Assembly (NCBI RefSeq): GCF_029395495.1
Contig: NZ_CP113918.1
Coordinates: 1,860,001 to 1,924,000 of the forward strand
Direction: 5' to 3'
Length of the DNA: 64,000 nucleotides
Source: Bifidobacterium sp. ESL0769
GTDB taxonomy: Bacteria > Actinomycetota > Actinomycetes > Actinomycetales > Bifidobacteriaceae
Shown here: in pieces, positions 1-64,000 of the stretch
How the letters are laid out: the number at the start of each line of letters is the position of its first letter
How positions within the stretch are numbered: the first letter of the stretch is position 1
Program-made: the position numbers and the translations under genes
The notes under the pieces: generated by a model
What the model saw: the letters and a program-made list of their open reading frames with translations, nothing else
Told to the model about the DNA's origin: nothing
The model's database searches: none

Positions 1-2365
1 GAACGGCGAGCTTTCCGGTGAGGTTCGACGAGAAGCCGAGCGCGGCCGCCTCAAGCTGGGAATTGGTGAGAGTCAGGTCGTGAATCGAAGCATCCCACGC
101 CCATGCTTTGGCCTCAGCGGTCGGCACGGAGGCACGGGCACCATAGGCAAATTCGCGATTGTCGGTGGTGTCGCGGAGTTTCAGTTCCGCGTCGATGGCC
201 TCATCATCCATCTCACCGACGGCTGCGAGCGCACGAACCAACACCCAACGCATATTGTTGTCGATTTCAAGACCCTTGAGCTTGAGCGACCCGGAAAGCA
301 GATTCTTGACGTTCGAGATGAAGAGGGCATCGCCCTGCTCGCCATAGCCCAAATAGGCGGTGACGAGTTGGAATTGCTCATCGCTTCCAGCCTCGGCCTC
401 GTTGGCAAGATTCCACAGACCTTCGGCTACATGCTTGTCGACGGCCTCGCGGCGTGCAGGCGCAACATAGTGCGTGGCGGTGGTCTTGAGAGTGCTCAAC
501 GCATAGCGGAACGTGGTGGACTCATGTTCGGTGGAGAGCATCTTGAGACTCAGATCGATGAAGCGCTCGGCCGGGAATTCAGCATCGCGGGTCATATCCC
601 AGAATGCCAACCAGATGACGGCGCGAGCCAGGGCGTCGTCGAACTCGAAGAGGTGCTCGGCGGCGAACTCGCGTGACTTCTCATCGAAACGCAGCTTGGT
701 ATAGGTCAGATCATCGTCATTTAGGAGGATAAAGTCGGGACGCTTCTTGCCGGCGGCTTCAGCAGCCACGGTGGTTTCGCCGTCGACATCCAGCTCGATC
801 TGGTCGGTACGGGTGACCTTTCCGGTAGCCGCATCGCGGTTGTAGAAGCCGATGGCCATGCGATGGACGCGCAGCACAGGATGCTCGGCCGGAGCGGTCT
901 GGGTAAGAGTCAACGACTTAATGGTGCCGTCGCTGTTTTCTTCAACGTCAGCCGCAATCGTATTGATGCCGGCTTCCTCGAGCCACTGCTTGCTCCAGGT
1001 CTTCAAGTCGCGTCCGCTCGCCGCTTCGAGCTCGACCAGCAAGTCGTTCAACGTCGCGTTGTCGTACTTGTGCTTGTTGAGGTAGCTGTTGATGCCCTTG
1101 AAGAACTTGTCGCGCCCGACGTAGGCCACGAGTTGCTTCAAGACGGAGCCGCCCTTGGCATAGGTGATGCCGTCGAAGTTCACTTCGGTGTCGTGCAGGT
1201 CGTTGATCGGCGCGGTGATGGGGTGGGTGGTCGGCAGCTGGTCCTGGTTGAGGGCCCAGCTCTTCTCGCCTGAGGTGAAGGTGGCCCAGGAATCCTTCCA
1301 TTCCGTGGCTTCGGCGGTCGACAGGGTCGACATGAACTCGGCGAACGATTCGTTCAGCCACAAATCATTCCACCACTTCATCGTCACCAAATCGCCGAAC
1401 CACATGTGGGCAAGCTCGTGCAGCACGGTGACCACGCGGCGCTCGGCCAGCGCGTCGGTGACCTTGGAGCCAAAGACGTAGGAGTCGCGGATGGTGACCA
1501 TGCCGATGTTCTCCATCGCACCGGCGTTGTATTCCGGCACGTAGATCTGGTCGAACTTGGCATACGGGTAGGGCACGCCCCAGGTCTTGGCATAGAAGGC
1601 GAAGCCCTTCTTGGTGATGTCGAAGAGGTATTCGGCGTCCTTGGCGAAGTCGTCCTTCAAGGACTGGCGGCAGTACTGCGCCATCGGTACAGTACGACCA
1701 TCCTCGTTGGCATAGGTGGTGTGCCATTCGGCATACGGGCCGGCGCAGATGGCGGTGAGGTACGAGCTCATCTTCGGCGTGGTCTCGAAAACCCAGCGCT
1801 TGGTGGTTTCGGCAGGGTGCGTTCCTAGCGTACCGTCGGCCGTCATTGCATCAAGATTTTCGGTCGACTTGACCGGCATATTGGAGGTGACCAGCCAGGA
1901 TTGCGGCGCGATGACCTCGAAATCGAAGGTTGCCTTGATATCAGGCTGATCGAAAACGGCGTAGACGCGACGGGCATCCGGTACCTCGAACTGAGAATAA
2001 AGATAAACGTTGCCATCGGCAGGATCGACAGAGCGATGCAGGCCCTCGCCGGTGGTCGAATATTGGCAGGAAGAGACGACCTTGAGCGTGTTGTGTTCCT
2101 TCAAAGCCGGCAGCTCAACGCGATTGTCTACGTAATACTTCGCCGGATCGAGTTTCTCGCCGTTGAGTTCGATATCGCTGACCTCGTCGGCAATAAGATC
2201 GGCAAAGCTTGAAGCACCCGGCTTCGCATCGAAAGTAATCGTTGCAACCGAAGGGAAATTCTTCGGCCCCTTGGTCAAATCCAAATCGACATGATAGCTG
2301 ACCGGCCCGGTGACAACGGACTTGCGTTCCTCAGCTTCAACACGTGTGAGATTCGCTCCTGGCAT
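1..2365 (-). CDS. pepN: Aminopeptidase N, M1 family (3' end outside the window)
   Basis: Zinc metallopeptidase that removes N-terminal residues from peptides in the cytoplasm. Reading leftwards from the ATG at 2365, the frame stays open to the window edge, so the C-terminus is missing. Both diagnostic M1 motifs are visible: the exopeptidase motif GAMEN (near 1510-1530) and the zinc site HELAH (near 1403-1418) followed by NESFAEF with the third zinc ligand Glu. The start at 2365 (MPGANLTRVEAEERK) is supported by a strong AGAAGGAG ribosome binding site about 4-5 bases upstream. It appears monocistronic. The family assignment is secure. Confidence 0.95.
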   Translation of the reverse strand, partial: MPGANLTRVEAEERKSVVTGPVSYHVDLDLTKGPKNFPSVATITFDAKPGASSFADLIADEVSDIELNGEKLDPAKYYVDNRVELPALKEHNTLKVVSSCQYSTTGEGLHRSVDPADGNVYLYSQFEVPDARRVYAVFDQPDIKATFDFEVIAPQSWLVTSNMPVKSTENLDAMTADGTLGTHPAETTKRWVFETTPKMSSYLTAICAGPYAEWHTTYANEDGRTVPMAQYCRQSLKDDFAKDAEYLFDITKKGFAFYAKTWGVPYPYAKFDQIYVPEYNAGAMENIGMVTIRDSYVFGSKVTDALAERRVVTVLHELAHMWFGDLVTMKWWNDLWLNESFAEFMSTLSTAEATEWKDSWATFTSGEKSWALNQDQLPTTHPITAPINDLHDTEVNFDGITYAKGGSVLKQLVAYVGRDKFFKGINSYLNKHKYDNATLNDLLVELEAASGRDLKTWSKQWLEEAGINTIAADVEENSDGTIKSLTLTQTAPAEHPVLRVHRMAIGFYNRDAATGKVTRTDQIELDVDGETTVAAEAAGKKRPDFILLNDDDLTYTKLRFDEKSREFAAEHLFEFDDALARAVIWLAFWDMTRDAEFPAERFIDLSLKMLSTEHESTTFRYALSTLKTTATHYVAPARREAVDKHVAEGLWNLANEAEAGSDEQFQLVTAYLGYGEQGDALFISNVKNLLSGSLKLKGLEIDNNMRWVLVRALAAVGEMDDEAIDAELKLRDTTDNREFAYGARASVPTAEAKAWAWDASIHDLTLTNSQLEAAALGFSSNLTGKLAV

Positions 2366-2590
2366 TTCGCTCCTTCTATTATTTCATGCATACGGCAGCA
2401 ACAGCTTGCGCCGCAAAATCAAGAGATTGATTCCATTATGGCAACGGGGCACGTCAGCACCACGCCCACAGCGCACATGCCGAATCGATACTTCTTCGCG
2501 CAATACCATGGAGGATGTCCGGCAACGGATTACTCCGCCGCCGGATAATCCCGCCGCGCTACTTATTACAGCGGCACGGTGCTGGCACTA

Positions 2591-2740
2591 CTACATCCTG
2601 CTGATTGCGTACAGCAGACAAATCAGCAGAATTGCCGCAGCCACAAGTGAACCAACCTTGCGCACAATCGTGAGCAACACCGTTGTCACGAGCCAGCAGA
2701 GCCCAGAGTTCCCGGGCTTGTTTTCATTATCAGGTGCCAT
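2591..2740 (-). CDS. Small hydrophobic peptide, copy A (49 aa), possible type I toxin-like
   Basis: A 49-residue frame starting MAPDNENKPGNSG and ending LLYAISRM. Residues 14-48 are almost entirely hydrophobic, interrupted only by an Arg-Lys pair near residue 27, so it should sit in the membrane. A ribosome binding site (GAAGGGAG) lies 7 bases upstream of the ATG. A second copy at 4021-4173 shares about 40 residues, with third-position changes that preserve the protein, which supports real coding. The long leader can fold into two hairpins. I do not recognise a named family. Small hydrophobic peptides with a divergent small RNA recall type I toxin-antitoxin systems; that function is inference. 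Confidence 0.6.
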   Translation of the reverse strand: MAPDNENKPGNSGLCWLVTTVLLTIVRKVGSLVAAAILLICLLYAISRM

Positions 2741-2984
2741 TTCTGGCTCCCTTCTTTATTGTATTTCAGCCGACCTTTTGGCCCAAGCCGGTCGCACGTA
2801 CGTTTTCGGTTCTCCGGTTCAGGGATTGCCCGCCGCATACGCGCGGCATAACCAACGTGACACATCTAGAGATGGATTGCAAATTAAAACAGCGATATCA
2901 AGGAAAAATCAAGATTTCTTGATATCGAAATCGAGGAACCTTGAGAAAAGTTGTGGATTCAATGCCTCCGTGATACGCTCGGAA

Positions 2985-3138
2985 TGTCGGTTGAAGCCGG
3001 TTCACTTCGGGGCTCATGCCCGGGTCTTCAAAGCTTCGCCTCGTTGGGCTTCATCGACAGGGCGTCTTTCATTTCGTCCTAACTATTGGATTGATTTGTG
3101 TGGGTCGCTGGCTTCGGCTGGCGGCCCATACAAGTTTT
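2985..3138 (+). ncRNA. Candidate small structured RNA, copy A
   Basis: One of three copies (others 4416-4572 and 4675-4831) of an element of about 155 nt. Each has a conserved core with GCCC...GGGC pairing (around 3017-3066 here) and a 3' hairpin (3097-3132) followed by a short T-run (3135-3138). In this copy all 16 pairs of the hairpin arms form around a TTCG loop. The hairpin is kept in the other copies with a compensatory change (T-A here, C-G in copy C). The boundaries are estimated from where the copies start to match and from the terminator. Possible -10-like TGATAC lies just upstream. No known RNA class was recognised. Confidence 0.6.
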
Positions 3139-3277
3139 CAGGGGCAATGTAACGAGTACGCGATGATGTCAACGAAGGCAATTGACAGCCACCAGAGCGA
3201 GCATACGATTGAATGGAATGTCGCCCAATTCCTTATGCTGAAAACGAGTATCGAGTAACAAATTGGGTCGTGATGTG

Positions 3278-3655
3278 ATGAACGTGAAGTATGAACGTTC
3301 CGGGTGCAAGCAGTTTTTCAAGAAGCATCGCGACGACGAAAAGACCATCAAAAACTGCATCGAAAACGCTTTGGATATGCAGCTGAAAACCGGAATGTCG
3401 AAGGTCAAGCGGGCGGTATCGGCTAGGGTCGGCGGGCAATGTGTCTACGAATTTCGCGTCAATCTCAAACGCACGGGTTCGGCACGCGTTGCCTTTATCG
3501 TCAAAGACGCGGATACTTTGGGCAAAAGCAGCGACCTTGCAAGTGAAGAAAACAGCGCAGACGTCACCGTGCTTTTTATATCCTCAACGTTGCAAAAAGA
3601 CGAGTTCACACATCTGCTCGAGCATGACCTGAAAGAGGCCGGACTATGCGACTGA
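3278..3655 (+). CDS. Possible toxin of a RelE/HigB-like pair (125 aa)
   Basis: Small basic protein with a middle section (VYEFRVNLKRTGSARVAFIV) and a later LLFIS-type strand plus LQKDE. This pattern of beta strands with Arg-containing segments resembles RelE/ParE/HigB-type toxins, but I cannot place it in a named family. The ATG at 3278 is preferred over a GTG (3275) and a TTG (3263); no clear ribosome binding site was seen. Its last 10 bases overlap the start of the next gene, which indicates co-translation. The pair lies between two direct repeat blocks, consistent with an accessory module. Confidence 0.5.
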   Translation: MNVKYERSGCKQFFKKHRDDEKTIKNCIENALDMQLKTGMSKVKRAVSARVGGQCVYEFRVNLKRTGSARVAFIVKDADTLGKSSDLASEENSADVTVLFISSTLQKDEFTHLLEHDLKEAGLCD

Positions 3656-3936
3656 TTCCTGTTAAACAGGCATTGAGCATGATGGAGAACGCGGCGACGG
3701 CGAAATCGGAGTATAAGAAACTCACGTTTCTGACCGCGAAAAAGGACCGTTCACTCTGCCTCGAACATGACAAAAGTGGCGTTATTCTGCACGAACAAGG
3801 CTATCGCGACGAAAGCACGACTTTCAACGTCGGCACCGATTCCGAAGCCACCCGAGAATGCAAGCATGCCGTCAAGCAGGCATTCAAACGCGAATTCCCC
3901 CGCAGCCACAAGGTCTACGTTTCTGCAGTGAAATGA
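3646..3936 (+). CDS. Partner of the upstream toxin-like gene (96 aa)
   Basis: Short, mostly basic protein starting MRLIPVKQALSMM. Its ATG lies inside the end of the preceding gene (10-bp overlap), so the two are almost certainly translated together. No DNA-binding helix-turn-helix is obvious. By position it could be the antitoxin of a toxin-first pair, but this is inference. Unrecognised family. Confidence 0.5.
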   Translation: MRLIPVKQALSMMENAATAKSEYKKLTFLTAKKDRSLCLEHDKSGVILHEQGYRDESTTFNVGTDSEATRECKHAVKQAFKREFPRSHKVYVSAVK

Positions 3937-3952
3937 CAATTTAGATAAACAT

Positions 3953-3979
3953 AAAAAGGCGGCAGATTGCTCCGCCGCC
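3953..3979 (-). terminator. Rho-independent terminator for peptide copy B
   Basis: Read on the minus strand: stem GGCGGC / GCCGCC with a 10-nt loop followed by TTTTT. It lies about 40 bp after the stop of the peptide gene at 4021-4173. The equivalent stem after copy A (about 2515-2545) has lost the T-run. Confidence 0.7.
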
Positions 3980-4020
3980 AATCCTGCCTCACTATCCGTT
4001 AAAACAATGAGGTGCTGGCA

Positions 4021-4173
4021 CTACTCCATCCTGCTAATCGCATACAGCAAGCAAATTAGCAAAATTGCCGCAGCTACAAGTGAGCCAACCTTTCGCACGA
4101 TCGTGAGCAACACCGTTGTCACGAGCCAGCAGAGCCCAGAGTTCCCAGGCTTGTTACCTTTATAAGATGCCAT
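4021..4173 (-). CDS. Small hydrophobic peptide, copy B (50 aa)
   Basis: A 50-residue frame starting MASYKGNKPGNSG and ending AISRME. It is nearly identical to copy A from residue 7 onward, although many codons differ at the third base, which is what selection on the protein would give. It has one long hydrophobic stretch with a central Arg-Lys. Ribosome binding site GGAGG lies just upstream. It is followed by a clear terminator at 3953-3979. It is predicted to be a membrane peptide of unknown function; a type I toxin is one possibility. Confidence 0.6.
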   Translation of the reverse strand: MASYKGNKPGNSGLCWLVTTVLLTIVRKVGSLVAAAILLICLLYAISRME

Positions 4174-4415
4174 TTCTGGCCTCCAACTATTCAGATGTCA
4201 GCCGACCTTTTGGTCCAAGCCGGTCGCACGTACGTTTCAGCAATCCATCTCATAGGAATGCCCGCCGCGTACGCGCGGCATAACCAACGTGACACACAAC
4301 AACTTGAATTGCAAATTAAAACGGCAATATCAAAGAAAAATCAAGATTCCTTGATATCGAAATCTAGAATCTTGAGAAAATTTGAGAATCTGACACTGCT
4401 ATGATAAATTTGACA

Positions 4416-4572
4416 TGTCAGTTGAAGCCATCTCATCTCGAGGCATTTGCCCGGGTCACTAAAGCTTCGCCTCGTTGGGCTTCATCGGCAGGGCGTTATT
4501 ACCTTTTCGCCTTAACTATTTGGCTAATTTGTGCGGGTCGCTGGCTTTGCCTAACGGCCCACACAAGTTTTT
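4416..4572 (+). ncRNA. Candidate small structured RNA, copy B
   Basis: Second copy of the 155-nt element. A -10-like TATGAT lies at 4400-4405, about 10 bases before the conserved start. The core (about 4450-4496) is nearly identical to copies A and C. The terminal hairpin (around 4529-4566) keeps most pairs and is followed by TTTTT at 4568-4572, like an intrinsic terminator. Confidence 0.6.
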
Positions 4573-4640
4573 AACATACGATAATACGTAACAATGTCAA
4601 TGAATGAATTGTTTATAAATCATAAATTAATTAGACAAAG

Positions 4641-4669
4641 TTGTATTTAGATATCTGGCATGGTATGTT
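4641..4669 (+). promoter_or_regulatory. Sigma-A-like promoter for RNA copy C
   Basis: -35 TTGTAT (4641-4646), 17-bp spacer, -10 TATGTT (4664-4669) preceded by an extended TGG. It lies 6 bases before the conserved start of the RNA element. This is the clearest promoter among the three copies and supports independent transcription. Confidence 0.6.
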
Positions 4670-4674
4670 CGACG

Positions 4675-4831
4675 TGTCGGTTAAAGCCGGTTCGCTTCGA
4701 GGCAATTGCCCGGGTCTTCAAAGCTTCGCCTCGTTGGGCTTCATCGGCAGGGCGCTATTATTTTCACGTCCTAATTGTTGAATGAATTTGTGCGGGTCGC
4801 TGGCTTCGGCCGTCAACCCGCATAAGTTTTT
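4675..4831 (+). ncRNA. Candidate small structured RNA, copy C
   Basis: Third copy, without an accompanying peptide gene. It has the same core (about 4707-4754) and a terminal TTCG hairpin whose outer pair changes to C-G where copy A has T-A, followed by TTTTT (4827-4831). With the promoter at 4641-4669 it forms a complete small transcription unit. Confidence 0.65.
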
Positions 4832-4897
4832 AGGACAAAAGCGGCGACCGCCGAAATTCCGGTAGCCACCGCTCTCACTCATTACCTAACAATAGAA

Positions 4898-5740
4898 TCA
4901 CGCAAGCTCGTATTCTTGCGGATAATGCTGAGCGAGCTGCTTAAGCAACAGATGACGCGCCAACCAGAGAGCGAGGAACGGAAGGGCGAAACCGACGGTG
5001 ACATCGGAGAGGAAATGGGCGCCCTGCATCATGCGGCTGAACATGACCACCAGTGCGTAGACCAGTGCGATACCGTAGACCATGCTTTCCTTGTTTTTCC
5101 AACGCGGATTGACCAAAGCAAGCAGGCAAAGCAACAAAGCGGAACCGGCGAATTGCGAATGGCCGGAGGGGAAGGATTTGATGTTGTCGGCCACCGTCAC
5201 GGCCGAAAGGTAATGCTTGCCGTTGGGATGATACCACGGCGTGAACAGATCGAGATTGCCTTGCATCGCGCGGAAACGGACGCGACCCCAGATGATTTTG
5301 GCGACTTCCAAAACACCCATCGAAACCAGGAACACCGCCACGATCGCGATGCCGGCCCAGCGGTAGCGCTGCTTCAGCTCGTCGGGGATTTTGTAGACGA
5401 TACAGGCAATCAGAATAGCGACGATGGCCCCGTACGCCACACCGAACAAATGGCAGTATTTATAGCAAAGCGCAAGGCCTACCAATGTCGCGCCAAGATA
5501 GACAAGACCGGAAAGTATGAGTTTTGCAAGGTTTTCCCTGACGAATTTGTAGGTCCAGAACACGAGCGCCGCGCCAATCATCAGAACGGTCGCGCCGATG
5601 AGCGGTGCCAAACGTTCGAAGAAAGCCGAGAACCCGTTGCCAGGCCGGTAGAGCGCCTGGTCGATGCGCAAATCGGCAAACGTGCCGACAATCAGCAGAA
5701 CCAGCGCGCCAATCGCAGTGGCAGGAAACAGTTTTTTCAT
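4898..5740 (-). CDS. PAP2-family membrane phosphatase (280 aa)
   Basis: Integral membrane acid phosphatase of the PAP2/lipid phosphatase type, acting on an undetermined phospholipid or prenyl-pyrophosphate. Several hydrophobic helices are visible. The three catalytic blocks are present: KIIWGRVRFR, SFPSGHS and SRMMQGAHFLSD. The start at 5740 is chosen over an ATG six codons upstream because GAGGAA lies about 8 bases before it. It stands alone between the repeat island and RNase J. Confidence 0.88.
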   Translation of the reverse strand: MKKLFPATAIGALVLLIVGTFADLRIDQALYRPGNGFSAFFERLAPLIGATVLMIGAALVFWTYKFVRENLAKLILSGLVYLGATLVGLALCYKYCHLFGVAYGAIVAILIACIVYKIPDELKQRYRWAGIAIVAVFLVSMGVLEVAKIIWGRVRFRAMQGNLDLFTPWYHPNGKHYLSAVTVADNIKSFPSGHSQFAGSALLLCLLALVNPRWKNKESMVYGIALVYALVVMFSRMMQGAHFLSDVTVGFALPFLALWLARHLLLKQLAQHYPQEYELA

Positions 5741-5882
5741 ACGTTCATTCCTCGTCATTCGTAAATTCCCCGGCAGGCGCGAAACCTACCGGGGAAATCA
5801 TATAACAACTTGTTTAGGATTTTCAGAGATAAACTCACCCAAATATCAGCAAGACATCAACAAGCCGAATTCAGCCTCAACT

Positions 5883-7907
5883 TCAGTCACCGTAGGAGGT
5901 GCCGTCGATGACGTCGTGAGCGACGTCGGCGACGACCGGGACAATCATCGGCTTACGGTGAAGCTGACGGGAGACCCAGCTGCCGATGGTACGGCGCATG
6001 ATCTGCTGGAGCTTGTGGGTGTCGTGGGTGCCATCCATCATCGCGTCCTCGAGCTGCTGGACGATCTGATGACGCACGTTCTCGAATTCACTTTCATCTT
6101 CGGGCATCGCGTTCATGTAGACCTTCGGGCCGGAGATGACGTTCTTGGCATCCGTGTCGACCACAGCGAAGGCGGAGACGAAGCCCTCGGTGCCGAGAAT
6201 CTTGCGCTTCTCGAGCTCTTCGTCGGTAAGCTCGCCAACGGTGTCGCCGTCGACGTAGACATACCCGCACGGCACGGAGCCGACAACCGCAGCCTGACCA
6301 TGATAGAGATCGACCACATCGCCGTCTTCCGCGAGCACGACGTTCTTCGGATCAACGCCGGTCTTGACGGCCACGAGTCCGTTGGCGACCAAGTGGCGGT
6401 TCTCGCCGTGGATCGGCATGACGCACTTGGGCTTCAGGATGTTGTAGAAGTAGGTGAGCTCGCCCTCGTTGGAGTGACCGGAGACGTGAATCTTCGCGTT
6501 GTCACGGTTGATGACACGCGCGCCCTTCTGCACGAGCTTGTTGATCAGGCCGTAGACCTCGTTCTCGTTGCCGGGGATGAGGGAGCTGGCCATCACGACG
6601 GTGTCGAACTCGTTGATGGTGATGTCGCGGTGGGTGCCGTCGGCGATACGGCCGAGCGCGGCCATCGGCTCGCCCTGCGAACCGGTGCACATGTAGACCA
6701 GCTTGTTGTCCTGGATATCCTTGGCCTTCTTCAGGTCGACGACGGTGCCTTCGGGAATGTGCAGATAGCCGAGATCGGCGGCGATGGACATGTTGCGCAC
6801 CATCGAGCGTCCGACGAAAACGACCTTGCGGCCGACCTTGTGCGCAGCGTCAACGACCTGCTGCACGCGATGGACATGGCTGGAGAAGGAGGCGACGATG
6901 ATCTTGCGGGTGGCCTCGCTGAAGGCACGCTCGAGCTCGGGGCCGATGGTGCTTTCGGGGCGCACGAAGCCAGGAACCTCGGCGTTGGTGGAATCGACCA
7001 TCACCAGGTCGACGCCCTTCTCGCCAAGCTTGCCGAATTCGACCAAATCGGTGATGCGATGGTCGATGGGCAGCTGGTCGAGCTTGAAGTCGCCGGTGTC
7101 GATGACAGTGCCGGCGGGCGTGTTGATGCACACGGCCAATGCGTCAGGAATCGAGTGGGTGACGGCGACGAATTCGAGGTTGAATGGGCCGACCTTGAGC
7201 TTGTCGCGGCCGGTGACCTCGACGCAACGCGGGTTCTGGTGATGCTCCTCGCACTTGGCCTTGACGAAGGCGAGCGTGAGCTTGGAGCCGATCAGCGGGA
7301 TATCCGGACGCAGGTTCAAGAGGTACGGCACGCCGCCGATGTGGTCTTCGTGGCCATGGGTCAGCACGAGCGCTTCGATGTCGTCGAGCCGGTCCTTGAT
7401 ATAGCTGAAATCAGGAAGGATAAGATCGACACCGGGCTGCTCCTCATCAGGGAAAAGCACGCCACAATCGACCAGCAACAGGTGACCGTTGTATTCGATC
7501 ACATTCATGTTGCGGCCGATTTCGCCGAGGCCGCCAAGCGGCACGATGCGCATGGAGCCCTTGCGATACTTCGGCGGGGCGATCAGCACGGCGTCCTGGT
7601 TGGGAGACGTTCCCGGAGTGCGGGAAACGGCGCGCGGGTTGGAACGACGGCTGTTAGAGCGGTTGCCGCCGCGTCCGCCACGGGAGGAACCGGAAGCGTT
7701 GGAACGACGTCCGCCCGAGCGGGAGGAACCGCGGGATTCAGAACGCTTGCTGCTCGTGCGCTTTTCGCCGTTTTTCGTACTGGTCTTAGCACTGCTGCGC
7801 TTTGAGGTTTTCTCGGCAGCGGCCTCACTTTTGCGGGCGCGTGCCTTGCTGGCGCTGCCACGACGATGCGTGGTTGGCGCTGTGGTTTTTTCTTCTGTAT
7901 CTGTCAT
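5883..7907 (-). CDS. rnj: Ribonuclease J
   Basis: Metallo-beta-lactamase/beta-CASP ribonuclease with 5'-3' exo- and endonuclease roles in mRNA decay and rRNA processing. About 105 N-terminal residues are a low-complexity basic extension rich in Arg, Ser and Gly, typical of actinobacterial versions. The metal-binding block THGHEDHIGG begins near residue 179 and later beta-CASP motifs (GHSNEGEL, PIHGENRHL) follow. At 674 aa it is of normal length for the actinobacterial form. It lies 159 bp downstream of dapA; no strong ribosome binding site is seen. Confidence 0.95.
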   Translation of the reverse strand: MTDTEEKTTAPTTHRRGSASKARARKSEAAAEKTSKRSSAKTSTKNGEKRTSSKRSESRGSSRSGGRRSNASGSSRGGRGGNRSNSRRSNPRAVSRTPGTSPNQDAVLIAPPKYRKGSMRIVPLGGLGEIGRNMNVIEYNGHLLLVDCGVLFPDEEQPGVDLILPDFSYIKDRLDDIEALVLTHGHEDHIGGVPYLLNLRPDIPLIGSKLTLAFVKAKCEEHHQNPRCVEVTGRDKLKVGPFNLEFVAVTHSIPDALAVCINTPAGTVIDTGDFKLDQLPIDHRITDLVEFGKLGEKGVDLVMVDSTNAEVPGFVRPESTIGPELERAFSEATRKIIVASFSSHVHRVQQVVDAAHKVGRKVVFVGRSMVRNMSIAADLGYLHIPEGTVVDLKKAKDIQDNKLVYMCTGSQGEPMAALGRIADGTHRDITINEFDTVVMASSLIPGNENEVYGLINKLVQKGARVINRDNAKIHVSGHSNEGELTYFYNILKPKCVMPIHGENRHLVANGLVAVKTGVDPKNVVLAEDGDVVDLYHGQAAVVGSVPCGYVYVDGDTVGELTDEELEKRKILGTEGFVSAFAVVDTDAKNVISGPKVYMNAMPEDESEFENVRHQIVQQLEDAMMDGTHDTHKLQQIMRRTIGSWVSRQLHRKPMIVPVVADVAHDVIDGTSYGD

Positions 7908-8066
7908 ATCTATTACTGAACTTCTGTTTACTTAGTGTCTGCACCTATGCGCAGACGAGGAATAAAAACAGCGGACGAAAGCCCGTAGCCGCGTAACGCG
8001 CCACCGACTTCCCCGCTGTAATGAGTTATGCTTTTGCCCTGCCCGATCGTCAAAACCTTCTTAAAA

Positions 8067-8978
8067 CTAGGCTTCCAAGATACCGGCATCGACCATGCCC
8101 TTGTGGGCACGCTCAAATTCCGGCTCCCCTGGCCCGACGTTCGGCAGACGCATCGTGGTCTCATCAAGCCATCCGCGCTCGTGCAGCGCGGCCTTGGCCA
8201 AAACTCCCTGGAATCCGGTGCCGTTGATGGCATCGACCAGCGGGGCGAGACGAACCGCAAGGCGCTGGGCCTCGTGGATGTCGCCACGGTCAAACGCATC
8301 GGCAAGCTGGCGCATCGGGTTCGATGCGACGTGCGCGATGACCGAAATAACGCCGACAGCACCAATGGAAAGGAACGGCAGGAACAGCGCGTCATCTCCA
8401 GAGTACCAAGTCAGGCCGGTTTCCATACGCTTGCGCACGGCACCTGCAATATCCCCCGTCGCATCCTTCACGGCTTTGATATGGTCAAGTTGCGCAAGCC
8501 TGCAATAAGTCTCAAGCGTAAGATGCACACCGGTACGTCCGGGAACGTCGTAGACGATAATCGGCTTGTCCGCCGACTCGTTGACCGCCTGATAATGGCG
8601 GAAAATGCCCTCTTGCGAAGGACGAGAATAATAAGGAGCGACCACCAGCACCGCATCGGCACCGGCTTCCTGAGTCTGCTCGACCATGCGAACCGTGTGG
8701 GCGGTGTCGTTGGAACCCGCACCGGAAATCACCGGCACGTCAACGGCTTCTTTGACAACCTGGACGAGCTTGACTTTCTCGTCCATGTGGGTGACCGGCG
8801 ACTCACCGGTCGTGCCGTTGACCAACAGGCCATCGGCGCCGGAAGCGACCAGATGCTTGGCCAATGCCGCAGATGCTTCGAAATCAACGGAACCATCATC
8901 GTGCATCGGCGTCACCATAGCGGGAATAACCCGGCCGAATGGCGCTGAATCAAGTAGATGCATAGAAGACTCACTCAT
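8067..8978 (-). CDS. dapA: 4-hydroxy-tetrahydrodipicolinate synthase
   Basis: Condenses aspartate semialdehyde with pyruvate, the first step specific to lysine and diaminopimelate. The (beta/alpha)8 aldolase family features are visible: GTTGES near residue 55, the Tyr of VYDVPGRTG near 140, and the Schiff-base Lys in IKAVKDATGD near 170. 303 aa is full length. It lies 44 bp behind dapB on the same strand, so the two likely form an operon. A second ATG five codons in is an alternative start. Confidence 0.95.
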   Translation of the reverse strand: MSESSMHLLDSAPFGRVIPAMVTPMHDDGSVDFEASAALAKHLVASGADGLLVNGTTGESPVTHMDEKVKLVQVVKEAVDVPVISGAGSNDTAHTVRMVEQTQEAGADAVLVVAPYYSRPSQEGIFRHYQAVNESADKPIIVYDVPGRTGVHLTLETYCRLAQLDHIKAVKDATGDIAGAVRKRMETGLTWYSGDDALFLPFLSIGAVGVISVIAHVASNPMRQLADAFDRGDIHEAQRLAVRLAPLVDAINGTGFQGVLAKAALHERGWLDETTMRLPNVGPGEPEFERAHKGMVDAGILEA

Positions 8979-9022
8979 ACCTCAACGCTACTTCTCGGGC
9001 GGGACGCTTCGCCCCCGCCTAC

Positions 9023-9775
9023 TCAGAGGTCGAGGAACGCATCGAGGCCGACGGTCAGGCCGGGATGAGTGCCAGAGGCAATGTTACGCACCGCGAGCAG
9101 AACGCCGGGCATGAACGAGGCACGATCGAAACTGTCGGCGCGGATGACCAGCTGCTCGCCGGTGTTGCCCAGCAGCACTTCCTCGTGGGCGTTGAGACCC
9201 TGCAGGCGCACTGCATGAACGTGCACACCGTCGACGATTTGGCCACGCGAAGCCGCTTCACCCTGAGTGCCATCAGGCATCGGAGCACAACCGGCTTCTT
9301 TACGCGCCACGGAAATAGCCTGAGCAGTGTGGATGGCGGTGCCGGAAGGCGCATCGACCTTGTCGGGATGATGCAGCTCGATGACCTCGGCAGAAGTGAA
9401 GTACTTGGCGGCCTCGGCGGCAAACTTGTCGGCAAGGACGGCAGAAATGGCGAAGTTCGGCGCGATGAACACAGACTGACCTTCACGCGGGGCCTTGGCG
9501 AGTGCGGCTTTGACCTGATCAAGCTTCTCGTCGGTCCAGCCGGTGGTACCGACCACCACGTTCACGCCCTGCGCCACGAGCTTCAACACGTTACCCAGCG
9601 ACGAGGTCGGGACGGTGAATTCCACAGCCACATCGGTATTGTCCGGCGTAATGGCAGCGATATCGTCGTTCTCGCCGATTTGTTGCGCGATCTCCATATC
9701 GTCCGCAGCCTTGACAGCCTCGACCACGCTGCCGCCCATGCGTCCAAGCGCACCAACCACTGAAACTCGAATCAT
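9023..9775 (-). CDS. dapB: 4-hydroxy-tetrahydrodipicolinate reductase
   Basis: NAD(P)H-dependent reductase, the step after DapA. N-terminal nucleotide-binding motif VVGALGRMGG and the substrate-binding block ELHHPDKVDAPSGTA (near residue 138) are visible. 250 aa is the usual length. It is first gene of the dapB-dapA unit; a purine-rich site (GAGGGCGGGG) lies upstream of the ATG. A possible promoter is -35-like TTGTTG (9821-9826) with -10-like TATAAA (9800-9805), spacing 15, which is weak. Confidence 0.95.
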   Translation of the reverse strand: MIRVSVVGALGRMGGSVVEAVKAADDMEIAQQIGENDDIAAITPDNTDVAVEFTVPTSSLGNVLKLVAQGVNVVVGTTGWTDEKLDQVKAALAKAPREGQSVFIAPNFAISAVLADKFAAEAAKYFTSAEVIELHHPDKVDAPSGTAIHTAQAISVARKEAGCAPMPDGTQGEAASRGQIVDGVHVHAVRLQGLNAHEEVLLGNTGEQLVIRADSFDRASFMPGVLLAVRNIASGTHPGLTVGLDAFLDL

Positions 9776-9907
9776 AACAACCCCGCCCTCTCTACATGTT
9801 TTATACCTTTATTTATATAGCAACAATACGGCGGCAAGGGAACAACGAGGACTAAGCTGTGAAAACCGAACAACGCCGACACAACAAGTAGAAACGAATA
9901 GAAGAAA

Positions 9908-9970
9908 GCCGGGCGCTGTCTGAAGGAACGTTAGGGGCAGAACCCCGGTTCCCTTAAGACAGCGCCCGGC
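9908..9970 (-). terminator. Long hairpin, likely terminator of the giant surface gene
   Basis: 14-bp perfect arms (9908-9921 and 9957-9970, GCCGGGCGCTGTCT) with an inner GGGGC...CCCC stem. Read on the minus strand it is followed by TTTCTTC. It lies about 80 bp after the stop codon at 10053. Confidence 0.65.
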
Positions 9971-10052
9971 CCTAGAAGAGCCGGCAAGATGCGAATGCCA
10001 GCTGAGGCCGCGCCTAGGTTGGGTGTGTGAGACGCGGCCAGTATTTAATCAC

Positions 10053-13000
10053 CTAGTCACGGCGGCGCCTGCGCACCATCTGCAGGCCGAGCGCCATGAC
10101 CAGGGCGGACACCATCAGGCCCATCGGCACCGCGGTGTCGGAACCCGTGGCCGCCACAGACTTCGGCTTCGACTGGGACGCGAGCCACTTTTGACCCTCG
10201 GGCGTGGCAAGCCATGCCTGCCCGGCCAGTGTCTTCAGCCAGGCCTGGCCGGCCGGTGTCTTCAGCCAAGCCCAGCCAGCAGGTGTAGCCAGCCAAGCAT
10301 GGCCGTTGGAAGTCGCCAGCCAAGCAGCCCCGGCAGGAGTCGAAAGCCAGTGCTGACCCTCGGCCGTCGCAAGCCAGGCATGACCACCATTCGTGCCAAG
10401 CCATGCGGAACCCTCGGGCGTCTGCAACCAAGCATGGCCCTCAGGAGTCTGCAGCCACTGATGGCCCTGCGGCGTCTGCAGCCAAGCATGACCACCATCG
10501 GTGCCGAGCCACGCGGAGCCCTCAGACGTCTGCAACCAGGCGTGACCCTGCGGAGTCTGGAGCCACTGATGGCCCTGCGGCGTCTGCAGCCAAGCATGAC
10601 CCTCAGGAGACGAGACCCAGGCATGGCCATCTTGCGACGACAGCCAGTGCTGGCCCTCGGGCGTCTGTAACCAAGCATGGCCCTTGGGGGTGGAGACCCA
10701 CGCATGACCCTTGGAGCTCTCGAGCCAGTGCTGGCCTTCGGGCGTATCAAGCCAGTGGTGGCCCTCCGGGGTCTCGAGCCAGCCTTGGCTCGGCGGCTCA
10801 GTGACCTGCAGCTTCGTCCACTTGGCCATCACGGTCATGTTGCCGGTCACGATCGCGGTCGGGTCGTAAGGCACCAGGCTGCGCAGCATGCTCTCCACGA
10901 ACCAACCGTCGAAGCGGTAGCCGCTACGCACCGGGGTGGGCAGCTCGCCGATCGGATCGCCGTCGGCCAATATGCGCGGCGCGATCGGGTCACCGCCTTC
11001 CACGTTGAACGTGATGGTCAGTTGCGTCTTCCAAACCGGACGAATCGTGATGTCGTGCGCGGGAATCGTGGTGGCGGTGCCATCCCCGTCCGCGAACGTG
11101 AACGCGCTCCAGTCCGTGCCGTTGATGGAATACTGCCAGCCACGGGGCAGGAAGCCTGCCTTCGAGAACCCGCCAGCCGGCGCGGTCGCGATGGTTGAGC
11201 CGTAGTTGTGAGCGGAGACGCCCGGCATGGTCGGCCATGTGCCGCCGTCAGCGTCGAAGGTCACGTTGAACTGATCGATAACCCACTTCGGGCGAATCGT
11301 GATGTCCGAAGCCGGAATCGTGGTCGAGCCATACGCGAAGTTCTGCCACCCACCGGACGCAGCCTTGAACTCCCAGCCTTCCTGGTGCTTGTGCGCCGGA
11401 TTGGTCAGGTCGACCGTACCCGGAGCCGTGGCAATGGTTGAGCCATAGTCGTGCAAATCAGTGCCTGGCATGGAGGCCCAGCTAGCCCCGTCACCGGCAG
11501 CGTAGCCCACACGATACTGGTCCCAGGCGAACGTAGGACGAACGATGATGGCGTGAGCCGGGATCGCGGTACCCGTACCAGGGCCGCCGTACGTGAATGC
11601 ACTCCACGTCACGCCGTTGTCCTGCGAGAACTCCCAGGCGGCATGATGCTTATGCGCAGGCGCCGTCAGACCAGACGTGATGGGAGCCGTGGCCAGCGTC
11701 GAACCATAATCATGGTTCGTGGCACCGGGCCTGCCAGTCCACGAGGTCGCCTCACCATTCTGGTAAGAGACACCGTACTGATCCCAAGCAAACGTCGGAC
11801 GGATGATGATCGCATGCGCCGGAATCGCAGTACCCGTACCAGGGGCACCATACTTGAACGCACTCCACGTTGCGCCGTTGTCCTGCGAATACTCCCACGC
11901 AGCATGGTGCTTGTTGGCAGGAGCCGTCAGACCGGACGTGTTTGGAGCGGTGGTCAGCGTCGAACCGTAATCATGGTCCACCGGGCCGAGCATGCCCGTC
12001 CACGACGTCGCCTCACCAAGCTGGTAGGAGACACTGTATGTGTCCCAAGCGAAGGTCGGACGAATGATGATCGCATGCGCAGGAATCGCAGTACCCGTAC
12101 CAGGGGCACCATACGTAAACCCGTTCCACGTTGCGCCGTTATCCTGCGAATACTGCCAGGCAACATGATGCTTATGCGCAGGCGCCGTCAGACCGGACGT
12201 AACTGGAGCGGTGGCCAGCGTCGAACCATAATCATGGTTCGTGGCACCGGGCCTGCCGGTCCACGAGGTCGCCTCACCATTCTGGTAAGAGACACTGTAC
12301 TGATCCCAGGCAAACGTCGGACGAATGATGACGTCATGCGCCGGCATATGTGTGCCCGTGGAGCCGAACTCAAACGTGTTCCACGTTGCGCCGTTGTCCT
12401 GCGAATACTGCCAGGCATCGTGATGCTTGTGCGCAGGAGCCGTCAGATCCGAAACACTCGGCTCAGTCAGCGTGGAACCAAAATCATGGTCCACAGGGCC
12501 TAGCATGCCCGCCCAAGAAGTGGCCTCACCAAGCTGATAAGACACGCTGTACTGGTCCCAAGCGAACGTAGGACGAATAATGATGTCATGAGCGGGAACC
12601 GTGGTACCAGTACCGGGACCTCCGTAGGTGAACGGGCTCCACGTAGAGCCGTTATCCTTCGAATACTCCCAAGCGGCATGATGCTTGTTCGCCGGAGCGG
12701 TCAAATCGGACGTAAGCGGAGCGGTAGCCAGTGTCGAACCGTAATCATGGTCCACAGCGCCGGGCTTGCCGGCCCACGACGTCGCCTCACCAAGCCGGTA
12801 GGAGACGCTGTACTGATCCCAAGCGAAGGTCGGACGGATGATGATGTCATGAGCCGGAATCGCAGTACCAGTACCGGGAGCACCATACGTGAACGAGTTC
12901 CACGTCACGCCGTTATCTTGGGAGAACTCCCAGGCGGCATGATGCTTGTTCGCAGGAGCGGTCAGACCGGACGTGACAGGCTCGGTAGCCAGCGTCGAAC

Positions 13001-16000
13001 CGTAGTCGTGACGATCAGCCGCGGGCTTGTCCGTCCATGAAGTCGCTTCTCCGTTCTGGTAGGAAACGTTGTACGTATCCCACGCGAAGGTCGGCCGAAT
13101 AATGATGTCATGAGCAGGAATCGCGGTACCCGTACCCGGGGCACCATACTTGAATGCGCTCCACGTTGCGCCGTTGTCCTTCGAATACTCCCAAGCAGCA
13201 TGATGCTTGTTCGCAGGCGCGGTCAAATCGGAGGTGCCAGGCTCAGAGGCCAGCGTCGAACCATAATCATGGTTGACAGAACCAGGCATGCCGGCCCAAG
13301 AAGCCGCCTCACCAAGCTCATAGGAGACGCTGTACTGATCCCAAGCAAACGTCGGACGAATAATGATGTCATGAGCAGGAATCGCAGTGCCCGTACCGGG
13401 GGCACCATACTTGAATGCGCTCCACGTTGCGCCGTTGTCCTTTGAATACTGCCACGCAGCATGATGCTTGTGCGCGGGCGCATTCAGACCAGACGTACTA
13501 GGCTCGGTGGCCAACGTCGAACCATAGTCATGATCCACGGCACCGGGCTTGCCGGTCCACGACGTCGCCTCACCATTCTGGTAAGAGACGCCGTACTGGT
13601 CCCAAGCAAACGTAGGACGGATGATGATGCTGTGGGCGGGAACATGCGTGCCGGTGGAACCATACTCAAACGGGTTCCACGTCACGCCGTTGTCCTGCGA
13701 ATACTCCCAAGCGTCATGATGCTTATGCGCCGGAGCGTTCAGGCCGGACGTGCCGGGCTCGGTAAGCGTCGAATTGTAGGCGTGGTCAGCAGCACTCGGC
13801 TTGCCAGTCCACGACGTCGCCTCACCAAGCTGATAGGACACACTATACTGATCGGACGAGAACGTCGGTCGAATAATGATGGCATGCGCTGGGATATGCG
13901 TACCCGTGGGGCCGAACTCGAACGGGTCCCATGTGGCACCGCTGTCCTTCGAATATTCCCAAGCATTATGGTGCTTGTTCATAGGCGCAATCAAATCCGA
14001 AATATTCGGCTCGGTCAGCGTGGAACCGTAATCATGATCTACGGCGCCAGGCTTACCAGCCCACGACGTCGCCTCACCAAGCTGGTAAGACACACTGTAC
14101 TGATCCCAAGCAAACGTCGGACGAATGACAATCGCATGCGCCGGCATATGAGTGCCCGTAGACCCATACTCGAACGGATTCCATGTGGCACCGCCATCCT
14201 GAGAATACTGCCACGCAGCATGGTGCTTGTTGGACGGAGCCGTCAAATCAGTAGTAGCAGGCTCGCTCAGCGTGGAGCCGTAATCATGGTTCACAGCATT
14301 GGGCTTGCCGGCCCAGGAGGTCGCCTCACCAAGCTGGTAGGTCACGCCATATTGATCCCACGCGAACGTCGGACGAATGATGATGCCATGAGCCGGGATA
14401 TGAGTACCAGTGGAACCAAACTCAAACGGATCCCATGTGGCACCATTATCCTTCGAATACTGCCAGGCATCGTGGTGCTTATTGGCAGGCGCCACTAAAT
14501 CGGACGTGCTCGGCTCGGAGAGCGTGGAGCCATAGTCATGATCCACAGGGCCGAGCATGCCCGCCCAAGAAGTCGCCTCGCCAAGCTGGTAAGAAACGCT
14601 GTACTGATTCCAAGCAAACGTCGGACGAATGACAATCGCGTGCGCCGGCATATGAGTACCAGTGGGCCCGAACTCGAACGAATCCCATGTCGCCCCATTG
14701 TCCTTCGAATACTGCCAAGCATCGTGGTGCTTGTTCGCAGGCGCATTCAGACCGGACGTACTAGGCTCGCTAAGAGTCGAGCCATAATCATGATTCACGG
14801 CCGCAGGCTTGCCAATCCACGACGTCGCATCGCCATTCTCATAAGAGACGCTGTACTGATCCCACGCGAACGTCGGACGAATGACGATTGCATGCGCAGG
14901 CATATGCGTGCCAGTGGAACCAAACTCGAACGGGTTCCAAGTAGCACCATTGTCCTGTGAATATTGCCAGGCATCATGATGCTTGTTGGTCGGGGCGTTC
15001 AGGCCAGAGATACTGGGCTCGCTCAGCGTGGAATTGTAAGCGTGGTCAGCAGCACCGGGCTTGCCGGCCCACGACGTCGCCTCACCAAGCTGATAGGAAA
15101 CGCTATACGTATCCATGGTGAATGTCGGACGAATAATAATCGCATGCGCAGGCATATGCGTACCAGTGGAGCCAAACTCGAACGGATTCCAAGTGGCACC
15201 ATCATCCTTCGAATACTCCCAAGCGTCATGATGCTTATTCGCAGGAGCCATCAAATCAGAAGTACCAGGCTCGGTCAACGTCGAACCGTAATCATGATTA
15301 ACGTCACTAGGTATACCCGCCCAAGAGGTCGCATCGCCAAGCTCGTAGGAGACACCATATTGATCCCACGCGAACGTCGGCCGAATGATGATGTCGTGAG
15401 CCGGAATTGCAGTACCGGAACCCGGACCGCCAAACACGAACGGGCCCCAAGTAGCACCGTTGTCCTTCGAATACTCCCAAGCAGCATGATGCTTGTTCGC
15501 AGGAGCCACCAAATCTGTGATAGGCGGAGCAGAAGCCAATGTCGAACCATAGTCATGGTCCTCGGCCGTGGGCTTACTATCCCACGAAGTCGCCTCGCCC
15601 TTTTGGTAGGACACGTTATATTGGTCGGTCACCCACTTCGGACGCACCGTAATGTCATAAGCCGGCACATGGGTCACACCGAACTTGAACTCGGCCCAAT
15701 TCTCCGTACTGTCCGTCTTGCGATACTCCCAGCCGCTCGTCAACGTGTCCTGGTGCTTGTTCGACGGAGGCGCGAAATCGGTCAAACTCGGCTGGGACAC
15801 CGTATCATCCTCGCCAACCCGCACGGGCGAAGCGGGCATGTCAGACCACGAGCCGCCGTTCTTGTCATACGTCAGCTGGTGGGGGATTCCCTCCCACACC
15901 GGGCGCACCGTGATCGGCCAGTCGGGCATGTGCGTGCCGCCGAACGTGAACGTCGCCCAGTCGTCGCTGCTGCTCGTCTTGCGATACTGCCAGCCACTGC

Positions 16001-17594
16001 GCTGCTTGTGCGCCGGGGCCTTAAGGTGCGACAGGTTCGTCGGTTCGGGAACCGTCGCATCATACGCAGTGGATACCGCACCCTGCGGCGTGCCGTCCCA
16101 CGTGCCGCCGTTCAGATCGAACGTGACATCATGATAGGCCGGAACCCAGGAGGCGTACAACGTCACCGTAGAAGCCGTGGTGTAAACGACGTCAAAGCCG
16201 TACACCGGACCTGTTGCGCTACCTGTATGCCAAGCACCGAAAGTACATCCCGCTTTCGTCGGGTTCGCCGGAGCATGCGCCGTACCGCCCCACGGCACCT
16301 CCTGGTCCGGTATGCTGCCGCCGCCCTGCGAATCGAAACGCACCGTCGGATGACCGGTGACATGCGACACCGGATCACCCGTCACCGTACCTGCGGGGGC
16401 GCTGCCGGTCACTCCGCCGGGAAGCGAGCCCGCGAAATCGAACTTGGGATTGGCGGTGCCGGAAGGCCAGCTCACCACATGAGAAGCGGAATCATACGAA
16501 CCACCCGACGGGCTGATATTCGACGCGGCAATGAGCGTCCCATCAATATTCTTCGCTGTCGACATCGTCACATGCGAGCCGTCGTCATATGCTGTCTCGG
16601 TCACTACCTGTCCCGAAGCTTCGAGTTGACTCAGATGCAGGCTGTTCAGCGGCGAGAAATCGGTAATCTTGTTGCCGGTCAGTCGCAGGTACGCCAGCGA
16701 CGTCAAACCGCGCAACGGCGACAAATCAACAATACTGTTACGATTTGCCAAGCCAGCTACATTCTGTAGATTCAAAGTTTGCAGGTTGGTCCAACCTGCC
16801 AACGGCGACAAATCAGTGATGCGATCGTAGTACAGTCCCGCGCTGGTCAGGCCGGTCAAACCAGCCAACGGCGACAAATCGGACACCGGGACGTTGGCCA
16901 TTTCCAGGTTTCTCAGCGATGTCAGGCCGCTCAACGGCGACACATCGGTAAACGGATTAGTATCCAAGTTCACGTCCGTCAGATGAGTGAGATACTGCAT
17001 GCCATTGAGACTCGAAATATTGTTGCCATTGAGCGTCAGGGACGTCAAGTGGGTCAGACCAGCCAACGGCGATAAACTAGTCACCTGATTATTACCTAAG
17101 TTTAAGTAAGTCAAGTGGGTCAGACCAGCCAACGGCGACAAATCAGTTACCTGATTGTGAGCCAAGTCCAGAGTCGTCAGATTGGCGAGATTCTGTATGC
17201 CTTCAAGGCTTGCGATACTCGACCAGCCCGCGCTCAAGCTTGTGGTTCCGTTAACCATTGCCTGCGTGAAGGTCGAGTTCACGTTTACATGTTCCGCAGA
17301 GGCTACTTTGGCCGCCAGATACGTATCCGGGAAACACTGGGCAATCGTGCTTACGTTGACATAGCAACTGCTACGCGGGCTGATACCGCCGCCACGCGGC
17401 TGGAGGCCGGACTTGCCACGCTTGGTTGATTTTGAAGATTCGGACGACTTCTGCCTCTGCTGGGATTCGCCAGGCGACACTGCCTGACCCTGCTGTGCAG
17501 AAGAGGATTGTGATTGCGTTTGCTCGGAGGCCTCGCCGCCTTCGGGCTCGACCGCCGTCGCCGTGCCGGGCAGCACCATCGCCACACCCGCCAC
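10053..17594 (-). CDS. Giant repetitive cell-wall surface protein (start separated by a frameshift)
   Basis: Open frame of 2513 codons from a GTG at 17594. Order of parts, in residues of this frame: a signal-peptide end (ATA-VEPE near 15); internalin-type leucine-rich repeats about 120-325 (units such as LSPLAGLTHLTYLNL); a linker; about 20 tandem units of roughly 84 residues at 486-2195, 18 of them close (motifs YSVSY, GEATSW, HDYGSTL, NKHHDAW); an InlB B-repeat/Flg_new-like unit; 22 nonapeptide repeats of the type HAWLQTPEG at about 2266-2470; and a C-terminal VAATG, hydrophobic helix and RRRRR tail, like a sortase signal. It is probably an adhesin. The natural start is likely the ATG pair at 17686/17683, preceded by AGAAGGA, but a G10 run places it out of frame with this body. 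With 11 or 8 G residues a complete signal peptide would be read. Confidence 0.85.
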   Translation of the reverse strand: MAGVAMVLPGTATAVEPEGGEASEQTQSQSSSAQQGQAVSPGESQQRQKSSESSKSTKRGKSGLQPRGGGISPRSSCYVNVSTIAQCFPDTYLAAKVASAEHVNVNSTFTQAMVNGTTSLSAGWSSIASLEGIQNLANLTTLDLAHNQVTDLSPLAGLTHLTYLNLGNNQVTSLSPLAGLTHLTSLTLNGNNISSLNGMQYLTHLTDVNLDTNPFTDVSPLSGLTSLRNLEMANVPVSDLSPLAGLTGLTSAGLYYDRITDLSPLAGWTNLQTLNLQNVAGLANRNSIVDLSPLRGLTSLAYLRLTGNKITDFSPLNSLHLSQLEASGQVVTETAYDDGSHVTMSTAKNIDGTLIAASNISPSGGSYDSASHVVSWPSGTANPKFDFAGSLPGGVTGSAPAGTVTGDPVSHVTGHPTVRFDSQGGGSIPDQEVPWGGTAHAPANPTKAGCTFGAWHTGSATGPVYGFDVVYTTASTVTLYASWVPAYHDVTFDLNGGTWDGTPQGAVSTAYDATVPEPTNLSHLKAPAHKQRSGWQYRKTSSSDDWATFTFGGTHMPDWPITVRPVWEGIPHQLTYDKNGGSWSDMPASPVRVGEDDTVSQPSLTDFAPPSNKHQDTLTSGWEYRKTDSTENWAEFKFGVTHVPAYDITVRPKWVTDQYNVSYQKGEATSWDSKPTAEDHDYGSTLASAPPITDLVAPANKHHAAWEYSKDNGATWGPFVFGGPGSGTAIPAHDIIIRPTFAWDQYGVSYELGDATSWAGIPSDVNHDYGSTLTEPGTSDLMAPANKHHDAWEYSKDDGATWNPFEFGSTGTHMPAHAIIIRPTFTMDTYSVSYQLGEATSWAGKPGAADHAYNSTLSEPSISGLNAPTNKHHDAWQYSQDNGATWNPFEFGSTGTHMPAHAIVIRPTFAWDQYSVSYENGDATSWIGKPAAVNHDYGSTLSEPSTSGLNAPANKHHDAWQYSKDNGATWDSFEFGPTGTHMPAHAIVIRPTFAWNQYSVSYQLGEATSWAGMLGPVDHDYGSTLSEPSTSDLVAPANKHHDAWQYSKDNGATWDPFEFGSTGTHIPAHGIIIRPTFAWDQYGVTYQLGEATSWAGKPNAVNHDYGSTLSEPATTDLTAPSNKHHAAWQYSQDGGATWNPFEYGSTGTHMPAHAIVIRPTFAWDQYSVSYQLGEATSWAGKPGAVDHDYGSTLTEPNISDLIAPMNKHHNAWEYSKDSGATWDPFEFGPTGTHIPAHAIIIRPTFSSDQYSVSYQLGEATSWTGKPSAADHAYNSTLTEPGTSGLNAPAHKHHDAWEYSQDNGVTWNPFEYGSTGTHVPAHSIIIRPTFAWDQYGVSYQNGEATSWTGKPGAVDHDYGSTLATEPSTSGLNAPAHKHHAAWQYSKDNGATWSAFKYGAPGTGTAIPAHDIIIRPTFAWDQYSVSYELGEAASWAGMPGSVNHDYGSTLASEPGTSDLTAPANKHHAAWEYSKDNGATWSAFKYGAPGTGTAIPAHDIIIRPTFAWDTYNVSYQNGEATSWTDKPAADRHDYGSTLATEPVTSGLTAPANKHHAAWEFSQDNGVTWNSFTYGAPGTGTAIPAHDIIIRPTFAWDQYSVSYRLGEATSWAGKPGAVDHDYGSTLATAPLTSDLTAPANKHHAAWEYSKDNGSTWSPFTYGGPGTGTTVPAHDIIIRPTFAWDQYSVSYQLGEATSWAGMLGPVDHDFGSTLTEPSVSDLTAPAHKHHDAWQYSQDNGATWNTFEFGSTGTHMPAHDVIIRPTFAWDQYSVSYQNGEATSWTGRPGATNHDYGSTLATAPVTSGLTAPAHKHHVAWQYSQDNGATWNGFTYGAPGTGTAIPAHAIIIRPTFAWDTYSVSYQLGEATSWTGMLGPVDHDYGSTLTTAPNTSGLTAPANKHHAAWEYSQDNGATWSAFKYGAPGTGTAIPAHAIIIRPTFAWDQYGVSYQNGEATSWTGRPGATNHDYGSTLATAPITSGLTAPAHKHHAAWEFSQDNGVTWSAFTYGGPGTGTAIPAHAIIVRPTFAWDQYRVGYAAGDGASWASMPGTDLHDYGSTIATAPGTVDLTNPAHKHQEGWEFKAASGGWQNFAYGSTTIPASDITIRPKWVIDQFNVTFDADGGTWPTMPGVSAHNYGSTIATAPAGGFSKAGFLPRGWQYSINGTDWSAFTFADGDGTATTIPAHDITIRPVWKTQLTITFNVEGGDPIAPRILADGDPIGELPTPVRSGYRFDGWFVESMLRSLVPYDPTAIVTGNMTVMAKWTKLQVTEPPSQGWLETPEGHHWLDTPEGQHWLESSKGHAWVSTPKGHAWLQTPEGQHWLSSQDGHAWVSSPEGHAWLQTPQGHQWLQTPQGHAWLQTSEGSAWLGTDGGHAWLQTPQGHQWLQTPEGHAWLQTPEGSAWLGTNGGHAWLATAEGQHWLSTPAGAAWLATSNGHAWLATPAGWAWLKTPAGQAWLKTLAGQAWLATPEGQKWLASQSKPKSVAATGSDTAVPMGLMVSALVMALGLQMVRRRRRD
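10183..10797 (-). repeat. 22 tandem 27-bp repeats (Trp-Leu nonapeptides)
   Basis: Coding repeats in the giant surface protein. Each unit of nine residues follows xxWLxTPxG (for example HAWLQTPEG, SAWLGTDGG). They lie between the B-repeat unit and the anchor, where wall-spanning segments usually sit. Confidence 0.9.
11010..16137 (-). repeat. About 20 tandem repeats of roughly 255 bp
   Basis: Coding repeats in the giant surface protein. Each unit of about 84 residues contains YxVSYxxGEATSW, HDYGSTL, a NKHHxAWxYS block, GATW and IIIRPTF. The two units nearest the N-terminus and the last two are more diverged. Close similarity between units means copy number is likely to vary and short-read assembly could miscount them. 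Confidence 0.9.
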
Positions 17595-17619
17595 AAGGCA
17601 AACTAGAGCCCTAAACGCA

Positions 17620-17629
17620 CCCCCCCCCC
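17620..17629 (-). repeat. Homopolymer tract G10 in the signal-peptide region
   Basis: Ten C on the plus strand, i.e. ten G in the coding direction of the surface gene. From the ATG at 17686 the reading frame meets TAG at 17605-17603 after 27 codons. Adding one G or removing two joins the ATG to the 2513-codon frame. Confidence 0.9.
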
Positions 17630-17686
17630 GCGATGGGAGGCAAAGTCACGCAAACCGCGCAACCACTTAGTGAAACGAGACATCAT

Positions 17687-18310
17687 CCTTCTTCTCCCTG
17701 TATCAATGGAAACACCCGCACCGCAAACCACCCCGGCGCGGAACTACACTTCAGACACGCAAAACTGTAACACGACCACGACACGAGCACCGCATTTCTG
17801 CCTAATTAATGAAACATAATCTTCTCTTTCAAACGTTTAATACGACTTTTCGGTTTTTTATATTCAGACAATTATCATTAAATTGCAGAACAGCGGCAAC
17901 ACCGTTTCTCAGATCGTCTATTTCACACCAAACGCTTTGCATTGCAACACTTCAGCCAACCGCACTGTATTCGCCCATTCACTGCCACCACCACCCGACT
18001 GTCTTCCGCCAACTCATCTATGTATAACGTTTTAAGAAAATTCCAAAAATTTTTTCCAAAAAATTCCCTGACAAAATAATTAGACACGCCGAACACCCAA
18101 AAACGTTGAGTTGCAAAACCTGTTTTGGGAGATACCTGCCGATTGCATGTCCGATACCCTGGGTTATAAGCAACAACCCAGCCCCGTATCTACGGAGGCG
18201 TGCGGACAGAATTCCAGTTAGTGCAAAATTTGCACTAACTGCCGAAGGCGGCAAAACATACCAAAGCCGCCTTCTCAATCCGCGTTTCGTAGCTTCTCTT
18301 TGGCGGCCTC
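17687..18310. other. Intergenic region with two inverted repeats
   Basis: No convincing gene. On the minus strand, TTACAG and TGTAGT about 16 bp apart (near 17745-17772) may be the promoter of the surface gene. A 25-bp near-perfect palindrome lies at 18216-18240 (12-base arms AGTTAGTGCAAA) and a 9-bp-arm hairpin at 18244-18274 (GAAGGCGGC...GCCGCCTTC). The latter follows the stop of the HipA-like gene and could serve as its terminator, although no T-run follows. Confidence 0.5.
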
Positions 18311-19528
18311 TTAATCCTCCAGCTGCTCCAACGCCCAAGCAAACCGTGTTTCCATCGCTTTGATGGAAGCATGGTCAAGGCCCCGAATTCGCGCCCGCCC
18401 GATGGCCTGTTTGAGCGCCGAACGCAACGACGACTCGTAGCTTTTGGCCTCCGGATGACTGATGCCGAACAAACCCAACGCTTTGTCAGTCACCAACGCC
18501 GCGATGTCCACATGCGGTTCTTCGAACAGCGAGAGTTCATGGATATTGTCATCCTCGTCATAGTAAGGCTCAGGGTTCAGATCGAAAGCCGGAGACAATT
18601 GCCATCCGTTGCCCACACGCAGGAAACCATGGTTACGCAGATGGTCGTCTCGGTTGCCGATGGCCGCGCCGAATAACGCCCGTCGCCACAATTCATGGGT
18701 ATCGGCCCCGACGGCCCGCGCGGTTGCCACCAAGTCCTCCCAGTCGCCGCCCTCTCCATCCACGGCTTGCAAGGCAGTCAACGCCGAAATGTAAGGAATT
18801 CGCACCAAGTGCTCAGGCGTGCCTTCACCGGCACGATCGAAACGTTTCGTCAGCAGCACCGTCCGTTGCCTCCGGGCAGCGTCCTTAATTTTGACAACCT
18901 GATGCTCGGGCACATCAATCCCCGCCATTTCGGCAATCTCGAGCGTCACCGCCTCCCAACCAATGACATCCCAATTCTCGCCGTCAGGCTTGGGGAACTT
19001 GGCCATCCATAAGGCGTTACGGTCAGACACCGACGCTTTGGGCCGCGCGCCACCCAATGAACCCGTGGCTTGGTAAAGACGCCGCAACGAGGCGTCATCA
19101 ACGTCCTGGTTGTTCTGCACCGCGTCTGCCGTGTCCAGCAAATCCGGCAAATTGGCCTGGACGGGAACACCCTCGTTACCTGCCAGCGGCTTACCGTCAC
19201 TGAAAAACCTCAGAGCGCCCTGCCTTGTGACATCGTTCACGCCGAGGAGATATTCCGATTCGGGAAGATTACGGCCTTTGCGGTTACGGTCGATAATCCT
19301 TCTACCCCAACGATCGGGAGCGGCATCAGAAAACTGTCCGAGCTTATCGAACGAAAACGACCGTGTCGCGAATTGCAGGAACGGCGTGAGCTCGAACGCC
19401 CTGGGATCGCGTATGTACTCGTCGGCATACAGAAAAGTGGACGTGTTCCCCTGGAAATACAATGTGCCGGCCACAAGTTCCTGGCCGTCGCCAAGTCCTG
19501 TGCGAACTTCAACCTGCCGCTCACTCAT
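18311..19528 (-). CDS. HipA-family serine/threonine kinase toxin
   Basis: 405-residue HipA-like kinase, which in studied members phosphorylates a translation factor such as a tRNA synthetase to stop growth. Visible blocks: TGSLGGARPKAS (P-loop-like), the Lys of WMAKFP, the catalytic GNRDDHLRNHGF, and the metal-binding SPAFDLNP. The ATG at 19528 is preferred over a TTG two codons upstream because AAGGAAG lies 8 bases before it. It lies 69 bp after the HTH gene and is probably co-transcribed with it as a toxin-antitoxin module. Confidence 0.88.
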   Translation of the reverse strand: MSERQVEVRTGLGDGQELVAGTLYFQGNTSTFLYADEYIRDPRAFELTPFLQFATRSFSFDKLGQFSDAAPDRWGRRIIDRNRKGRNLPESEYLLGVNDVTRQGALRFFSDGKPLAGNEGVPVQANLPDLLDTADAVQNNQDVDDASLRRLYQATGSLGGARPKASVSDRNALWMAKFPKPDGENWDVIGWEAVTLEIAEMAGIDVPEHQVVKIKDAARRQRTVLLTKRFDRAGEGTPEHLVRIPYISALTALQAVDGEGGDWEDLVATARAVGADTHELWRRALFGAAIGNRDDHLRNHGFLRVGNGWQLSPAFDLNPEPYYDEDDNIHELSLFEEPHVDIAALVTDKALGLFGISHPEAKSYESSLRSALKQAIGRARIRGLDHASIKAMETRFAWALEQLED

Positions 19529-19597
19529 ACGCAACCACTTCCTTCATCAAACATCACACCAATCGTACCGAAACGCCCAAGACTAGGCCACCACCCC

Positions 19598-19888
19598 TCA
19601 GCGCACGCGCTTGGGCAGATTCTCAGTTGATCGGACAATGCCCAGGGTGTGCGAGTACGGATCTGCTGACTGCACCATGTAATCGGCCAGCTGGAGGATT
19701 CGGGCGATGGACAGCAGCGCATCGGAACCAACGGCCTTGCCGTGCTCGAGATTCGCAACCGTGCTCTGGCTGACTCCGGCGCGCTGAGCCACATCGGCGA
19801 CCCGCAACTTCAGCAGCTTGCGCTGGGTCGCGAACTGCCTGCCCAGCGTCCTTAAGTCTCGCCTCGCAGTAACCGGCACATATTTCAT
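19598..19888 (-). CDS. HipB-like XRE-family antitoxin/repressor
   Basis: 96-residue protein with a central helix-turn-helix of the XRE/Cro type (VADVAQRAGVSQSTVANLEHG, residues about 30-50). It precedes the HipA-like kinase gene, the usual antitoxin-first order. Its promoter carries repeats (see 19910-19950), suggesting autoregulation, which is typical of the family. Confidence 0.85.
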   Translation of the reverse strand: MKYVPVTARRDLRTLGRQFATQRKLLKLRVADVAQRAGVSQSTVANLEHGKAVGSDALLSIARILQLADYMVQSADPYSHTLGIVRSTENLPKRVR

Positions 19889-19909
19889 GATATCTAAACC
19901 TTTAAGAAC

Positions 19910-19950
19910 TGAAATTTCAATGCTTAACTTAAGTATAACATGAAATATCA
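19910..19950 (-). promoter_or_regulatory. hipB promoter with paired operator-like palindromes
   Basis: Extended -10 TGT-TATACT on the minus strand (-10 at 19932-19937). It is bracketed by TGAAATTTCA (19910-19919) and TGAAATATCA (19941-19950). The two similar 10-bp sites suit binding by the HTH protein. No good -35 was seen. Confidence 0.5.
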
Positions 19951-20151
19951 GTGGTTATTTGCCATCAACTGACGACAAAACAGTTGAGAGTCAGACTTTG
20001 GGAGTAATTGCCCTACCTCGTCGATATATGCCCACTTACTAAAAGCGCTTACTAGGAACTAAAAATCAGCCGAGATTGGCCAAGGCATGACAAACAAGAA
20101 GCAGTGGCAAAACAGCAACGGGAAGAGACGACATTTATCGTTCACTCACAG

Positions 20152-20841
20152 CTATCCAATGATGTCGTCAGGCAAACGCTGAAGGTCGGAAAGCGAATGA
20201 CTACGAGCCGTCAACGAATACTCTTCGCCCAAAGGTTTGGCGCGGTCAATTTCTGCCGGCGACAAACCTGCCAAACGCATAATCACTCGTTCCACAAGAT
20301 AGGCGAACTTCGGGCATTTGGCTTCACGCAGCTTTTTTGACAACTTGTCAGGCTCATCACTGCGATGCTGCCAATAATTTATCTGGCCCTGCGTCGCCTC
20401 GCCAAAAATCATTGGCGACGATTCAGCCGCCATGCAGAAGAAATCGTCAGAGCCAATGACACAATACGGGAGACCATCTCGAATTTCTTGGTCTGGGTAC
20501 ATATCGTCGTCATCAGTAAGCAGGTATTCACATCCACTGGCTACCGCTGCTGCATGAACATGCCTGTCATCCTCATCAGCGCCCAGATACGGCGGCGTAG
20601 GGTGCTCGCAATCATAATCTTCGACAAGCTCTACGCACTCTTTCATCATTTCGATGACATGAAGCATGACCGCGCCGGACATGGTCTTGCACTGTTTGCG
20701 TACAGCATGAGCCGCTTCAACTACCACATCTTCACTGCTATACAGCTCGAACAAGCCATCTCCAGCCGCGTAAAAAGCATACAACCAATCCCGAAGCGTT
20801 TTGCTTTCAAGCACGTTCGCATCCACGAAGACCTTTTGCAT
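20152..20841 (-). CDS. PIN-domain protein, VapC-like toxin candidate
   Basis: 229 residues. An N-terminal PIN nuclease core is suggested by VFVDANVLES (first Asp) and by the later acidic blocks DEDDRHVHAAAVASGC and LTDDDDMYP, which match the usual spacing of the metal-binding acids. The C-terminal 90 residues have no recognised fold. It is longer than typical VapC (about 130-150 aa). It follows the HTH gene by 40 bp, so the two are likely one module. Confidence 0.75.
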   Translation of the reverse strand: MQKVFVDANVLESKTLRDWLYAFYAAGDGLFELYSSEDVVVEAAHAVRKQCKTMSGAVMLHVIEMMKECVELVEDYDCEHPTPPYLGADEDDRHVHAAAVASGCEYLLTDDDDMYPDQEIRDGLPYCVIGSDDFFCMAAESSPMIFGEATQGQINYWQHRSDEPDKLSKKLREAKCPKFAYLVERVIMRLAGLSPAEIDRAKPLGEEYSLTARSHSLSDLQRLPDDIIG

Positions 20842-20881
20842 ATAGTCAAGATTACCAAATGTGACGAATATTACTTTTGTA

Positions 20882-21334
20882 TCAGACGTTCATCTGATCC
20901 AACTCGTCGCGCAAAGCGTTGAATGCTTCGATCTTCGCTTGCCGCTGTACCTTGCGCATTTGAAGGACGTCACTGGTCCTGAAACGCTGTTGCTTGCCGG
21001 ACGGAGACGGGCAGGAATCAATATGCTGCTCCTTGGCCCTCTTCAAAAACGTGGGGCGCGAGATACCTAGCATCTCCGCAGCAGTACTGGCTGACACCTC
21101 TTCCGGAGTCGTCTCAATAGAGATGACACTGCCTTCACCGAGCGCGCTAAAAAGGCTGACTAACAACCGTGAAAGATTGTCCGGCAAATCGATTCGAGTT
21201 TCACCTTTCATCAGCGCCAGAGAAGAACGCACATCGCCGATTGATTCCAAAGTCTCCCGTGCCGCCTGACGCACCTCTTTGGTACCGACGAAAACATTGG
21301 TCTTGTCCTTTTGCGTTAGAATTTCCATCGCCAT
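20882..21334 (-). CDS. HTH protein, antitoxin partner of the PIN-domain gene
   Basis: 150 residues with an excisionase/MerR-like helix-turn-helix (ASTAAEMLGISRPTFLKRAK, residues about 82-101). N-terminal part is acidic/amphipathic. It precedes the PIN gene, as antitoxins do in such modules. A second in-frame ATG two codons in is an equally plausible start; neither has an ideal ribosome binding site. Confidence 0.7.
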   Translation of the reverse strand: MAMEILTQKDKTNVFVGTKEVRQAARETLESIGDVRSSLALMKGETRIDLPDNLSRLLVSLFSALGEGSVISIETTPEEVSASTAAEMLGISRPTFLKRAKEQHIDSCPSPSGKQQRFRTSDVLQMRKVQRQAKIEAFNALRDELDQMNV

Positions 21335-21539
21335 ACCACTTTCTATTTGTAATCAGGTATCGGTGACTACAAAAAATACTGTAGCGTAATAAAGAAAAAA
21401 GTGCAAATATTTTTCGGCGTTTTCGTTTGTCCCAAACCAGAGACGAATGCCTGGAACTGACACTCAATTCACTGAGCACACTGACTTTATCGCCGGTTGC
21501 AACTGGACGTACACCCGTCCCCGGAACAGCAATTCCAAC

Positions 21540-22898
21540 TCACGCGGACTGCTTGCGACGGGCCAGGAACCAGCCCAAGATAGCCAGGGGAACGGCAGCG
21601 AACGTCGTAGCGATGGGCAGGAGCAGACCAACGTGAGGGCTGGAGACGTCAAGCACCATGCCGGCAAGGGACGAACCGAACGAGGTACCGACTGAGCCGG
21701 CGGTGGTGACCCACGAAAGCCCCTCAGTGAGCGAACTCGGCGGGACGATGTCCTTGACGATGAGGTTGCCGGTGGCGAACAGCGGCGAGACGAACAGGCC
21801 GGAAAGCACGGAAGCGATTCCGAGCAGAATCAGGTTGTCCATCGCCAAACGGCAGAACACATAACCGATGGTCAGCACAGTGAGGAAAAACACCATGTGC
21901 TGCCAGTTGGAACCTTTCGGTTTCTTGGAGCCGAAAATGAAGGCGCCGATGCAGGAGCCGACGGCAAACATCGCCAGCTGCAGACCGAGGAACTGCTCGC
22001 GGCCGATGGCCTTCATCATCGCGGTGACGGAGACGTCGAATTCGTTGAAGCTCATGTTGAAGACTACAAAAACGACCAGCAACGGAATGATACCGGCGTA
22101 TAGCAGCACGCTCTTGGGCTTGGCCGCGTGGGTATGCAGCTGCTGAAGGCTCACACCATCCTCGTCAAGCCGGTAGCCGGCGGTGCCGCCAAGGTTTTCG
22201 GAAGCAGCCTTCACATCCTCATCTGTCGGCGAGGCGGCGACGACGGAAACCGTCTCGATGACGGGAGGCTGGGTGTCTTTGAGTGAGAAAAAGACCGCTC
22301 CCCCGACGGCGCAAGCAATGGTCGGCACGAAAAGCTGGGAAACGGGACTCACCGAAGTCGCCAAAAACGCGGCGAGAATCGGCCCCAGAATGAAGACCAT
22401 CTCATCGATGCCGGCTTCGAGCGCATAGGCCGTGTCGAGCAGATCGGCGTCTTTCGGGTCTCGCAGCGCGTAGGCCCAGCGGGTACGCACCAAGGCCCCG
22501 AATGAGAACTGCGTCAAGCCCATCAAAATTGCGAGAACAAACAAGACGGCAATGGGGACGCGAGCCCAGGCGGCCAGCGCGAAGACGAGCATAAAGACCA
22601 CGGAAAGCCCCAGAGCGACCCAGCCGACCTTGTGCTGGCCGAAGCGGTCGAAAAGCCTAGCGTATAGAGGCGTGACGGCGGCGACGGCCAGAATATAGAC
22701 GGCGCTCATCGTGCCGGCGACCGTCCAATTGTTGTACATATGGTTCAACGCGAGGACGATGCCAAGGCTCATCATCGAGATCGGAAGACGCGCGACCGCC
22801 CCGGAAATACAGAACGCCTTGGCACCGGGAATGGCGAAAAGCCGCCCGTACGGCGACCGGTGACGCTGGCTCGGCACACTACGACCTGTATTATTCAC
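21540..22898 (-). CDS. MFS transporter (452 aa)
   Basis: Major facilitator superfamily permease with about 12 hydrophobic helices in two halves joined by a hydrophilic loop near residues 215-265. The signature YARLFDRFGQHK follows helix 2. Substrate unknown. An efflux role is likely from similarity in style to drug-export permeases, but this is inference. It ends with a short basic tail. It is monocistronic. Confidence 0.85.
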   Translation of the reverse strand: MNNTGRSVPSQRHRSPYGRLFAIPGAKAFCISGAVARLPISMMSLGIVLALNHMYNNWTVAGTMSAVYILAVAAVTPLYARLFDRFGQHKVGWVALGLSVVFMLVFALAAWARVPIAVLFVLAILMGLTQFSFGALVRTRWAYALRDPKDADLLDTAYALEAGIDEMVFILGPILAAFLATSVSPVSQLFVPTIACAVGGAVFFSLKDTQPPVIETVSVVAASPTDEDVKAASENLGGTAGYRLDEDGVSLQQLHTHAAKPKSVLLYAGIIPLLVVFVVFNMSFNEFDVSVTAMMKAIGREQFLGLQLAMFAVGSCIGAFIFGSKKPKGSNWQHMVFFLTVLTIGYVFCRLAMDNLILLGIASVLSGLFVSPLFATGNLIVKDIVPPSSLTEGLSWVTTAGSVGTSFGSSLAGMVLDVSSPHVGLLLPIATTFAAVPLAILGWFLARRKQSA

Positions 22899-23103
22899 AG
22901 CCCATCAATCCTTTCCACAAAAAGCGGGATGACGAAGGTAGCGGCAAGAAAATCGCAAGATTCACTGCCGAAACCACTGAATCATGACGCTACTTACCTA
23001 TTACATAATTCGATATTTTCAGTGTATATATCCAGTCTATCCAACCCGCTCGGACTCATTGCCTGCAGCGTAACCGAAAGAAACAAAGAAGTTCGCACAA
23101 CGA

Positions 23104-23137
23104 AAGAAGGACCCATCACAACGATGGATCCTTCTTT
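23104..23137 (-). terminator. Bidirectional-type terminator after the second MFS gene
   Basis: Arms AAGAAGGACCCATC (23104-23117) and GATGGATCCTTCTT (23123-23136), with one wobble. Read on the minus strand it follows the stop at 23193 and leads into CTTTCGTT; read on the plus strand it ends in TTTT. Confidence 0.75.
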
Positions 23138-23192
23138 TCATGAAACCATTGATTCACTGGTATGAATCAATTTACGGCAGCGTGGCTTGATT

Positions 23193-24440
23193 TCAGGCCT
23201 TATGACCTTCGCTGGCCGCGATCTGTTGAGCGATCTTGCCGCCAGGGCCAAGTTCCGGCATTGCGATGACGAACACCGCAGAAATCAGGAAGATGCCGCT
23301 TTCGATGGCGAGGTTCAGAATCAGGTTCGGGCCGCAAAGCTTGGAGACGATGACCGGAATCAGGAACGCGCAAAGCAGGCCGACAGCGGTGACAAGGCCA
23401 CCGGCGCTGCCGGCGTACTTGCCACGAATCTCAGGGAGTGCATACGGCATGGCCTGCACGATCGGGCCGTTCATGGCGCCGAAAGTGCCGGAGATCATCA
23501 TGATGATGAAGAGCACCGGGATGGCCGGCGCGGCCTTCATACCCAGGACAACGGCCCAGAAGAAGCACATCAGCGCAGCGCCCACCACGATGGTGAACAC
23601 GAGGTACCACTTCCAGGTACGCAGCCTGGAGCTGATTTGCGGGCCGATGACGGAGCCAATGATCGAGCCAAGAGCGGCAGCGGAAGCCACAAGGCCTGCA
23701 GTGGTCACATCGAAGTGATCGATGGTGCGCAGCGTTTGCGGGATGAAGCCGGCGAAAGCGGTGGAAGCGGCCATCGAGAAGCCATAGCACAGGCCGATAA
23801 GCCAGACGTTGCGGGACTTGGCGGCCACACCGAAGTACTTGACCGGGGATTCACCAGAGGCCGGCGGAAGCTGAACCCCGTCGGGCACATCCTTGATGAG
23901 CACGAGCCAGATGACGGTGAAGATGGTCAGGATAATCGCGGCGGTCAGGTAGGAGACGAACACGCTCATACGCGGGGCGACCATCTGAGCCAAGATCACG
24001 CCGATGCCGGCGGAACCGAAGAAGAAGCCCATGCCGACCTGCGCCTTGTCACCGAACCAGACGCTCAGGATCTTGATGAGGTTCGCGTTGAGCGCGGCGA
24101 TACCGGCACCCAGCAGGAACATCGAGATGGCTTGCATCGGGAAGTTCAGGAAGAAGGTACGCAGGAACGCACCGATGACGGCGATGATGAGACACCAGAA
24201 GACGACGCGCTTCGGGCCGATCTTGTCACCCAACGTGCCCATCGGGATGCTCAGGAACACCGCGGTGAGCATCGGCATCATCAGCAGCGTCGAGAAGCCG
24301 GCGGGATCGATCTTCAGCAGCGGTGTCAGCGAGACGGCCATGGCCGAAATCTGATACTGCATATAGTTGGACAGTACTCCGATCAGGCATACGACCACCA
24401 GGATGACCCAGCGATATGCGGGAGCTTGTTTCTTTTCCAT
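23193..24440 (-). CDS. MFS transporter, NarK/CynX-like (415 aa)
   Basis: Twelve hydrophobic segments; the loop 2-3 signature GTLGDKIGPKR is visible. Starts MEKKQAPAYRW. It follows the carboxylesterase gene by only 15 bp, so the two form an operon: the permease probably brings in the ester or its precursor, or exports a product. The substrate is not readable from sequence. Confidence 0.85.
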   Translation of the reverse strand: MEKKQAPAYRWVILVVVCLIGVLSNYMQYQISAMAVSLTPLLKIDPAGFSTLLMMPMLTAVFLSIPMGTLGDKIGPKRVVFWCLIIAVIGAFLRTFFLNFPMQAISMFLLGAGIAALNANLIKILSVWFGDKAQVGMGFFFGSAGIGVILAQMVAPRMSVFVSYLTAAIILTIFTVIWLVLIKDVPDGVQLPPASGESPVKYFGVAAKSRNVWLIGLCYGFSMAASTAFAGFIPQTLRTIDHFDVTTAGLVASAAALGSIIGSVIGPQISSRLRTWKWYLVFTIVVGAALMCFFWAVVLGMKAAPAIPVLFIIMMISGTFGAMNGPIVQAMPYALPEIRGKYAGSAGGLVTAVGLLCAFLIPVIVSKLCGPNLILNLAIESGIFLISAVFVIAMPELGPGGKIAQQIAASEGHKA

Positions 24441-24455
24441 GATTGTTCTTTTCTC

Positions 24456-25970
24456 TTACTTTTCGAGCAGGCATTCTTCAAACGCCGAACGCAGCAGCTC
24501 GTCGTTCTTATCGTTGATGTTCTTCTTGCATTCCCATGCATCCTCATCCATGACCATGGTGTTGCGGTTTTCGGCGTCGTAAGGCTCCCACGTCGGAATC
24601 GACGGGTTGCTCGGATCACCGGTGCGGGCGAAGGACGCCCAGGCATCCTGCATGCGGTCGGCGAGACCCTGAGGCGGTACTTCGCCGGTCAGGCCCTTGT
24701 TGACCCCAGGGACGTCGCGGTTGTCGAAGACGAACGGCAGCTCGAGCGCGTGGCAGGAATGCATGCCCGGAACCTTGGACTCGTACTTGAACAGATAGTG
24801 ATAGACCTTGTTGTACTTGGCCTGATACTGCGCGATGAGGTCGGTACCGACGCGGAATCCGATCTGATTGGTGTACTCGAGGTAACGCTCGCCGGGATCC
24901 TGGTCGGGATAGGCATTGGCCCAAGCGGTCTCGTACTTGTCGTTGTCGAGCTTGCCGTCGAAGTGGATGACCGCCTGATGATGCCAGAAGTCCGGCATCT
25001 GCGTGGCGAGGTCCCAGTAGAGACCCCAATAGGCGAACTCGTCGGCGTTGGTGCCGATCATCAGCTCGATGTCCTTGGCGGCACCGTCCTTGAGCGCCTG
25101 CAGCGGCTTCTTCGGCAGCACTCGGCCATCGCAGGTCGGCGCATACAGCAGCGAGACGTCGTGCTCGTGGTTATAGAAGAACTTGTTGCATACGATCTCC
25201 TGAACCATACCCACCGGCACAGCGGCCAGTTCCTGAGCGGTCTTACAACCGAGCAGTTCCATGACCTCCTTGGCATATGGGGCGCTGGTTTCCGGGGTAT
25301 TGTAAAGCTGAATCGGGCCGGATTCGCAGATGGCCTTCTTGAACAGCCCCTTGGCGCTTGGAGCCACGCACAGCAGCAGCACCGAGCCACCTCCGCAGGA
25401 TTCGCCGAACAGCGTCACATTGTTCGGGTCCCCACCGAACGCGGCGATGTTTTCATGAACCCACTTCAGGGCCGCAATCTGATCCTGGATACCGCAGGTG
25501 CTGGCATCCTGGAAATCCTCGCCGCCGGGCAGGGAACCCACGTTGAGGAAGCCGAACGCGTTGAGGCGGTAGTTCATGTTGACCATGATCACGCCGTCAC
25601 GACGGGCGAACTGGGCGCCGTTGATCTCGGGATCGGCGATGCCGCCTTCCATATAGGAGCCACCGTGGATGAAGACCATCACCGGCAGGTCCTTCTTGCC
25701 TTCAGGGTTCTTAACCCAGACGTTCAGGTTGAGGCAGTCCTCGCTCATTTCCATCAAGGAGTCGACCATGACGGGATCGACCTTCTGCATCGGGACCTTG
25801 CCGAATTCGGTGCAGTCAATCTCCTGGTCGCTCGCCTCCAGCGGCTGCGGCGACTGCCAACGCAGTGCTCCCACCGCAGGCTTGGCATACGGGATACCCA
25901 GATAGGCGTGAACGCCGCCTTCGAGCTCCTTGCCGGTCAATACACCGGTCTTAGTAGTAACTTTCGGCAT
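24456..25970 (-). CDS. Type-B carboxylesterase (para-nitrobenzyl esterase family)
   Basis: 504-residue alpha/beta hydrolase of the carboxylesterase type-B family. The oxyanion-hole block FIHGGSYMEGG, the nucleophile elbow GESCGGGS (Cys where GESAGG is usual), an acidic residue in NADEFAYWG, and a candidate catalytic His in MHSCHALELPF are all visible. No signal peptide, so cytoplasmic. The start at 25970 (MPKVTTKTG) is preferred over an upstream ATG at 26024 because AAAGGA lies 6 bases before it. It is co-transcribed with the downstream MFS gene and probably controlled by the divergent MerR regulator. Confidence 0.9.
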   Translation of the reverse strand: MPKVTTKTGVLTGKELEGGVHAYLGIPYAKPAVGALRWQSPQPLEASDQEIDCTEFGKVPMQKVDPVMVDSLMEMSEDCLNLNVWVKNPEGKKDLPVMVFIHGGSYMEGGIADPEINGAQFARRDGVIMVNMNYRLNAFGFLNVGSLPGGEDFQDASTCGIQDQIAALKWVHENIAAFGGDPNNVTLFGESCGGGSVLLLCVAPSAKGLFKKAICESGPIQLYNTPETSAPYAKEVMELLGCKTAQELAAVPVGMVQEIVCNKFFYNHEHDVSLLYAPTCDGRVLPKKPLQALKDGAAKDIELMIGTNADEFAYWGLYWDLATQMPDFWHHQAVIHFDGKLDNDKYETAWANAYPDQDPGERYLEYTNQIGFRVGTDLIAQYQAKYNKVYHYLFKYESKVPGMHSCHALELPFVFDNRDVPGVNKGLTGEVPPQGLADRMQDAWASFARTGDPSNPSIPTWEPYDAENRNTMVMDEDAWECKKNINDKNDELLRSAFEECLLEK

Positions 25971-26049
25971 TATCGTTCCTTTCTCTAAGGAGGATTTGAG
26001 CCATGTATGCACACGCAAAAACATCGCCTAATCCATAAATCGGCTTCAG

Positions 26050-26078
26050 GCTATACCCCCGTGTCATACGGGAGTCAA
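26050..26078 (-). promoter_or_regulatory. MerR-type promoter of the esterase-MFS operon
   Basis: Minus strand: -35 TTGACT (26073-26078) and -10 TATAGC (26050-26055) with a 17-bp spacer filled by a palindrome (CCCGT-N5-ACGGG, 26058-26072). A dyad between the -35 and -10 elements is the hallmark of MerR-family target promoters. It lies between the esterase and the divergent MerR gene. Confidence 0.7.
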
Positions 26079-26170
26079 AACAGAAATGCGAGAAAAAATA
26101 CGACAGAAATATCCATATATAACGATTAATCTATACGAATTAGCATTTATTTACGGTTTAAAGGACTAAA

Positions 26171-27133
26171 ATGATGACAAACAACCCTTGTGCTGGTCAA
26201 GAGATTTCAAAGGTGACATCGCTTATGCACGTCAAACATCTCATCAACGGCGGTAAGTCAATCAAAGAGACCGCCGAAACCTACGGTGTCAGCATCGACA
26301 CCCTCTATTACTACGAGAAGCTCGGGCTCGTGGTCCCCAAAAGGAATCCCTATAATTCCTACAGGGTCTATGATTCAACAGATTTCTTCAAACTCAATGT
26401 CATCATGGAGCTGCGCGCGATGGGCGTAGATCTGGAGGACATACAGGAATACCTCACACACCATGATTTCAAGTCAACATTGACTTTGCTGGACAAAAAG
26501 CTCAGCTCGCTACAAGAGCAAATCGACAGGCTCACTCGGCAGCAACAGGATATCGTGCGAGAACTCAAGCATGACCTGAGCGCGATTTCCGAGGCCCAGA
26601 CCTCCGTGATGACCATCGAAGAGCTCGACGACCGGCCCTGCGAGCTCGTTTCGACCGATCTGCTGTTTTACGAGGACATTCCCTACGCCTTCGCACAATA
26701 CATGGCCGTCAACAAGCACGAACGCCTGAAAACGTTACGCAGCATACCGACCTATCTGGTGGACACCACGCAGAAAGTGAACGGTTGCTTCCCCTCCAAG
26801 TCGATCATGCTTTACACCGGCGAAAAGAATCCCAAGATCCCCTACATCATCAGCAAGAGACTTTATGCCTGTCGGACGTTCAAAGGCCCGTTCCTGGAAT
26901 GCGCGAAAATCTATGACGAGATGAAAGTGGAAATCGACAAACAAGGCTATCGGATTTGCGGCGATCCCATTGAAATGTGCCTCATCGGTTCTTACGAATC
27001 TGACCATTTCGAGGAGCACGTCTCGCGAATCGAGGTTCCGGTAAAGCTGAAGCAGGGAGCGCAACCGGCAATGGAACCGGCAAAGCCGAGAGAAGGAACG
27101 GAAGGGACTGCAGCGAAGGCGCAGGCCGACTGA
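26171..27133 (+). CDS. MerR-family regulator with GyrI/BmrR-like effector domain
   Basis: 320 residues. N-terminal winged helix-turn-helix (SIKETAETYGVSIDTLYYYEK, near residues 35-55), then the dimerisation coiled coil rich in Leu and Glu (about 100-140), then a domain that resembles the small-molecule-binding GyrI/BmrR fold (about 155-295). The C-terminus is a charged, Ala/Pro-rich tail. It diverges from the esterase-MFS operon across 200 bp and probably activates it in response to a substrate. An ATG at 26171 is used; an internal ATG (26225) is possible. Confidence 0.85.
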   Translation: MMTNNPCAGQEISKVTSLMHVKHLINGGKSIKETAETYGVSIDTLYYYEKLGLVVPKRNPYNSYRVYDSTDFFKLNVIMELRAMGVDLEDIQEYLTHHDFKSTLTLLDKKLSSLQEQIDRLTRQQQDIVRELKHDLSAISEAQTSVMTIEELDDRPCELVSTDLLFYEDIPYAFAQYMAVNKHERLKTLRSIPTYLVDTTQKVNGCFPSKSIMLYTGEKNPKIPYIISKRLYACRTFKGPFLECAKIYDEMKVEIDKQGYRICGDPIEMCLIGSYESDHFEEHVSRIEVPVKLKQGAQPAMEPAKPREGTEGTAAKAQAD

Positions 27134-27210
27134 TCCAGCAAGACGGCAAGATGACAAGACGGCAAGAGTACTGCCATCTGCCATCACCTTAAGCTACTTG
27201 CGACGCGGGC

Positions 27211-27933
27211 TCATTTCTGGGAAACGGTTGTTTTGACCTTGCCGGGGACGCCGGCGTAAATGTACATTTTGTTTGGAGCCATCTGCTGGTCGCGGCCGTC
27301 GTCGGGGTGACGCTGCTCCTCGCGCTCGGCGATGCGCTTCATGCCATGACGATCGTAGAAGCTGACGTCGCAATCCGAATCGGTGTGCAGATAGAACATC
27401 GGCTCATGGAAGCGCTCGAAATATTCCATGGTGCGCTTCCACAGCTCGCCACCGACGCCTTGGCCGCGGGAAGCCGAGGACACCAGGAAAAGTTCGACTT
27501 CGGCGGGCGCCTTGTCGTTGATGCCGGTCTGGCGCTCCATGCGCCGTTCGATCTCGAAACCAAGTTCGAGGTCCGCGAGCGCCTTGTGCCCGGCCGGAGT
27601 CGAATTGAGCCGTTCGTCGATTTTCGCCATTTCCTCGGCAACATTGCCGAACATCACCGGCTGACCAACGACGCGCGAAAGCACGACGCCCATGAACTCA
27701 CCGTTTTTATGGGCAATCTCGCCGCGAGTGGCAGGCTCGATATAGTGCAAAACGAAATGATAGGAAAGCAGCATCGAAAGCTTTTTGTCGCCACGCAGAA
27801 GGGCATAGTCACCCCAGGTCTCATCGAACTGCCGAGTGATGGCTTCGACATCGCTCCAGATCATCGGGGAATAGACCACTCCGATTCCGGCATCGCCTTT
27901 CGCAACATTTTCCATACGTTCGCATCCCTTCAT
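27211..27933 (-). CDS. GNAT-family N-acetyltransferase
   Basis: 240 residues. The acetyl-CoA-binding loop SRGQGVGG (near residue 155) and the later FYDRHGMKR block mark a GNAT fold. Substrate unknown. The longest start (27933) is used; a second ATG at 27915 with AAGGG about 10 bases upstream is an alternative. Confidence 0.8.
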   Translation of the reverse strand: MKGCERMENVAKGDAGIGVVYSPMIWSDVEAITRQFDETWGDYALLRGDKKLSMLLSYHFVLHYIEPATRGEIAHKNGEFMGVVLSRVVGQPVMFGNVAEEMAKIDERLNSTPAGHKALADLELGFEIERRMERQTGINDKAPAEVELFLVSSASRGQGVGGELWKRTMEYFERFHEPMFYLHTDSDCDVSFYDRHGMKRIAEREEQRHPDDGRDQQMAPNKMYIYAGVPGKVKTTVSQK

Positions 27934-28157
27934 AGTTGTTTGCCCTACGCTGTGTGCCGGCCCCTACCGACATAGCGATTCGCCTTCCGGCCAGAAACTC
28001 CAGCCGAAAGCCCAGTCAAAAGTCAAAACCACTACATCATACCCATAGTCCATTACACTGCAAGCCATACACGCGCTATCGGCGGCATTTGAAGCCTGCT
28101 GTTAGATAAACAACGCATAACATACTACCGATAGGTATACATCAATAGCATAAATGC

Positions 28158-31100
28158 CTAGTCCTCGTCGCTGACCACAGGAATTCCCGCGTTCAGTTCC
28201 TTCAAAATCTCCGGCTTGGATTTGGGCTGCGCTTCTATCCCCCGAAGTTCCTCGCTGGCGACGCTAACATAATACAAAGTGGCATCGATACTGTCGAGCG
28301 AAATGTTCTTCATTTGCGCAAACATCAGCCGGTACATGTCGAGCTGGGCCAGTTTCTGGTCGATATCCTCCTGCTTTGTCGGCCTTTTGCCCGTTTTCCA
28401 ATCGACTATCGTGAAACGTTTGCTTGGGTCGTTTTCGTCAAGCCCACCGTAGAACACCGCATCAAGCTTGCCGTTGACAATACGGTTCTGAAGCTCGGGA
28501 ATCGCGACGACAATCTGTTCTTCGGCGGCATATGGGCGTCGGGTTGCCCAACGTCCGTCGACCAGCCGGCGCTGCCATTTGAGAATCTTACGGTCCGTGG
28601 CGGTTTGTCCGGCTTCCGGGTGCTGCTCTGCCTCAACGAGACCGGCGATTAGCGAGGCTCGGGTCTCGGCCTGGCTACTGCCGGCTATCGACGAAACACC
28701 ATCGTCTGTAGGCATATCGACAACTTCATCGACACCGTACGCATCCACAAAGCGCTCGGCCCAAGCATGGAAACGGGTGCCGGCTTCAGCGGCAGGCGAG
28801 GCCACGCGAGGAATCGGACGCACAAGGGCACGCCAGTAATTCTCGCTTTCCCGCTTGCTCATATTGCCCGCGCTGGCTTGCAACGAAGTGACGTTTTGCC
28901 GTCTGCTGGCAAGAATCCGCTCGCCGCGGCGACGCACTTTGACGTCGAGGGCATTGGCACTTTCAGTACTCGAAGCGTTCCCGTACAAATCGCTGGAGTC
29001 TTTACCGACCTTGTTCGAGGTGTCATTGAAGGTGTTGCTGTTTTGCCTGATTTCCATCGAGGGCATCAAATCGTCATCGGCCAGCAGCATCTGCGTACGT
29101 TTGGCCAACGATTGACCTTCCGGCAGCTCAGCGGCTATGCGATCCACGGCTTGCCTGACGACATCGTTTCCGTCTCCCTTTAAAGTTTGGGGTTCGTCGC
29201 CACTTGCGACATTATTGCTGTCTCGAGCTTTACTTTCCTCGACCTCCGACACGAGGCGCCCGTGCATTTGCCTGGTCAGCATCGCGGAACGACGCAACCG
29301 ACGCGCCACTGACTCACTCATCGAAGCAGGCCACGGCAGCGTTTCGTCTTCCTTCTGGCTCTCGTCGTCGTCAAGCGGTGCTTGCCATGCTTCCTCGACG
29401 ACGGCCCGCTCGTATTCTTCGGCATGCGAACCAACGAAAAGGCCGTCCGGTTTCGGGGCATTCAGTTCGGATAACGTCTGCGGAACCAGCGGATCGACAG
29501 CCGAAGTATTTCCGGCATCAGTACCAGTATCGCTATCGCCGATTTCCTCAATCGCTGAACTATCGCTTTGTGATATATCGTCGACAGCTACGGTCTTGGT
29601 ATTCGGATTCGTCTGAACTTCATCAGAATCGTTACCGCTCACATCGTCCTCGACCACGACCACATCATCCCTATAGCTCAAAGCATCGTGCACCTCGGTA
29701 TAGAAGTTCGACGGTTTGGAATCGTGACCTGTACCTGCAGCCTCGGGGTCACGCGAAAGTTCGGCGTGACGGCTATAGGTCATCAGCACTTCTTCTCGGG
29801 CGCGCGTCAACGCGACGTAGGCGAGCCGGCGTTCGTCGGCATGCAACCTGCGGCCATACTCTTCCTGCTGAGAAAGATACGTGGCCTCAGCCCCGTCACC
29901 AGATGCAGAAATCCCGTCAATGTCACCGCTTTCACCGTCGCCACCGATGGCATCGAAAGAGCGCATCAGCCCTTCGGACTCATTTGCCGTTCTTTCAACG
30001 CTGGAAAGTTCCCGCAAAGCGCTAAGCGGATCTTCGCCGATCCCAGCATCGTGCGGGAATCGCGGCAAAATATCGGCGTCGGCACGTACCGGAACGGGCA
30101 CGGCGGCCGGATTGTCAAGCCAGGTATTGGCCGTCTCGCGATATTGCGGCGACTGCCAGACGCCGTCGCGCAACCCGCCGATATGGTCCTCGTCCAACTC
30201 GACCTTGAGCCTGTCGCCCTGATTGGAAGGGAAACTCGTGGCTTTCATACCGACGATGGCCACCGAATCCCATTCAAGGCCTTTCGACTGGTGAATGGTC
30301 ATCAGCACCACGTCGACCGGATCGCTCGGGACCGCGGCCATCTCATCGGGAATACTGCTCAGCGAATCCACCCAGGAGACAAACCCGCGCAACGTGGGCG
30401 TGGCGCCTTCCGTGATTTCCTGCGTATAGGTATTGACCAAATCCGCCAAAGCGTTCATCGGCGAGCGCGCCAACGCCGGCTCTACCGGCCTGTCGGACTC
30501 CTGCAACGCAAGCGAGACGACCGTGTCGATATCAAGGTCGAGCGATTCTATTGCCGTTTCGATGATTTCGGTGAGCGAATGGTTCATGACGGCGTTGACC
30601 TGCCGCAAGACCTGCGAGGCGTGGCGGATGGCCGCAAGCCCGGAAGCACTGAAAAGCGAAGCGGTGCGAGGCGAATCCAGCGAAGACTCGAGCTTATCGT
30701 CCATCAGAACGTCAGCAAGGAAGACCATATTGGGCACCTGGTCGCGATACTCGGCGACCAGTTTCGGCTGCTCGCTAGGCTTGGCATCGGCTGGAACAAG
30801 ACCGGCTTCGACCAGCGCACGGAAGCGGTATTCGTCGTTGCGACGGCTGGCAAGCTTAGCCAAAGCGCTCAAATCGCTGCTGCCTAAGCCGAACCGCGGT
30901 GTGGCCAGAAGCCGCATCAGGGCACCGGAATCGGCATGATCGGCGACAACGTGGAGCAAGGCCAGCACGTCGCGGATTTCAGGGCGGTCCAGCAGTGCCG
31001 AATACCCCACGGTCAGCGTGGTCAATCCCGCTTTTTGCAGGCCTTCGGCGAATTGGGGCATGTTCTGCTTGCCTCGGAAGAGAACGGCAACGTGCGGGCG

Positions 31101-32798
31101 AACGTCTTTCTGGTCCGGGTCAGTCGGGGTATGCCTTGCGATGGAAGCCTTGGCGAAACGTGCCACGGCATCGATTTCCTGGCCGAGCGTATCGAAACCG
31201 AGCACGCCCAACGTCCCCTCTTTGGCGTCGTCGATCGTGGTCAACGCCGGCACCGGCACCTCGCGCATTGGCGAGCTTGAGGGAATGCGGTCCGGGGTGC
31301 GCAGCGGCTGGGTCAGGTCGTTGGCGGCCTCCAACACCACGCGGGAGTTGCGGCGGGTGACGCTCAGCGAATAGGGCCTATCAGTTTCATCCATACCGAA
31401 ATCGCGCTGGAACATACGGAAGGCGCCCGGGCTTGCACCACGCCAGGCGTAAATGGACTGGAAGGGGTCGCCCACGGCATTGACCGCGGAACTGGCTGAT
31501 GCCGGGTTTCGTCGCTGAGAATGCGTCGAAGAAAGGCTTCCCTGCGAACCCGAATCACCTATCGTTCCCAACTGAGAATCATCGGGATGGAACAAAGCAG
31601 CAATCAGTGCGGCCTGCGTGGTGGACGTGTCCTGATATTCGTCGAGCAGGACGTGCGTATAGCGATGACGAAGCCGTTCCCCTATCGACGGAAAACGGGT
31701 GATCAGCGCGTAGGCGGCCACCGTGAAATCGTTGAATTCCGCCATATTGAGCTGCTGCTTGCGTTCATGGTATCGCTCGACCAAGGTCAGCAAAATCTCG
31801 CGTTTTTGGGCGACATCGCGCAAACCTGCACTGCGATAGACGGCCAGCTGATGGCACGATTCATGGTATTCGGCGATGCGGTCCGCAAATTGCTCGTCGG
31901 TATCCTTTTTTCTACGTTTCGGCGGCTTGGCTTTAGGCTCATCTTCAGGCACCGTTTCGTCGCCGATGGCGGCATCCATCTGCGCGATGAACGCCTGATC
32001 CCATTGACGGATCCGGGCAATAGCCTCGGGCACGCTGGCGCAATGTTCGCCGATCATCGAGCCGCTGATGGCGTTGGAAAGGCTCAGAACCTTCGAAACA
32101 ATATCCGAAAAACTCCCAAATCCCTGCCCACGCAGGATGTCCATGTTTTCGTCGATGACCGTGACGGCGAGCTGGTGGGCCCCCGCCTCGCTCAACGGCT
32201 GGGTGTTCTGATCGAAGCCGACCAGAAGGCCGTACTGACGCACGATGGACTGGAAGAACGCGTCGTAGGTGGAAACCTGCGGCTTGAGGAAAACATTGAC
32301 ACGACGCGGATTGCCGGCTACATTCGTACCAGCGATATTCGCATCGAGTTCGGCCATTCGGGCGTTTTCGGCCACAGCGCTCGATACGCGGCTTAGGAGC
32401 TCGGAGGCGGCTTTGCGCGTGAATGTCAAACCGAGGATTTTCTCGGGCGGTACACCGACCTTGATCAGGTTGATGATGCGGCGGGTCATGGTGTAGGTCT
32501 TGCCGGACCCGGCACCTGCGACCACCAGCACGTCGGCGTCTTCAGGCGCGTTGATGACTGCGGCCTGCTCGGGGCTGTCGGTCGGAGCTTGATGCGCAAC
32601 GCCGGAATCGCGAGCCGGTTCGTGGATTGATGCCTGCGTTGGCATCGGTGATTTTACAGGGTTCCTGCCAATGCCATCAGTTTTGTTCCCGTTTCCGGCC
32701 ACCTCGTTACCACCACGGTTATCACTATCCGATAACCCCATGCCGACACGTACGCCGTCGATGCCATTGAATCGGGAGAATTTATCGTCATTCGTCAT
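28158..32798 (-). CDS. AdnB-like helicase-nuclease subunit (1546 aa)
   Basis: UvrD/PcrA-type motor with a C-terminal PD-(D/E)XK nuclease; with the preceding gene it forms a double-strand-break end-resection enzyme like mycobacterial AdnAB. Walker A VAGAGSGKTYT (near residue 92), Walker B LLDEYQDTS, the TRAREE motif VI region near residue 1010, and the nuclease residues of AGTRFHAW and VDWKTGKR are visible. At 1546 aa it is longer than the mycobacterial subunits, partly through acidic low-complexity insertions near residues 1050-1200. Start overlaps closely: ATG is 1 base after the previous stop and is preceded by GGAGGGG. Confidence 0.88.
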   Translation of the reverse strand: MTNDDKFSRFNGIDGVRVGMGLSDSDNRGGNEVAGNGNKTDGIGRNPVKSPMPTQASIHEPARDSGVAHQAPTDSPEQAAVINAPEDADVLVVAGAGSGKTYTMTRRIINLIKVGVPPEKILGLTFTRKAASELLSRVSSAVAENARMAELDANIAGTNVAGNPRRVNVFLKPQVSTYDAFFQSIVRQYGLLVGFDQNTQPLSEAGAHQLAVTVIDENMDILRGQGFGSFSDIVSKVLSLSNAISGSMIGEHCASVPEAIARIRQWDQAFIAQMDAAIGDETVPEDEPKAKPPKRRKKDTDEQFADRIAEYHESCHQLAVYRSAGLRDVAQKREILLTLVERYHERKQQLNMAEFNDFTVAAYALITRFPSIGERLRHRYTHVLLDEYQDTSTTQAALIAALFHPDDSQLGTIGDSGSQGSLSSTHSQRRNPASASSAVNAVGDPFQSIYAWRGASPGAFRMFQRDFGMDETDRPYSLSVTRRNSRVVLEAANDLTQPLRTPDRIPSSSPMREVPVPALTTIDDAKEGTLGVLGFDTLGQEIDAVARFAKASIARHTPTDPDQKDVRPHVAVLFRGKQNMPQFAEGLQKAGLTTLTVGYSALLDRPEIRDVLALLHVVADHADSGALMRLLATPRFGLGSSDLSALAKLASRRNDEYRFRALVEAGLVPADAKPSEQPKLVAEYRDQVPNMVFLADVLMDDKLESSLDSPRTASLFSASGLAAIRHASQVLRQVNAVMNHSLTEIIETAIESLDLDIDTVVSLALQESDRPVEPALARSPMNALADLVNTYTQEITEGATPTLRGFVSWVDSLSSIPDEMAAVPSDPVDVVLMTIHQSKGLEWDSVAIVGMKATSFPSNQGDRLKVELDEDHIGGLRDGVWQSPQYRETANTWLDNPAAVPVPVRADADILPRFPHDAGIGEDPLSALRELSSVERTANESEGLMRSFDAIGGDGESGDIDGISASGDGAEATYLSQQEEYGRRLHADERRLAYVALTRAREEVLMTYSRHAELSRDPEAAGTGHDSKPSNFYTEVHDALSYRDDVVVVEDDVSGNDSDEVQTNPNTKTVAVDDISQSDSSAIEEIGDSDTGTDAGNTSAVDPLVPQTLSELNAPKPDGLFVGSHAEEYERAVVEEAWQAPLDDDESQKEDETLPWPASMSESVARRLRRSAMLTRQMHGRLVSEVEESKARDSNNVASGDEPQTLKGDGNDVVRQAVDRIAAELPEGQSLAKRTQMLLADDDLMPSMEIRQNSNTFNDTSNKVGKDSSDLYGNASSTESANALDVKVRRRGERILASRRQNVTSLQASAGNMSKRESENYWRALVRPIPRVASPAAEAGTRFHAWAERFVDAYGVDEVVDMPTDDGVSSIAGSSQAETRASLIAGLVEAEQHPEAGQTATDRKILKWQRRLVDGRWATRRPYAAEEQIVVAIPELQNRIVNGKLDAVFYGGLDENDPSKRFTIVDWKTGKRPTKQEDIDQKLAQLDMYRLMFAQMKNISLDSIDATLYYVSVASEELRGIEAQPKSKPEILKELNAGIPVVSDED

Positions 32799-32799
32799 T

Positions 32800-35700
32800 T
32801 CAGCCCCTCCTGACTTCGTAGACCGTATCCACTTCGCCGGCGCAGGCCGGGCATACCGTTTTCATCCTGCACCACGCTACGTGGTCGGGTTGCGGACGGG
32901 CGGCCAAAACGCTGGAACGCGAGGCCGCGGCGGCATAGAAGATACGCGAAATCATGGTCAACGCCCACACTGCCTGGGTGCCGCGCAACGAAAGGAACTG
33001 CTGCCAGGCATGAGCGCTTACACCCGCTGGCGCTTCGGCTGGCAGGTCAGGCAAATCAGCAAGTTTTTGCAAATCGGAATAGTGACTGCGAGGCGTAAAA
33101 CCGGTACTGTTCAACGCACCGGCATAAAAAAGCGGCGGCTGGAAAAGCGTTTCCGGAACCCGATAACCAAGTGCTGGAGCCGTGGCGGAATCCACATCGA
33201 ACAGGGCGCTTTGAGTGATATCGGGCATGACTTTGAGCGCTTCGGCACCATGCAATCCGGCATTGGGCAGAACCGCGGAAGTGCCGATTCCATCACCGTT
33301 CTCATCCGGTCGATTCGCCTCGGGGAAGGCAAGGCCAAGCTGATAGCAGACCAGCTGCAGGTCGTTGAACATCTGCTTGCCGTTATGCGCATGTCCGGTT
33401 TTCCAATCGATCAGACGCACGTGCTGCTTGCCATCGCCCAGATCCCGCCATTCCATGCGGTCGATACGCCCGGTCAAACGTATCTGCAAATCAAGGCTTA
33501 TACCTTCCGGCCATCCGCCATTGAGCACACCCATGATGGCAACCAGCTCATTTGTTCCAATCGGATCGATGCCGTCGATGGCGTTATAGGCCGCGCGAAT
33601 ATCGTCCAGACCGAATTTTGCCGCGAATTCATACTCGCTATCGGCACGTTGCAAGCGACCTACGGCAAAGTTCTTGAGATTTCCGTAGGGATAATCCTTA
33701 TCGTTTGAGGTCACGAAGTAGGTCGCGATATCGGTAAGCGTCTGCTGCGCGCCTTCGTCCTTGCTTTCGGCACGATAACGCTGTTCGGGATCGTCAATCG
33801 CGTCAGGGTCATCGGCAAGCTCGTGGTACATATCCATCATCTGAACGGAAATTGCTGCTATACGCTCGTCTTCGGAACTGCCTGCCATGAAATCGGGGGC
33901 ATCCAAGCCCGCCTCGCTGGCAAGCTGGGCGACCTTGTGAATCAACGTTCCGAAACTCGTAGCCGCATTTGACGGACGCGGGCCGGCGAACTGGCTTTCC
34001 AACATCCAGCAGACCGGGCAGGCCCAGATGCGGTCGACCTGCGAGGGCGAAAGCGTTACCGTTGGAACCGAAGACGATGGCCCATTGCCTTGTGGGGCGC
34101 TCTTCAAGGCTTGCGAACTCGGCACAACCGATGTCGAAATCGATTCATCACGATGTGACGATCCCTGGGCACTTACATTCTGCATAGCTCGGGATTGCAC
34201 ACTGGTTTCGTCTTGTACATCCCCCGGTCTTGCACCAGTTTTGTCTTGCGTATCGAAGGTATACGGCCAACTATTGGGATTGGCCGCCTCGAGTCCGACA
34301 TCGTCAAGCAGCGCCAGCGACACGGCAGCGTCGCGAACACGCGCGGAAGATTCAGCATCAAGTCCGACAGCCGAATGTGAGGAATTGTTTTCGACACCGG
34401 CAACACCAGCCATATCCTCATTCTTGTCGACCTCACCACCAGCAGCTCGAGTGGTTTTACCCTTCCCACTTTCGCTGCTATCAGCTTGGCGCATCAATTC
34501 GATACGCGAAGCGGTGACGAGCCCGCGCGGGTCGGTATCAAGTCCTGCAAAACGGCCGGAATCCGCCAATTGTGTGTAGTCACGGGTCTGCAAATCAGCA
34601 TCGCGCACGCGGTCGAACCGCTCCGGAACGTAGGTATAGAGAAAATCGGACGGCACGGTGTCATCGCTCAGCACGGCGCTCAATGTCACCTGTTCGCTCG
34701 CCCTCGTCAGAGCCACCAGGAAGCTTTTCTGCTCGGCCGAAAGCACCTGAGCGAGTTCCGGGTCTCCCCCAGCCATACCCGATTCGCGCTCGTCGCGCAT
34801 TCCGTTATGCAATACAATATCGGCAAGGTTTTCGCCACCGAACATGGTGTTGCGAGCGGCGAGATTCGGCCAGACGTCCTGCTGGATCTCGGTAATGAAC
34901 ACGAAACGCCAATGACCACCCGCCGCACCAGCCGGAGTGGTCAGCGTCACCGCCTCATCGATGGGCGCAACCTTCGCCAATGAATCCGCTTCAATGCGCA
35001 TCGAACGCACGCTGGCAATGAAATCCTCGACGCTCTGCTTCGCGCCGGAACCCGAAGCATAGGCGAAAAGCCGCATCATCACGTCAAGCCTGTCGTTGGC
35101 GGCGCGGCCATCGGCGTTGTTCGCGAGCGCCTGAACCTGCCAGGTATTCGCCACATGGCACGCGTCCCAAGCCACGGAAAGCGCATATTGCGGCTCACGG
35201 CTCGGCAAAGCCGACAATCCCTGCTCGACCTGGCTCACCAAGTCCCAGACGTGCGCGAAGGCGCGTACCGAGGCATCACCGCCCACGTTGGAAATCAGCT
35301 CCACTACCTCATCGGCACCCGCATCTTTAGCCTCATCATCGTTGAACGCCAGCAGAATATACATAGCGTCCAGCCCGAAAGGCATTGAATTTTCATCTTT
35401 TTGATTTGCGCCACCCACAAGCGTCTCGTCCACCTCAACGCTGGATGCTGGGCGACGTGTGATCGCCTGCTGCCGCCAAGCCTGCCAAGCGGCATCGATT
35501 TTCGGCAAATTCGCCACAACGTTCGGGGTGCCCGGGGTGTTCTGATTGCTCGTCGTGTCGGCATTATCGGCCTTATCTATATTGCTTGATCCATCCGCTT
35601 CGTCTGGTTTAGCCGTTTCCTCTATCTCACCTGTATTATCGGCCTCGACCACCCTGTCCGTTTCATTTCCGGCAACCTGCGCCAGCGATGCGATGGCTTT

Positions 35701-37527
35701 CATCACCGATTCCACAGGAGCCAAGCGCGCGGGCGAGGACGGGCCGTTAGAGGTTGAAGACGAACGCAGGCTCACCAACGGGCTTTCCAGCACGGTCTGC
35801 ACGCGACTACGCACATACCTTGCAGTTTCGCTCAACGACATATCGGAAGCGTCGATGCCGTCGTGACGCAGTTTCGCCAGCTCCAGCAGCGCAAACAGCC
35901 CTTGTACACTCGGGTCGTCCTTCAGCGGCTTGGTGACCGCGGAATAACGCACCGGCACCCCATCGCTGCGCAGCCGCTCGCCGAAAGCACGCACCGTGTC
36001 ATTGTCGTGGGCGATGACGGCCATGCTGTTCCAATCGCGGCCGGCACCAAGATGCGCTTCCTTGATGCGCCAGACCACATCGTCCAGCTCCTCGCGCGAG
36101 GTACGGTACAGCGCGGTTTTGACACTGCCATCCTGCAATTTAGGATTGTTTGCGTTCAACGTCTCAATTGGTAGGCTTGCAGTCAAACGCGGCAGTTTCC
36201 CGGGACGATTCGGCAATGCTACAGAAGTATCCTCGTTCGCCGCGATGGAAAGCGAGACGCGCGAAGCCAGCAGGTCGAGATATGACGGCGATGTCTCAGA
36301 TTTATCCGATATATCCTCTACCTTACGAATCCGACGAGCTGGCAAGGTCATCAACTCGGCCGAAAGCGGTGGCTGCTGCGCACGTGTGAACAGATATTCC
36401 GGGTAGGACCCGCGGAAGGTCTGCACGGACTCGTCGGGGTTGCCGACCAGCAACAGCTTCACGTCGCGCCGCACCAACGCCTCGAGGAACGATAGCCCCG
36501 CAAGTGTCAAATCCTGAAAGTCATCGACCACCACAAATTTCGGAAGCTCGGCCTCGGCAATCTGTGCGGCCGCCTGCGCGCCTTCAACAAGCAAACGCGA
36601 GGAATCAAGCCGGAACTCCCCCGGATAGGCGTCAATCGTGGCCTGCGCATACTCACGTCGCAGCGCAAATGCGAGCCTCCATTGAACGCCAAGTCGCTCG
36701 ATTCGCAGACTGTACCCTTCACCGGAGTCCTGCGAATCGGCAAGCATCTGGAGAACCTCGTCCTCGCGCTCGGGACCCAAACCAAGCTCATCCATGCGAG
36801 CCAGCATGTCACGCAATTGCATTACAAAAGCGTCGTTGATACCACGAGCAAACAGAACGTCGCTGGAACCGATGCCTTTCGAGGTTGAACGAGGCTGGAC
36901 CTCGAAAGTTGGGCGAACCTGGCCATCGGTACCCGAAACGTTCGCGACTTGCTGACCTGACATGGGCCCGCGCGCCCCGTCATTCGCTCCACGGAGCCTG
37001 CCACCCGTTTCGCTTCCGTCATCGCCATAAACGGTATTCACCCAGTCATCGGCAGCAAAATATTGCCGCATCAACTCGCAGGTATCACATAATTCGCCGC
37101 TTCGGGCATGACCGACATGAACCGCAACCACCTGACGCAACAACGCATCCTGCTCCGCTCCGTTCAACAGTTTCGGCAACGGCTCCTGTCTGTTTTCACG
37201 GACCTCGGAAAGCAGTCGAAACGCAATCGCCGAAAGCGTGGTCACCGGCCGAGCGCTGGAAACGGAACCAACGGCGCGAATGATCCGGTCAGAGAGCTTG
37301 TCTGCCGCCTGACGCCCCGAAACCGCCATGAAAACCTTGGAATCGCCGAATCGCGAAATGCCCTCAAGCGTCGCTGCGAGCGCGAACTCGGTCTTCCCGG
37401 AGCTTGGCGCCCCGGCCACAAGCAATGTGTGTGAGGTCGTCTCGGAGTTATCATCCAGCATCGCTCTTACCGCACACATTGCGGCATTATCGTTGAAATC
37501 CAATACGTCGTTCCCACTCATAGCCAT
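32800..37527 (-). CDS. AdnA/AddB-like helicase-nuclease subunit (1575 aa)
   Basis: Partner subunit. The motor part keeps a P-loop-like GAPSSGKTE (near residue 40) and DDFQD. The C-terminal nuclease block has IDWKTGH and four Cys likely to hold an iron-sulfur cluster: one in ACPVC (near the start of the nuclease domain) and three near the C-terminus (C-X5-C-X2-C). The same arrangement is known in AddB-type nucleases. The gene is immediately upstream of the AdnB-like gene, so the proteins are made together. No strong ribosome binding site is visible; a second ATG lies two codons in. Confidence 0.82.
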   Translation of the reverse strand: MAMSGNDVLDFNDNAAMCAVRAMLDDNSETTSHTLLVAGAPSSGKTEFALAATLEGISRFGDSKVFMAVSGRQAADKLSDRIIRAVGSVSSARPVTTLSAIAFRLLSEVRENRQEPLPKLLNGAEQDALLRQVVAVHVGHARSGELCDTCELMRQYFAADDWVNTVYGDDGSETGGRLRGANDGARGPMSGQQVANVSGTDGQVRPTFEVQPRSTSKGIGSSDVLFARGINDAFVMQLRDMLARMDELGLGPEREDEVLQMLADSQDSGEGYSLRIERLGVQWRLAFALRREYAQATIDAYPGEFRLDSSRLLVEGAQAAAQIAEAELPKFVVVDDFQDLTLAGLSFLEALVRRDVKLLLVGNPDESVQTFRGSYPEYLFTRAQQPPLSAELMTLPARRIRKVEDISDKSETSPSYLDLLASRVSLSIAANEDTSVALPNRPGKLPRLTASLPIETLNANNPKLQDGSVKTALYRTSREELDDVVWRIKEAHLGAGRDWNSMAVIAHDNDTVRAFGERLRSDGVPVRYSAVTKPLKDDPSVQGLFALLELAKLRHDGIDASDMSLSETARYVRSRVQTVLESPLVSLRSSSTSNGPSSPARLAPVESVMKAIASLAQVAGNETDRVVEADNTGEIEETAKPDEADGSSNIDKADNADTTSNQNTPGTPNVVANLPKIDAAWQAWRQQAITRRPASSVEVDETLVGGANQKDENSMPFGLDAMYILLAFNDDEAKDAGADEVVELISNVGGDASVRAFAHVWDLVSQVEQGLSALPSREPQYALSVAWDACHVANTWQVQALANNADGRAANDRLDVMMRLFAYASGSGAKQSVEDFIASVRSMRIEADSLAKVAPIDEAVTLTTPAGAAGGHWRFVFITEIQQDVWPNLAARNTMFGGENLADIVLHNGMRDERESGMAGGDPELAQVLSAEQKSFLVALTRASEQVTLSAVLSDDTVPSDFLYTYVPERFDRVRDADLQTRDYTQLADSGRFAGLDTDPRGLVTASRIELMRQADSSESGKGKTTRAAGGEVDKNEDMAGVAGVENNSSHSAVGLDAESSARVRDAAVSLALLDDVGLEAANPNSWPYTFDTQDKTGARPGDVQDETSVQSRAMQNVSAQGSSHRDESISTSVVPSSQALKSAPQGNGPSSSVPTVTLSPSQVDRIWACPVCWMLESQFAGPRPSNAATSFGTLIHKVAQLASEAGLDAPDFMAGSSEDERIAAISVQMMDMYHELADDPDAIDDPEQRYRAESKDEGAQQTLTDIATYFVTSNDKDYPYGNLKNFAVGRLQRADSEYEFAAKFGLDDIRAAYNAIDGIDPIGTNELVAIMGVLNGGWPEGISLDLQIRLTGRIDRMEWRDLGDGKQHVRLIDWKTGHAHNGKQMFNDLQLVCYQLGLAFPEANRPDENGDGIGTSAVLPNAGLHGAEALKVMPDITQSALFDVDSATAPALGYRVPETLFQPPLFYAGALNSTGFTPRSHYSDLQKLADLPDLPAEAPAGVSAHAWQQFLSLRGTQAVWALTMISRIFYAAAASRSSVLAARPQPDHVAWCRMKTVCPACAGEVDTVYEVRRG

Positions 37528-37657
37528 AGTTCAAAGTCTAAAGGCCGGTGTGGTCGCATATGTAGGCGTTTATGCGCTAACCCTTAATCCATTGAAACCT
37601 AATCATTGACGCACAAAAGGGAGTTGATCGGGTATCTACATGACCGACTTGCAACAA

Positions 37658-37978
37658 TTAAATGCCATCAAGCTTGTCGGCATGGTCGTTAATCGATTTT
37701 CTGGCCGTATCGACCCAATGCCCCTTCGCGCTGGTGTCGAATTTGCTCGCATAATCATTCCATGCCTGTTTATCCGTTGCCAGGCACTGCTGCTTTTGAT
37801 TGTTCCTGTTCTGTTCGCCGGCCTTTGACAGTTCAGTATGAAACGGCGCGATGACATCGGCAATCATCGTTTTCTCGGCGCTTTTCAGAAGGGAGTTGAA
37901 TTCGTTTTCAGCATCGTCCTTAAGTTTTCCAGCTTCGTCTTTGGCCTGGTCCCATAACTGCCCGATATTGATACTCAA
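37658..37978 (-). CDS. Small helical protein, candidate partner of the lipase (106 aa)
   Basis: Highly charged, predicted all-helical, starting MSINIGQLWDQAKDEAG. No signal or membrane segment. Its ATG overlaps the stop of the preceding gene by 4 bases (ATGA). It resembles WXG100-like or partner proteins of LXG-type toxins in size and composition, but no family is recognised. Third gene of the lipase - helical - helical string. Confidence 0.7.
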   Translation of the reverse strand: MSINIGQLWDQAKDEAGKLKDDAENEFNSLLKSAEKTMIADVIAPFHTELSKAGEQNRNNQKQQCLATDKQAWNDYASKFDTSAKGHWVDTARKSINDHADKLDGI

Positions 37979-38406
37979 CGATTCCCCTTCCTTCCGGCCT
38001 GTTCTCTGGACTCTTCCAACTCGCGCATATACCTGCGATGTTCCTCGTCGATCTGGCCGCGGAGTTCCTCTATGCGACGCAACCGCCGATCAGCCATTTG
38101 CAAGCCTTCCTGCCGATAACGTTCTATATCAATGGTGGCCGCATGCATCGGATCGGCCATGTCTTGCGGTCGTTCCCGGCGGTTCACGATGCTCATCGTC
38201 GTGCTTCCCAAGTCCTGCAAGCGCAATTCGTAATTGGTACGCGACTGCGCAATGGCATCGGCGGCCTCATCCAGAAACTGCATACGCCGACGATGAGAGC
38301 TTCGCTCATCGTCAAGTTGACCGTCAATGTGATCCAAAAGTTCCCGGCGCCGGCGCTGCGCATATTCGTCGCCCTCGGAATCCTTGGAATCTCGGGAATC
38401 TTTCAT
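37975..38406 (-). CDS. Coiled-coil helical protein, candidate partner of the lipase (143 aa)
   Basis: Arg/Glu-rich, predicted coiled coil over most of its length, starting MKDSRDSKDSEGD. It has no hydrophobic signal. It overlaps both neighbours by 4 bases. By position it would be the analogue of the small partners encoded beside type VII lipase toxins. Function inferred only from context. Confidence 0.7.
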   Translation of the reverse strand: MKDSRDSKDSEGDEYAQRRRRELLDHIDGQLDDERSSHRRRMQFLDEAADAIAQSRTNYELRLQDLGSTTMSIVNRRERPQDMADPMHAATIDIERYRQEGLQMADRRLRRIEELRGQIDEEHRRYMRELEESREQAGRKGNR

Positions 38407-39707
38407 GCCATCGCCGCCAATTGTCCGGCAAGATCCTGATCGGTGGAGACAACGGACTTGGCCGCATTCTGAATCCGACCGGCCAGGTCAGTGAAATCCT
38501 CTCCGACAGCTGTGAACTTAGTAAACGATTCATGGTAACGGCCTTTGGGCTGTTCGCAGATAACGGTTTCAGTGGCTCCACCCTGGGCCAAGGCATCGAG
38601 CACCTCCTGACCGGAAAGACTACCGCCGACACCGCTGGCATCAGCCAACGTGCCTTTCCATTCCTCATCCGCCTTCGAGCATGACTCGTCAAGCCAGTCC
38701 TTGAACTGGACATCACCTTGGGCGATAAGGGCAAGCATACCCTGTACAAAAATGCCAGCCTCATCGCAATCGAGCCAAATCTTCTCGCCATCGGACAAAC
38801 CGCCACCGCTACTCTGCAACGCTTTGCGGATGTCGCCGAAATGCTCCATATTATGGTCGACCATTTGCCAGGTACGCGCAAGCGATACCTGATCGGTTTT
38901 TACAAACTTGCCGTCCTTGAACTGATATCCGCCCCAACCATGCTCATGAGCCACCGAATACAAGAACCGTACAATCAGCCCGGTAGAACCCATCCAGAAC
39001 TTACTTGATGAAGACGGATCTACGTAAACACGGTCACCGACCATTTTGTAATCGCCAAAGTTGCCGACATCACCAATGATATCGAGGTAATCAATATAAT
39101 TGAAAACCTTCCCGGTTCCCGCATATGAATCGGCCATATGCTTTTGTCGGTCATTAAGTGAGTTGTAAACATTAGGCCCCTCATAGAGATAACCGCCATT
39201 GATTCTGGCCGCTTCTTCAGGAGTCAAATCAGCTAGGGCATACTGACCTGCCATCGAGCCCAGCGAATGACCATACACATCAATCTTGGCATTGGGATAT
39301 TTGCGAATCACATCCTTCAGCGTTTTTGAAGCGGATGCCAGTTGAGGCACGGACGACGCGCTCTGCTTACTTCCAAGGATGTTCAACCCTTCAGGAAGAT
39401 CATTATCAATCCAATCCTGTTTCAAATCAGAAGCAAAATGATCATCAGTAAGCTTGAGGGGACTGCTGGATCCACGATACAGCACCGCTATATTCGTGGC
39501 TTTGTTCGGATCTGGATTATTCGCGACAATCGTCACCTGACCGCCATTGTGCCCCGGGTCAGTCGTCCCTCCAACCGCCCAACCAACAATTGTACGGTTG
39601 TCATTTACCGTTACGGGAGCGCCAGAAGAATAATCGCTATAACCGTCATTGGCAATCTCTTTACGCTGTTTATCAGTCAGCTTCGACCAGTCACATTGCT
39701 CCGCCAT
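38403..39707 (-). CDS. Lipase-domain protein with helical C-terminal tail (TslA-like toxin candidate)
   Basis: 434 residues. The N-terminal half is an alpha/beta hydrolase: nucleophile elbow GHSLG with Ser148, preceded by strand KIDVY, and followed by acidic (DYLDIIGD) and His (AHEHGWGG) candidates for the triad. The C-terminal 130 residues are helical and end in a Gly/Ala-rich tail (AAKSVVSTDQDLAGQLAAMA). There is no Sec signal peptide. This enzyme-first, helix-last order resembles the S. aureus type VII-secreted lipase toxin. Flanked by three membrane-anchored paralogues on one side and two helical proteins on the other. Confidence 0.78.
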   Translation of the reverse strand: MAEQCDWSKLTDKQRKEIANDGYSDYSSGAPVTVNDNRTIVGWAVGGTTDPGHNGGQVTIVANNPDPNKATNIAVLYRGSSSPLKLTDDHFASDLKQDWIDNDLPEGLNILGSKQSASSVPQLASASKTLKDVIRKYPNAKIDVYGHSLGSMAGQYALADLTPEEAARINGGYLYEGPNVYNSLNDRQKHMADSYAGTGKVFNYIDYLDIIGDVGNFGDYKMVGDRVYVDPSSSSKFWMGSTGLIVRFLYSVAHEHGWGGYQFKDGKFVKTDQVSLARTWQMVDHNMEHFGDIRKALQSSGGGLSDGEKIWLDCDEAGIFVQGMLALIAQGDVQFKDWLDESCSKADEEWKGTLADASGVGGSLSGQEVLDALAQGGATETVICEQPKGRYHESFTKFTAVGEDFTDLAGRIQNAAKSVVSTDQDLAGQLAAMA

Positions 39708-39713
39708 CAGTTA

Positions 39714-40265
39714 TCACTCCTCATTCCTTAATTCTGGCTGTTCTAACTGAATCCGCTTATCGCTGCTGACCATTGCACTTGGCCGCTGCGCGAGTTTCCG
39801 TTCGTTCTCCGCTACGAGATCGTACAGCTTTCGGGAGTAGCCTCCGCCCTGACCCTCCAAAGGCTCTCTACTGCCATCCTCATTGAGTGGCCTGTCCAGG
39901 GTTACCATTACTTCCAGGCTCCGGTCACCGTTGGCATAAAGCGTCACCATGATACCGCCCATAGGGCTATGTTCAATTTTATCGTCATCAATGGTATACG
40001 AATGAATAATCCCCTCTTTCGTAAAAGCATGAGGATCTATATTCCTCATACCACGTCTAAACACGGCATCCGCCTCTTCACTGTGGACGACGTGCCTCAT
40101 ATACGCGTCATATCCCACCGGAATCGCCACCAAAACCCCTCCTATCGCCACAAACACCGCGAGAACACAAAGAACCACCCTGACCGCCGCTGGCAACCTA
40201 CGCTTCCTAGGCTGCAGACCGTTATACGGCATCTGATCAGCCGTTGCCATGCCATACGACCGCAT
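39714..40265 (-). CDS. Membrane-anchored DUF1310-like protein 1, candidate immunity protein
   Basis: 183 residues: short cytoplasmic start, RKRR, one transmembrane segment (about residues 27-47) and an extracytoplasmic domain of about 135 residues with a conserved HSPMGGIMVTLYANGD block. Resembles DUF1310. It ends 6 bases before the lipase gene. Outer-face anchoring fits a protein that neutralises an externally acting lipase. GGGG 7 bases upstream supports the ATG. Confidence 0.68.
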   Translation of the reverse strand: MRSYGMATADQMPYNGLQPRKRRLPAAVRVVLCVLAVFVAIGGVLVAIPVGYDAYMRHVVHSEEADAVFRRGMRNIDPHAFTKEGIIHSYTIDDDKIEHSPMGGIMVTLYANGDRSLEVMVTLDRPLNEDGSREPLEGQGGGYSRKLYDLVAENERKLAQRPSAMVSSDKRIQLEQPELRNEE

Positions 40266-40781
40266 TCATACGCCCCACAATCTTTCCCCTTGTTGCTTCC
40301 AACCAAATCTCATCGAGAGCAGCCCCTGCCAGATTCGCAAAAGCAGCAATCATCATATTTCAAAGTGCATGTATTGTCAATAATCATCAAGAAGCAATAG
40401 CCCCTGCAACAGAAACCGCATTACCTTTATCAAGCACGTTTAAGACATCAACCGGCACACGCGATAGGTCCCCAAAATTCAACATCGGCGAAATAAATGT
40501 TTTTTACACTGTTGCTTTTCGAGCTCGTAAAACCCTTGTTTCCCCTAGTAATCCCGAAGATATAAGCAAAGGCCAGCAAACACAAAACAACCACTGCTTT
40601 ACCGCAGACAAGCAAAAGACAACGACACCAACCACAAGAAGCTCCGCTCCAATGTCAGATTCCCCACACCACCGACCAGAAAATCAAACCTGAGATACGA
40701 CAGGAATCTACACAATCCATTATCCCCTAAAATTCCGCCCCCTCCGGACGCATCCTCCGCCCGAGCGGCAACCGAACATTT
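40266..40781. other. Intergenic gap inside the cassette (516 bp)
   Basis: AT-rich with no gene on either strand that I can support. It separates paralogue 1 from paralogue 2 although all lie on one strand. A lost gene or a promoter for the lipase group could be here; I see no clear promoter. Confidence 0.4.
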
Positions 40782-41339
40782 TTAAACCGCGTCCAGCAGT
40801 CGCAACTTCGCCTGCTGAATCGACACCTTATTATCCATCAACATCCAAGCAGACGGCTTGTCACCAAGCCTCTTCTCATTCTCATCCACAAGATTTCCCA
40901 ACTTTGCCGACCATCCCCCGCCTTCACCTATCAAAGGCCCCCTACTGCCATCCTCCTTAAGGGGCTTATCGAGAGTTACTTGCACATCGAGGCTAAAGTC
41001 ACCGTTGGCATAAAGCGTAACCAGGATACCGCCCATGGGATCATGCTGAGTCTTGCTATCATCAATCGTATAAGAATGGATGACGCCCTCCTTCGTAAAG
41101 GCATGAGGATCGATACCCTTCATCGTGTCCCTCAATGCCGTCTCTCCTTCTTTACTATGTACAACATGCCTCATATACGCGTCATATCCAACCGGAATCG
41201 CCACCAAAACCCCTCCTATCGCCACAAACACCGCGAGAACACAAAGAACCACCCTGACCACCGCCGGCAACCTACGCTCCCTGGGCCGCGCAACGACACC
41301 AGGCATCCGGGCATCAGGCCTCACACCAGATAGCCGCAT
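40782..41339 (-). CDS. Membrane-anchored DUF1310-like protein 2
   Basis: 185 residues with the same layout as 39714-40265: basic start, one membrane segment, conserved HDPMGGILVTLYANGD block. It follows paralogue 3 by 1 base and has AGGGGG upstream of the ATG. Much of the membrane segment is almost identical in DNA to its paralogues, so duplication was fairly recent. Confidence 0.68.
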   Translation of the reverse strand: MRLSGVRPDARMPGVVARPRERRLPAVVRVVLCVLAVFVAIGGVLVAIPVGYDAYMRHVVHSKEGETALRDTMKGIDPHAFTKEGVIHSYTIDDSKTQHDPMGGILVTLYANGDFSLDVQVTLDKPLKEDGSRGPLIGEGGGWSAKLGNLVDENEKRLGDKPSAWMLMDNKVSIQQAKLRLLDAV

Positions 41340-41340
41340 C

Positions 41341-41931
41341 TCATATTCCCCCTAAACGTTCCTCTCCAATACCGGCATCCAATCCGAACTCCGTCGCCCA
41401 AACCAGCACACCATCATCTTCAGATGACCACGCAGCCGGCTTGCCACCAAGCCTCTTCTCATTCTCATCCACGAGATTTCCCAACTTTGCTGAGGATCCT
41501 CCACCTTGACCAATCAAAGGCTTTCTGCTGCCATCCTCATTAAGAGGCTTATCAATGGTTACCAGCACTTCCAAACTGGGGTCTCCATTGGCATAAAGCG
41601 TCACCATGATACCGCCCATAGGGTCATGCTGAGTCTTGCTATCATCGATGGTATATGAATGGATGACGCCCTCCTTCGTAAAGGCATGAGGGTCCTCCCC
41701 CCTCATAGTCTCCCTGAATGCCGTATCCGCCTCTTTGCTGTGAACGACGTGCCTCATATATGCGTTAGACCCCACCGGAATCGCCACCAAAACCCCTCCT
41801 ATCGCCACAAACGCTGCGAGAATGCAAAGAATCACCCTGACCGCCGCTGGCAACCTCCGCTTCCTAGGCTGCAGTCCCCCATACGGTATCTGGACACCCG
41901 ATATCACACCAGACGACTGCGTCTTGTACAT
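41341..41931 (-). CDS. Membrane-anchored DUF1310-like protein 3
   Basis: 196 residues from the ATG at 41931, chosen because it lines up with the start of the paralogues; ATGs at 41943 and 41973 are also possible. Same membrane segment and HDPMGGIMVTLYANGD block. First gene of the cassette. A weak -10 TATACT lies upstream (about 42021-42026 on the minus strand). Confidence 0.65.
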   Translation of the reverse strand: MYKTQSSGVISGVQIPYGGLQPRKRRLPAAVRVILCILAAFVAIGGVLVAIPVGSNAYMRHVVHSKEADTAFRETMRGEDPHAFTKEGVIHSYTIDDSKTQHDPMGGIMVTLYANGDPSLEVLVTIDKPLNEDGSRKPLIGQGGGSSAKLGNLVDENEKRLGGKPAAWSSEDDGVLVWATEFGLDAGIGEERLGGI

Positions 41932-42302
41932 ATCCACACCCATTCCATGAACGACGAATCGACAAGGCTTCATCGAGTTTCATCAAGAAACCCACCGCTC
42001 ATTTGTTGAAAACAATGACCAGTATATTCAAATAAAACAGCTATTACTAATTATCATTAAAAAGTGTGACTCAATAGATAAACTGCGCCACGCCATAAAA
42101 ACAACGCGCCGAATGACTTCTAGACCTTTTAATGCACCAACGACACAACAATCCTGACCTTTAAACCAACACGGATTGGGCCAAGACAAGCACATGACCA
42201 TCGAATCCTAAAATCAAATATTCCGGCTTATAAATCACGATTCTTGAAGCATCACACTGAATGACCAGATTCGGCAATCCCTTTCGTCATCGAAAAAGAA
42301 AA
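41932..42302. other. Intergenic region upstream of the cassette
   Basis: About 370 bp. No gene supported. A -10-like TATACT at 42021-42026 (minus) could serve the cassette but lacks a good -35. Confidence 0.4.
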
Positions 42303-42384
42303 CCTTCACGCACCCGACAGAGGCCACTTACCCTTGCTGCATTCCTGCCCTGGGGGGTTTGGGTGACATAACGCCACGTGAAGG
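42303..42384 (-). ncRNA. ffs: SRP RNA (4.5S-type)
   Basis: Minus strand hairpin closed by 8-bp arms (42303-42310 and 42377-42384). The loop region carries the SRP signature: GGCAGGAATGCAGC and AAGGGTAA, preceded by CCCAAACCCCCCAG. A T-rich run (TTTTCTTTTT) follows as a terminator. This is the small bacterial form of the signal recognition particle RNA, which binds Ffh. Ends are estimated from the stem. Confidence 0.92.
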
Positions 42385-42670
42385 CTTAACCAGTATACCC
42401 CATGCCCGGACCGTGCGTCGGAACCTTGCCGAGACAAAACGATCAGGACGAAAATTCTCACTGCCCAAGACAACCGGCAAATTCGAGTAGGCAGGAAAAT
42501 CGATTTCCCTATACTCGAAAAAGCTGATTTCTTCAGCAAACGGACACTGCAGAGGGGGAACGGGAGGTAACACCAACCCGGCGAGTACCATGGAAACAAC
42601 AATCACCGCAGACATGTACAAACGCGTGCAGCGAGTAACGACGTGACGAACGACAAGAAAAGGAAACGCA

Positions 42671-43849
42671 ATGGCCAACGACGAAAACAAGAATCTACCC
42701 GATCTTTTCGTGGTGGGTGCGGGGCTCTTTGGGCTTACGGTCGCGCAGCAGGCGGCGGAGAACGGGCACAGCGTCGAGATCATCGATATCCGTCCGCATA
42801 TCGGCGGCAACGCTTACTCCTATATGGATGAAGAGACCGGTGCGGAAATCCACCAGTACGGCGCGCATCTCTTCCACACCTCCAACAAGCGCGTGTGGGA
42901 CTATGTCAACCGCTTCACCGAATTCACCGATTACCAGCACCGCGTCTATGCCACGCACGACGGCGAGGTCTACCCCATGCCGATCAACCTGGGGACCATC
43001 AACCAGTTCTTCCATGCGCACTACACGCCCGCACAGGCGCAGGAAATCATCAAGGAGCAGGCGGGCGAACTGGCCGGCACCGACCCCAGCAATCTGAACG
43101 ACAAGGGCATCCAGCTCATCGGCCGTCCATTGTATGAGGCGTTCATCAAGAACTACACGGGCAAGCAGTGGCAGACCGATCCGGCCGAGCTGCCGGCTTC
43201 CATCATCAAGCGCCTTCCGGTGCGCTTCACCTATGACAACCACTATTTCAAGGATACGTGGGAGGGTCTGCCCAAGGACGGCTACACCGCGTGGATGCAG
43301 CGCATGATCGATGACCCGAAGATCCACGTCACCCTCAGCACCGACTTCTTCGACGAAAGCCAGCCCCTGAACAAGAAGGCGCTGCTCGGCCGCGTGCCAA
43401 TCGTCTACACAGGCCCGGTCGACAAGTACTTCGACTACTCGCTCGGCGACCTCAAGTGGCGCACCGTCGATTTCAAGGAGCAGCGCTACGACGAGGGCGA
43501 CCACTTCGGCTGCCCGGTGATGAACTTCGTGGACGCCGACGTACCTTACACCCGCGCCATCGAGTTCAAGAACTTCAATCCGGAGCGCAAGGACTCCCAA
43601 AACCCGGACAAGACCGTGGTCTGGGAGGAATACAGCCGCTCGGCCGGACGCGACGATGAACCCTACTACCCCATCAACACCGCCGCCGACCAGAAGCTCT
43701 ACCAGCAGTACAAGGATTTGGCGGCGCAAGAGCCGCAGGTCATCTTCGGTGGACGCCTCGGCACCTACGCCTACTACGACATGCACCAGGTCATCAACAG
43801 CGCCCTCATCGCCTACGAAAAGCAGGTCAGCCCGCTGCTAGGAAAGTGA
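42671..43849 (+). CDS. glf: UDP-galactopyranose mutase
   Basis: FAD enzyme that converts UDP-galactopyranose to UDP-galactofuranose for surface glycans. Nucleotide-binding motif VVGAGLFGL near residue 14, IIDIRPHIGGNAY, and the later GGRLGTYAYYDMHQ block are typical. 392 aa is normal. One of the few plus-strand genes. A purine-rich site (AGGAAACGCA) lies upstream of the ATG. Confidence 0.95.
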   Translation: MANDENKNLPDLFVVGAGLFGLTVAQQAAENGHSVEIIDIRPHIGGNAYSYMDEETGAEIHQYGAHLFHTSNKRVWDYVNRFTEFTDYQHRVYATHDGEVYPMPINLGTINQFFHAHYTPAQAQEIIKEQAGELAGTDPSNLNDKGIQLIGRPLYEAFIKNYTGKQWQTDPAELPASIIKRLPVRFTYDNHYFKDTWEGLPKDGYTAWMQRMIDDPKIHVTLSTDFFDESQPLNKKALLGRVPIVYTGPVDKYFDYSLGDLKWRTVDFKEQRYDEGDHFGCPVMNFVDADVPYTRAIEFKNFNPERKDSQNPDKTVVWEEYSRSAGRDDEPYYPINTAADQKLYQQYKDLAAQEPQVIFGGRLGTYAYYDMHQVINSALIAYEKQVSPLLGK

Positions 43850-43954
43850 TAGCCGCCAAATCCGCAAAACCTTCTGCGCGTAGACAACTGTTGGAAAGGC
43901 ATTAACCGACTACAATTGCATGCCTATGCCAGAAAACAAGTATTCGGAAACACA

Positions 43955-44154
43955 AAATAGGTCTTTCCCCGCAGTAACACCACCACTTATGCGGGAAAAG
44001 ACCTATTTAGACGTTCAGAATGCGTCTTTTCCAGCATAAATCTGTGTGAAGCGCGGGAAAAAACGCATTTTGCCAATTGAATCTGCCATCCAACAGTAAA
44101 TTCAGATATACAATGATGGCCGTCATCCACATTTTGCAGATGACGGCCATCATT
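43955..44154. repeat. Cluster of three inverted repeats between convergent genes
   Basis: IR1: 19-base arms at 43955-43973 and 43990-44008 (one mismatch). IR2: 44019-44032 and 44056-44069, arms related to IR1 (shared AATnnGTCTTTTCC). IR3: perfect 16-base arms at 44112-44127 and 44139-44154. They lie between glf and ino1, which converge. IR3 may be a two-way terminator. Confidence 0.8.
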
Positions 44155-44204
44155 ACGATTGCGATGCTAAAAAGCATTGGTCAATCAGTTAGCACTGAAG
44201 CGAA

Positions 44205-45347
44205 TCAGGCGTGCCAGACGTCCTTGCCGCTATCCTTCGCGGCCTTTACATCGGCATCGAGTTCGGACTCGTCGGCCTCGACCTCGCCCTTGATATACTT
44301 CTCGACCAGCTGACGGGCCTCGGAGTCCTCGTGCTGGACGGCCGGGGACTTCATGAAGTAGGAGCTCGGCGCGAGAATCGGGCCGGAGAGGTGACGGTCG
44401 AGCGCGATCTTGGCGGCACGGACGGCGTCGATGACGATGCCGGCGGAGTTCGGGGAATCCCAATCCTCAAGCTTGTATTCGAGGCTAATCGGCACGTCGC
44501 CGAAGGTGGTGCCTTCCAAGCGGACGAACGCGAGCTTGCGGTCGTCGAGCCAAGCCACGTAATCGGATGGACCGATGTGCACGTTGTGCGGATCCATCTC
44601 GTGCGGCACGATCGAGGTGACGGCGCGGGTCTTGGAGACCTTCTTGGATTCGAGGCGCGAACGCTGCAGCATGTTCATGAAGTCCATGTTGCCGCCGACA
44701 TTGAGCTGATAGGTGCGGTCGAGACGCACACCGCGATCCTCGAAGAGGCGGGCCATCACACGGTGGGTGATGGTGGCACCGACCTGGCTCTTGATGTCGT
44801 CGCCGATGATCGGCACGCCGGCATCGCGGAACTTCTGAGCCCACTCAGGGTCGGAGGCGATGAAGACAGGCAGGCAGTTGACGAAGGCGCAACCGGCGTC
44901 CATCGCAGCCTGTGCGTAAGCCTTGTCGGCCTGTTCCGAGCCGACGGGCATGTAGCTGACCAGCACGTCGACCTTCTTGTCGCGCAGGACCTGGGCCACG
45001 TCGACCGGCTCGGCATCGGACTCGGTGATCATCTGGCGGTAATACTCGCCCAGGCCATCATAGGTCGGTCCACGCAGCACCTCGACGCCCTTGTTCGGCA
45101 CGTCGCAGAACTTGTAGGTGTTGTTCTGGGAGGCTCCGATGGCCTCGGAAATATCTTTGCCCACCTTGAGGGCATCGACGTCGAACGCCGTCACAAACTC
45201 AATATCGCGAACCCGGTAGCCACCGAAGTTGTTGTGCATCAGGCCGGGGATCTTTTCATCGTCCTTCGCGTCCTTGTAATACTCGACACCCTGAATCAGG
45301 GACGAGGCGCAGTTACCAATACCTGCCACTGCCACGCGAATACTCAT
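44205..45347 (-). CDS. ino1: Inositol-phosphate synthase (myo-inositol-1-phosphate synthase family)
   Basis: NAD-dependent enzyme that makes inositol phosphate from glucose 6-phosphate. N-terminal GIGNCASSL nucleotide site (near residue 10) and the core blocks NVGGNMDF and [12 protein letters not shown] are visible. 380 aa is the length of the actinobacterial form. In actinobacteria the product feeds inositol phospholipids. The start ATG at 45347 follows a short purine-rich leader. Convergent with glf. Confidence 0.93.
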
Positions 45348-45634
45348 ATCGACTCCTTTATTTCACGTGCAAAATTCCACTTGTAAGTTTAGCCCCTCAT
45401 AACGAGAAGGGCATCAGTACACGCAGTGCACACACAACAATGTAACAGCAATTATATAAGTCTAGTACAAATCAACCATACGATATATTGAGCGACCGCG
45501 ACGAACAGGATTTGCGGAAAATCCGATATGAATTACATCACTCTTCGATTTTTTAACACCGAAACTACACATAAAAACCATTTCTGCCCGCCAATCCCAG
45601 TAGTTTTTCAGGGGCAACCGTTACGGTAGTTGGC

Positions 45635-47980
45635 ATGGTCACAGAGTTTCTCACAGTTTCGGCGCGTTCCGGCGGCTCAGGCAGAGCCAAGCCCAAACGT
45701 GCTTATAAAAGCGCTCAGAAACCGCGCAACCAGCATTCGCGCCACAGCACGACTACCACGCACAAACGTTCAAACGGCTACAACCGACCGAACGGACATG
45801 GTCCACAGCGCAAGGCGCCCAAAAAACATAAGCATCTCATTCTCAAGTGGATGCTGGGCATCATTGCAGCCCTTATCCTCGCCGGCATCGGCACATTCGC
45901 CTATCTTTACGCCACCACCGAAATCCCGCAGCCGGAAAAAATCGCCATGGCCGAAAAAACCAAGGTCTATTACGCTGACGGCACCACTCCGGTGGGCGAT
46001 TTCGCCACGCAAAACCGCGAAATCATCAGCTGCGATGCCCTGCCCAAATACATCGGACAATCCATGGTGGCCAGCGAGAACCAGACGTTCTACAAAGACA
46101 CGGGTGTCGATTTCAAAGGCATCGCACGAGCCCTGCTCAACAATGTGAGCGGCGGGGCGCGGCAAGGCGCGTCCACCATTACGCAACAATACGCGGAACG
46201 CTATTATATGGGCGACACCCACTCCTACTCCGGCAAAGTGCGCGAAGCGATTCTCGCGATGAAAATCACCAAGTCGCAGGACAAGGACAAGGTTCTGTGC
46301 AATTACATGAACACGATTTACCTGGGCCGCGGGGCGTACGGCATTGAGGCAGCGTCGAAGGCCTATTTCAACAAAGACGCCAAAGACATGACCATGCCCG
46401 AGGCGGCGTTGCTTTCCGGCATCATCCCGGCTCCTTCGACCTGGGACCCGGCGATAAACCCGAAACGTGCGCAGCAACGCTACACCCGCGTCATCGGAAT
46501 CATGGAAAAGCGGGGGTATATCAGCGCCAAGGACGCGGCGGCCAACCCGCAGATGCCGTCGACCATACCTCCGCAATCTCAGGAAAGCTCGTATAAAGGC
46601 ACGAACGGCTATATTCTGCAGATGGTGCGCGACGAACTGACCGGCAGTGGGGCGTTCACCCGCGACGACCTTGACACCGGCGGCTATACCATCGTCACCA
46701 CTATCGATAAAAACAAGCAGGATCTGATGTTCAAAGTCGCCAGCCCCTCACAGGACGGCAACGGGTTAGTTCCTGCCGGCGTACAGATCGGCGGTATGAG
46801 CGTCAATCCGAAGGACGGGTCAATCATCTCGATTTACGGAGGCGACGATTACCTTGCCAAACCGCTCAACAACGCGACCCAAGCCATCTACGAACCGGGG
46901 TCGACGATGAAACCGTTCGCGCTGTTGGCGTCGGTCGAAGCCGGGGTCAACCTCAGCACGACCTTCAACGGCAATTCCCCGCGAACGTTCACCAATATCA
47001 CCGCGCCCGTGCAGAACTTCGGCAACGAAAGCTTCGGCTATACCAACCTTTACAACGCCACGGCAAATTCAGTCAACACCATCTATATGGACCTCCAGCA
47101 GCATCTGGGGGCCAAGAAAGTGGCGCAGACCGCGCAGGCCGCGGGCATGGACCCGAAACTCGTGACGGGCGACAACCCGTTCACTGTGCTAGGCAACGAC
47201 GGCGTGCACGTGGAGGACATTGCCCAGGCCTACTCCACCATCGCCAACCAGGGCAACAAGCCGACGCTGCACATCGTGGCGAGCATGAAGGACTCGCACG
47301 GCAAAGACATGTACCGCTCCCCGACGGACACCACGCGTATCTTCAACCCGAACGACACGGCGCTGGTCACCAAGGCAATGACGGGAACCGTGCAGTATGG
47401 CACCGCGACGGAAGCGCGCAAGATCGGCAAGACCGTGGCCGGCAAATCTGGCACCGCGAACGACTCGACCGCAGGCAGTTTCGCCGGGTTCTCACCAAGT
47501 ACGGTCACCGTATTCGCCATGTGGAACCCCGACCAGAACGGCAAACCACAGGAGATGCCGAATATCAAGTACTTCGGAAACGGCAGCGACTATCCGGTGC
47601 ATCTCTTCACCGAATACATGAGACAGGCGTTGGCCAACACACCGAACGAGACGTTCCCGGTGGCCAAGGACGAGGGCAAGATCGGCGGTCCCGACGGCAC
47701 GTGGGGCACGGGCGCCAGGTCATCGTATTCCGGCTGGGGAACCCGCAGGAATTATGAGAACTATGGAGGCAGCGGCACTACCAGCGGCGGCAGCACCGGC
47801 ACCGAGACCAATGGCAACACTGGTGCCGGCACCACAACCAATGGCGAGACCAGCAATCCTGGAAGCTCAAACACCCCAAGCGAAGGCAATGCAAACAGTG
47901 GTACACAGCCGGCGCAGAAACCATCCGAGGGTTCGACCGGCGGCACCGAGACGCCGCAGAACTCCCAGGGGCAGCAGTGA
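45635..47980 (+). CDS. Class A penicillin-binding protein
   Basis: Bifunctional peptidoglycan glycosyltransferase/transpeptidase. Basic cytoplasmic start (about 65 residues), one membrane helix (about 68-90), glycosyltransferase block RQGASTITQQYAERYY (near residue 180), transpeptidase motifs STMK (Ser nucleophile, near 423), SVN (near 470) and KSGTAN (near 611). The C-terminus ends in a Gly/Ser/Thr-rich tail of about 80 residues. 781 aa is typical. Monocistronic with a strong terminator at 48043-48095. Confidence 0.92.
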   Translation: MVTEFLTVSARSGGSGRAKPKRAYKSAQKPRNQHSRHSTTTTHKRSNGYNRPNGHGPQRKAPKKHKHLILKWMLGIIAALILAGIGTFAYLYATTEIPQPEKIAMAEKTKVYYADGTTPVGDFATQNREIISCDALPKYIGQSMVASENQTFYKDTGVDFKGIARALLNNVSGGARQGASTITQQYAERYYMGDTHSYSGKVREAILAMKITKSQDKDKVLCNYMNTIYLGRGAYGIEAASKAYFNKDAKDMTMPEAALLSGIIPAPSTWDPAINPKRAQQRYTRVIGIMEKRGYISAKDAAANPQMPSTIPPQSQESSYKGTNGYILQMVRDELTGSGAFTRDDLDTGGYTIVTTIDKNKQDLMFKVASPSQDGNGLVPAGVQIGGMSVNPKDGSIISIYGGDDYLAKPLNNATQAIYEPGSTMKPFALLASVEAGVNLSTTFNGNSPRTFTNITAPVQNFGNESFGYTNLYNATANSVNTIYMDLQQHLGAKKVAQTAQAAGMDPKLVTGDNPFTVLGNDGVHVEDIAQAYSTIANQGNKPTLHIVASMKDSHGKDMYRSPTDTTRIFNPNDTALVTKAMTGTVQYGTATEARKIGKTVAGKSGTANDSTAGSFAGFSPSTVTVFAMWNPDQNGKPQEMPNIKYFGNGSDYPVHLFTEYMRQALANTPNETFPVAKDEGKIGGPDGTWGTGARSSYSGWGTRRNYENYGGSGTTSGGSTGTETNGNTGAGTTTNGETSNPGSSNTPSEGNANSGTQPAQKPSEGSTGGTETPQNSQGQQ

Positions 47981-48042
47981 TTTAGGGGATTTGGCGGTTT
48001 AATCACGAACGCTGATTGATGCCGTTACTTAGGCAAAGCAAT

Positions 48043-48095
48043 AAAGATGTGGGCTTGTATCCTCAAAGGAGCAAGCCCACATCTTTATTGTTTTA
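48043..48095 (+). terminator. Rho-independent terminator of the PBP gene
   Basis: Arms about 15 bases (AAAGATGTGGGCTTG at 48043-48057; complement at 48072-48086), then TTTATTGTTTT. Confidence 0.85.
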
Positions 48096-48125
48096 ACGTT
48101 ATCGTTCTTTACGCCGTTTCATTTT

Positions 48126-48162
48126 CCTTTCGTCTCCGCTCATCAACAGCGGAAACGAAAGG
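48126..48162 (-). terminator. Hairpin after leuA
   Basis: 15-base arms (48126-48140 and 48148-48162), one wobble pair, 7-base loop. It lies about 27 bp beyond the leuA stop. No T-run follows, so termination is likely but not certain. Confidence 0.5.
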
Positions 48163-48188
48163 AAACAACCGGAAACAAACCGCGAAAT

Positions 48189-50099
48189 CTAACGCATCGA
48201 GCGGTTAATCGCGGAGATGATTGCCTTCAGCGAGCTGGTGGTGATCGACGAATCGATGCCGACGCCCCAAATGATCTTCGCGTTGGCCTCGCCGCCGATC
48301 TGGCACTCGATGTACGAGGCGGCCATTGCGTCGGTGCCGGCGGTCATGGCGTGCTCTGCATAATCCATGACGCTGACCGTAAGGCCAATCGTGGAAAGCG
48401 CATTGAGGAAGGCGTCGAGCGGGCCGTTGCCGGCTCCCGAAACCTCACGCTCAATCGGGTCGGCACCATATTCGGCGCCGCGGTCGAGCAGCTTGGCCTT
48501 CAAGACGGTGTCGGAACCGTCCGCGCCAGAAGTCACCGAAACATTGAGCAGCTTCAGGCGGCCCCACGATTCGAGGTTCTCGTCGCCCTCATCGCCCACT
48601 GCCTCGCTGGCCGCGAACGCACCGTTCTCCTCGACCGGAAGGTACTCGTCCTTGAAGAGACGCCAGATCTCGTCGTCCTTGACCTCTTTATCGGTCTTGT
48701 CGGCGTAATCCTGAACGACCTTCTCGAACTCAATCTGCAAGCGCTTCGGGAGATCGAGGTTGTGGTTGGTCTTGAGCAAGTAGGCCATGCCGCCCTTGCC
48801 AGACTGCGAGTTGACGCGGATGATGGCCTTGTAGCTGCGGCCGATATCCTTCGGGTCGATGGGCAGGTAGGGCACGAGCCAGACGAAATCGTCGAGGTTG
48901 GCTCCAGCGCGTTCGGCCGCGGCTTCACGAGCCTCGAGACCCTTCTTGATGGCGTCCTGATGGGAGCCGGAGAAGGCGGTGAACACGAAGTTGCCTGCAT
49001 ACGGGTGGCGCTCGGAAATGGTGAGCTGGTTGCAGTATTCGACGGTCTTGCGAATCTTCGGCACATCGGAATAATCGATCTGCGGATCGACGCCCTGCGT
49101 GAGCATATTGAGACCCAGCGTGACCAGGTCAACGTTGCCGGTGCGTTCGCCGTTGCCCAGCAGGCAGCCTTCAACGCGGTCAGCACCGGCGAGCACAGCC
49201 AGCTCCGTGGCGGCGACGCCCATGCCTTCGTCATTGTGCGGATGCAGCGAAAGGACAACGGAATCGCGGTCTTTCAGGTTGTTGGAAACGTACTCGACCT
49301 CGTCGGCAAAGACGTTCGGCGTGGTCATTTCGACAGTGGCCGGCAGGTTGATGATCATCTTGTGATCCGGCGTCGGCTTGATGACGTCGATGACGGCGTT
49401 GCAGACTTCGACCGCATAATCCGGCTCGGTTCCAGTGAAGGACTCCGGCGAATACTCGTAATAGAGGTCGGTGCCACCGGCTGCGCTTTCGAGGTCTTTG
49501 CAAAGCTCGGCCGCGTCGGTCGCCAGCTTCTTGATGCCCTCTTTGTCCTTGCGGAAGACGACTTCGCGTTGCAGGACGGAGACGGAATTGTAGAAATGCA
49601 CCACGGCACGCTTGGCGCCACGCAGGCACTCGTAGGTCTTGCGAATCAGGTGCTCGCGGGCCTGCGTCAGCACGACGATGGTGACATCGTCGGGAATGAG
49701 CTCACGCTCGATCAACAGGCGGACGAAATCGTAATCCGTGTCGGAAGCCGACGGGAAGCCGACCTCGATCTCCTTGAAGCCCATGGAAATCAAAAGGTTC
49801 CAGAAACGCAGCTTGCGCTCGGAATCCATCGGGTTCACCAGAGCCTGGTTGCCGTCGCGCAAATCGACCGAGCACCAACGCGGGGCGCGGCGCAGCTTCT
49901 TCGACGGCCAAGTGCGTTCGGGGTAATCGAACGGAATCTGCTTGTCGTAGGCCACGTACTTGGTATACGGCATCGAGCTCGGCTTTTGCGGTTCCCCGAT
50001 GAAACGCGGTGGAGGCAGCAGCAGGTCGTTGTTACCTCCATTGGATTGTGCGGCGACCGCCGCGAGATCAAATACCGATGATGCTTGATCCTGACCCAT
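48189..50099 (-). CDS. leuA: 2-isopropylmalate synthase
   Basis: First enzyme of leucine synthesis; condenses acetyl-CoA with 2-oxoisovalerate. HMGL-like TIM barrel with DLRDGNQAL (near residue 80), metal-binding HPHNDEGMG and GNGERTGN, and a C-terminal LeuA dimer/regulatory domain that binds leucine (about 500-630). 636 aa from the ATG at 50099, chosen over an ATG 18 codons upstream because GGAGGAGTG precedes it. A palindromic leader sits upstream. Confidence 0.95.
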   Translation of the reverse strand: MGQDQASSVFDLAAVAAQSNGGNNDLLLPPPRFIGEPQKPSSMPYTKYVAYDKQIPFDYPERTWPSKKLRRAPRWCSVDLRDGNQALVNPMDSERKLRFWNLLISMGFKEIEVGFPSASDTDYDFVRLLIERELIPDDVTIVVLTQAREHLIRKTYECLRGAKRAVVHFYNSVSVLQREVVFRKDKEGIKKLATDAAELCKDLESAAGGTDLYYEYSPESFTGTEPDYAVEVCNAVIDVIKPTPDHKMIINLPATVEMTTPNVFADEVEYVSNNLKDRDSVVLSLHPHNDEGMGVAATELAVLAGADRVEGCLLGNGERTGNVDLVTLGLNMLTQGVDPQIDYSDVPKIRKTVEYCNQLTISERHPYAGNFVFTAFSGSHQDAIKKGLEAREAAAERAGANLDDFVWLVPYLPIDPKDIGRSYKAIIRVNSQSGKGGMAYLLKTNHNLDLPKRLQIEFEKVVQDYADKTDKEVKDDEIWRLFKDEYLPVEENGAFAASEAVGDEGDENLESWGRLKLLNVSVTSGADGSDTVLKAKLLDRGAEYGADPIEREVSGAGNGPLDAFLNALSTIGLTVSVMDYAEHAMTAGTDAMAASYIECQIGGEANAKIIWGVGIDSSITTSSLKAIISAINRSMR

Positions 50100-50158
50100 C
50101 ACTCCTCCTTTTCTTTGTATTACGCACCGCAGGTTGCGACGCGAAGTAACCAAATATT

Positions 50159-50196
50159 ATATGTTTCGATAGGTTTATTACCTTTCAGAAACATAT
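50159..50196 (-). promoter_or_regulatory. Nested palindrome in the leuA upstream region
   Basis: Outer arms ATATGTTTC (50159-50167) and GAAACATAT (50188-50196), inner arms AGGT/ACCT. It is 60 bp upstream of the leuA start. It could be an operator or an mRNA hairpin. Confidence 0.45.
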
Positions 50197-50267
50197 AAAT
50201 GATAATGATAGACGGTTCGACACATTCAAACCGCCTATATTCCAAGATTTGACGAGAAAAAAGAAAT

Positions 50268-50888
50268 TCAGCGGAAAAGCGAGACGCCACGACGGGCCTG
50301 GCAGTATGCGTTGCCGAGCCAGGTGTGACGGGAGGTGGGCCACACAGAACCGAGGCGCGGAGCATTCTGGCTCATCCAGATGCTGGGCACGCGGCCGTCG
50401 GCGCTGCGGGAACCAAGCAGGTTGAAACCGTTCTTTTTGACCAGCCAATCAGGGTGCTGGGTGGCGATGGCGAGGCCTTCCTCAAGGGTCAACGGCATGC
50501 GCTCGTCGGAATCGATGAGCTTGCGGGCCACATCGGGCTCGCGGTTGACGTAGGCGGTGCCGGTGTGCGGGTCGACAACCAAGTAGAACGGGCCTTCCGG
50601 GGGCTCGAAGCCGTCTTGCGGCAGGAAACTGGCGACATCACGCGGGGGCATGGTGGTAAAGCCGGCCATGCGGTTGATGCTGGTTCGGGCAATCAGCGAC
50701 TCCGGGCTCACCAGTTCGTGGGTGGGAACGAGAAGAATGTTCTCGCCCAAATCGCTGTCTTTCAGAGCATCGATCAGCGGATGCGCGAGCGCACGGAACG
50801 CCGCCGCGCTCATATCGGCCACGTCGGGATAGCCCAACGCCACGATGCGGTCCAGTTGTTTTTGCGCTTCTTTAGATGCCTTCGACAT
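50268..50888 (-). CDS. DUF5701-like protein (206 aa)
   Basis: Soluble protein of unknown function starting MSKASKEAQKQLDRI. It resembles a conserved actinobacterial family annotated DUF5701. No catalytic motif or membrane segment is evident. Its own upstream site is weak. Its placement beside leuA is not known to be functional. Confidence 0.6.
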   Translation of the reverse strand: MSKASKEAQKQLDRIVALGYPDVADMSAAAFRALAHPLIDALKDSDLGENILLVPTHELVSPESLIARTSINRMAGFTTMPPRDVASFLPQDGFEPPEGPFYLVVDPHTGTAYVNREPDVARKLIDSDERMPLTLEEGLAIATQHPDWLVKKNGFNLLGSRSADGRVPSIWMSQNAPRLGSVWPTSRHTWLGNAYCQARRGVSLFR

Positions 50889-51034
50889 GGTTCCAGTATG
50901 TCACCTGCTCATGATGAAGCGCGGATTCGACCACAGCAAAACCGATAATGCGGCCACAAGCACGATGCTCAACCCTGTTTCCGTTTCGTGCTTGCAGCCG
51001 CATTAGAGAGAATAAAAGCGAAAGCCGGAAAGCC

Positions 51035-52105
51035 TCACGCACCGAAATGCTTGCGGGCGACGATTTCGGCGAGCTCGACGGCGTTCAAGGCGGCACCCTT
51101 GCGCAGGTTATCGTTGGCGATGAAGAAGGCGAGGCCCTTCTTGCCGTCGACAGCCTGGTCCTGGCGGATGCGGCCGACGAAGCTCGGGTCCTTGCCGGCA
51201 GCCAGCTGCGGGGTCGGGATGTCGTTGAGTTCGACACCCGGAGCGTCCTTCAGTACTTCGCGGGCCATATCGGGTGTGACGTCGCGTTCGAACTCAGCGT
51301 TGACCGACATGCCGTGGGCGGTGAAGACGCCGACGCGCACGCAGGTGCAGGAGGCAGCGAGATTCGGCAGATGCAGGATCTTGCGGCTTTCGTTGCGCAA
51401 CTTCTGCTCCTCGTCGGTCTCTTCGCTGCCGTCGTCGACGATGGCACCGATGAACGGCACAGCATTGAAGGCGATAGTGCGCACGACCTTGGTGGGCTTG
51501 GGGAAATCGATGGCGGAACCGTCGAAAACGAGCTTGTCGGCCCCCTGATCGACGGCGGCCTTGGCCTCGTTCATCAGCTGCTCGACTCCGGCGCGTCCGG
51601 CTCCGGAAACCGCCTGATAGGAGCTGACAATCAGGCGCTTCAGGCCGAAATGAGTGTCCAGCGCCTTGAGCACGGGGATGCAAGCCATGGTGGTGCAGTT
51701 CGGGTTGGCAACAATACGACGGGGAATGTCGTCGAGATCATCGGGGTTGGCCTCGGCCACGACCAGCGGAACATCATCATGCATACGCCATTGCGAGGAG
51801 TTGTCGATGACATACGCTCCGGCTTCGGCGAACTTCGGCGCCCAAACCTTGGAGGTGCCGCCGCCGGCTGAGAAGATGGCGATGTCGATGCCGCTCAAGT
51901 CGGCCTTGGCCACGTCCTCGACCACAATGTCGCGGTCGCGCCATTTGAGCACGGTACCAGCGGAATGCGAGGAAGCGAGGAAACGCAGGTTATTGATGGG
52001 GAAATTCCGTTCGTCAAGCACGCGACGCATCACCATGCCGACCTGGCCGGTGGCCCCCAGCACCGCGACGTTGACTTTGCGCTGTTGTCCATTTGATTCG
52101 GTCAT
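51035..52105 (-). CDS. asd: Aspartate-semialdehyde dehydrogenase
   Basis: Reduces aspartyl phosphate to aspartate semialdehyde, which then goes to DapA. GATGQVG nucleotide motif, active-site Cys in NPNCTTM and the later HGMSV block are visible. 356 aa from the ATG at 52105, preceded by GGGAGGG. It has its own promoter upstream (52215-52242), although it lies downstream of the aspartokinase genes. Confidence 0.95.
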   Translation of the reverse strand: MTESNGQQRKVNVAVLGATGQVGMVMRRVLDERNFPINNLRFLASSHSAGTVLKWRDRDIVVEDVAKADLSGIDIAIFSAGGGTSKVWAPKFAEAGAYVIDNSSQWRMHDDVPLVVAEANPDDLDDIPRRIVANPNCTTMACIPVLKALDTHFGLKRLIVSSYQAVSGAGRAGVEQLMNEAKAAVDQGADKLVFDGSAIDFPKPTKVVRTIAFNAVPFIGAIVDDGSEETDEEQKLRNESRKILHLPNLAASCTCVRVGVFTAHGMSVNAEFERDVTPDMAREVLKDAPGVELNDIPTPQLAAGKDPSFVGRIRQDQAVDGKKGLAFFIANDNLRKGAALNAVELAEIVARKHFGA

Positions 52106-52470
52106 CTGTTTCCCTCCCGTTTGCTGACGGCCGTTCAATCCCTGTTTGCGCCGCCGCTTCTCGTAAAATGTTCATCGCCTGGACGCGCAAATGCCTCTAG
52201 ACGTTATGTGCCACATCATAGCGCGAGGTGCCACACTGCCAACCGCAGCATGCGACTATATGAGATAAGCTAAAAACGCATAATGCCAACAGATCACAGT
52301 AATCAAACCAAACCGCTGAGAACGTACTTCACCCGAATAAGCTCGTCTCGCTTATCCGTCCATGTCGACTTTTTGTCATTCACGGAAATCCAGCACCTAG
52401 CCTTGGACAACGATGCGAGGCACATTCGTAATTACCTCGATAAAATACGGCAAACGGCTTCATACCACAC
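52106..52470. other. Upstream region of asd (365 bp)
   Basis: Holds the asd promoter and a pair of direct repeats. No further gene is supported; an ORF on the plus strand here shows no coding character. Confidence 0.5.
52208..52242 (-). promoter_or_regulatory. asd promoter with direct repeats
   Basis: Minus strand: -35 TTGGCA (52237-52242), 16-bp spacer, -10 TATGAT (52215-52220). TGTGGCAC occurs twice, at 52228-52235 and 52208-52215 (20 bp apart), one inside the spacer and one just after the -10. Spacing suits binding of a regulator on one face of the helix. Confidence 0.6.
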
Positions 52471-53100
52471 TTAGCGGCCGGTGCCGCCGTAGACCACGGC
52501 CTCCACCTGGTCGGCGTCAAGGCCGTACGCCGTATGCAGCGCACGCACCGCGTCGTCGAGCTGATCGAGCGGAACAAGGGCGGCGATGCGGATTTCGGAA
52601 GTCGAAATCATCATCACGTTGATATGTTCGGCGCTCAGGGCCTCGAAGAACTTTGCGGCGAGGCCGGAATGGGTTTTCATGCCCACGCCCACTACGGCGA
52701 CTTTGCCGACGTTCGTATTGACGAAATAGGAGTCGTAACCAAGCTTCGTCTTCTTGCCGTCAAGCGCCTTCTCAACGGTCTTGACCGTGGCATCGGGGAC
52801 GGTGAAGGAGATGTCAGCCTTGCCGGTGGACGCGCCGGCCTGTACGATCATGTCGATGTTGATGCCGCTTTTGGCAAGCTCGGTGAACACGCGGGCGGCC
52901 ATGCCCGGCTCGTCGGGAACGCCGCGCACGGTAACCAGGGATTCGGTACGGTCGTGGGCCACGCCGGAAATTACCGGGGTCTCCGGGCCAAGGTCGGGGA
53001 AAATGTCGCCCATCGACTTGTTTTCGGTCTTACCGGACTCGCTGGTTTTGCTGTTTCCAGCCAGATTCACGTCATCGTCTTTCGTGCTATCGCTGCTCAT
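52471..53100 (-). CDS. Aspartokinase regulatory (ACT-domain) subunit
   Basis: 209 residues. Contains two ACT-type repeats (near residues 55-125 and 135-200; RGVPDEPGMAARVF, GVGMKTHSGLAAKFF), as in the beta subunit of actinobacterial aspartokinase that binds lysine/threonine. An acidic N-terminal extension of about 35 residues precedes them. It has its own ribosome binding site (AAAGGAAACACA) 82 bp after the catalytic gene. Confidence 0.85.
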   Translation of the reverse strand: MSSDSTKDDDVNLAGNSKTSESGKTENKSMGDIFPDLGPETPVISGVAHDRTESLVTVRGVPDEPGMAARVFTELAKSGINIDMIVQAGASTGKADISFTVPDATVKTVEKALDGKKTKLGYDSYFVNTNVGKVAVVGVGMKTHSGLAAKFFEALSAEHINVMMISTSEIRIAALVPLDQLDDAVRALHTAYGLDADQVEAVVYGGTGR

Positions 53101-53182
53101 TGTGTTTCCTTTGCTCTCGTTACGTTCAAGTCTGTTCCGCTATATTTCTGTATTTTGTGCTGACGTCTTGCTTCCAGCTTGT

Positions 53183-53947
53183 TCACTCCAGGTTCGGCAA
53201 CTTGCGTGCATCCACACCTTCCGGGACCACCAATGTGCCCATTCGGTGCGAGAACGAGCTGCGCACATGCAATGGCATGTTGAAACGCTGAGCGTATTCC
53301 ACGCAACGCAGGGCGAGAACCTTCGAGCCGCAGGAAGCCATTTCGAGAATGGCGTCGTAACTGATGGAGGGGATACGTCGCGCACTGGGAACGATGCGCG
53401 GGTCAGCGGTGAAAATGCCATCGACGTCTGTATAGATTTCGCAGATATCGGCACCCAGCGCCACCGCAAGCGCGACAGCCGAAGTGTCGGAACCGCCACG
53501 GCCGAGCGTGGTGTAATCGCCGTCCGCATTGATGCCTTGGAAACCGGCTACGATGGCGATCTTGCCGTCATGCACGACATGGGCCACGCGCTCGGGCTTC
53601 ACCGCTTTGATGTGCGCCGCGCCGAATTGGGCATCGGTCATGAAACCGGCCTGCGAACCGGTAAAGGAGTATGCGCGTTCGCCGGCCGCGTGGATGGCCA
53701 TGGCCAGAAGGCTCATCGAGATACGTTCGCCTGCGGTCATCAGCATATCCATCTCGCGGGCCGGAGGGTTGGAATCAATACTCATGGCCTGGTCGATCAG
53801 ATCGTCGGTGGTGTCGCCCATCGCCGAAACCACGACGGCGACATTGTTGCCCTTGCGTTTCGTCTCCACAATCCGCTTGGCAACGCGCTTGATGGACTCG
53901 GCGTCGGCCACAGATGACCCGCCGTACTTCTGCACGATAAGCGCCAC
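53183..53947 (-). CDS. lysC: Aspartokinase, catalytic subunit
   Basis: Phosphorylates aspartate, the first step of the aspartate family pathway. KYGGSS near residue 8, [12 protein letters not shown] near 150 and [10 protein letters not shown] near 180 are the hallmark blocks. 254 aa only: it stops just after the kinase domain, so the ACT part is a separate gene. The start is the GTG at 53947, with AAAAGGAAAATC upstream. A following ribosome binding site and independent start in the next gene argue against a frameshift. Confidence 0.9.
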
Positions 53948-54229
53948 GATTTTCCTTTTCTCCCCTGACGGATGCACATTTTTCCAAACGTACCCAGCCA
54001 AATCTCAACGCCGACCGGCAGACGACACGATGCGAAGCAACACAACGCAAACCGGTCTTGTGGTCGGCTTTCGACAGTAATGATTGAATTATATGCCAGT
54101 CCCGCGCCCGACTGTGCTGCTTACCACCATGCGGGCATACGTTTGCACTTGCTAGACGTTTGGATCGGCAAACGCAACTCAAAGCCCAGCCCATTAAGCC
54201 AGTTACCGGCAATCGGCACAAACGAACGT

Positions 54230-54832
54230 TCAGGCTTCCTGACGACCTTCCAAGGCACGGCCAAGAGTAATTTCATCGGCGTATTCCAAGTCACTGCCCA
54301 CCGGCAGACCACTGGCAAGCCGCGTGACTTTGAGCCCCAACGGGGAAAGCAGACGGCTCAGGTAGGTCACCGTGGCCTCGCCTTCGATATTGGGGTCGAG
54401 CGCCAGGATTATTTCCTTGACCTCGTCGGTTTTGAGCCGATCCAGAAGCTTCGGAATGGCCAAATCGCCGGGCCCGACATTGGCCATCGGATTAATCGCA
54501 CCGCCGAGAACATGGTAGACGCCATGGAATTCGCGGGTGCGCTCAATGCTCATGACGTCTTTCGGTTCCTCGACCACGCAAATGATGGAATGGTCGCGTC
54601 GCGGGTCAGAACAGATCGGGCACGGACTCGTCTCGCACACGTTGCCGCAAATCTCGCAGAACCGCACCTTCTCCTTGACTTCGCGAATGGCATCGGCCAG
54701 GTCCTGCGCTTCCTCGTCACTGGCCGAAAGCAGGTAGAAGGCTATGCGTTGGGCACCTTTGGGGCCAATGCCCGGCAGGCGCGCAAAACCATCGATAAGA
54801 CGCTGAATCGCGCCATCATACGCCAAAGCCAT
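54230..54832 (-). CDS. recR: Recombination mediator RecR
   Basis: Part of the RecFOR pathway for loading RecA. C4 zinc finger ([13 protein letters not shown], near residue 57) and a TOPRIM domain ([11 protein letters not shown]) are visible. 200 aa is normal. It follows dnaX by 3 bases, the usual bacterial order. Confidence 0.95.
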
Positions 54833-54835
54833 CCG

Positions 54836-57691
54836 CTATCGTCTCTCCTCGTCCGTGTGTTTTTCCACCGGTTTGATGTTCTTCGGGTTCTTCGGGTCGT
54901 CCGCCTTGAAGTCCTCGACCTGCTTGACTTCGAAGAGTTTCGAAAGCTCATCCATGCTTACCGCTGTGGCATCGCCCAACGACTGATCGTTCAGGGAATA
55001 GTCATCGTCCTCGGCTGCCACTTGCGGATGCTGCTCCGTCTCATCGGCCATGTCGACATTCTGGAAGCGCGCGGCAACGTCTCCCCTGTCATCCAGTTTT
55101 ACGGCTGAAGTGCCGTTCGTGGCTGCGGATTTCGGCTGGGAATTACCGACTGCTGCGGAAGCCAGATTTGTGGAGCCATTGGCAGCGTTTGGCGAAACCG
55201 GAGAGCCATTGCCAGAGGAATCCGGCGGTCTGGTCTGCCAATTATCGACATTGGCCGCGAACGACGAACCATGCGTCGCGTTATTATTGCGTGCCGGTTG
55301 CGATGTACCCGGATTATCGCCCACATTTGAAGCTTCAGAGCTGGAATCGGCCGTCTCTTCCTGCGACGGAGGCGTGGCCCAAGGGTCGATGCCGTCGCTC
55401 AAATCCGGAACAGCAATATGCTTCTTGTGATGTTCCGGAGGATGATTCTCGGACGTATCAACGTATGCAGGCTGACCTGAGCCACTGCCGCCAACGGGCT
55501 GCACAGTATTGGCGGATTGCTTCTCGCCGGCTTGTTTGGCCGTCTGCTTAGCATCCGAGCCGCTTCGGGAACCAGGGACAGGCAACGGATTCATCCAAGG
55601 ATCGTAATCGTCGTCCATAGGATTCTGCGAGCCTTGGACCAATGCTGCCGGATTCGCCAGGCCGGCTCGATGGGAGGAATCATCGGATTCACCGGCGGCA
55701 TCGGCGTCGGCTTTCTTCTGTTCCTTGGGACTCGAGGCGCTATGCCCACCCGGCCCGGCAGCCATGCCCAAACCGCCGGTCGCCGATACCTTGGCGACCG
55801 CGATATCGCGCTTGACTTTGGCCAGTTCCTCTGGTTTCATGCGCTTGGTGGAGATTACTTTTTCGCCGTTCGCGGCCACACCGGTGGGAGCAATCATCGT
55901 ATGCGGGCCGAAGACGGAACGCACGCCATCCAGTACCACGTTTGCGGCCTTCTGGCCGTTGTGCTCGGCATCGGAGGCGAGCGCCAGCGCAAAGGCATGC
56001 TGGCTCAGCGCGCAATCGAAGGTCATCGACAGACGCGATTTGCCGGCACTATTGGTCGCCAAAGAAACCGTAGGCACCTTGTTGTGAGCGACGTATTCGC
56101 GCACATTTTCAGGCAACGACGTCAGCACCGCGTCCCACTTTTCCTCGACGGTGGCATTCGAATCGATATTCACCCGTGCGGGCGCAGCGGCCTGAGCAGC
56201 TTGCTGTTGTGCGGCGTTTGCACCAGCCCCGTAGGCTTCAGCACTATTCGAAGAAGACTGTGGAGTCTGCCCGTTGGAAGCCAAGGCACCGGCACCACCT
56301 GCCGTTTGAGCGCCGGAAGCCTGCATATTGGCATTATTGCTGGCCTGCTGAGCTTGGACGTTGGCATTTGGCGCAGAATCTTGGTTCGTGGGCGCAAATC
56401 CAGAACCAGCCGGAGCGTTGCCCTGCCGCTGGTTTGCAGTATTCCTGCTGGAACCGATGAAACCGCCCCGACCACGAGCCGCATTATTACCTTGGCGGAA
56501 TCCGTTATTATTGCCGGCGGCAGACCCTGCCGAGCCCGCACCTACGGGAACGGAACTGGCCTGAGCCAAGCTTGGCGCAAAGCCGTTTTCCCTCCCGGCC
56601 AACAGTTTTGCAGCCAGAAGTTCCAAACGCATACGAGGCGAAATCGCCCCGGTCATGCCGCCCAAGGTGTCGTTGATGGTCTCGGCCATCGCAGTAAGCG
56701 TGGCAAGCCCCAGCGCCGAGGACTGACGATGCAAATCGCTCATATCTTCTACCGCAGAGTCGTCACTCAATACGCTTTCGGCCTTCTCACCGCCAAGGGT
56801 GAGCACAAGCAGGTCGCGCACGCGAGAGAGCAGGTCCTCCACAAACCGACGGGGTTCGAAACCACCGACAACGACTTTTTCGACCACGCCGTAGAGCTTC
56901 TCGCCGTCCTTGTCGATGACGGCATCAATCGCCTCGCCAATCAGTTCGTCGGGGGTGAAGCCGAGCAGGGCCACGGCAGAATCGTATGACACTTCGTTGT
57001 CAACGGCTCCGGCCATCAGCTGGTCAAGCACGGAAAGCGTGTCGCGCACGGACCCGCCACCGGCACGCATGGTGAGTTTCAACACACCCGGCTCCAGGTC
57101 GATGTGCTCGTTTTCGCACACCTCTTCCAGATAGGGACCCATAATCTCGGGAGGCACAAGGCGGAACGGATAGTGGTGGGTACGCGAACGAATGGTCGAA
57201 ATGACCTTGTCCGGCTCGGTGGTGGCGAAGATGAACATCACATGCTCAGGCGGCTCCTCCACAATCTTCAACAGGGCATTGAACCCCTGCTGTGTGACCA
57301 TGTGGGCCTCGTCGAGGATGAAAATCTTGTAGCGGTCGCGGGCCGGGGCGAAGGCAGCGCGCTCACGCAGTTCACGCGCGTCCTCGACGCCATTGTGGCT
57401 GGCCGCGTCGATCTCGACCACGTCGATCGAGCCGGGGCCGCCGGTGGCCAGGTCCTTGCAGCTTTCGCATTCGCCGCACGGATGCGAAGTGGGGCCTTTG
57501 GCGCAGTTGATGCATCGGGCCAGTATTCGTGCGGAACTGGTCTTGCCGCAACCACGCGGCCCGCTGAACAGGTAGGCGTGCGTCAGCTTGCCCTCGTCCA
57601 AAGCGCGGGAAAGCGGGACGGTGACCTGATCCTGCCCGATGATGCCGTCAAATGTGTCTGGCCGATACCGTCGATACAATGCAAGTGCCAT
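54836..57691 (-). CDS. dnaX: DNA polymerase III tau/gamma subunit
   Basis: Clamp-loader subunit. AAA+ Walker A GPRGCGKTSS (near residue 45), zinc-binding Cys (CINCAKG...CGECESC) and DEAHM Walker B are visible. The C-terminal third is a low-complexity Gln/Asn/Ala-rich and Ser/Pro-rich tail, longer than in many bacteria. 951 aa. It heads a dnaX-recR unit. The start ATG at 57691 has GTTATAGAGTATGGC upstream. Confidence 0.95.
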   Translation of the reverse strand: MALALYRRYRPDTFDGIIGQDQVTVPLSRALDEGKLTHAYLFSGPRGCGKTSSARILARCINCAKGPTSHPCGECESCKDLATGGPGSIDVVEIDAASHNGVEDARELRERAAFAPARDRYKIFILDEAHMVTQQGFNALLKIVEEPPEHVMFIFATTEPDKVISTIRSRTHHYPFRLVPPEIMGPYLEEVCENEHIDLEPGVLKLTMRAGGGSVRDTLSVLDQLMAGAVDNEVSYDSAVALLGFTPDELIGEAIDAVIDKDGEKLYGVVEKVVVGGFEPRRFVEDLLSRVRDLLVLTLGGEKAESVLSDDSAVEDMSDLHRQSSALGLATLTAMAETINDTLGGMTGAISPRMRLELLAAKLLAGRENGFAPSLAQASSVPVGAGSAGSAAGNNNGFRQGNNAARGRGGFIGSSRNTANQRQGNAPAGSGFAPTNQDSAPNANVQAQQASNNANMQASGAQTAGGAGALASNGQTPQSSSNSAEAYGAGANAAQQQAAQAAAPARVNIDSNATVEEKWDAVLTSLPENVREYVAHNKVPTVSLATNSAGKSRLSMTFDCALSQHAFALALASDAEHNGQKAANVVLDGVRSVFGPHTMIAPTGVAANGEKVISTKRMKPEELAKVKRDIAVAKVSATGGLGMAAGPGGHSASSPKEQKKADADAAGESDDSSHRAGLANPAALVQGSQNPMDDDYDPWMNPLPVPGSRSGSDAKQTAKQAGEKQSANTVQPVGGSGSGQPAYVDTSENHPPEHHKKHIAVPDLSDGIDPWATPPSQEETADSSSEASNVGDNPGTSQPARNNNATHGSSFAANVDNWQTRPPDSSGNGSPVSPNAANGSTNLASAAVGNSQPKSAATNGTSAVKLDDRGDVAARFQNVDMADETEQHPQVAAEDDDYSLNDQSLGDATAVSMDELSKLFEVKQVEDFKADDPKNPKNIKPVEKHTDEERR

Positions 57692-57921
57692 ACTCTATAA
57701 CCTACCTTTACCCGACTATTTTCAGTGATGTTTCACGAGCGAAATCATTCTGTTTTCACTGTTTTGCGCGAGTCAGAGCACTGATAGGTCTCACCGTGCC
57801 GTGGCCTTTTCACCAACCGCATTCACACGAGCCTATAGAGTTGTTTATAAAATGTAATACAACTCACCTTATGCGCACAACCGAAGCCATGCCGACCGCA
57901 CCTTGAACAACACTGATACTC

Positions 57922-58620
57922 CTACGAACATTCTACCGGACCTGCCCGAGCCATACGGGAGACCATGGGCGCGAACGGAACCGCAGTTTTCACGGCGACC
58001 TTGACGGTGACGTCCTCCTCATCCACCTTGCAGGCGACCAGCGCTGCTTTATTGAGCGTGGTGGCCAGCCTGGATTTGATGCATGGATCGAAATCACCGT
58101 CCCGCGCGGACTCCGCTCCTGCGATGGCAGCCTGGTCGGCGGCCGACCGTGCATCTGAGATACAGACCAGAAAATTGCCGCCGAGAGCAATCGCCGATAT
58201 CAGTATCGCCGCGACGGCAATGAGCATAACCCCGTTCATGGTTCCCGAACCCTCATCGTATGTACTGCCTTTCAGCAGCCGGTGACGCGCGATTACTGAA
58301 TCCTGTGTCGCAGCCGGCTTGTCGAATACGGACGAAGCGAAAAACCTCTTCACCCGATTCGACACAACCTGCCGGAAACACCGTGACATCAACCCGCCAC
58401 TACGTTTTCGGCAGGAATCTCGAAAACCGCCACGACAAGCATATCCCGATTCCTTTATAGCCATTGGACGATTTGCCCAACCAGGCATTGCCTCGCCAGA
58501 ATCGCTGCATTCCATACCCGCCTTGGTCTGGCGACGATTTGCCCAGCGCGGCCAGTCATCGCCAGAATCGTTGCATTCAGCGCTTTCCTTGGTCTTGCAG
58601 TTTTTCTTCCAACCGTTCAT
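57922..58620 (-). CDS. TadE/TadG-like pseudopilin-family protein
   Basis: 232 residues. A membrane segment (MNGVMLIAVAAIL, about residue 128) preceded by DEGSGT, then an ADQAAIAGAE helix, as in Rv3654c/TadE-like proteins. The start at 58620 is chosen because its ATG overlaps the stop of the upstream gene (ATGA) and AGGAG lies 8 bases before it. The N-terminal 80 residues are basic and Cys-rich, with no recognised domain. Last gene of the Tad locus here. Confidence 0.75.
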   Translation of the reverse strand: MNGWKKNCKTKESAECNDSGDDWPRWANRRQTKAGMECSDSGEAMPGWANRPMAIKESGYACRGGFRDSCRKRSGGLMSRCFRQVVSNRVKRFFASSVFDKPAATQDSVIARHRLLKGSTYDEGSGTMNGVMLIAVAAILISAIALGGNFLVCISDARSAADQAAIAGAESARDGDFDPCIKSRLATTLNKAALVACKVDEEDVTVKVAVKTAVPFAPMVSRMARAGPVECS

Positions 58621-59240
58621 TGGACGACTCCTGTCGCCTTGCCGACCACGGCCATGGGCAGCACGTGCAAGGGATCGGGCACCACGCGGCAACTGACCGT
58701 CACCTTGACCTGTTTGAAGCCACGGGATATGGAAACGTTGGCATCGCCGCCGGCAGCATCGTGCGCTGCCAGACGAGCTTCGGCGTCGCTGTTGGAGACC
58801 ACAGCCACACGGGCGGCGGCAGAGGCGGCATCCTGGCAGTTCATCTCCACCGTGACCGCCCGGGCCAGCATCATCAGCAGCACAGCCATCACCATCACCG
58901 CGGGAAGCACCACGGCGAATTCGGCAGTGACAGCCCCTTCGTCGCAGACTTTCCCTCGGCGAGCGCCGAACCGACAGAAGCTAGGATGCCGGTCACCGGC
59001 AACATGGCCACGAAACCGCTGACACAAGCTTCGTACCCAAGTAACCGGCGACCAGCTTGTACTGTCAGACACATTAACTGACGCGCCACTAAACATGCCG
59101 GACGGCGTATTGCTCGTCGTCACACTGGCCGGCGTACTACCCGAAATGCTGCCAGCCGCACTGGCCGCCGTCGAGATGAGACTTCCACCGCAACGGCGGT
59201 CAGCCGGCCCATGCGATTGCATCTTTTGAAGTGACATCAT
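58617..59240 (-). CDS. tadE: TadE-family protein
   Basis: 207 residues. EGAVTAEFAVVLPAVMVM is the classical TadE/pilin-like membrane segment, followed by a helix rich in Ala (CQDAASAAARVAV) and a C-terminal domain with two Cys-bearing strands. The start at 59240 has GGAGAGG 9 bases upstream; alternatives are 59249 and 59267. It is a minor pilin or assembly component of the Tad pilus. Confidence 0.8.
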   Translation of the reverse strand: MMSLQKMQSHGPADRRCGGSLISTAASAAGSISGSTPASVTTSNTPSGMFSGASVNVSDSTSWSPVTWVRSLCQRFRGHVAGDRHPSFCRFGARRGKVCDEGAVTAEFAVVLPAVMVMAVLLMMLARAVTVEMNCQDAASAAARVAVVSNSDAEARLAAHDAAGGDANVSISRGFKQVKVTVSCRVVPDPLHVLPMAVVGKATGVVQ

Positions 59241-59307
59241 GCACTGCATCCTCTCCGCAATCCACATCGTTCATTGCTCTCGTTTCCATAACGAGAAATA
59301 TGAAAAC

Positions 59308-59595
59308 TCAGACCACCTTGAGCGCCTTTTTGACCAAGTCCATCAGTAATGTCTTTACGGCACCGGATTTGAGCAGGGCAACCAACACCGCTGCAAATCC
59401 TGTGGCGGCGACCAAAACCACCGAATATTCCGCCGTCGCCGCGCCTTCATCAGGTTCGAGCATCCCGGTACGCAGCCGAGCATCCATTAGGCACAGCTGG
59501 CCTTTGATCTGCCTTGAGCGCTCGGAGAGACGGGAGGCAAAACTCGTGACGACGCCGGTGCCGGACTGATCGATGGTCATCAATTCTTTACTCAT
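59308..59595 (-). CDS. Flp pilin-like / DUF4244 protein
   Basis: 95 residues; a hydrophilic N-terminal region, then DEGAATAEYSVVLVAATGFAAVL, the prepilin-type segment with the Glu five residues into the mature helix. It is the likely major pilin of the Tad pilus, cut by a prepilin peptidase not encoded in this window. Strong ribosome binding site (GGAGTAATC) upstream of the ATG. Confidence 0.8.
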   Translation of the reverse strand: MSKELMTIDQSGTGVVTSFASRLSERSRQIKGQLCLMDARLRTGMLEPDEGAATAEYSVVLVAATGFAAVLVALLKSGAVKTLLMDLVKKALKVV

Positions 59596-59891
59596 GATTA
59601 CTCCTTTGATTTCTATGAAATTTGGTACCGCAACCGTTGCGATTGCGATACCTTCAGTCTGACAGAAGTTCGTCGTTTACCGTGACGATTTCGGGCACTG
59701 TGGTCGGATGCTCGGGGTTATGCACATCCCGGGCGTGTCGCGGTTTTTGTCCACCAAAAATGTTGACAGAAATGTGGAATGTCGGAAAATTATCCACACC
59801 AAAAAACATACGAAAGTGAAATACGAAAAGCCATATGCGCAAAATTCCAGACCGCAACCCAAGCGCGTTGATACGTATATACGAAACAGGC

Positions 59892-60539
59892 TCAATGACC
59901 GATGAACGAACCTATGGCGGGAATGATACCGATGAGCATGAAAGAAGGCAGGAAGCAAAGGCCAGTAGGCAAAAGCAGCTTGACCGAAAGCCTCTGAGCG
60001 GATTGCTCGATTGAAGCACGGGCCCGGGCGTCCAGCTGTTCGACCGCGCTTTCCAATGGGCCGACGGGTGAAACGCCGCGAGTCCAAGTACTTTTCAAAG
60101 CGCCGTCGATAACGCTCAACGCATCGAGTGCAGCAGCGACGTCACCCGAAGGCGGATCATCGTCTTTGTCTTTAGGCTTTCGGACGTGCCTGCCCTTCGG
60201 CTCAGATTTCTGTCTACCCTGCTCCCCCGTATTCTGACAGGCCAGGGAAGCCGCAAACCACGCATCCTCCCAGCTGAATCCGAGCATCAACGAACGCGAA
60301 GCCCGGCAAAGCCCACCGCCTAGCGTTCCGCCCACAATCGAGCCGATGACCTCGAGCGCGTGCGGAATTGAGGAACCTTCGCGCATGGCCACCGCCATCA
60401 TCTCAAGAATGACCCCAAGCGACGGCTTAGCGGCAGAACCTCTGTCCAATGCACGCAGCTGCCCCGAAGACGCTTGCACGGGCGAGCGCCACAAAACCCA
60501 TGCAACAGCCACCAAACAGCCTGAAATAAGTGCATTCAT
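59892..60539 (-). CDS. tadC: TadC-like inner-membrane platform protein
   Basis: 215 residues from the ATG at 60539, chosen for AGAGG 8 bases upstream (60557 also possible). T2SSF-type domain with hydrophobic segments near the start, at about 55-80 and at the C-terminus (LLLPTGLCFLPSFMLIGIIP). Works with TadB in the pilus base. Confidence 0.8.
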   Translation of the reverse strand: MNALISGCLVAVAWVLWRSPVQASSGQLRALDRGSAAKPSLGVILEMMAVAMREGSSIPHALEVIGSIVGGTLGGGLCRASRSLMLGFSWEDAWFAASLACQNTGEQGRQKSEPKGRHVRKPKDKDDDPPSGDVAAALDALSVIDGALKSTWTRGVSPVGPLESAVEQLDARARASIEQSAQRLSVKLLLPTGLCFLPSFMLIGIIPAIGSFIGH

Positions 60540-60746
60540 TTTCATCACCTCTGCCATTGCAATACATTCAAACCGGATGTTCCATAGACACTTTCCATCA
60601 CGGTTTTACGCAGCGCCTCCCATTGCGATTTCACGAAGCATTCCCAATAACGGTTTTACGCGATATTCCTATGTCATTTCCCTGCACCTTCCTGCCGCAA
60701 TGCCGGTCCAAAACTTCCGATTGCCCAGAAAATACAGTCTCTTGGC

Positions 60747-61445
60747 TCAAGACTTCTTTTCGTCGCCGACTTTGTCTTCAACCGCCTCGACGCCGTCCAT
60801 CAGCGCCTTCATCCACATCATCCCCAATGCGTACGTGCCCACGCCCAGCAGCAAACAGACCCGACCAGCAGCGTTGCCGAAAAGGAAGGTCACGGGCGAA
60901 GCACCCATCAGCTGGGCCAAAACGAGCGTGGCCAACGGCAACAGGGAAAGAAGTTTCACAGTAGATTTCGGCACGGTGAAGGCGTTGTCTTTCAAGGTTT
61001 TCATCATGCGATTGCGCTTATAGGACGAAGCCACGGCATCCAGACAGTGCGAGGCCTCACAACCGAGATTTTTGCTCAACCTGCAGGCCAGATCCAGCTC
61101 AATCGCCGCTTGGTCGGCCTGCGCCGGCGTTTCCTTCGGGCTCAATTGCGCATGCATGATATCCTCCAATTCGGCAAGATCAGGCATGGTGGCAGTCTCA
61201 CACAGCGGTTCGCCCTGCGCCTGCTCGGTGAAGGCCTCTTCAAGCGAACCACCCGCTTTTACCGACGCCCGCAACGCATCGATACACGAAAGAATGCCCG
61301 ACTTATGCTTCGAACTCGCAGCGGAAACGGAAGCAGCAACGGCAGCCGAACCGAGCATTCCATGTTTATCGGTTTCGCTTGGCCAGGCGAAACAAAGTAC
61401 TGCGACCACCAGCAAAAGCCCGGCCATTAACGCATAGCAATCCAT
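60747..61445 (-). CDS. tadB: TadB-like inner-membrane platform protein
   Basis: 232 residues with two or three membrane segments (start; near 180-200; near the C-terminus). It lies 4 bp after the TadA gene; GGAGTGATTTC upstream supports the ATG at 61445 over the longer frame. Partner of TadC. Confidence 0.8.
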   Translation of the reverse strand: MDCYALMAGLLLVVAVLCFAWPSETDKHGMLGSAAVAASVSAASSKHKSGILSCIDALRASVKAGGSLEEAFTEQAQGEPLCETATMPDLAELEDIMHAQLSPKETPAQADQAAIELDLACRLSKNLGCEASHCLDAVASSYKRNRMMKTLKDNAFTVPKSTVKLLSLLPLATLVLAQLMGASPVTFLFGNAAGRVCLLLGVGTYALGMMWMKALMDGVEAVEDKVGDEKKS

Positions 61446-61449
61446 GAAA

Positions 61450-62439
61450 TCACTCCGACCAACGACTGACAAAACCGTCCCACCCTGGGCCCGGCACCGG
61501 CATTCCCGAGCCGCTCCAAGTCGCTATCGGCTCGCCGACGAAATGCTCGGTATCCTTGGAAAGCCGGCCAATCTGCGCGATTCGTCGCTTGCCATTGCTT
61601 CGCTCGATATGCAGGACTACGTCGAAAGCACCGGCAGCAAGCATCGTCAGAGCCGGTTGGTTGAGCCCGGCCAACAATCCCAACGATACCAAACGGGAGG
61701 GTACGCGGTCGACGCTGTCGGCGTGCAGGGTGACCATGCCGCCGTGATGCCCGGAGTTGAAGGCACGCAGCAGGTCGGCAATCTCCTCGCCGCGGCACTC
61801 CCCCAGAATGATACGGTCGGGGCGCATACGCAGCGTCGCTTTCACCAATTCCGGCAGCCCTATCGCGCCCGCACCCTCGACGTTGGCCTCACGGACGACC
61901 AGCGAAACGTGATTGCCACGGCCGAGCGTACCCAACTCCCGGACTTCCTCGACGCTGACGACGCGTTCGGAAGGGTCGGCTTGGGCAAGCAGCGCCTTCA
62001 ATAATGTGGTTTTGCCGGCCCCAGTGCCACCAGTGATGAGAATCGTCGCACGCTTGCTCACCAAACCGCAAAGTAAAGGGAACCAGGAGGGCGGAAACAT
62101 GCCTCCCGCGCCAAGCCCGCTCAGCCTTGGAACCGTACGGCTTGGGAAACGTATGGAGATGCTTGCACCGGTGGGAACAATCGGGGCGATGACCGCATGA
62201 ATGCGGATGCCTTCGACGCTTGAGGCGTCGGCAATCGGGCAGGCGTCGTCGAGTCGTTTGCCGAGCTGAGCACAGAGTTGGGTGGCGTATTCACGCACAA
62301 CCTGCGGCGAACGGAACGGCACCGAGGGGTGGTATTCGCGCATTCTGCCACCCCGATCGACCCATACCCGGCCCTCACAGGTCACAGCGATATCGGTCAA
62401 TGCCGGTTCATGTGCCAGTTCCTCAAGGGGGCCGAACAT
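61450..62439 (-). CDS. tadA: TadA/CpaF-like pilus secretion ATPase
   Basis: ATPase that drives pilus assembly. Walker A TGGTGAGKTTL (near residue 140), Walker B region RPDRIILGECRGEE and the His box HADSVDR are visible. 329 aa, shorter than typical CpaF, lacking much of the N-terminal region. The ATG overlaps the stop of the upstream gene; a TTG 3 bases upstream has better spacing to GGAGG and could be used instead. Confidence 0.88.
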   Translation of the reverse strand: MFGPLEELAHEPALTDIAVTCEGRVWVDRGGRMREYHPSVPFRSPQVVREYATQLCAQLGKRLDDACPIADASSVEGIRIHAVIAPIVPTGASISIRFPSRTVPRLSGLGAGGMFPPSWFPLLCGLVSKRATILITGGTGAGKTTLLKALLAQADPSERVVSVEEVRELGTLGRGNHVSLVVREANVEGAGAIGLPELVKATLRMRPDRIILGECRGEEIADLLRAFNSGHHGGMVTLHADSVDRVPSRLVSLGLLAGLNQPALTMLAAGAFDVVLHIERSNGKRRIAQIGRLSKDTEHFVGEPIATWSGSGMPVPGPGWDGFVSRWSE

Positions 62440-63923
62440 CAATGTCGTTCACCTCCTTCTACCGCGTCACTGATGGCATGGGCCAGCTCATCCATTACCG
62501 CTCGGTCGGCTTTCGCGAGCTTGAGCCCCAGGCCTTCCAACGCATCGCTGGCTCTCGCACTGTTGGGGCACATCGGCCCCAGAACACGGTGGCCCAGATA
62601 CTCGCTGGCCTCATTGACACTTACGACTCCGCGCCGCCGCGATGTTCCTCTCGGTTCGATGCCGACAATCGCCGCAAGTTGCGAGGTTTCATGATTTTCC
62701 GAATCAGAATATTCAGTCTCGCTGCCTTGTTCAAAACCATCGCTGCCGGATAGCGAGGACAGCTGGATCGACGATTCAGGGGAATCTCCGATATTGTGCG
62801 AAAGACCGGCGTTTCGCCGGCCCGCTGAGCCGATACGGCCTGACGCGAGAGCATTGAGCAGGGCTTTGGCGCGGGCCAGACCGAGCACCGAAAGCTCGGA
62901 GACGATGACGACCGGCGCTGCACGAAGATCGGGGACCATGTCGATGACCTGACCACGAGCGCCATCAACCAACACCATGTCCACACTCGCACTACGTTCC
63001 AAGGCCGCCATCACGGCCTTGACCTCCCACCATTCCGGGACTTCGCTGTTCCATGAGTCAAAGGCGAGGACGGGCATGCCTTCCCAATGCGGGAGCCGCT
63101 TGCACAAGACGTCACCGTCGATCTTGCCCAAGGGTGCGTTCAATGTGCCAAATCGCAGACCTTTATCGTTCTCGAGACCAAGCAGGATGTCAAGTCCACC
63201 GCCGCCGAAATCGGCATCCACCAATGCCGTTCGCCTACCTTGATCCGCGAACTGCAATGCGGTAAGTGAACAGAGCGCGCTCAGCCCCACTCCCCCGCTG
63301 GCCGAAAGGAAAATTGCCGTATGCTTGGCGAATGTTTGCGCGGTCATGCCCTTAATGCTTGGCGACTCCTCAAACTGCGCTAGACCGGTATTTCTCTTGT
63401 GTTTCTCCGAGATTTCGTAAGCCTCTCGCGCCACGTGCACTTGGGGCATCGGCGGATCGGTAAACATCAATGCGGCCATCGCGGTGGTCTGAGGTCGACG
63501 AACCATGAGTTCCTGCGTCATGGCAGGACGCGGCATCGGGGCGTTGAAAGCCGAAGGCGACATTGGGTCGTCCGACTGCATACTGTCGGAAGCCCGCAAC
63601 GAATCACGGCCTTGCAATTGCACCGCCGGCGCGTTCAGAGGCAGGTCAGGCGCATTTAAAGCTTGGGGCGAACGCGGCAATTCGAGGACAGGCGACGGGC
63701 TTGGCGGCCGGTGCGGCTGTGGTTTCACGCACGTCGGCAACCGCATCGGCAGCCTCGCCGGCGGCGGAATCGTAGAAACTACTGAAATTCCGGAAGGCGG
63801 CTTCTGCGACCGCGACTTCCTGATTGGCCTGCCTTTCGCCTCGGCAGGAAGCAGTATTCTTTTGTGTCTGGCGAACGAAGTATTCGCGTGGCCTGGTCTT
63901 GAAATCGTAAGCACATTTTCCAT
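62439..63923 (-). CDS. tadZ: TadZ/CpaE-like MinD-superfamily protein
   Basis: 494 residues. A Pro-rich N-terminal region of about 140 residues precedes a ParA/MinD-like ATPase fold: SASGGVGLS near residue 205 (the usual Lys of the P-loop is absent) and ALVDADFGGGGLD. Such atypical P-loops are normal in TadZ. It marks the cell pole site for the pilus. Start at 63923 is chosen over a TTG; the first gene of the Tad operon seen here. Confidence 0.82.
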   Translation of the reverse strand: MENVLTISRPGHANTSFARHKRILLPAEAKGRPIRKSRSQKPPSGISVVSTIPPPARLPMRLPTCVKPQPHRPPSPSPVLELPRSPQALNAPDLPLNAPAVQLQGRDSLRASDSMQSDDPMSPSAFNAPMPRPAMTQELMVRRPQTTAMAALMFTDPPMPQVHVAREAYEISEKHKRNTGLAQFEESPSIKGMTAQTFAKHTAIFLSASGGVGLSALCSLTALQFADQGRRTALVDADFGGGGLDILLGLENDKGLRFGTLNAPLGKIDGDVLCKRLPHWEGMPVLAFDSWNSEVPEWWEVKAVMAALERSASVDMVLVDGARGQVIDMVPDLRAAPVVIVSELSVLGLARAKALLNALASGRIGSAGRRNAGLSHNIGDSPESSIQLSSLSGSDGFEQGSETEYSDSENHETSQLAAIVGIEPRGTSRRRGVVSVNEASEYLGHRVLGPMCPNSARASDALEGLGLKLAKADRAVMDELAHAISDAVEGGERH

Positions 63924-64000
63924 ATACCCATTCAATCCACTTGTAGGGCAGGAACGCAAGCTGAAACGGGTACTGTGGTCGAATGATAGGGGTTATCCAC

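What the first reader, a model, noticed from the sequence alone, without database searches (positions are those of the whole stretch)
17594..17686. G10 tract in the signal peptide suggests ON/OFF phase switching of a giant surface protein
Seen in sequence: the ATG at 17686 (with AGAAGGA) and the 2513-codon frame are out of phase by one base in the G run at 17620-17629. In the present state the peptide stops after 27 codons. One extra G would give a full signal peptide (charged start, hydrophobic core, ATA cleavage site) joined to the body. Homopolymer slippage is an established route to phase variation, and switching by G tracts is known for bifidobacterial pilus genes.
Basis: partly seen in the sequence, partly recalled or inferred. 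Interest (0 to 1): 0.86.

Follow-up and report, generated by a model that had tools for sequence, protein, structure and literature searches.

The report
Slippage switch in giant surface gene
A bifidobacterium carries a run of ten G's inside the export signal of a giant surface protein, and this gene belongs to a set that the cell can probably switch on and off by small copying slips, as already shown for the pili of a related gut bacterium.

Summary
In detail: G10 at 17620-17629 (minus strand) puts a 27-codon leader (ATG 17686) one base out of phase with the 2513-codon body. It is not chance: the genome has eight G/C runs of 9 or more, where 0.25 runs of 10 or more are expected, and all eight lie in 5' leaders of large surface-protein genes. 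Three are paralogues of the window gene; the copy at 2.331 Mb is naturally in frame. Five are C runs in genes with LPXTG-like tails. A close relative, apparently Bifidobacterium sp. ESL0690, keeps the design, and tract-free relatives have continuous leaders. Best reading: slipped-strand phase variation, as measured for B. breve pili (PMC9187656); here the protein is internalin-like and not in a pilus operon. Caution: of 25 tract leaders counted in four genomes, 23 are out of frame and all 23 are exactly one base short, none long. Random switching does not predict this, so homopolymer undercalling or programmed recoding stays possible, and 'OFF now' is less certain than the design. No reads or further strains were reachable; switching itself is not shown.

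The parts
17687..17698 (-). Ribosome-binding-like stretch GGGAGAAGAAGG before ATG 17686 and ATG 17683
   Evidence: Read directly; equivalent stretch before the leader ATG of all six G-family loci
17603..17686 (-). Leader frame: 27 codons with basic residues, then TAG at 17605-17603
   Evidence: codon-position pattern over six G-family leaders
17620..17629 (-). G10 run that separates leader frame and body frame by one base
   Evidence: one of eight G/C runs of 9 or more in the genome; state
10053..17594 (-). Body frame, 2513 codons from GTG 17594; its first residues are the hydrophobic core and ATA cleavage-like site
   Evidence: no SD word before this GTG
16599..17354 (-). Internalin-like cap and leucine-rich repeat region, about residues 81-332
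   Evidence: LRR_4 above cut-off; phmmer to internalin structures, best E 1.3e-67; below NCBIfam internalin cut-offs
11025..15392 (-). Block of about 18 repeats spaced 84-87 residues, about residues 735-2190
   Evidence: Motif count and spacing; alignment of 15 two-repeat pieces, mean column identity 77%
10185..10763 (-). Short W-L repeats, about 22 motif matches, about residues 2278-2470
   Evidence: Motif count; sequence
10056..10163 (-). Sorting-signal-like C-terminus: VAATGSD, hydrophobic stretch, RRRRRD
   Evidence: Read from the translation; motif is degenerate, no sortase substrate test made

Best explanation
The G10 run is a phase-variation switch inside the coding region of the signal peptide. 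Translation starts at ATG 17686. When replication slippage brings the run into the in-frame length class, the basic leader is joined to the hydrophobic core, and the giant internalin-like protein is exported and anchored to the cell surface. In the other length classes translation stops after about 27 codons and little or no protein is made. The gene is one of eight loci of this genome with the same design, in two families of large surface proteins, so a population probably shows varying subsets of them. Shown from sequence: tract, frames, start signal, a natural in-frame paralogue, tract-free in-frame relatives, the same design in a close relative. Inferred: slippage in living cells, export, anchoring, and an adhesin-like role.
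For: Eight G/C runs of 9 or more in the genome against 0.25 runs of 10 or more expected, 8 of 8 in such leaders. Natural in-frame paralogue at 2.331 Mb with G11 and one open frame of 2,946 residues. Same leader region at three loci in G085, G10 in all three. Second family with C runs: in G000 four C10, one C7 and the 1.284 Mb C10; in G085 six C10; in G089 six C9; in G086 one C11. Tract-free in-frame members: two in G000, two in G085, one in G089, and a tract-free homologue of the window gene in G086. MutS_V not found while 11 of 14 control genomes give it; NucS found; that NucS does not repair slipped loops is recalled. Experimental precedent in the genus: PMC9187656. Precedent in the family, with InlB B-repeat and LPXTG proteins among tract genes: PMC11287997, passages.
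Against: No length variation was observed in cells or strains. 23 of 25 tract leaders are one base short, 2 in frame, 0 one base long; random switching would mix the phases. Run length is uniform within each genome (10 in 15 of the 17 runs of 9 or more in leaders of G000 and G085 that are out of frame or not counting the C7; for each). The in-frame copy at 2.331 Mb does not differ from its neighbours by run length alone: its 3' flank has also changed, two bases fewer over run plus flank. The other in-frame case (G086) has a body that ends after 873 codons of stop-to-stop frame without a sorting tail. The database's predicted protein for the 2.331 Mb copy starts at residue 36, so the gene caller did not use the leader ATG. 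The C7 member keeps the same out-of-frame phase with a run probably too short to slip often.
Confidence: 0.72

Rival explanations
1. Homopolymer undercalling. The true runs are one base longer, so most of these genes are really in frame, and the OFF state is an assembly artefact. The genes could still be phase-variable.
For: All 23 out-of-frame leaders are short by one and none is long, while called lengths differ between species. PMC9187656 warns that annotated G-tract lengths can differ from the population.
Against: The assembly seems low in indels: seven of the eight long bodies of G000 are open over 1,828 to 3,291 codons (window 2,513) and only the 1.284 Mb one is broken. Runs of 11 were called in two genomes. 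Sequencing technology is unknown to me.
Confidence: 0.15
2. Programmed recoding. The runs are kept one base short, and the body is reached by -1 ribosomal frameshifting or by RNA-polymerase slippage at the run.
For: Shared phase in 23 of 25 loci; the C7 member keeps the phase.
Against: No unusual RNA structure after the run: z-score -0.42, 62 of 200 shuffles fold as well. In-frame and tract-free members exist. RNA-polymerase slippage is best known at A/T runs (PMC3711429, passage). Proline CCC runs are better known for +1 shifts (recalled).
Confidence: 0.08
3. Restart at GTG 17594 after the leader stop, with the leader as a regulatory or coupling peptide; this is where public annotation of the relatives starts the protein.
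For: GTG lies 8 nt after the leader stop in all five out-of-frame G-family loci; the ESL0690 proteins P0079 and P0116 begin at the equivalent codon.
Against: No SD word before that GTG in any of the five. The product would start without basic residues before the hydrophobic core. Of 18 out-of-frame C-family loci, 14 have no body-frame start in the scanned stretch after the leader stop and none has one within 70 nt.
Confidence: 0.03
4. Fixed frameshift pseudogenes.
For: The 1.284 Mb member has a second break in its body.
Against: The other bodies of G000 are open over 1,828 codons or more, the C7 member 1,590 codons; run, phase and leader are shared between species.
Confidence: 0.02

Closest known systems
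G-tract replication-slippage switch of sortase-dependent pili in Bifidobacterium breve UCC2003, bbr_0113 and bbr_1889 (PMC9187656)
   Same: G run of 10-11 between an upstream frame with start and Sec signal and a large downstream frame without good start signals; same genus; the paper lists such tracts in pilus clusters of five species.
   Different: There it is the first gene of a pilus cluster with a dedicated sortase, and lengths were measured in cells. Here the gene has no sortase or pilin neighbour, the run cuts the signal peptide itself, a second family uses C runs, and nothing was measured in cells.
Homopolymer-tract phase variation in Gardnerella (PMC11287997)
   Same: Same bacterial family; tract-linked genes include InlB B-repeat and LPXTG surface proteins; a tract in a GA-module gene was 9 or 10 long between colonies (passages).
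   Different: In Gardnerella most G/C tracts (about 70%) lie upstream of genes rather than inside a signal peptide (passage); homology of the genes was not tested here.
Internalins (LRR plus B repeats)
   Same: Cap and LRR similar to InlA and InlB structures; List_Bact_rpt/Flg_new repeats.
   Different: Far below NCBIfam internalin cut-offs, for example 219.6 bits against 1600 for InlA; long block of 84-87-residue repeats and a W-L tail.

Membership tests
Slipped-strand phase-variable gene | Homopolymer run in the coding region whose length sets the reading frame | tested here: met
Slipped-strand phase-variable gene | Run longer than chance and confined to surface genes | tested here: met
   Met in G000: 8 of 8 runs of 9 or more. 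In G085 only 9 of 12 such runs lie in these leaders
Slipped-strand phase-variable gene | Both in-frame and out-of-frame alleles occur among relatives | tested here: inconclusive
   2 in frame, 23 one base short, 0 one base long of 25; the in-frame G-family copy also has a changed flank
Slipped-strand phase-variable gene | Length varies between cells of one strain | not testable with these tools
   No reads or further strains available
Bifidobacterial G-tract pilus cluster | Sortase gene and pilin genes in the same cluster | tested here: not met
   Nearest sortase matches to the window gene are at 1.593 and 2.180 Mb, about 280-300 kb away. Neighbours: DapB, DHDPS, RNase J, HipA-like, PIN, MFS. 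The C-family array has sortase matches at 2.423 and 2.427 Mb, within 20 kb
Bifidobacterial G-tract pilus cluster | Run between a Sec-signal frame and the body frame of a surface protein | tested here: met
Internalin | Score above the curated family cut-off | tested here: not met
   InlA 219.6 of 1600 bits, InlH 140.5 of 1050, InlJ 43.9 of 1700, InlK 22.6 of 1100
Sortase-anchored surface protein | LPXTG-type motif, hydrophobic stretch, basic tail | tested here: inconclusive
   Window protein has VAATGSD, hydrophobic stretch and RRRRRD; a relative has VPATGS; C-family members have LPLTGG
Programmed -1 frameshift gene | Stimulatory RNA structure after the slip site | tested here: not met
   z-score -0.42; only the window locus was folded

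The most novel reading that the evidence does not exclude
Selection holds these runs exactly one base short of the in-frame phase in several Bifidobacterium species, and the giant surface proteins are made at a set low level by -1 recoding at G or C runs within the signal-peptide codons, with slippage of the run as a second layer. The surface repertoire would then be throttled at the export signal itself.
Probability: 0.08. Interest if true: 0.8.

Novelty: new member of a known kind. Interest (0 to 1): 0.5.

Why it matters
If the runs switch in cells, this commensal carries at least eight separately switchable large surface proteins of two kinds, all controlled at the signal peptide. That would extend the pilus finding to a whole surface repertoire and give a simple sequence test of how bifidobacteria vary their surface. 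Database proteins of the relatives start at an internal codon, so the leader and the switch are hidden in annotation. The shared one-base-short phase is a sharp puzzle that one resequencing experiment can settle.

Tried and rejected
Species name: two scans of genome contigs named no Bifidobacterium (no relative; two distant LRR hits, in Erysipelothrix anatis and a Eubacteriales MAG, not analysed further). The nearest genome seen, G085, has the same length (2,639,791 bp) as the contig of Bifidobacterium sp. ESL0690; the identity is inferred from that. That ESL strains come from bees is recalled only.

Strain comparison: of three protein searches, (2 hits; 7 hits) gave only proteins of the window's own genome and ESL0690. 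One search listed 120 of 436 hits, dominated by unrelated LRR proteins; among those listed the Bifidobacterium ones were again from these two genomes. So no within-species tract lengths could be compared.

Genus-wide survey: 112 of 112 genomes have a G run of 9 or more (only part of the places is listed). I fetched tract regions of G001, G006, G007, G019, G020 and G015, and part of those of G011, and classified only the first five. Their runs are mostly not in leaders of this kind; one G020 run (L177) sits in a leader one base short, and others there read as one base long. I did not classify G015 and G011, and make no genus-wide count.

Frameshift-stimulating structure: none found. Promoter scan: 3 matches against 0.8 expected, one on the gene's strand at 17899-17871; no terminator-like site; not used as evidence. 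Pfam matches to BNR, Reelin_subrepeat-B and CHB_HEX_C I take as chance similarity in repeats. Fold of the 84-87-residue repeat: job not accepted. Sequencing technology of ESL strains: one search, one review listed, not read.

Full report
OBSERVATION. On the minus strand the window shows ATG 17686 (second ATG 17683) after GGGAGAAGAAGG, a leader of 27 codons ending at TAG 17605-17603, and G10 at 17629-17620. The 2513-codon frame runs from GTG 17594 to 10053. The body frame carries the hydrophobic core and the ATA site directly after the run.

MORE THAN CHANCE. From the window's composition, 0.25 runs of 10 or more G or C are expected in 2.5 Mb. The genome (2,495,776 bp, one contig) holds eight runs of 9 or more: seven of 10, one of 11, none of exactly 9. 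Six more have length 7 or 8. Of these six, two lie in what I read as ribosomal RNA genes, one is spanned by no open frame of 80 codons, one lies inside a 359-codon open frame, one near the start of a 503-codon stop-to-stop frame, and one is the C7 member described below.

A SET OF LOCI. All eight long runs lie in 5' leaders of large surface-protein genes. G family: the window gene, a copy at 2.093 Mb (G10, body 3,291 codons) and one at 2.331 Mb (G11). A DNA search with 361 bases of the leader region finds exactly these three, at 100, 91 and 87% identity. The 2.331 Mb copy is in frame as it stands and gives 2,946 residues with leader, LRR region, repeats and sorting-like tail. Its flank differs too, with two bases fewer over run plus flank than its counterpart in G085, and the database's predicted protein for it starts at residue 36. 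C family, coded on the other strand: four C10 loci at 2.44-2.485 Mb, bodies 1,828-2,151 codons, LPLTGG tails, and one C7 member at 2.469 Mb. One more C10 locus, at 1.284 Mb, has a second break in its body.

RELATIVES. The 201-base leader region matched 4 of 112 genomes of the genus: the window's own (3 loci), G085 (3 loci, 89-96%), and short matches in G086 and G089. The G086 match is a tract-free homologue with an uninterrupted leader; the G089 match was not pursued. The three G085 loci all have G10. G085 has the length of the ESL0690 contig. By protein, the C family is found in 7 of 112 genomes. Tract-free members with continuous leaders: two in G000, two in G085, one in G089; the single loci looked at in G087, G090, G092 and G093 have no long run either.

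FRAME COUNT. G000, G085, G086 and G089 hold 8, 12, 1 and 6 runs of 9 or more. 24 of these 27 lie in leaders of this kind; three of G085 do not. With the C7 member this makes 25 loci: 23 one base short of the in-frame phase, 2 in frame, 0 one base long. The called lengths differ (C9 in G089; G10 or C10 in G000 and G085), so the phase is shared and the length is not. If three phases were equally likely and loci independent, no 'long' case in 24 would have probability 6e-5, and two or fewer in-frame cases 0.005. The loci are paralogues and orthologues, so the real weight is much smaller. This is the main result against simple random switching. It could follow from a bias to lose one base: in B. 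breve a G10 locus showed 6.5% G9 and 0.1% longer, although the G11 locus showed 59% G12 and 3% G10. It could also come from undercalling or programmed recoding. I did not lower the switch below 0.72, because tract-free and in-frame members and the genus precedent hold under all three.

LEADER. In six G-family leaders 13 of 54 sites vary: 7 at codon position 1, 6 at position 3, none at position 2. In ten C-family leaders 14 of 57 vary: 5, 2 and 7 at positions 1, 2 and 3. Several position-1 changes replace residues, so this is mild evidence that the leader is translated.

START ELSEWHERE. In the five out-of-frame G-family loci a GTG lies 8 nt after the leader stop with no SD word. Of 18 out-of-frame C-family loci, 14 have no body-frame start in the scanned stretch after the leader stop, and none has one within 70 nt. 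Restart is therefore not a shared design.

PROTEIN. Residues about 81-332 are an internalin-like cap and LRR region, below all NCBIfam internalin cut-offs. Then come List_Bact_rpt/Flg_new units, about 18 repeats spaced 84-87 residues, about 22 W-L motifs, and a degenerate sorting-like tail. Neighbours are DapB, DHDPS and RNase J on one side and HipA-like, PIN-domain and MFS genes on the other. The genome has seven sortase matches, none within 250 kb of the gene. So this is not a pilus operon.

MECHANISM. MutS_V gives no match, while 11 of 14 control genomes do; NucS is present. This fits poor repair of slipped loops; that NucS ignores such loops is recalled. RNA after the window run has no unusual structure.

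LITERATURE. PMC9187656: abstract and sections 12, 15, 18, 21 and 22 read. It shows the pilus switch by maximum-depth sequencing, lists pilus-cluster tracts in five species, and says that other relevant G tracts exist in UCC2003 outside its scope. PMC12104195, PMC11287997, PMC3711429 and PMC10757668: passages only. Six searches listed no paper on these giant genes; only an open-licence library was searched.

VERDICT. Observation confirmed. The switch is the best reading (0.72) but not demonstrated. The present OFF state is uncertain. It is a new member of a known kind, of interest for the number of loci, the second family and the shared phase.

Noticed in passing
G000:C1 whole contig; also G001, G006, G007, G011, G015, G019, G020, G085, G086, G089: G runs of 9 or more tend to lie on the leading strand whatever the gene's direction: 8 of 8 in G000, 84 of 105 over eleven genomes if the origin is at coordinate 1 and the terminus half-way. 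G019 gives only 1 of 6. The origin is my reading of genes near coordinate 1 in G000, G085 and G086 only; paralogues inflate the count and no short-run baseline was made.
   Followed up: partly
L021:13853-13859 (G000 2.469 Mb): C-family member with only C7, still in the same out-of-frame phase as C10, where a G085 locus with the same leader (L106) has C10.
   Followed up: partly
L023 / L215 (G000 1.284 Mb): Surface gene with a second frame break in its body, while the G085 relative (L216) is open over 1,743 codons.
   Followed up: no
L097, L098, L101 (G085): Three further long G runs of G085 not in giant-gene leaders; by my reading one lies in a transposase-like region and two at or between gene starts.
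   Followed up: no
L177 (G020 1.249 Mb): G10 between a short leader-like frame and a 609-codon body in another Bifidobacterium, also one base short; protein not identified.
   Followed up: no
window 18311-19534 (-): HipA-like gene next to the giant gene (HipA_C above cut-off).
   Followed up: no
window 42294-42390 (-): Bacterial small SRP RNA.
   Followed up: no
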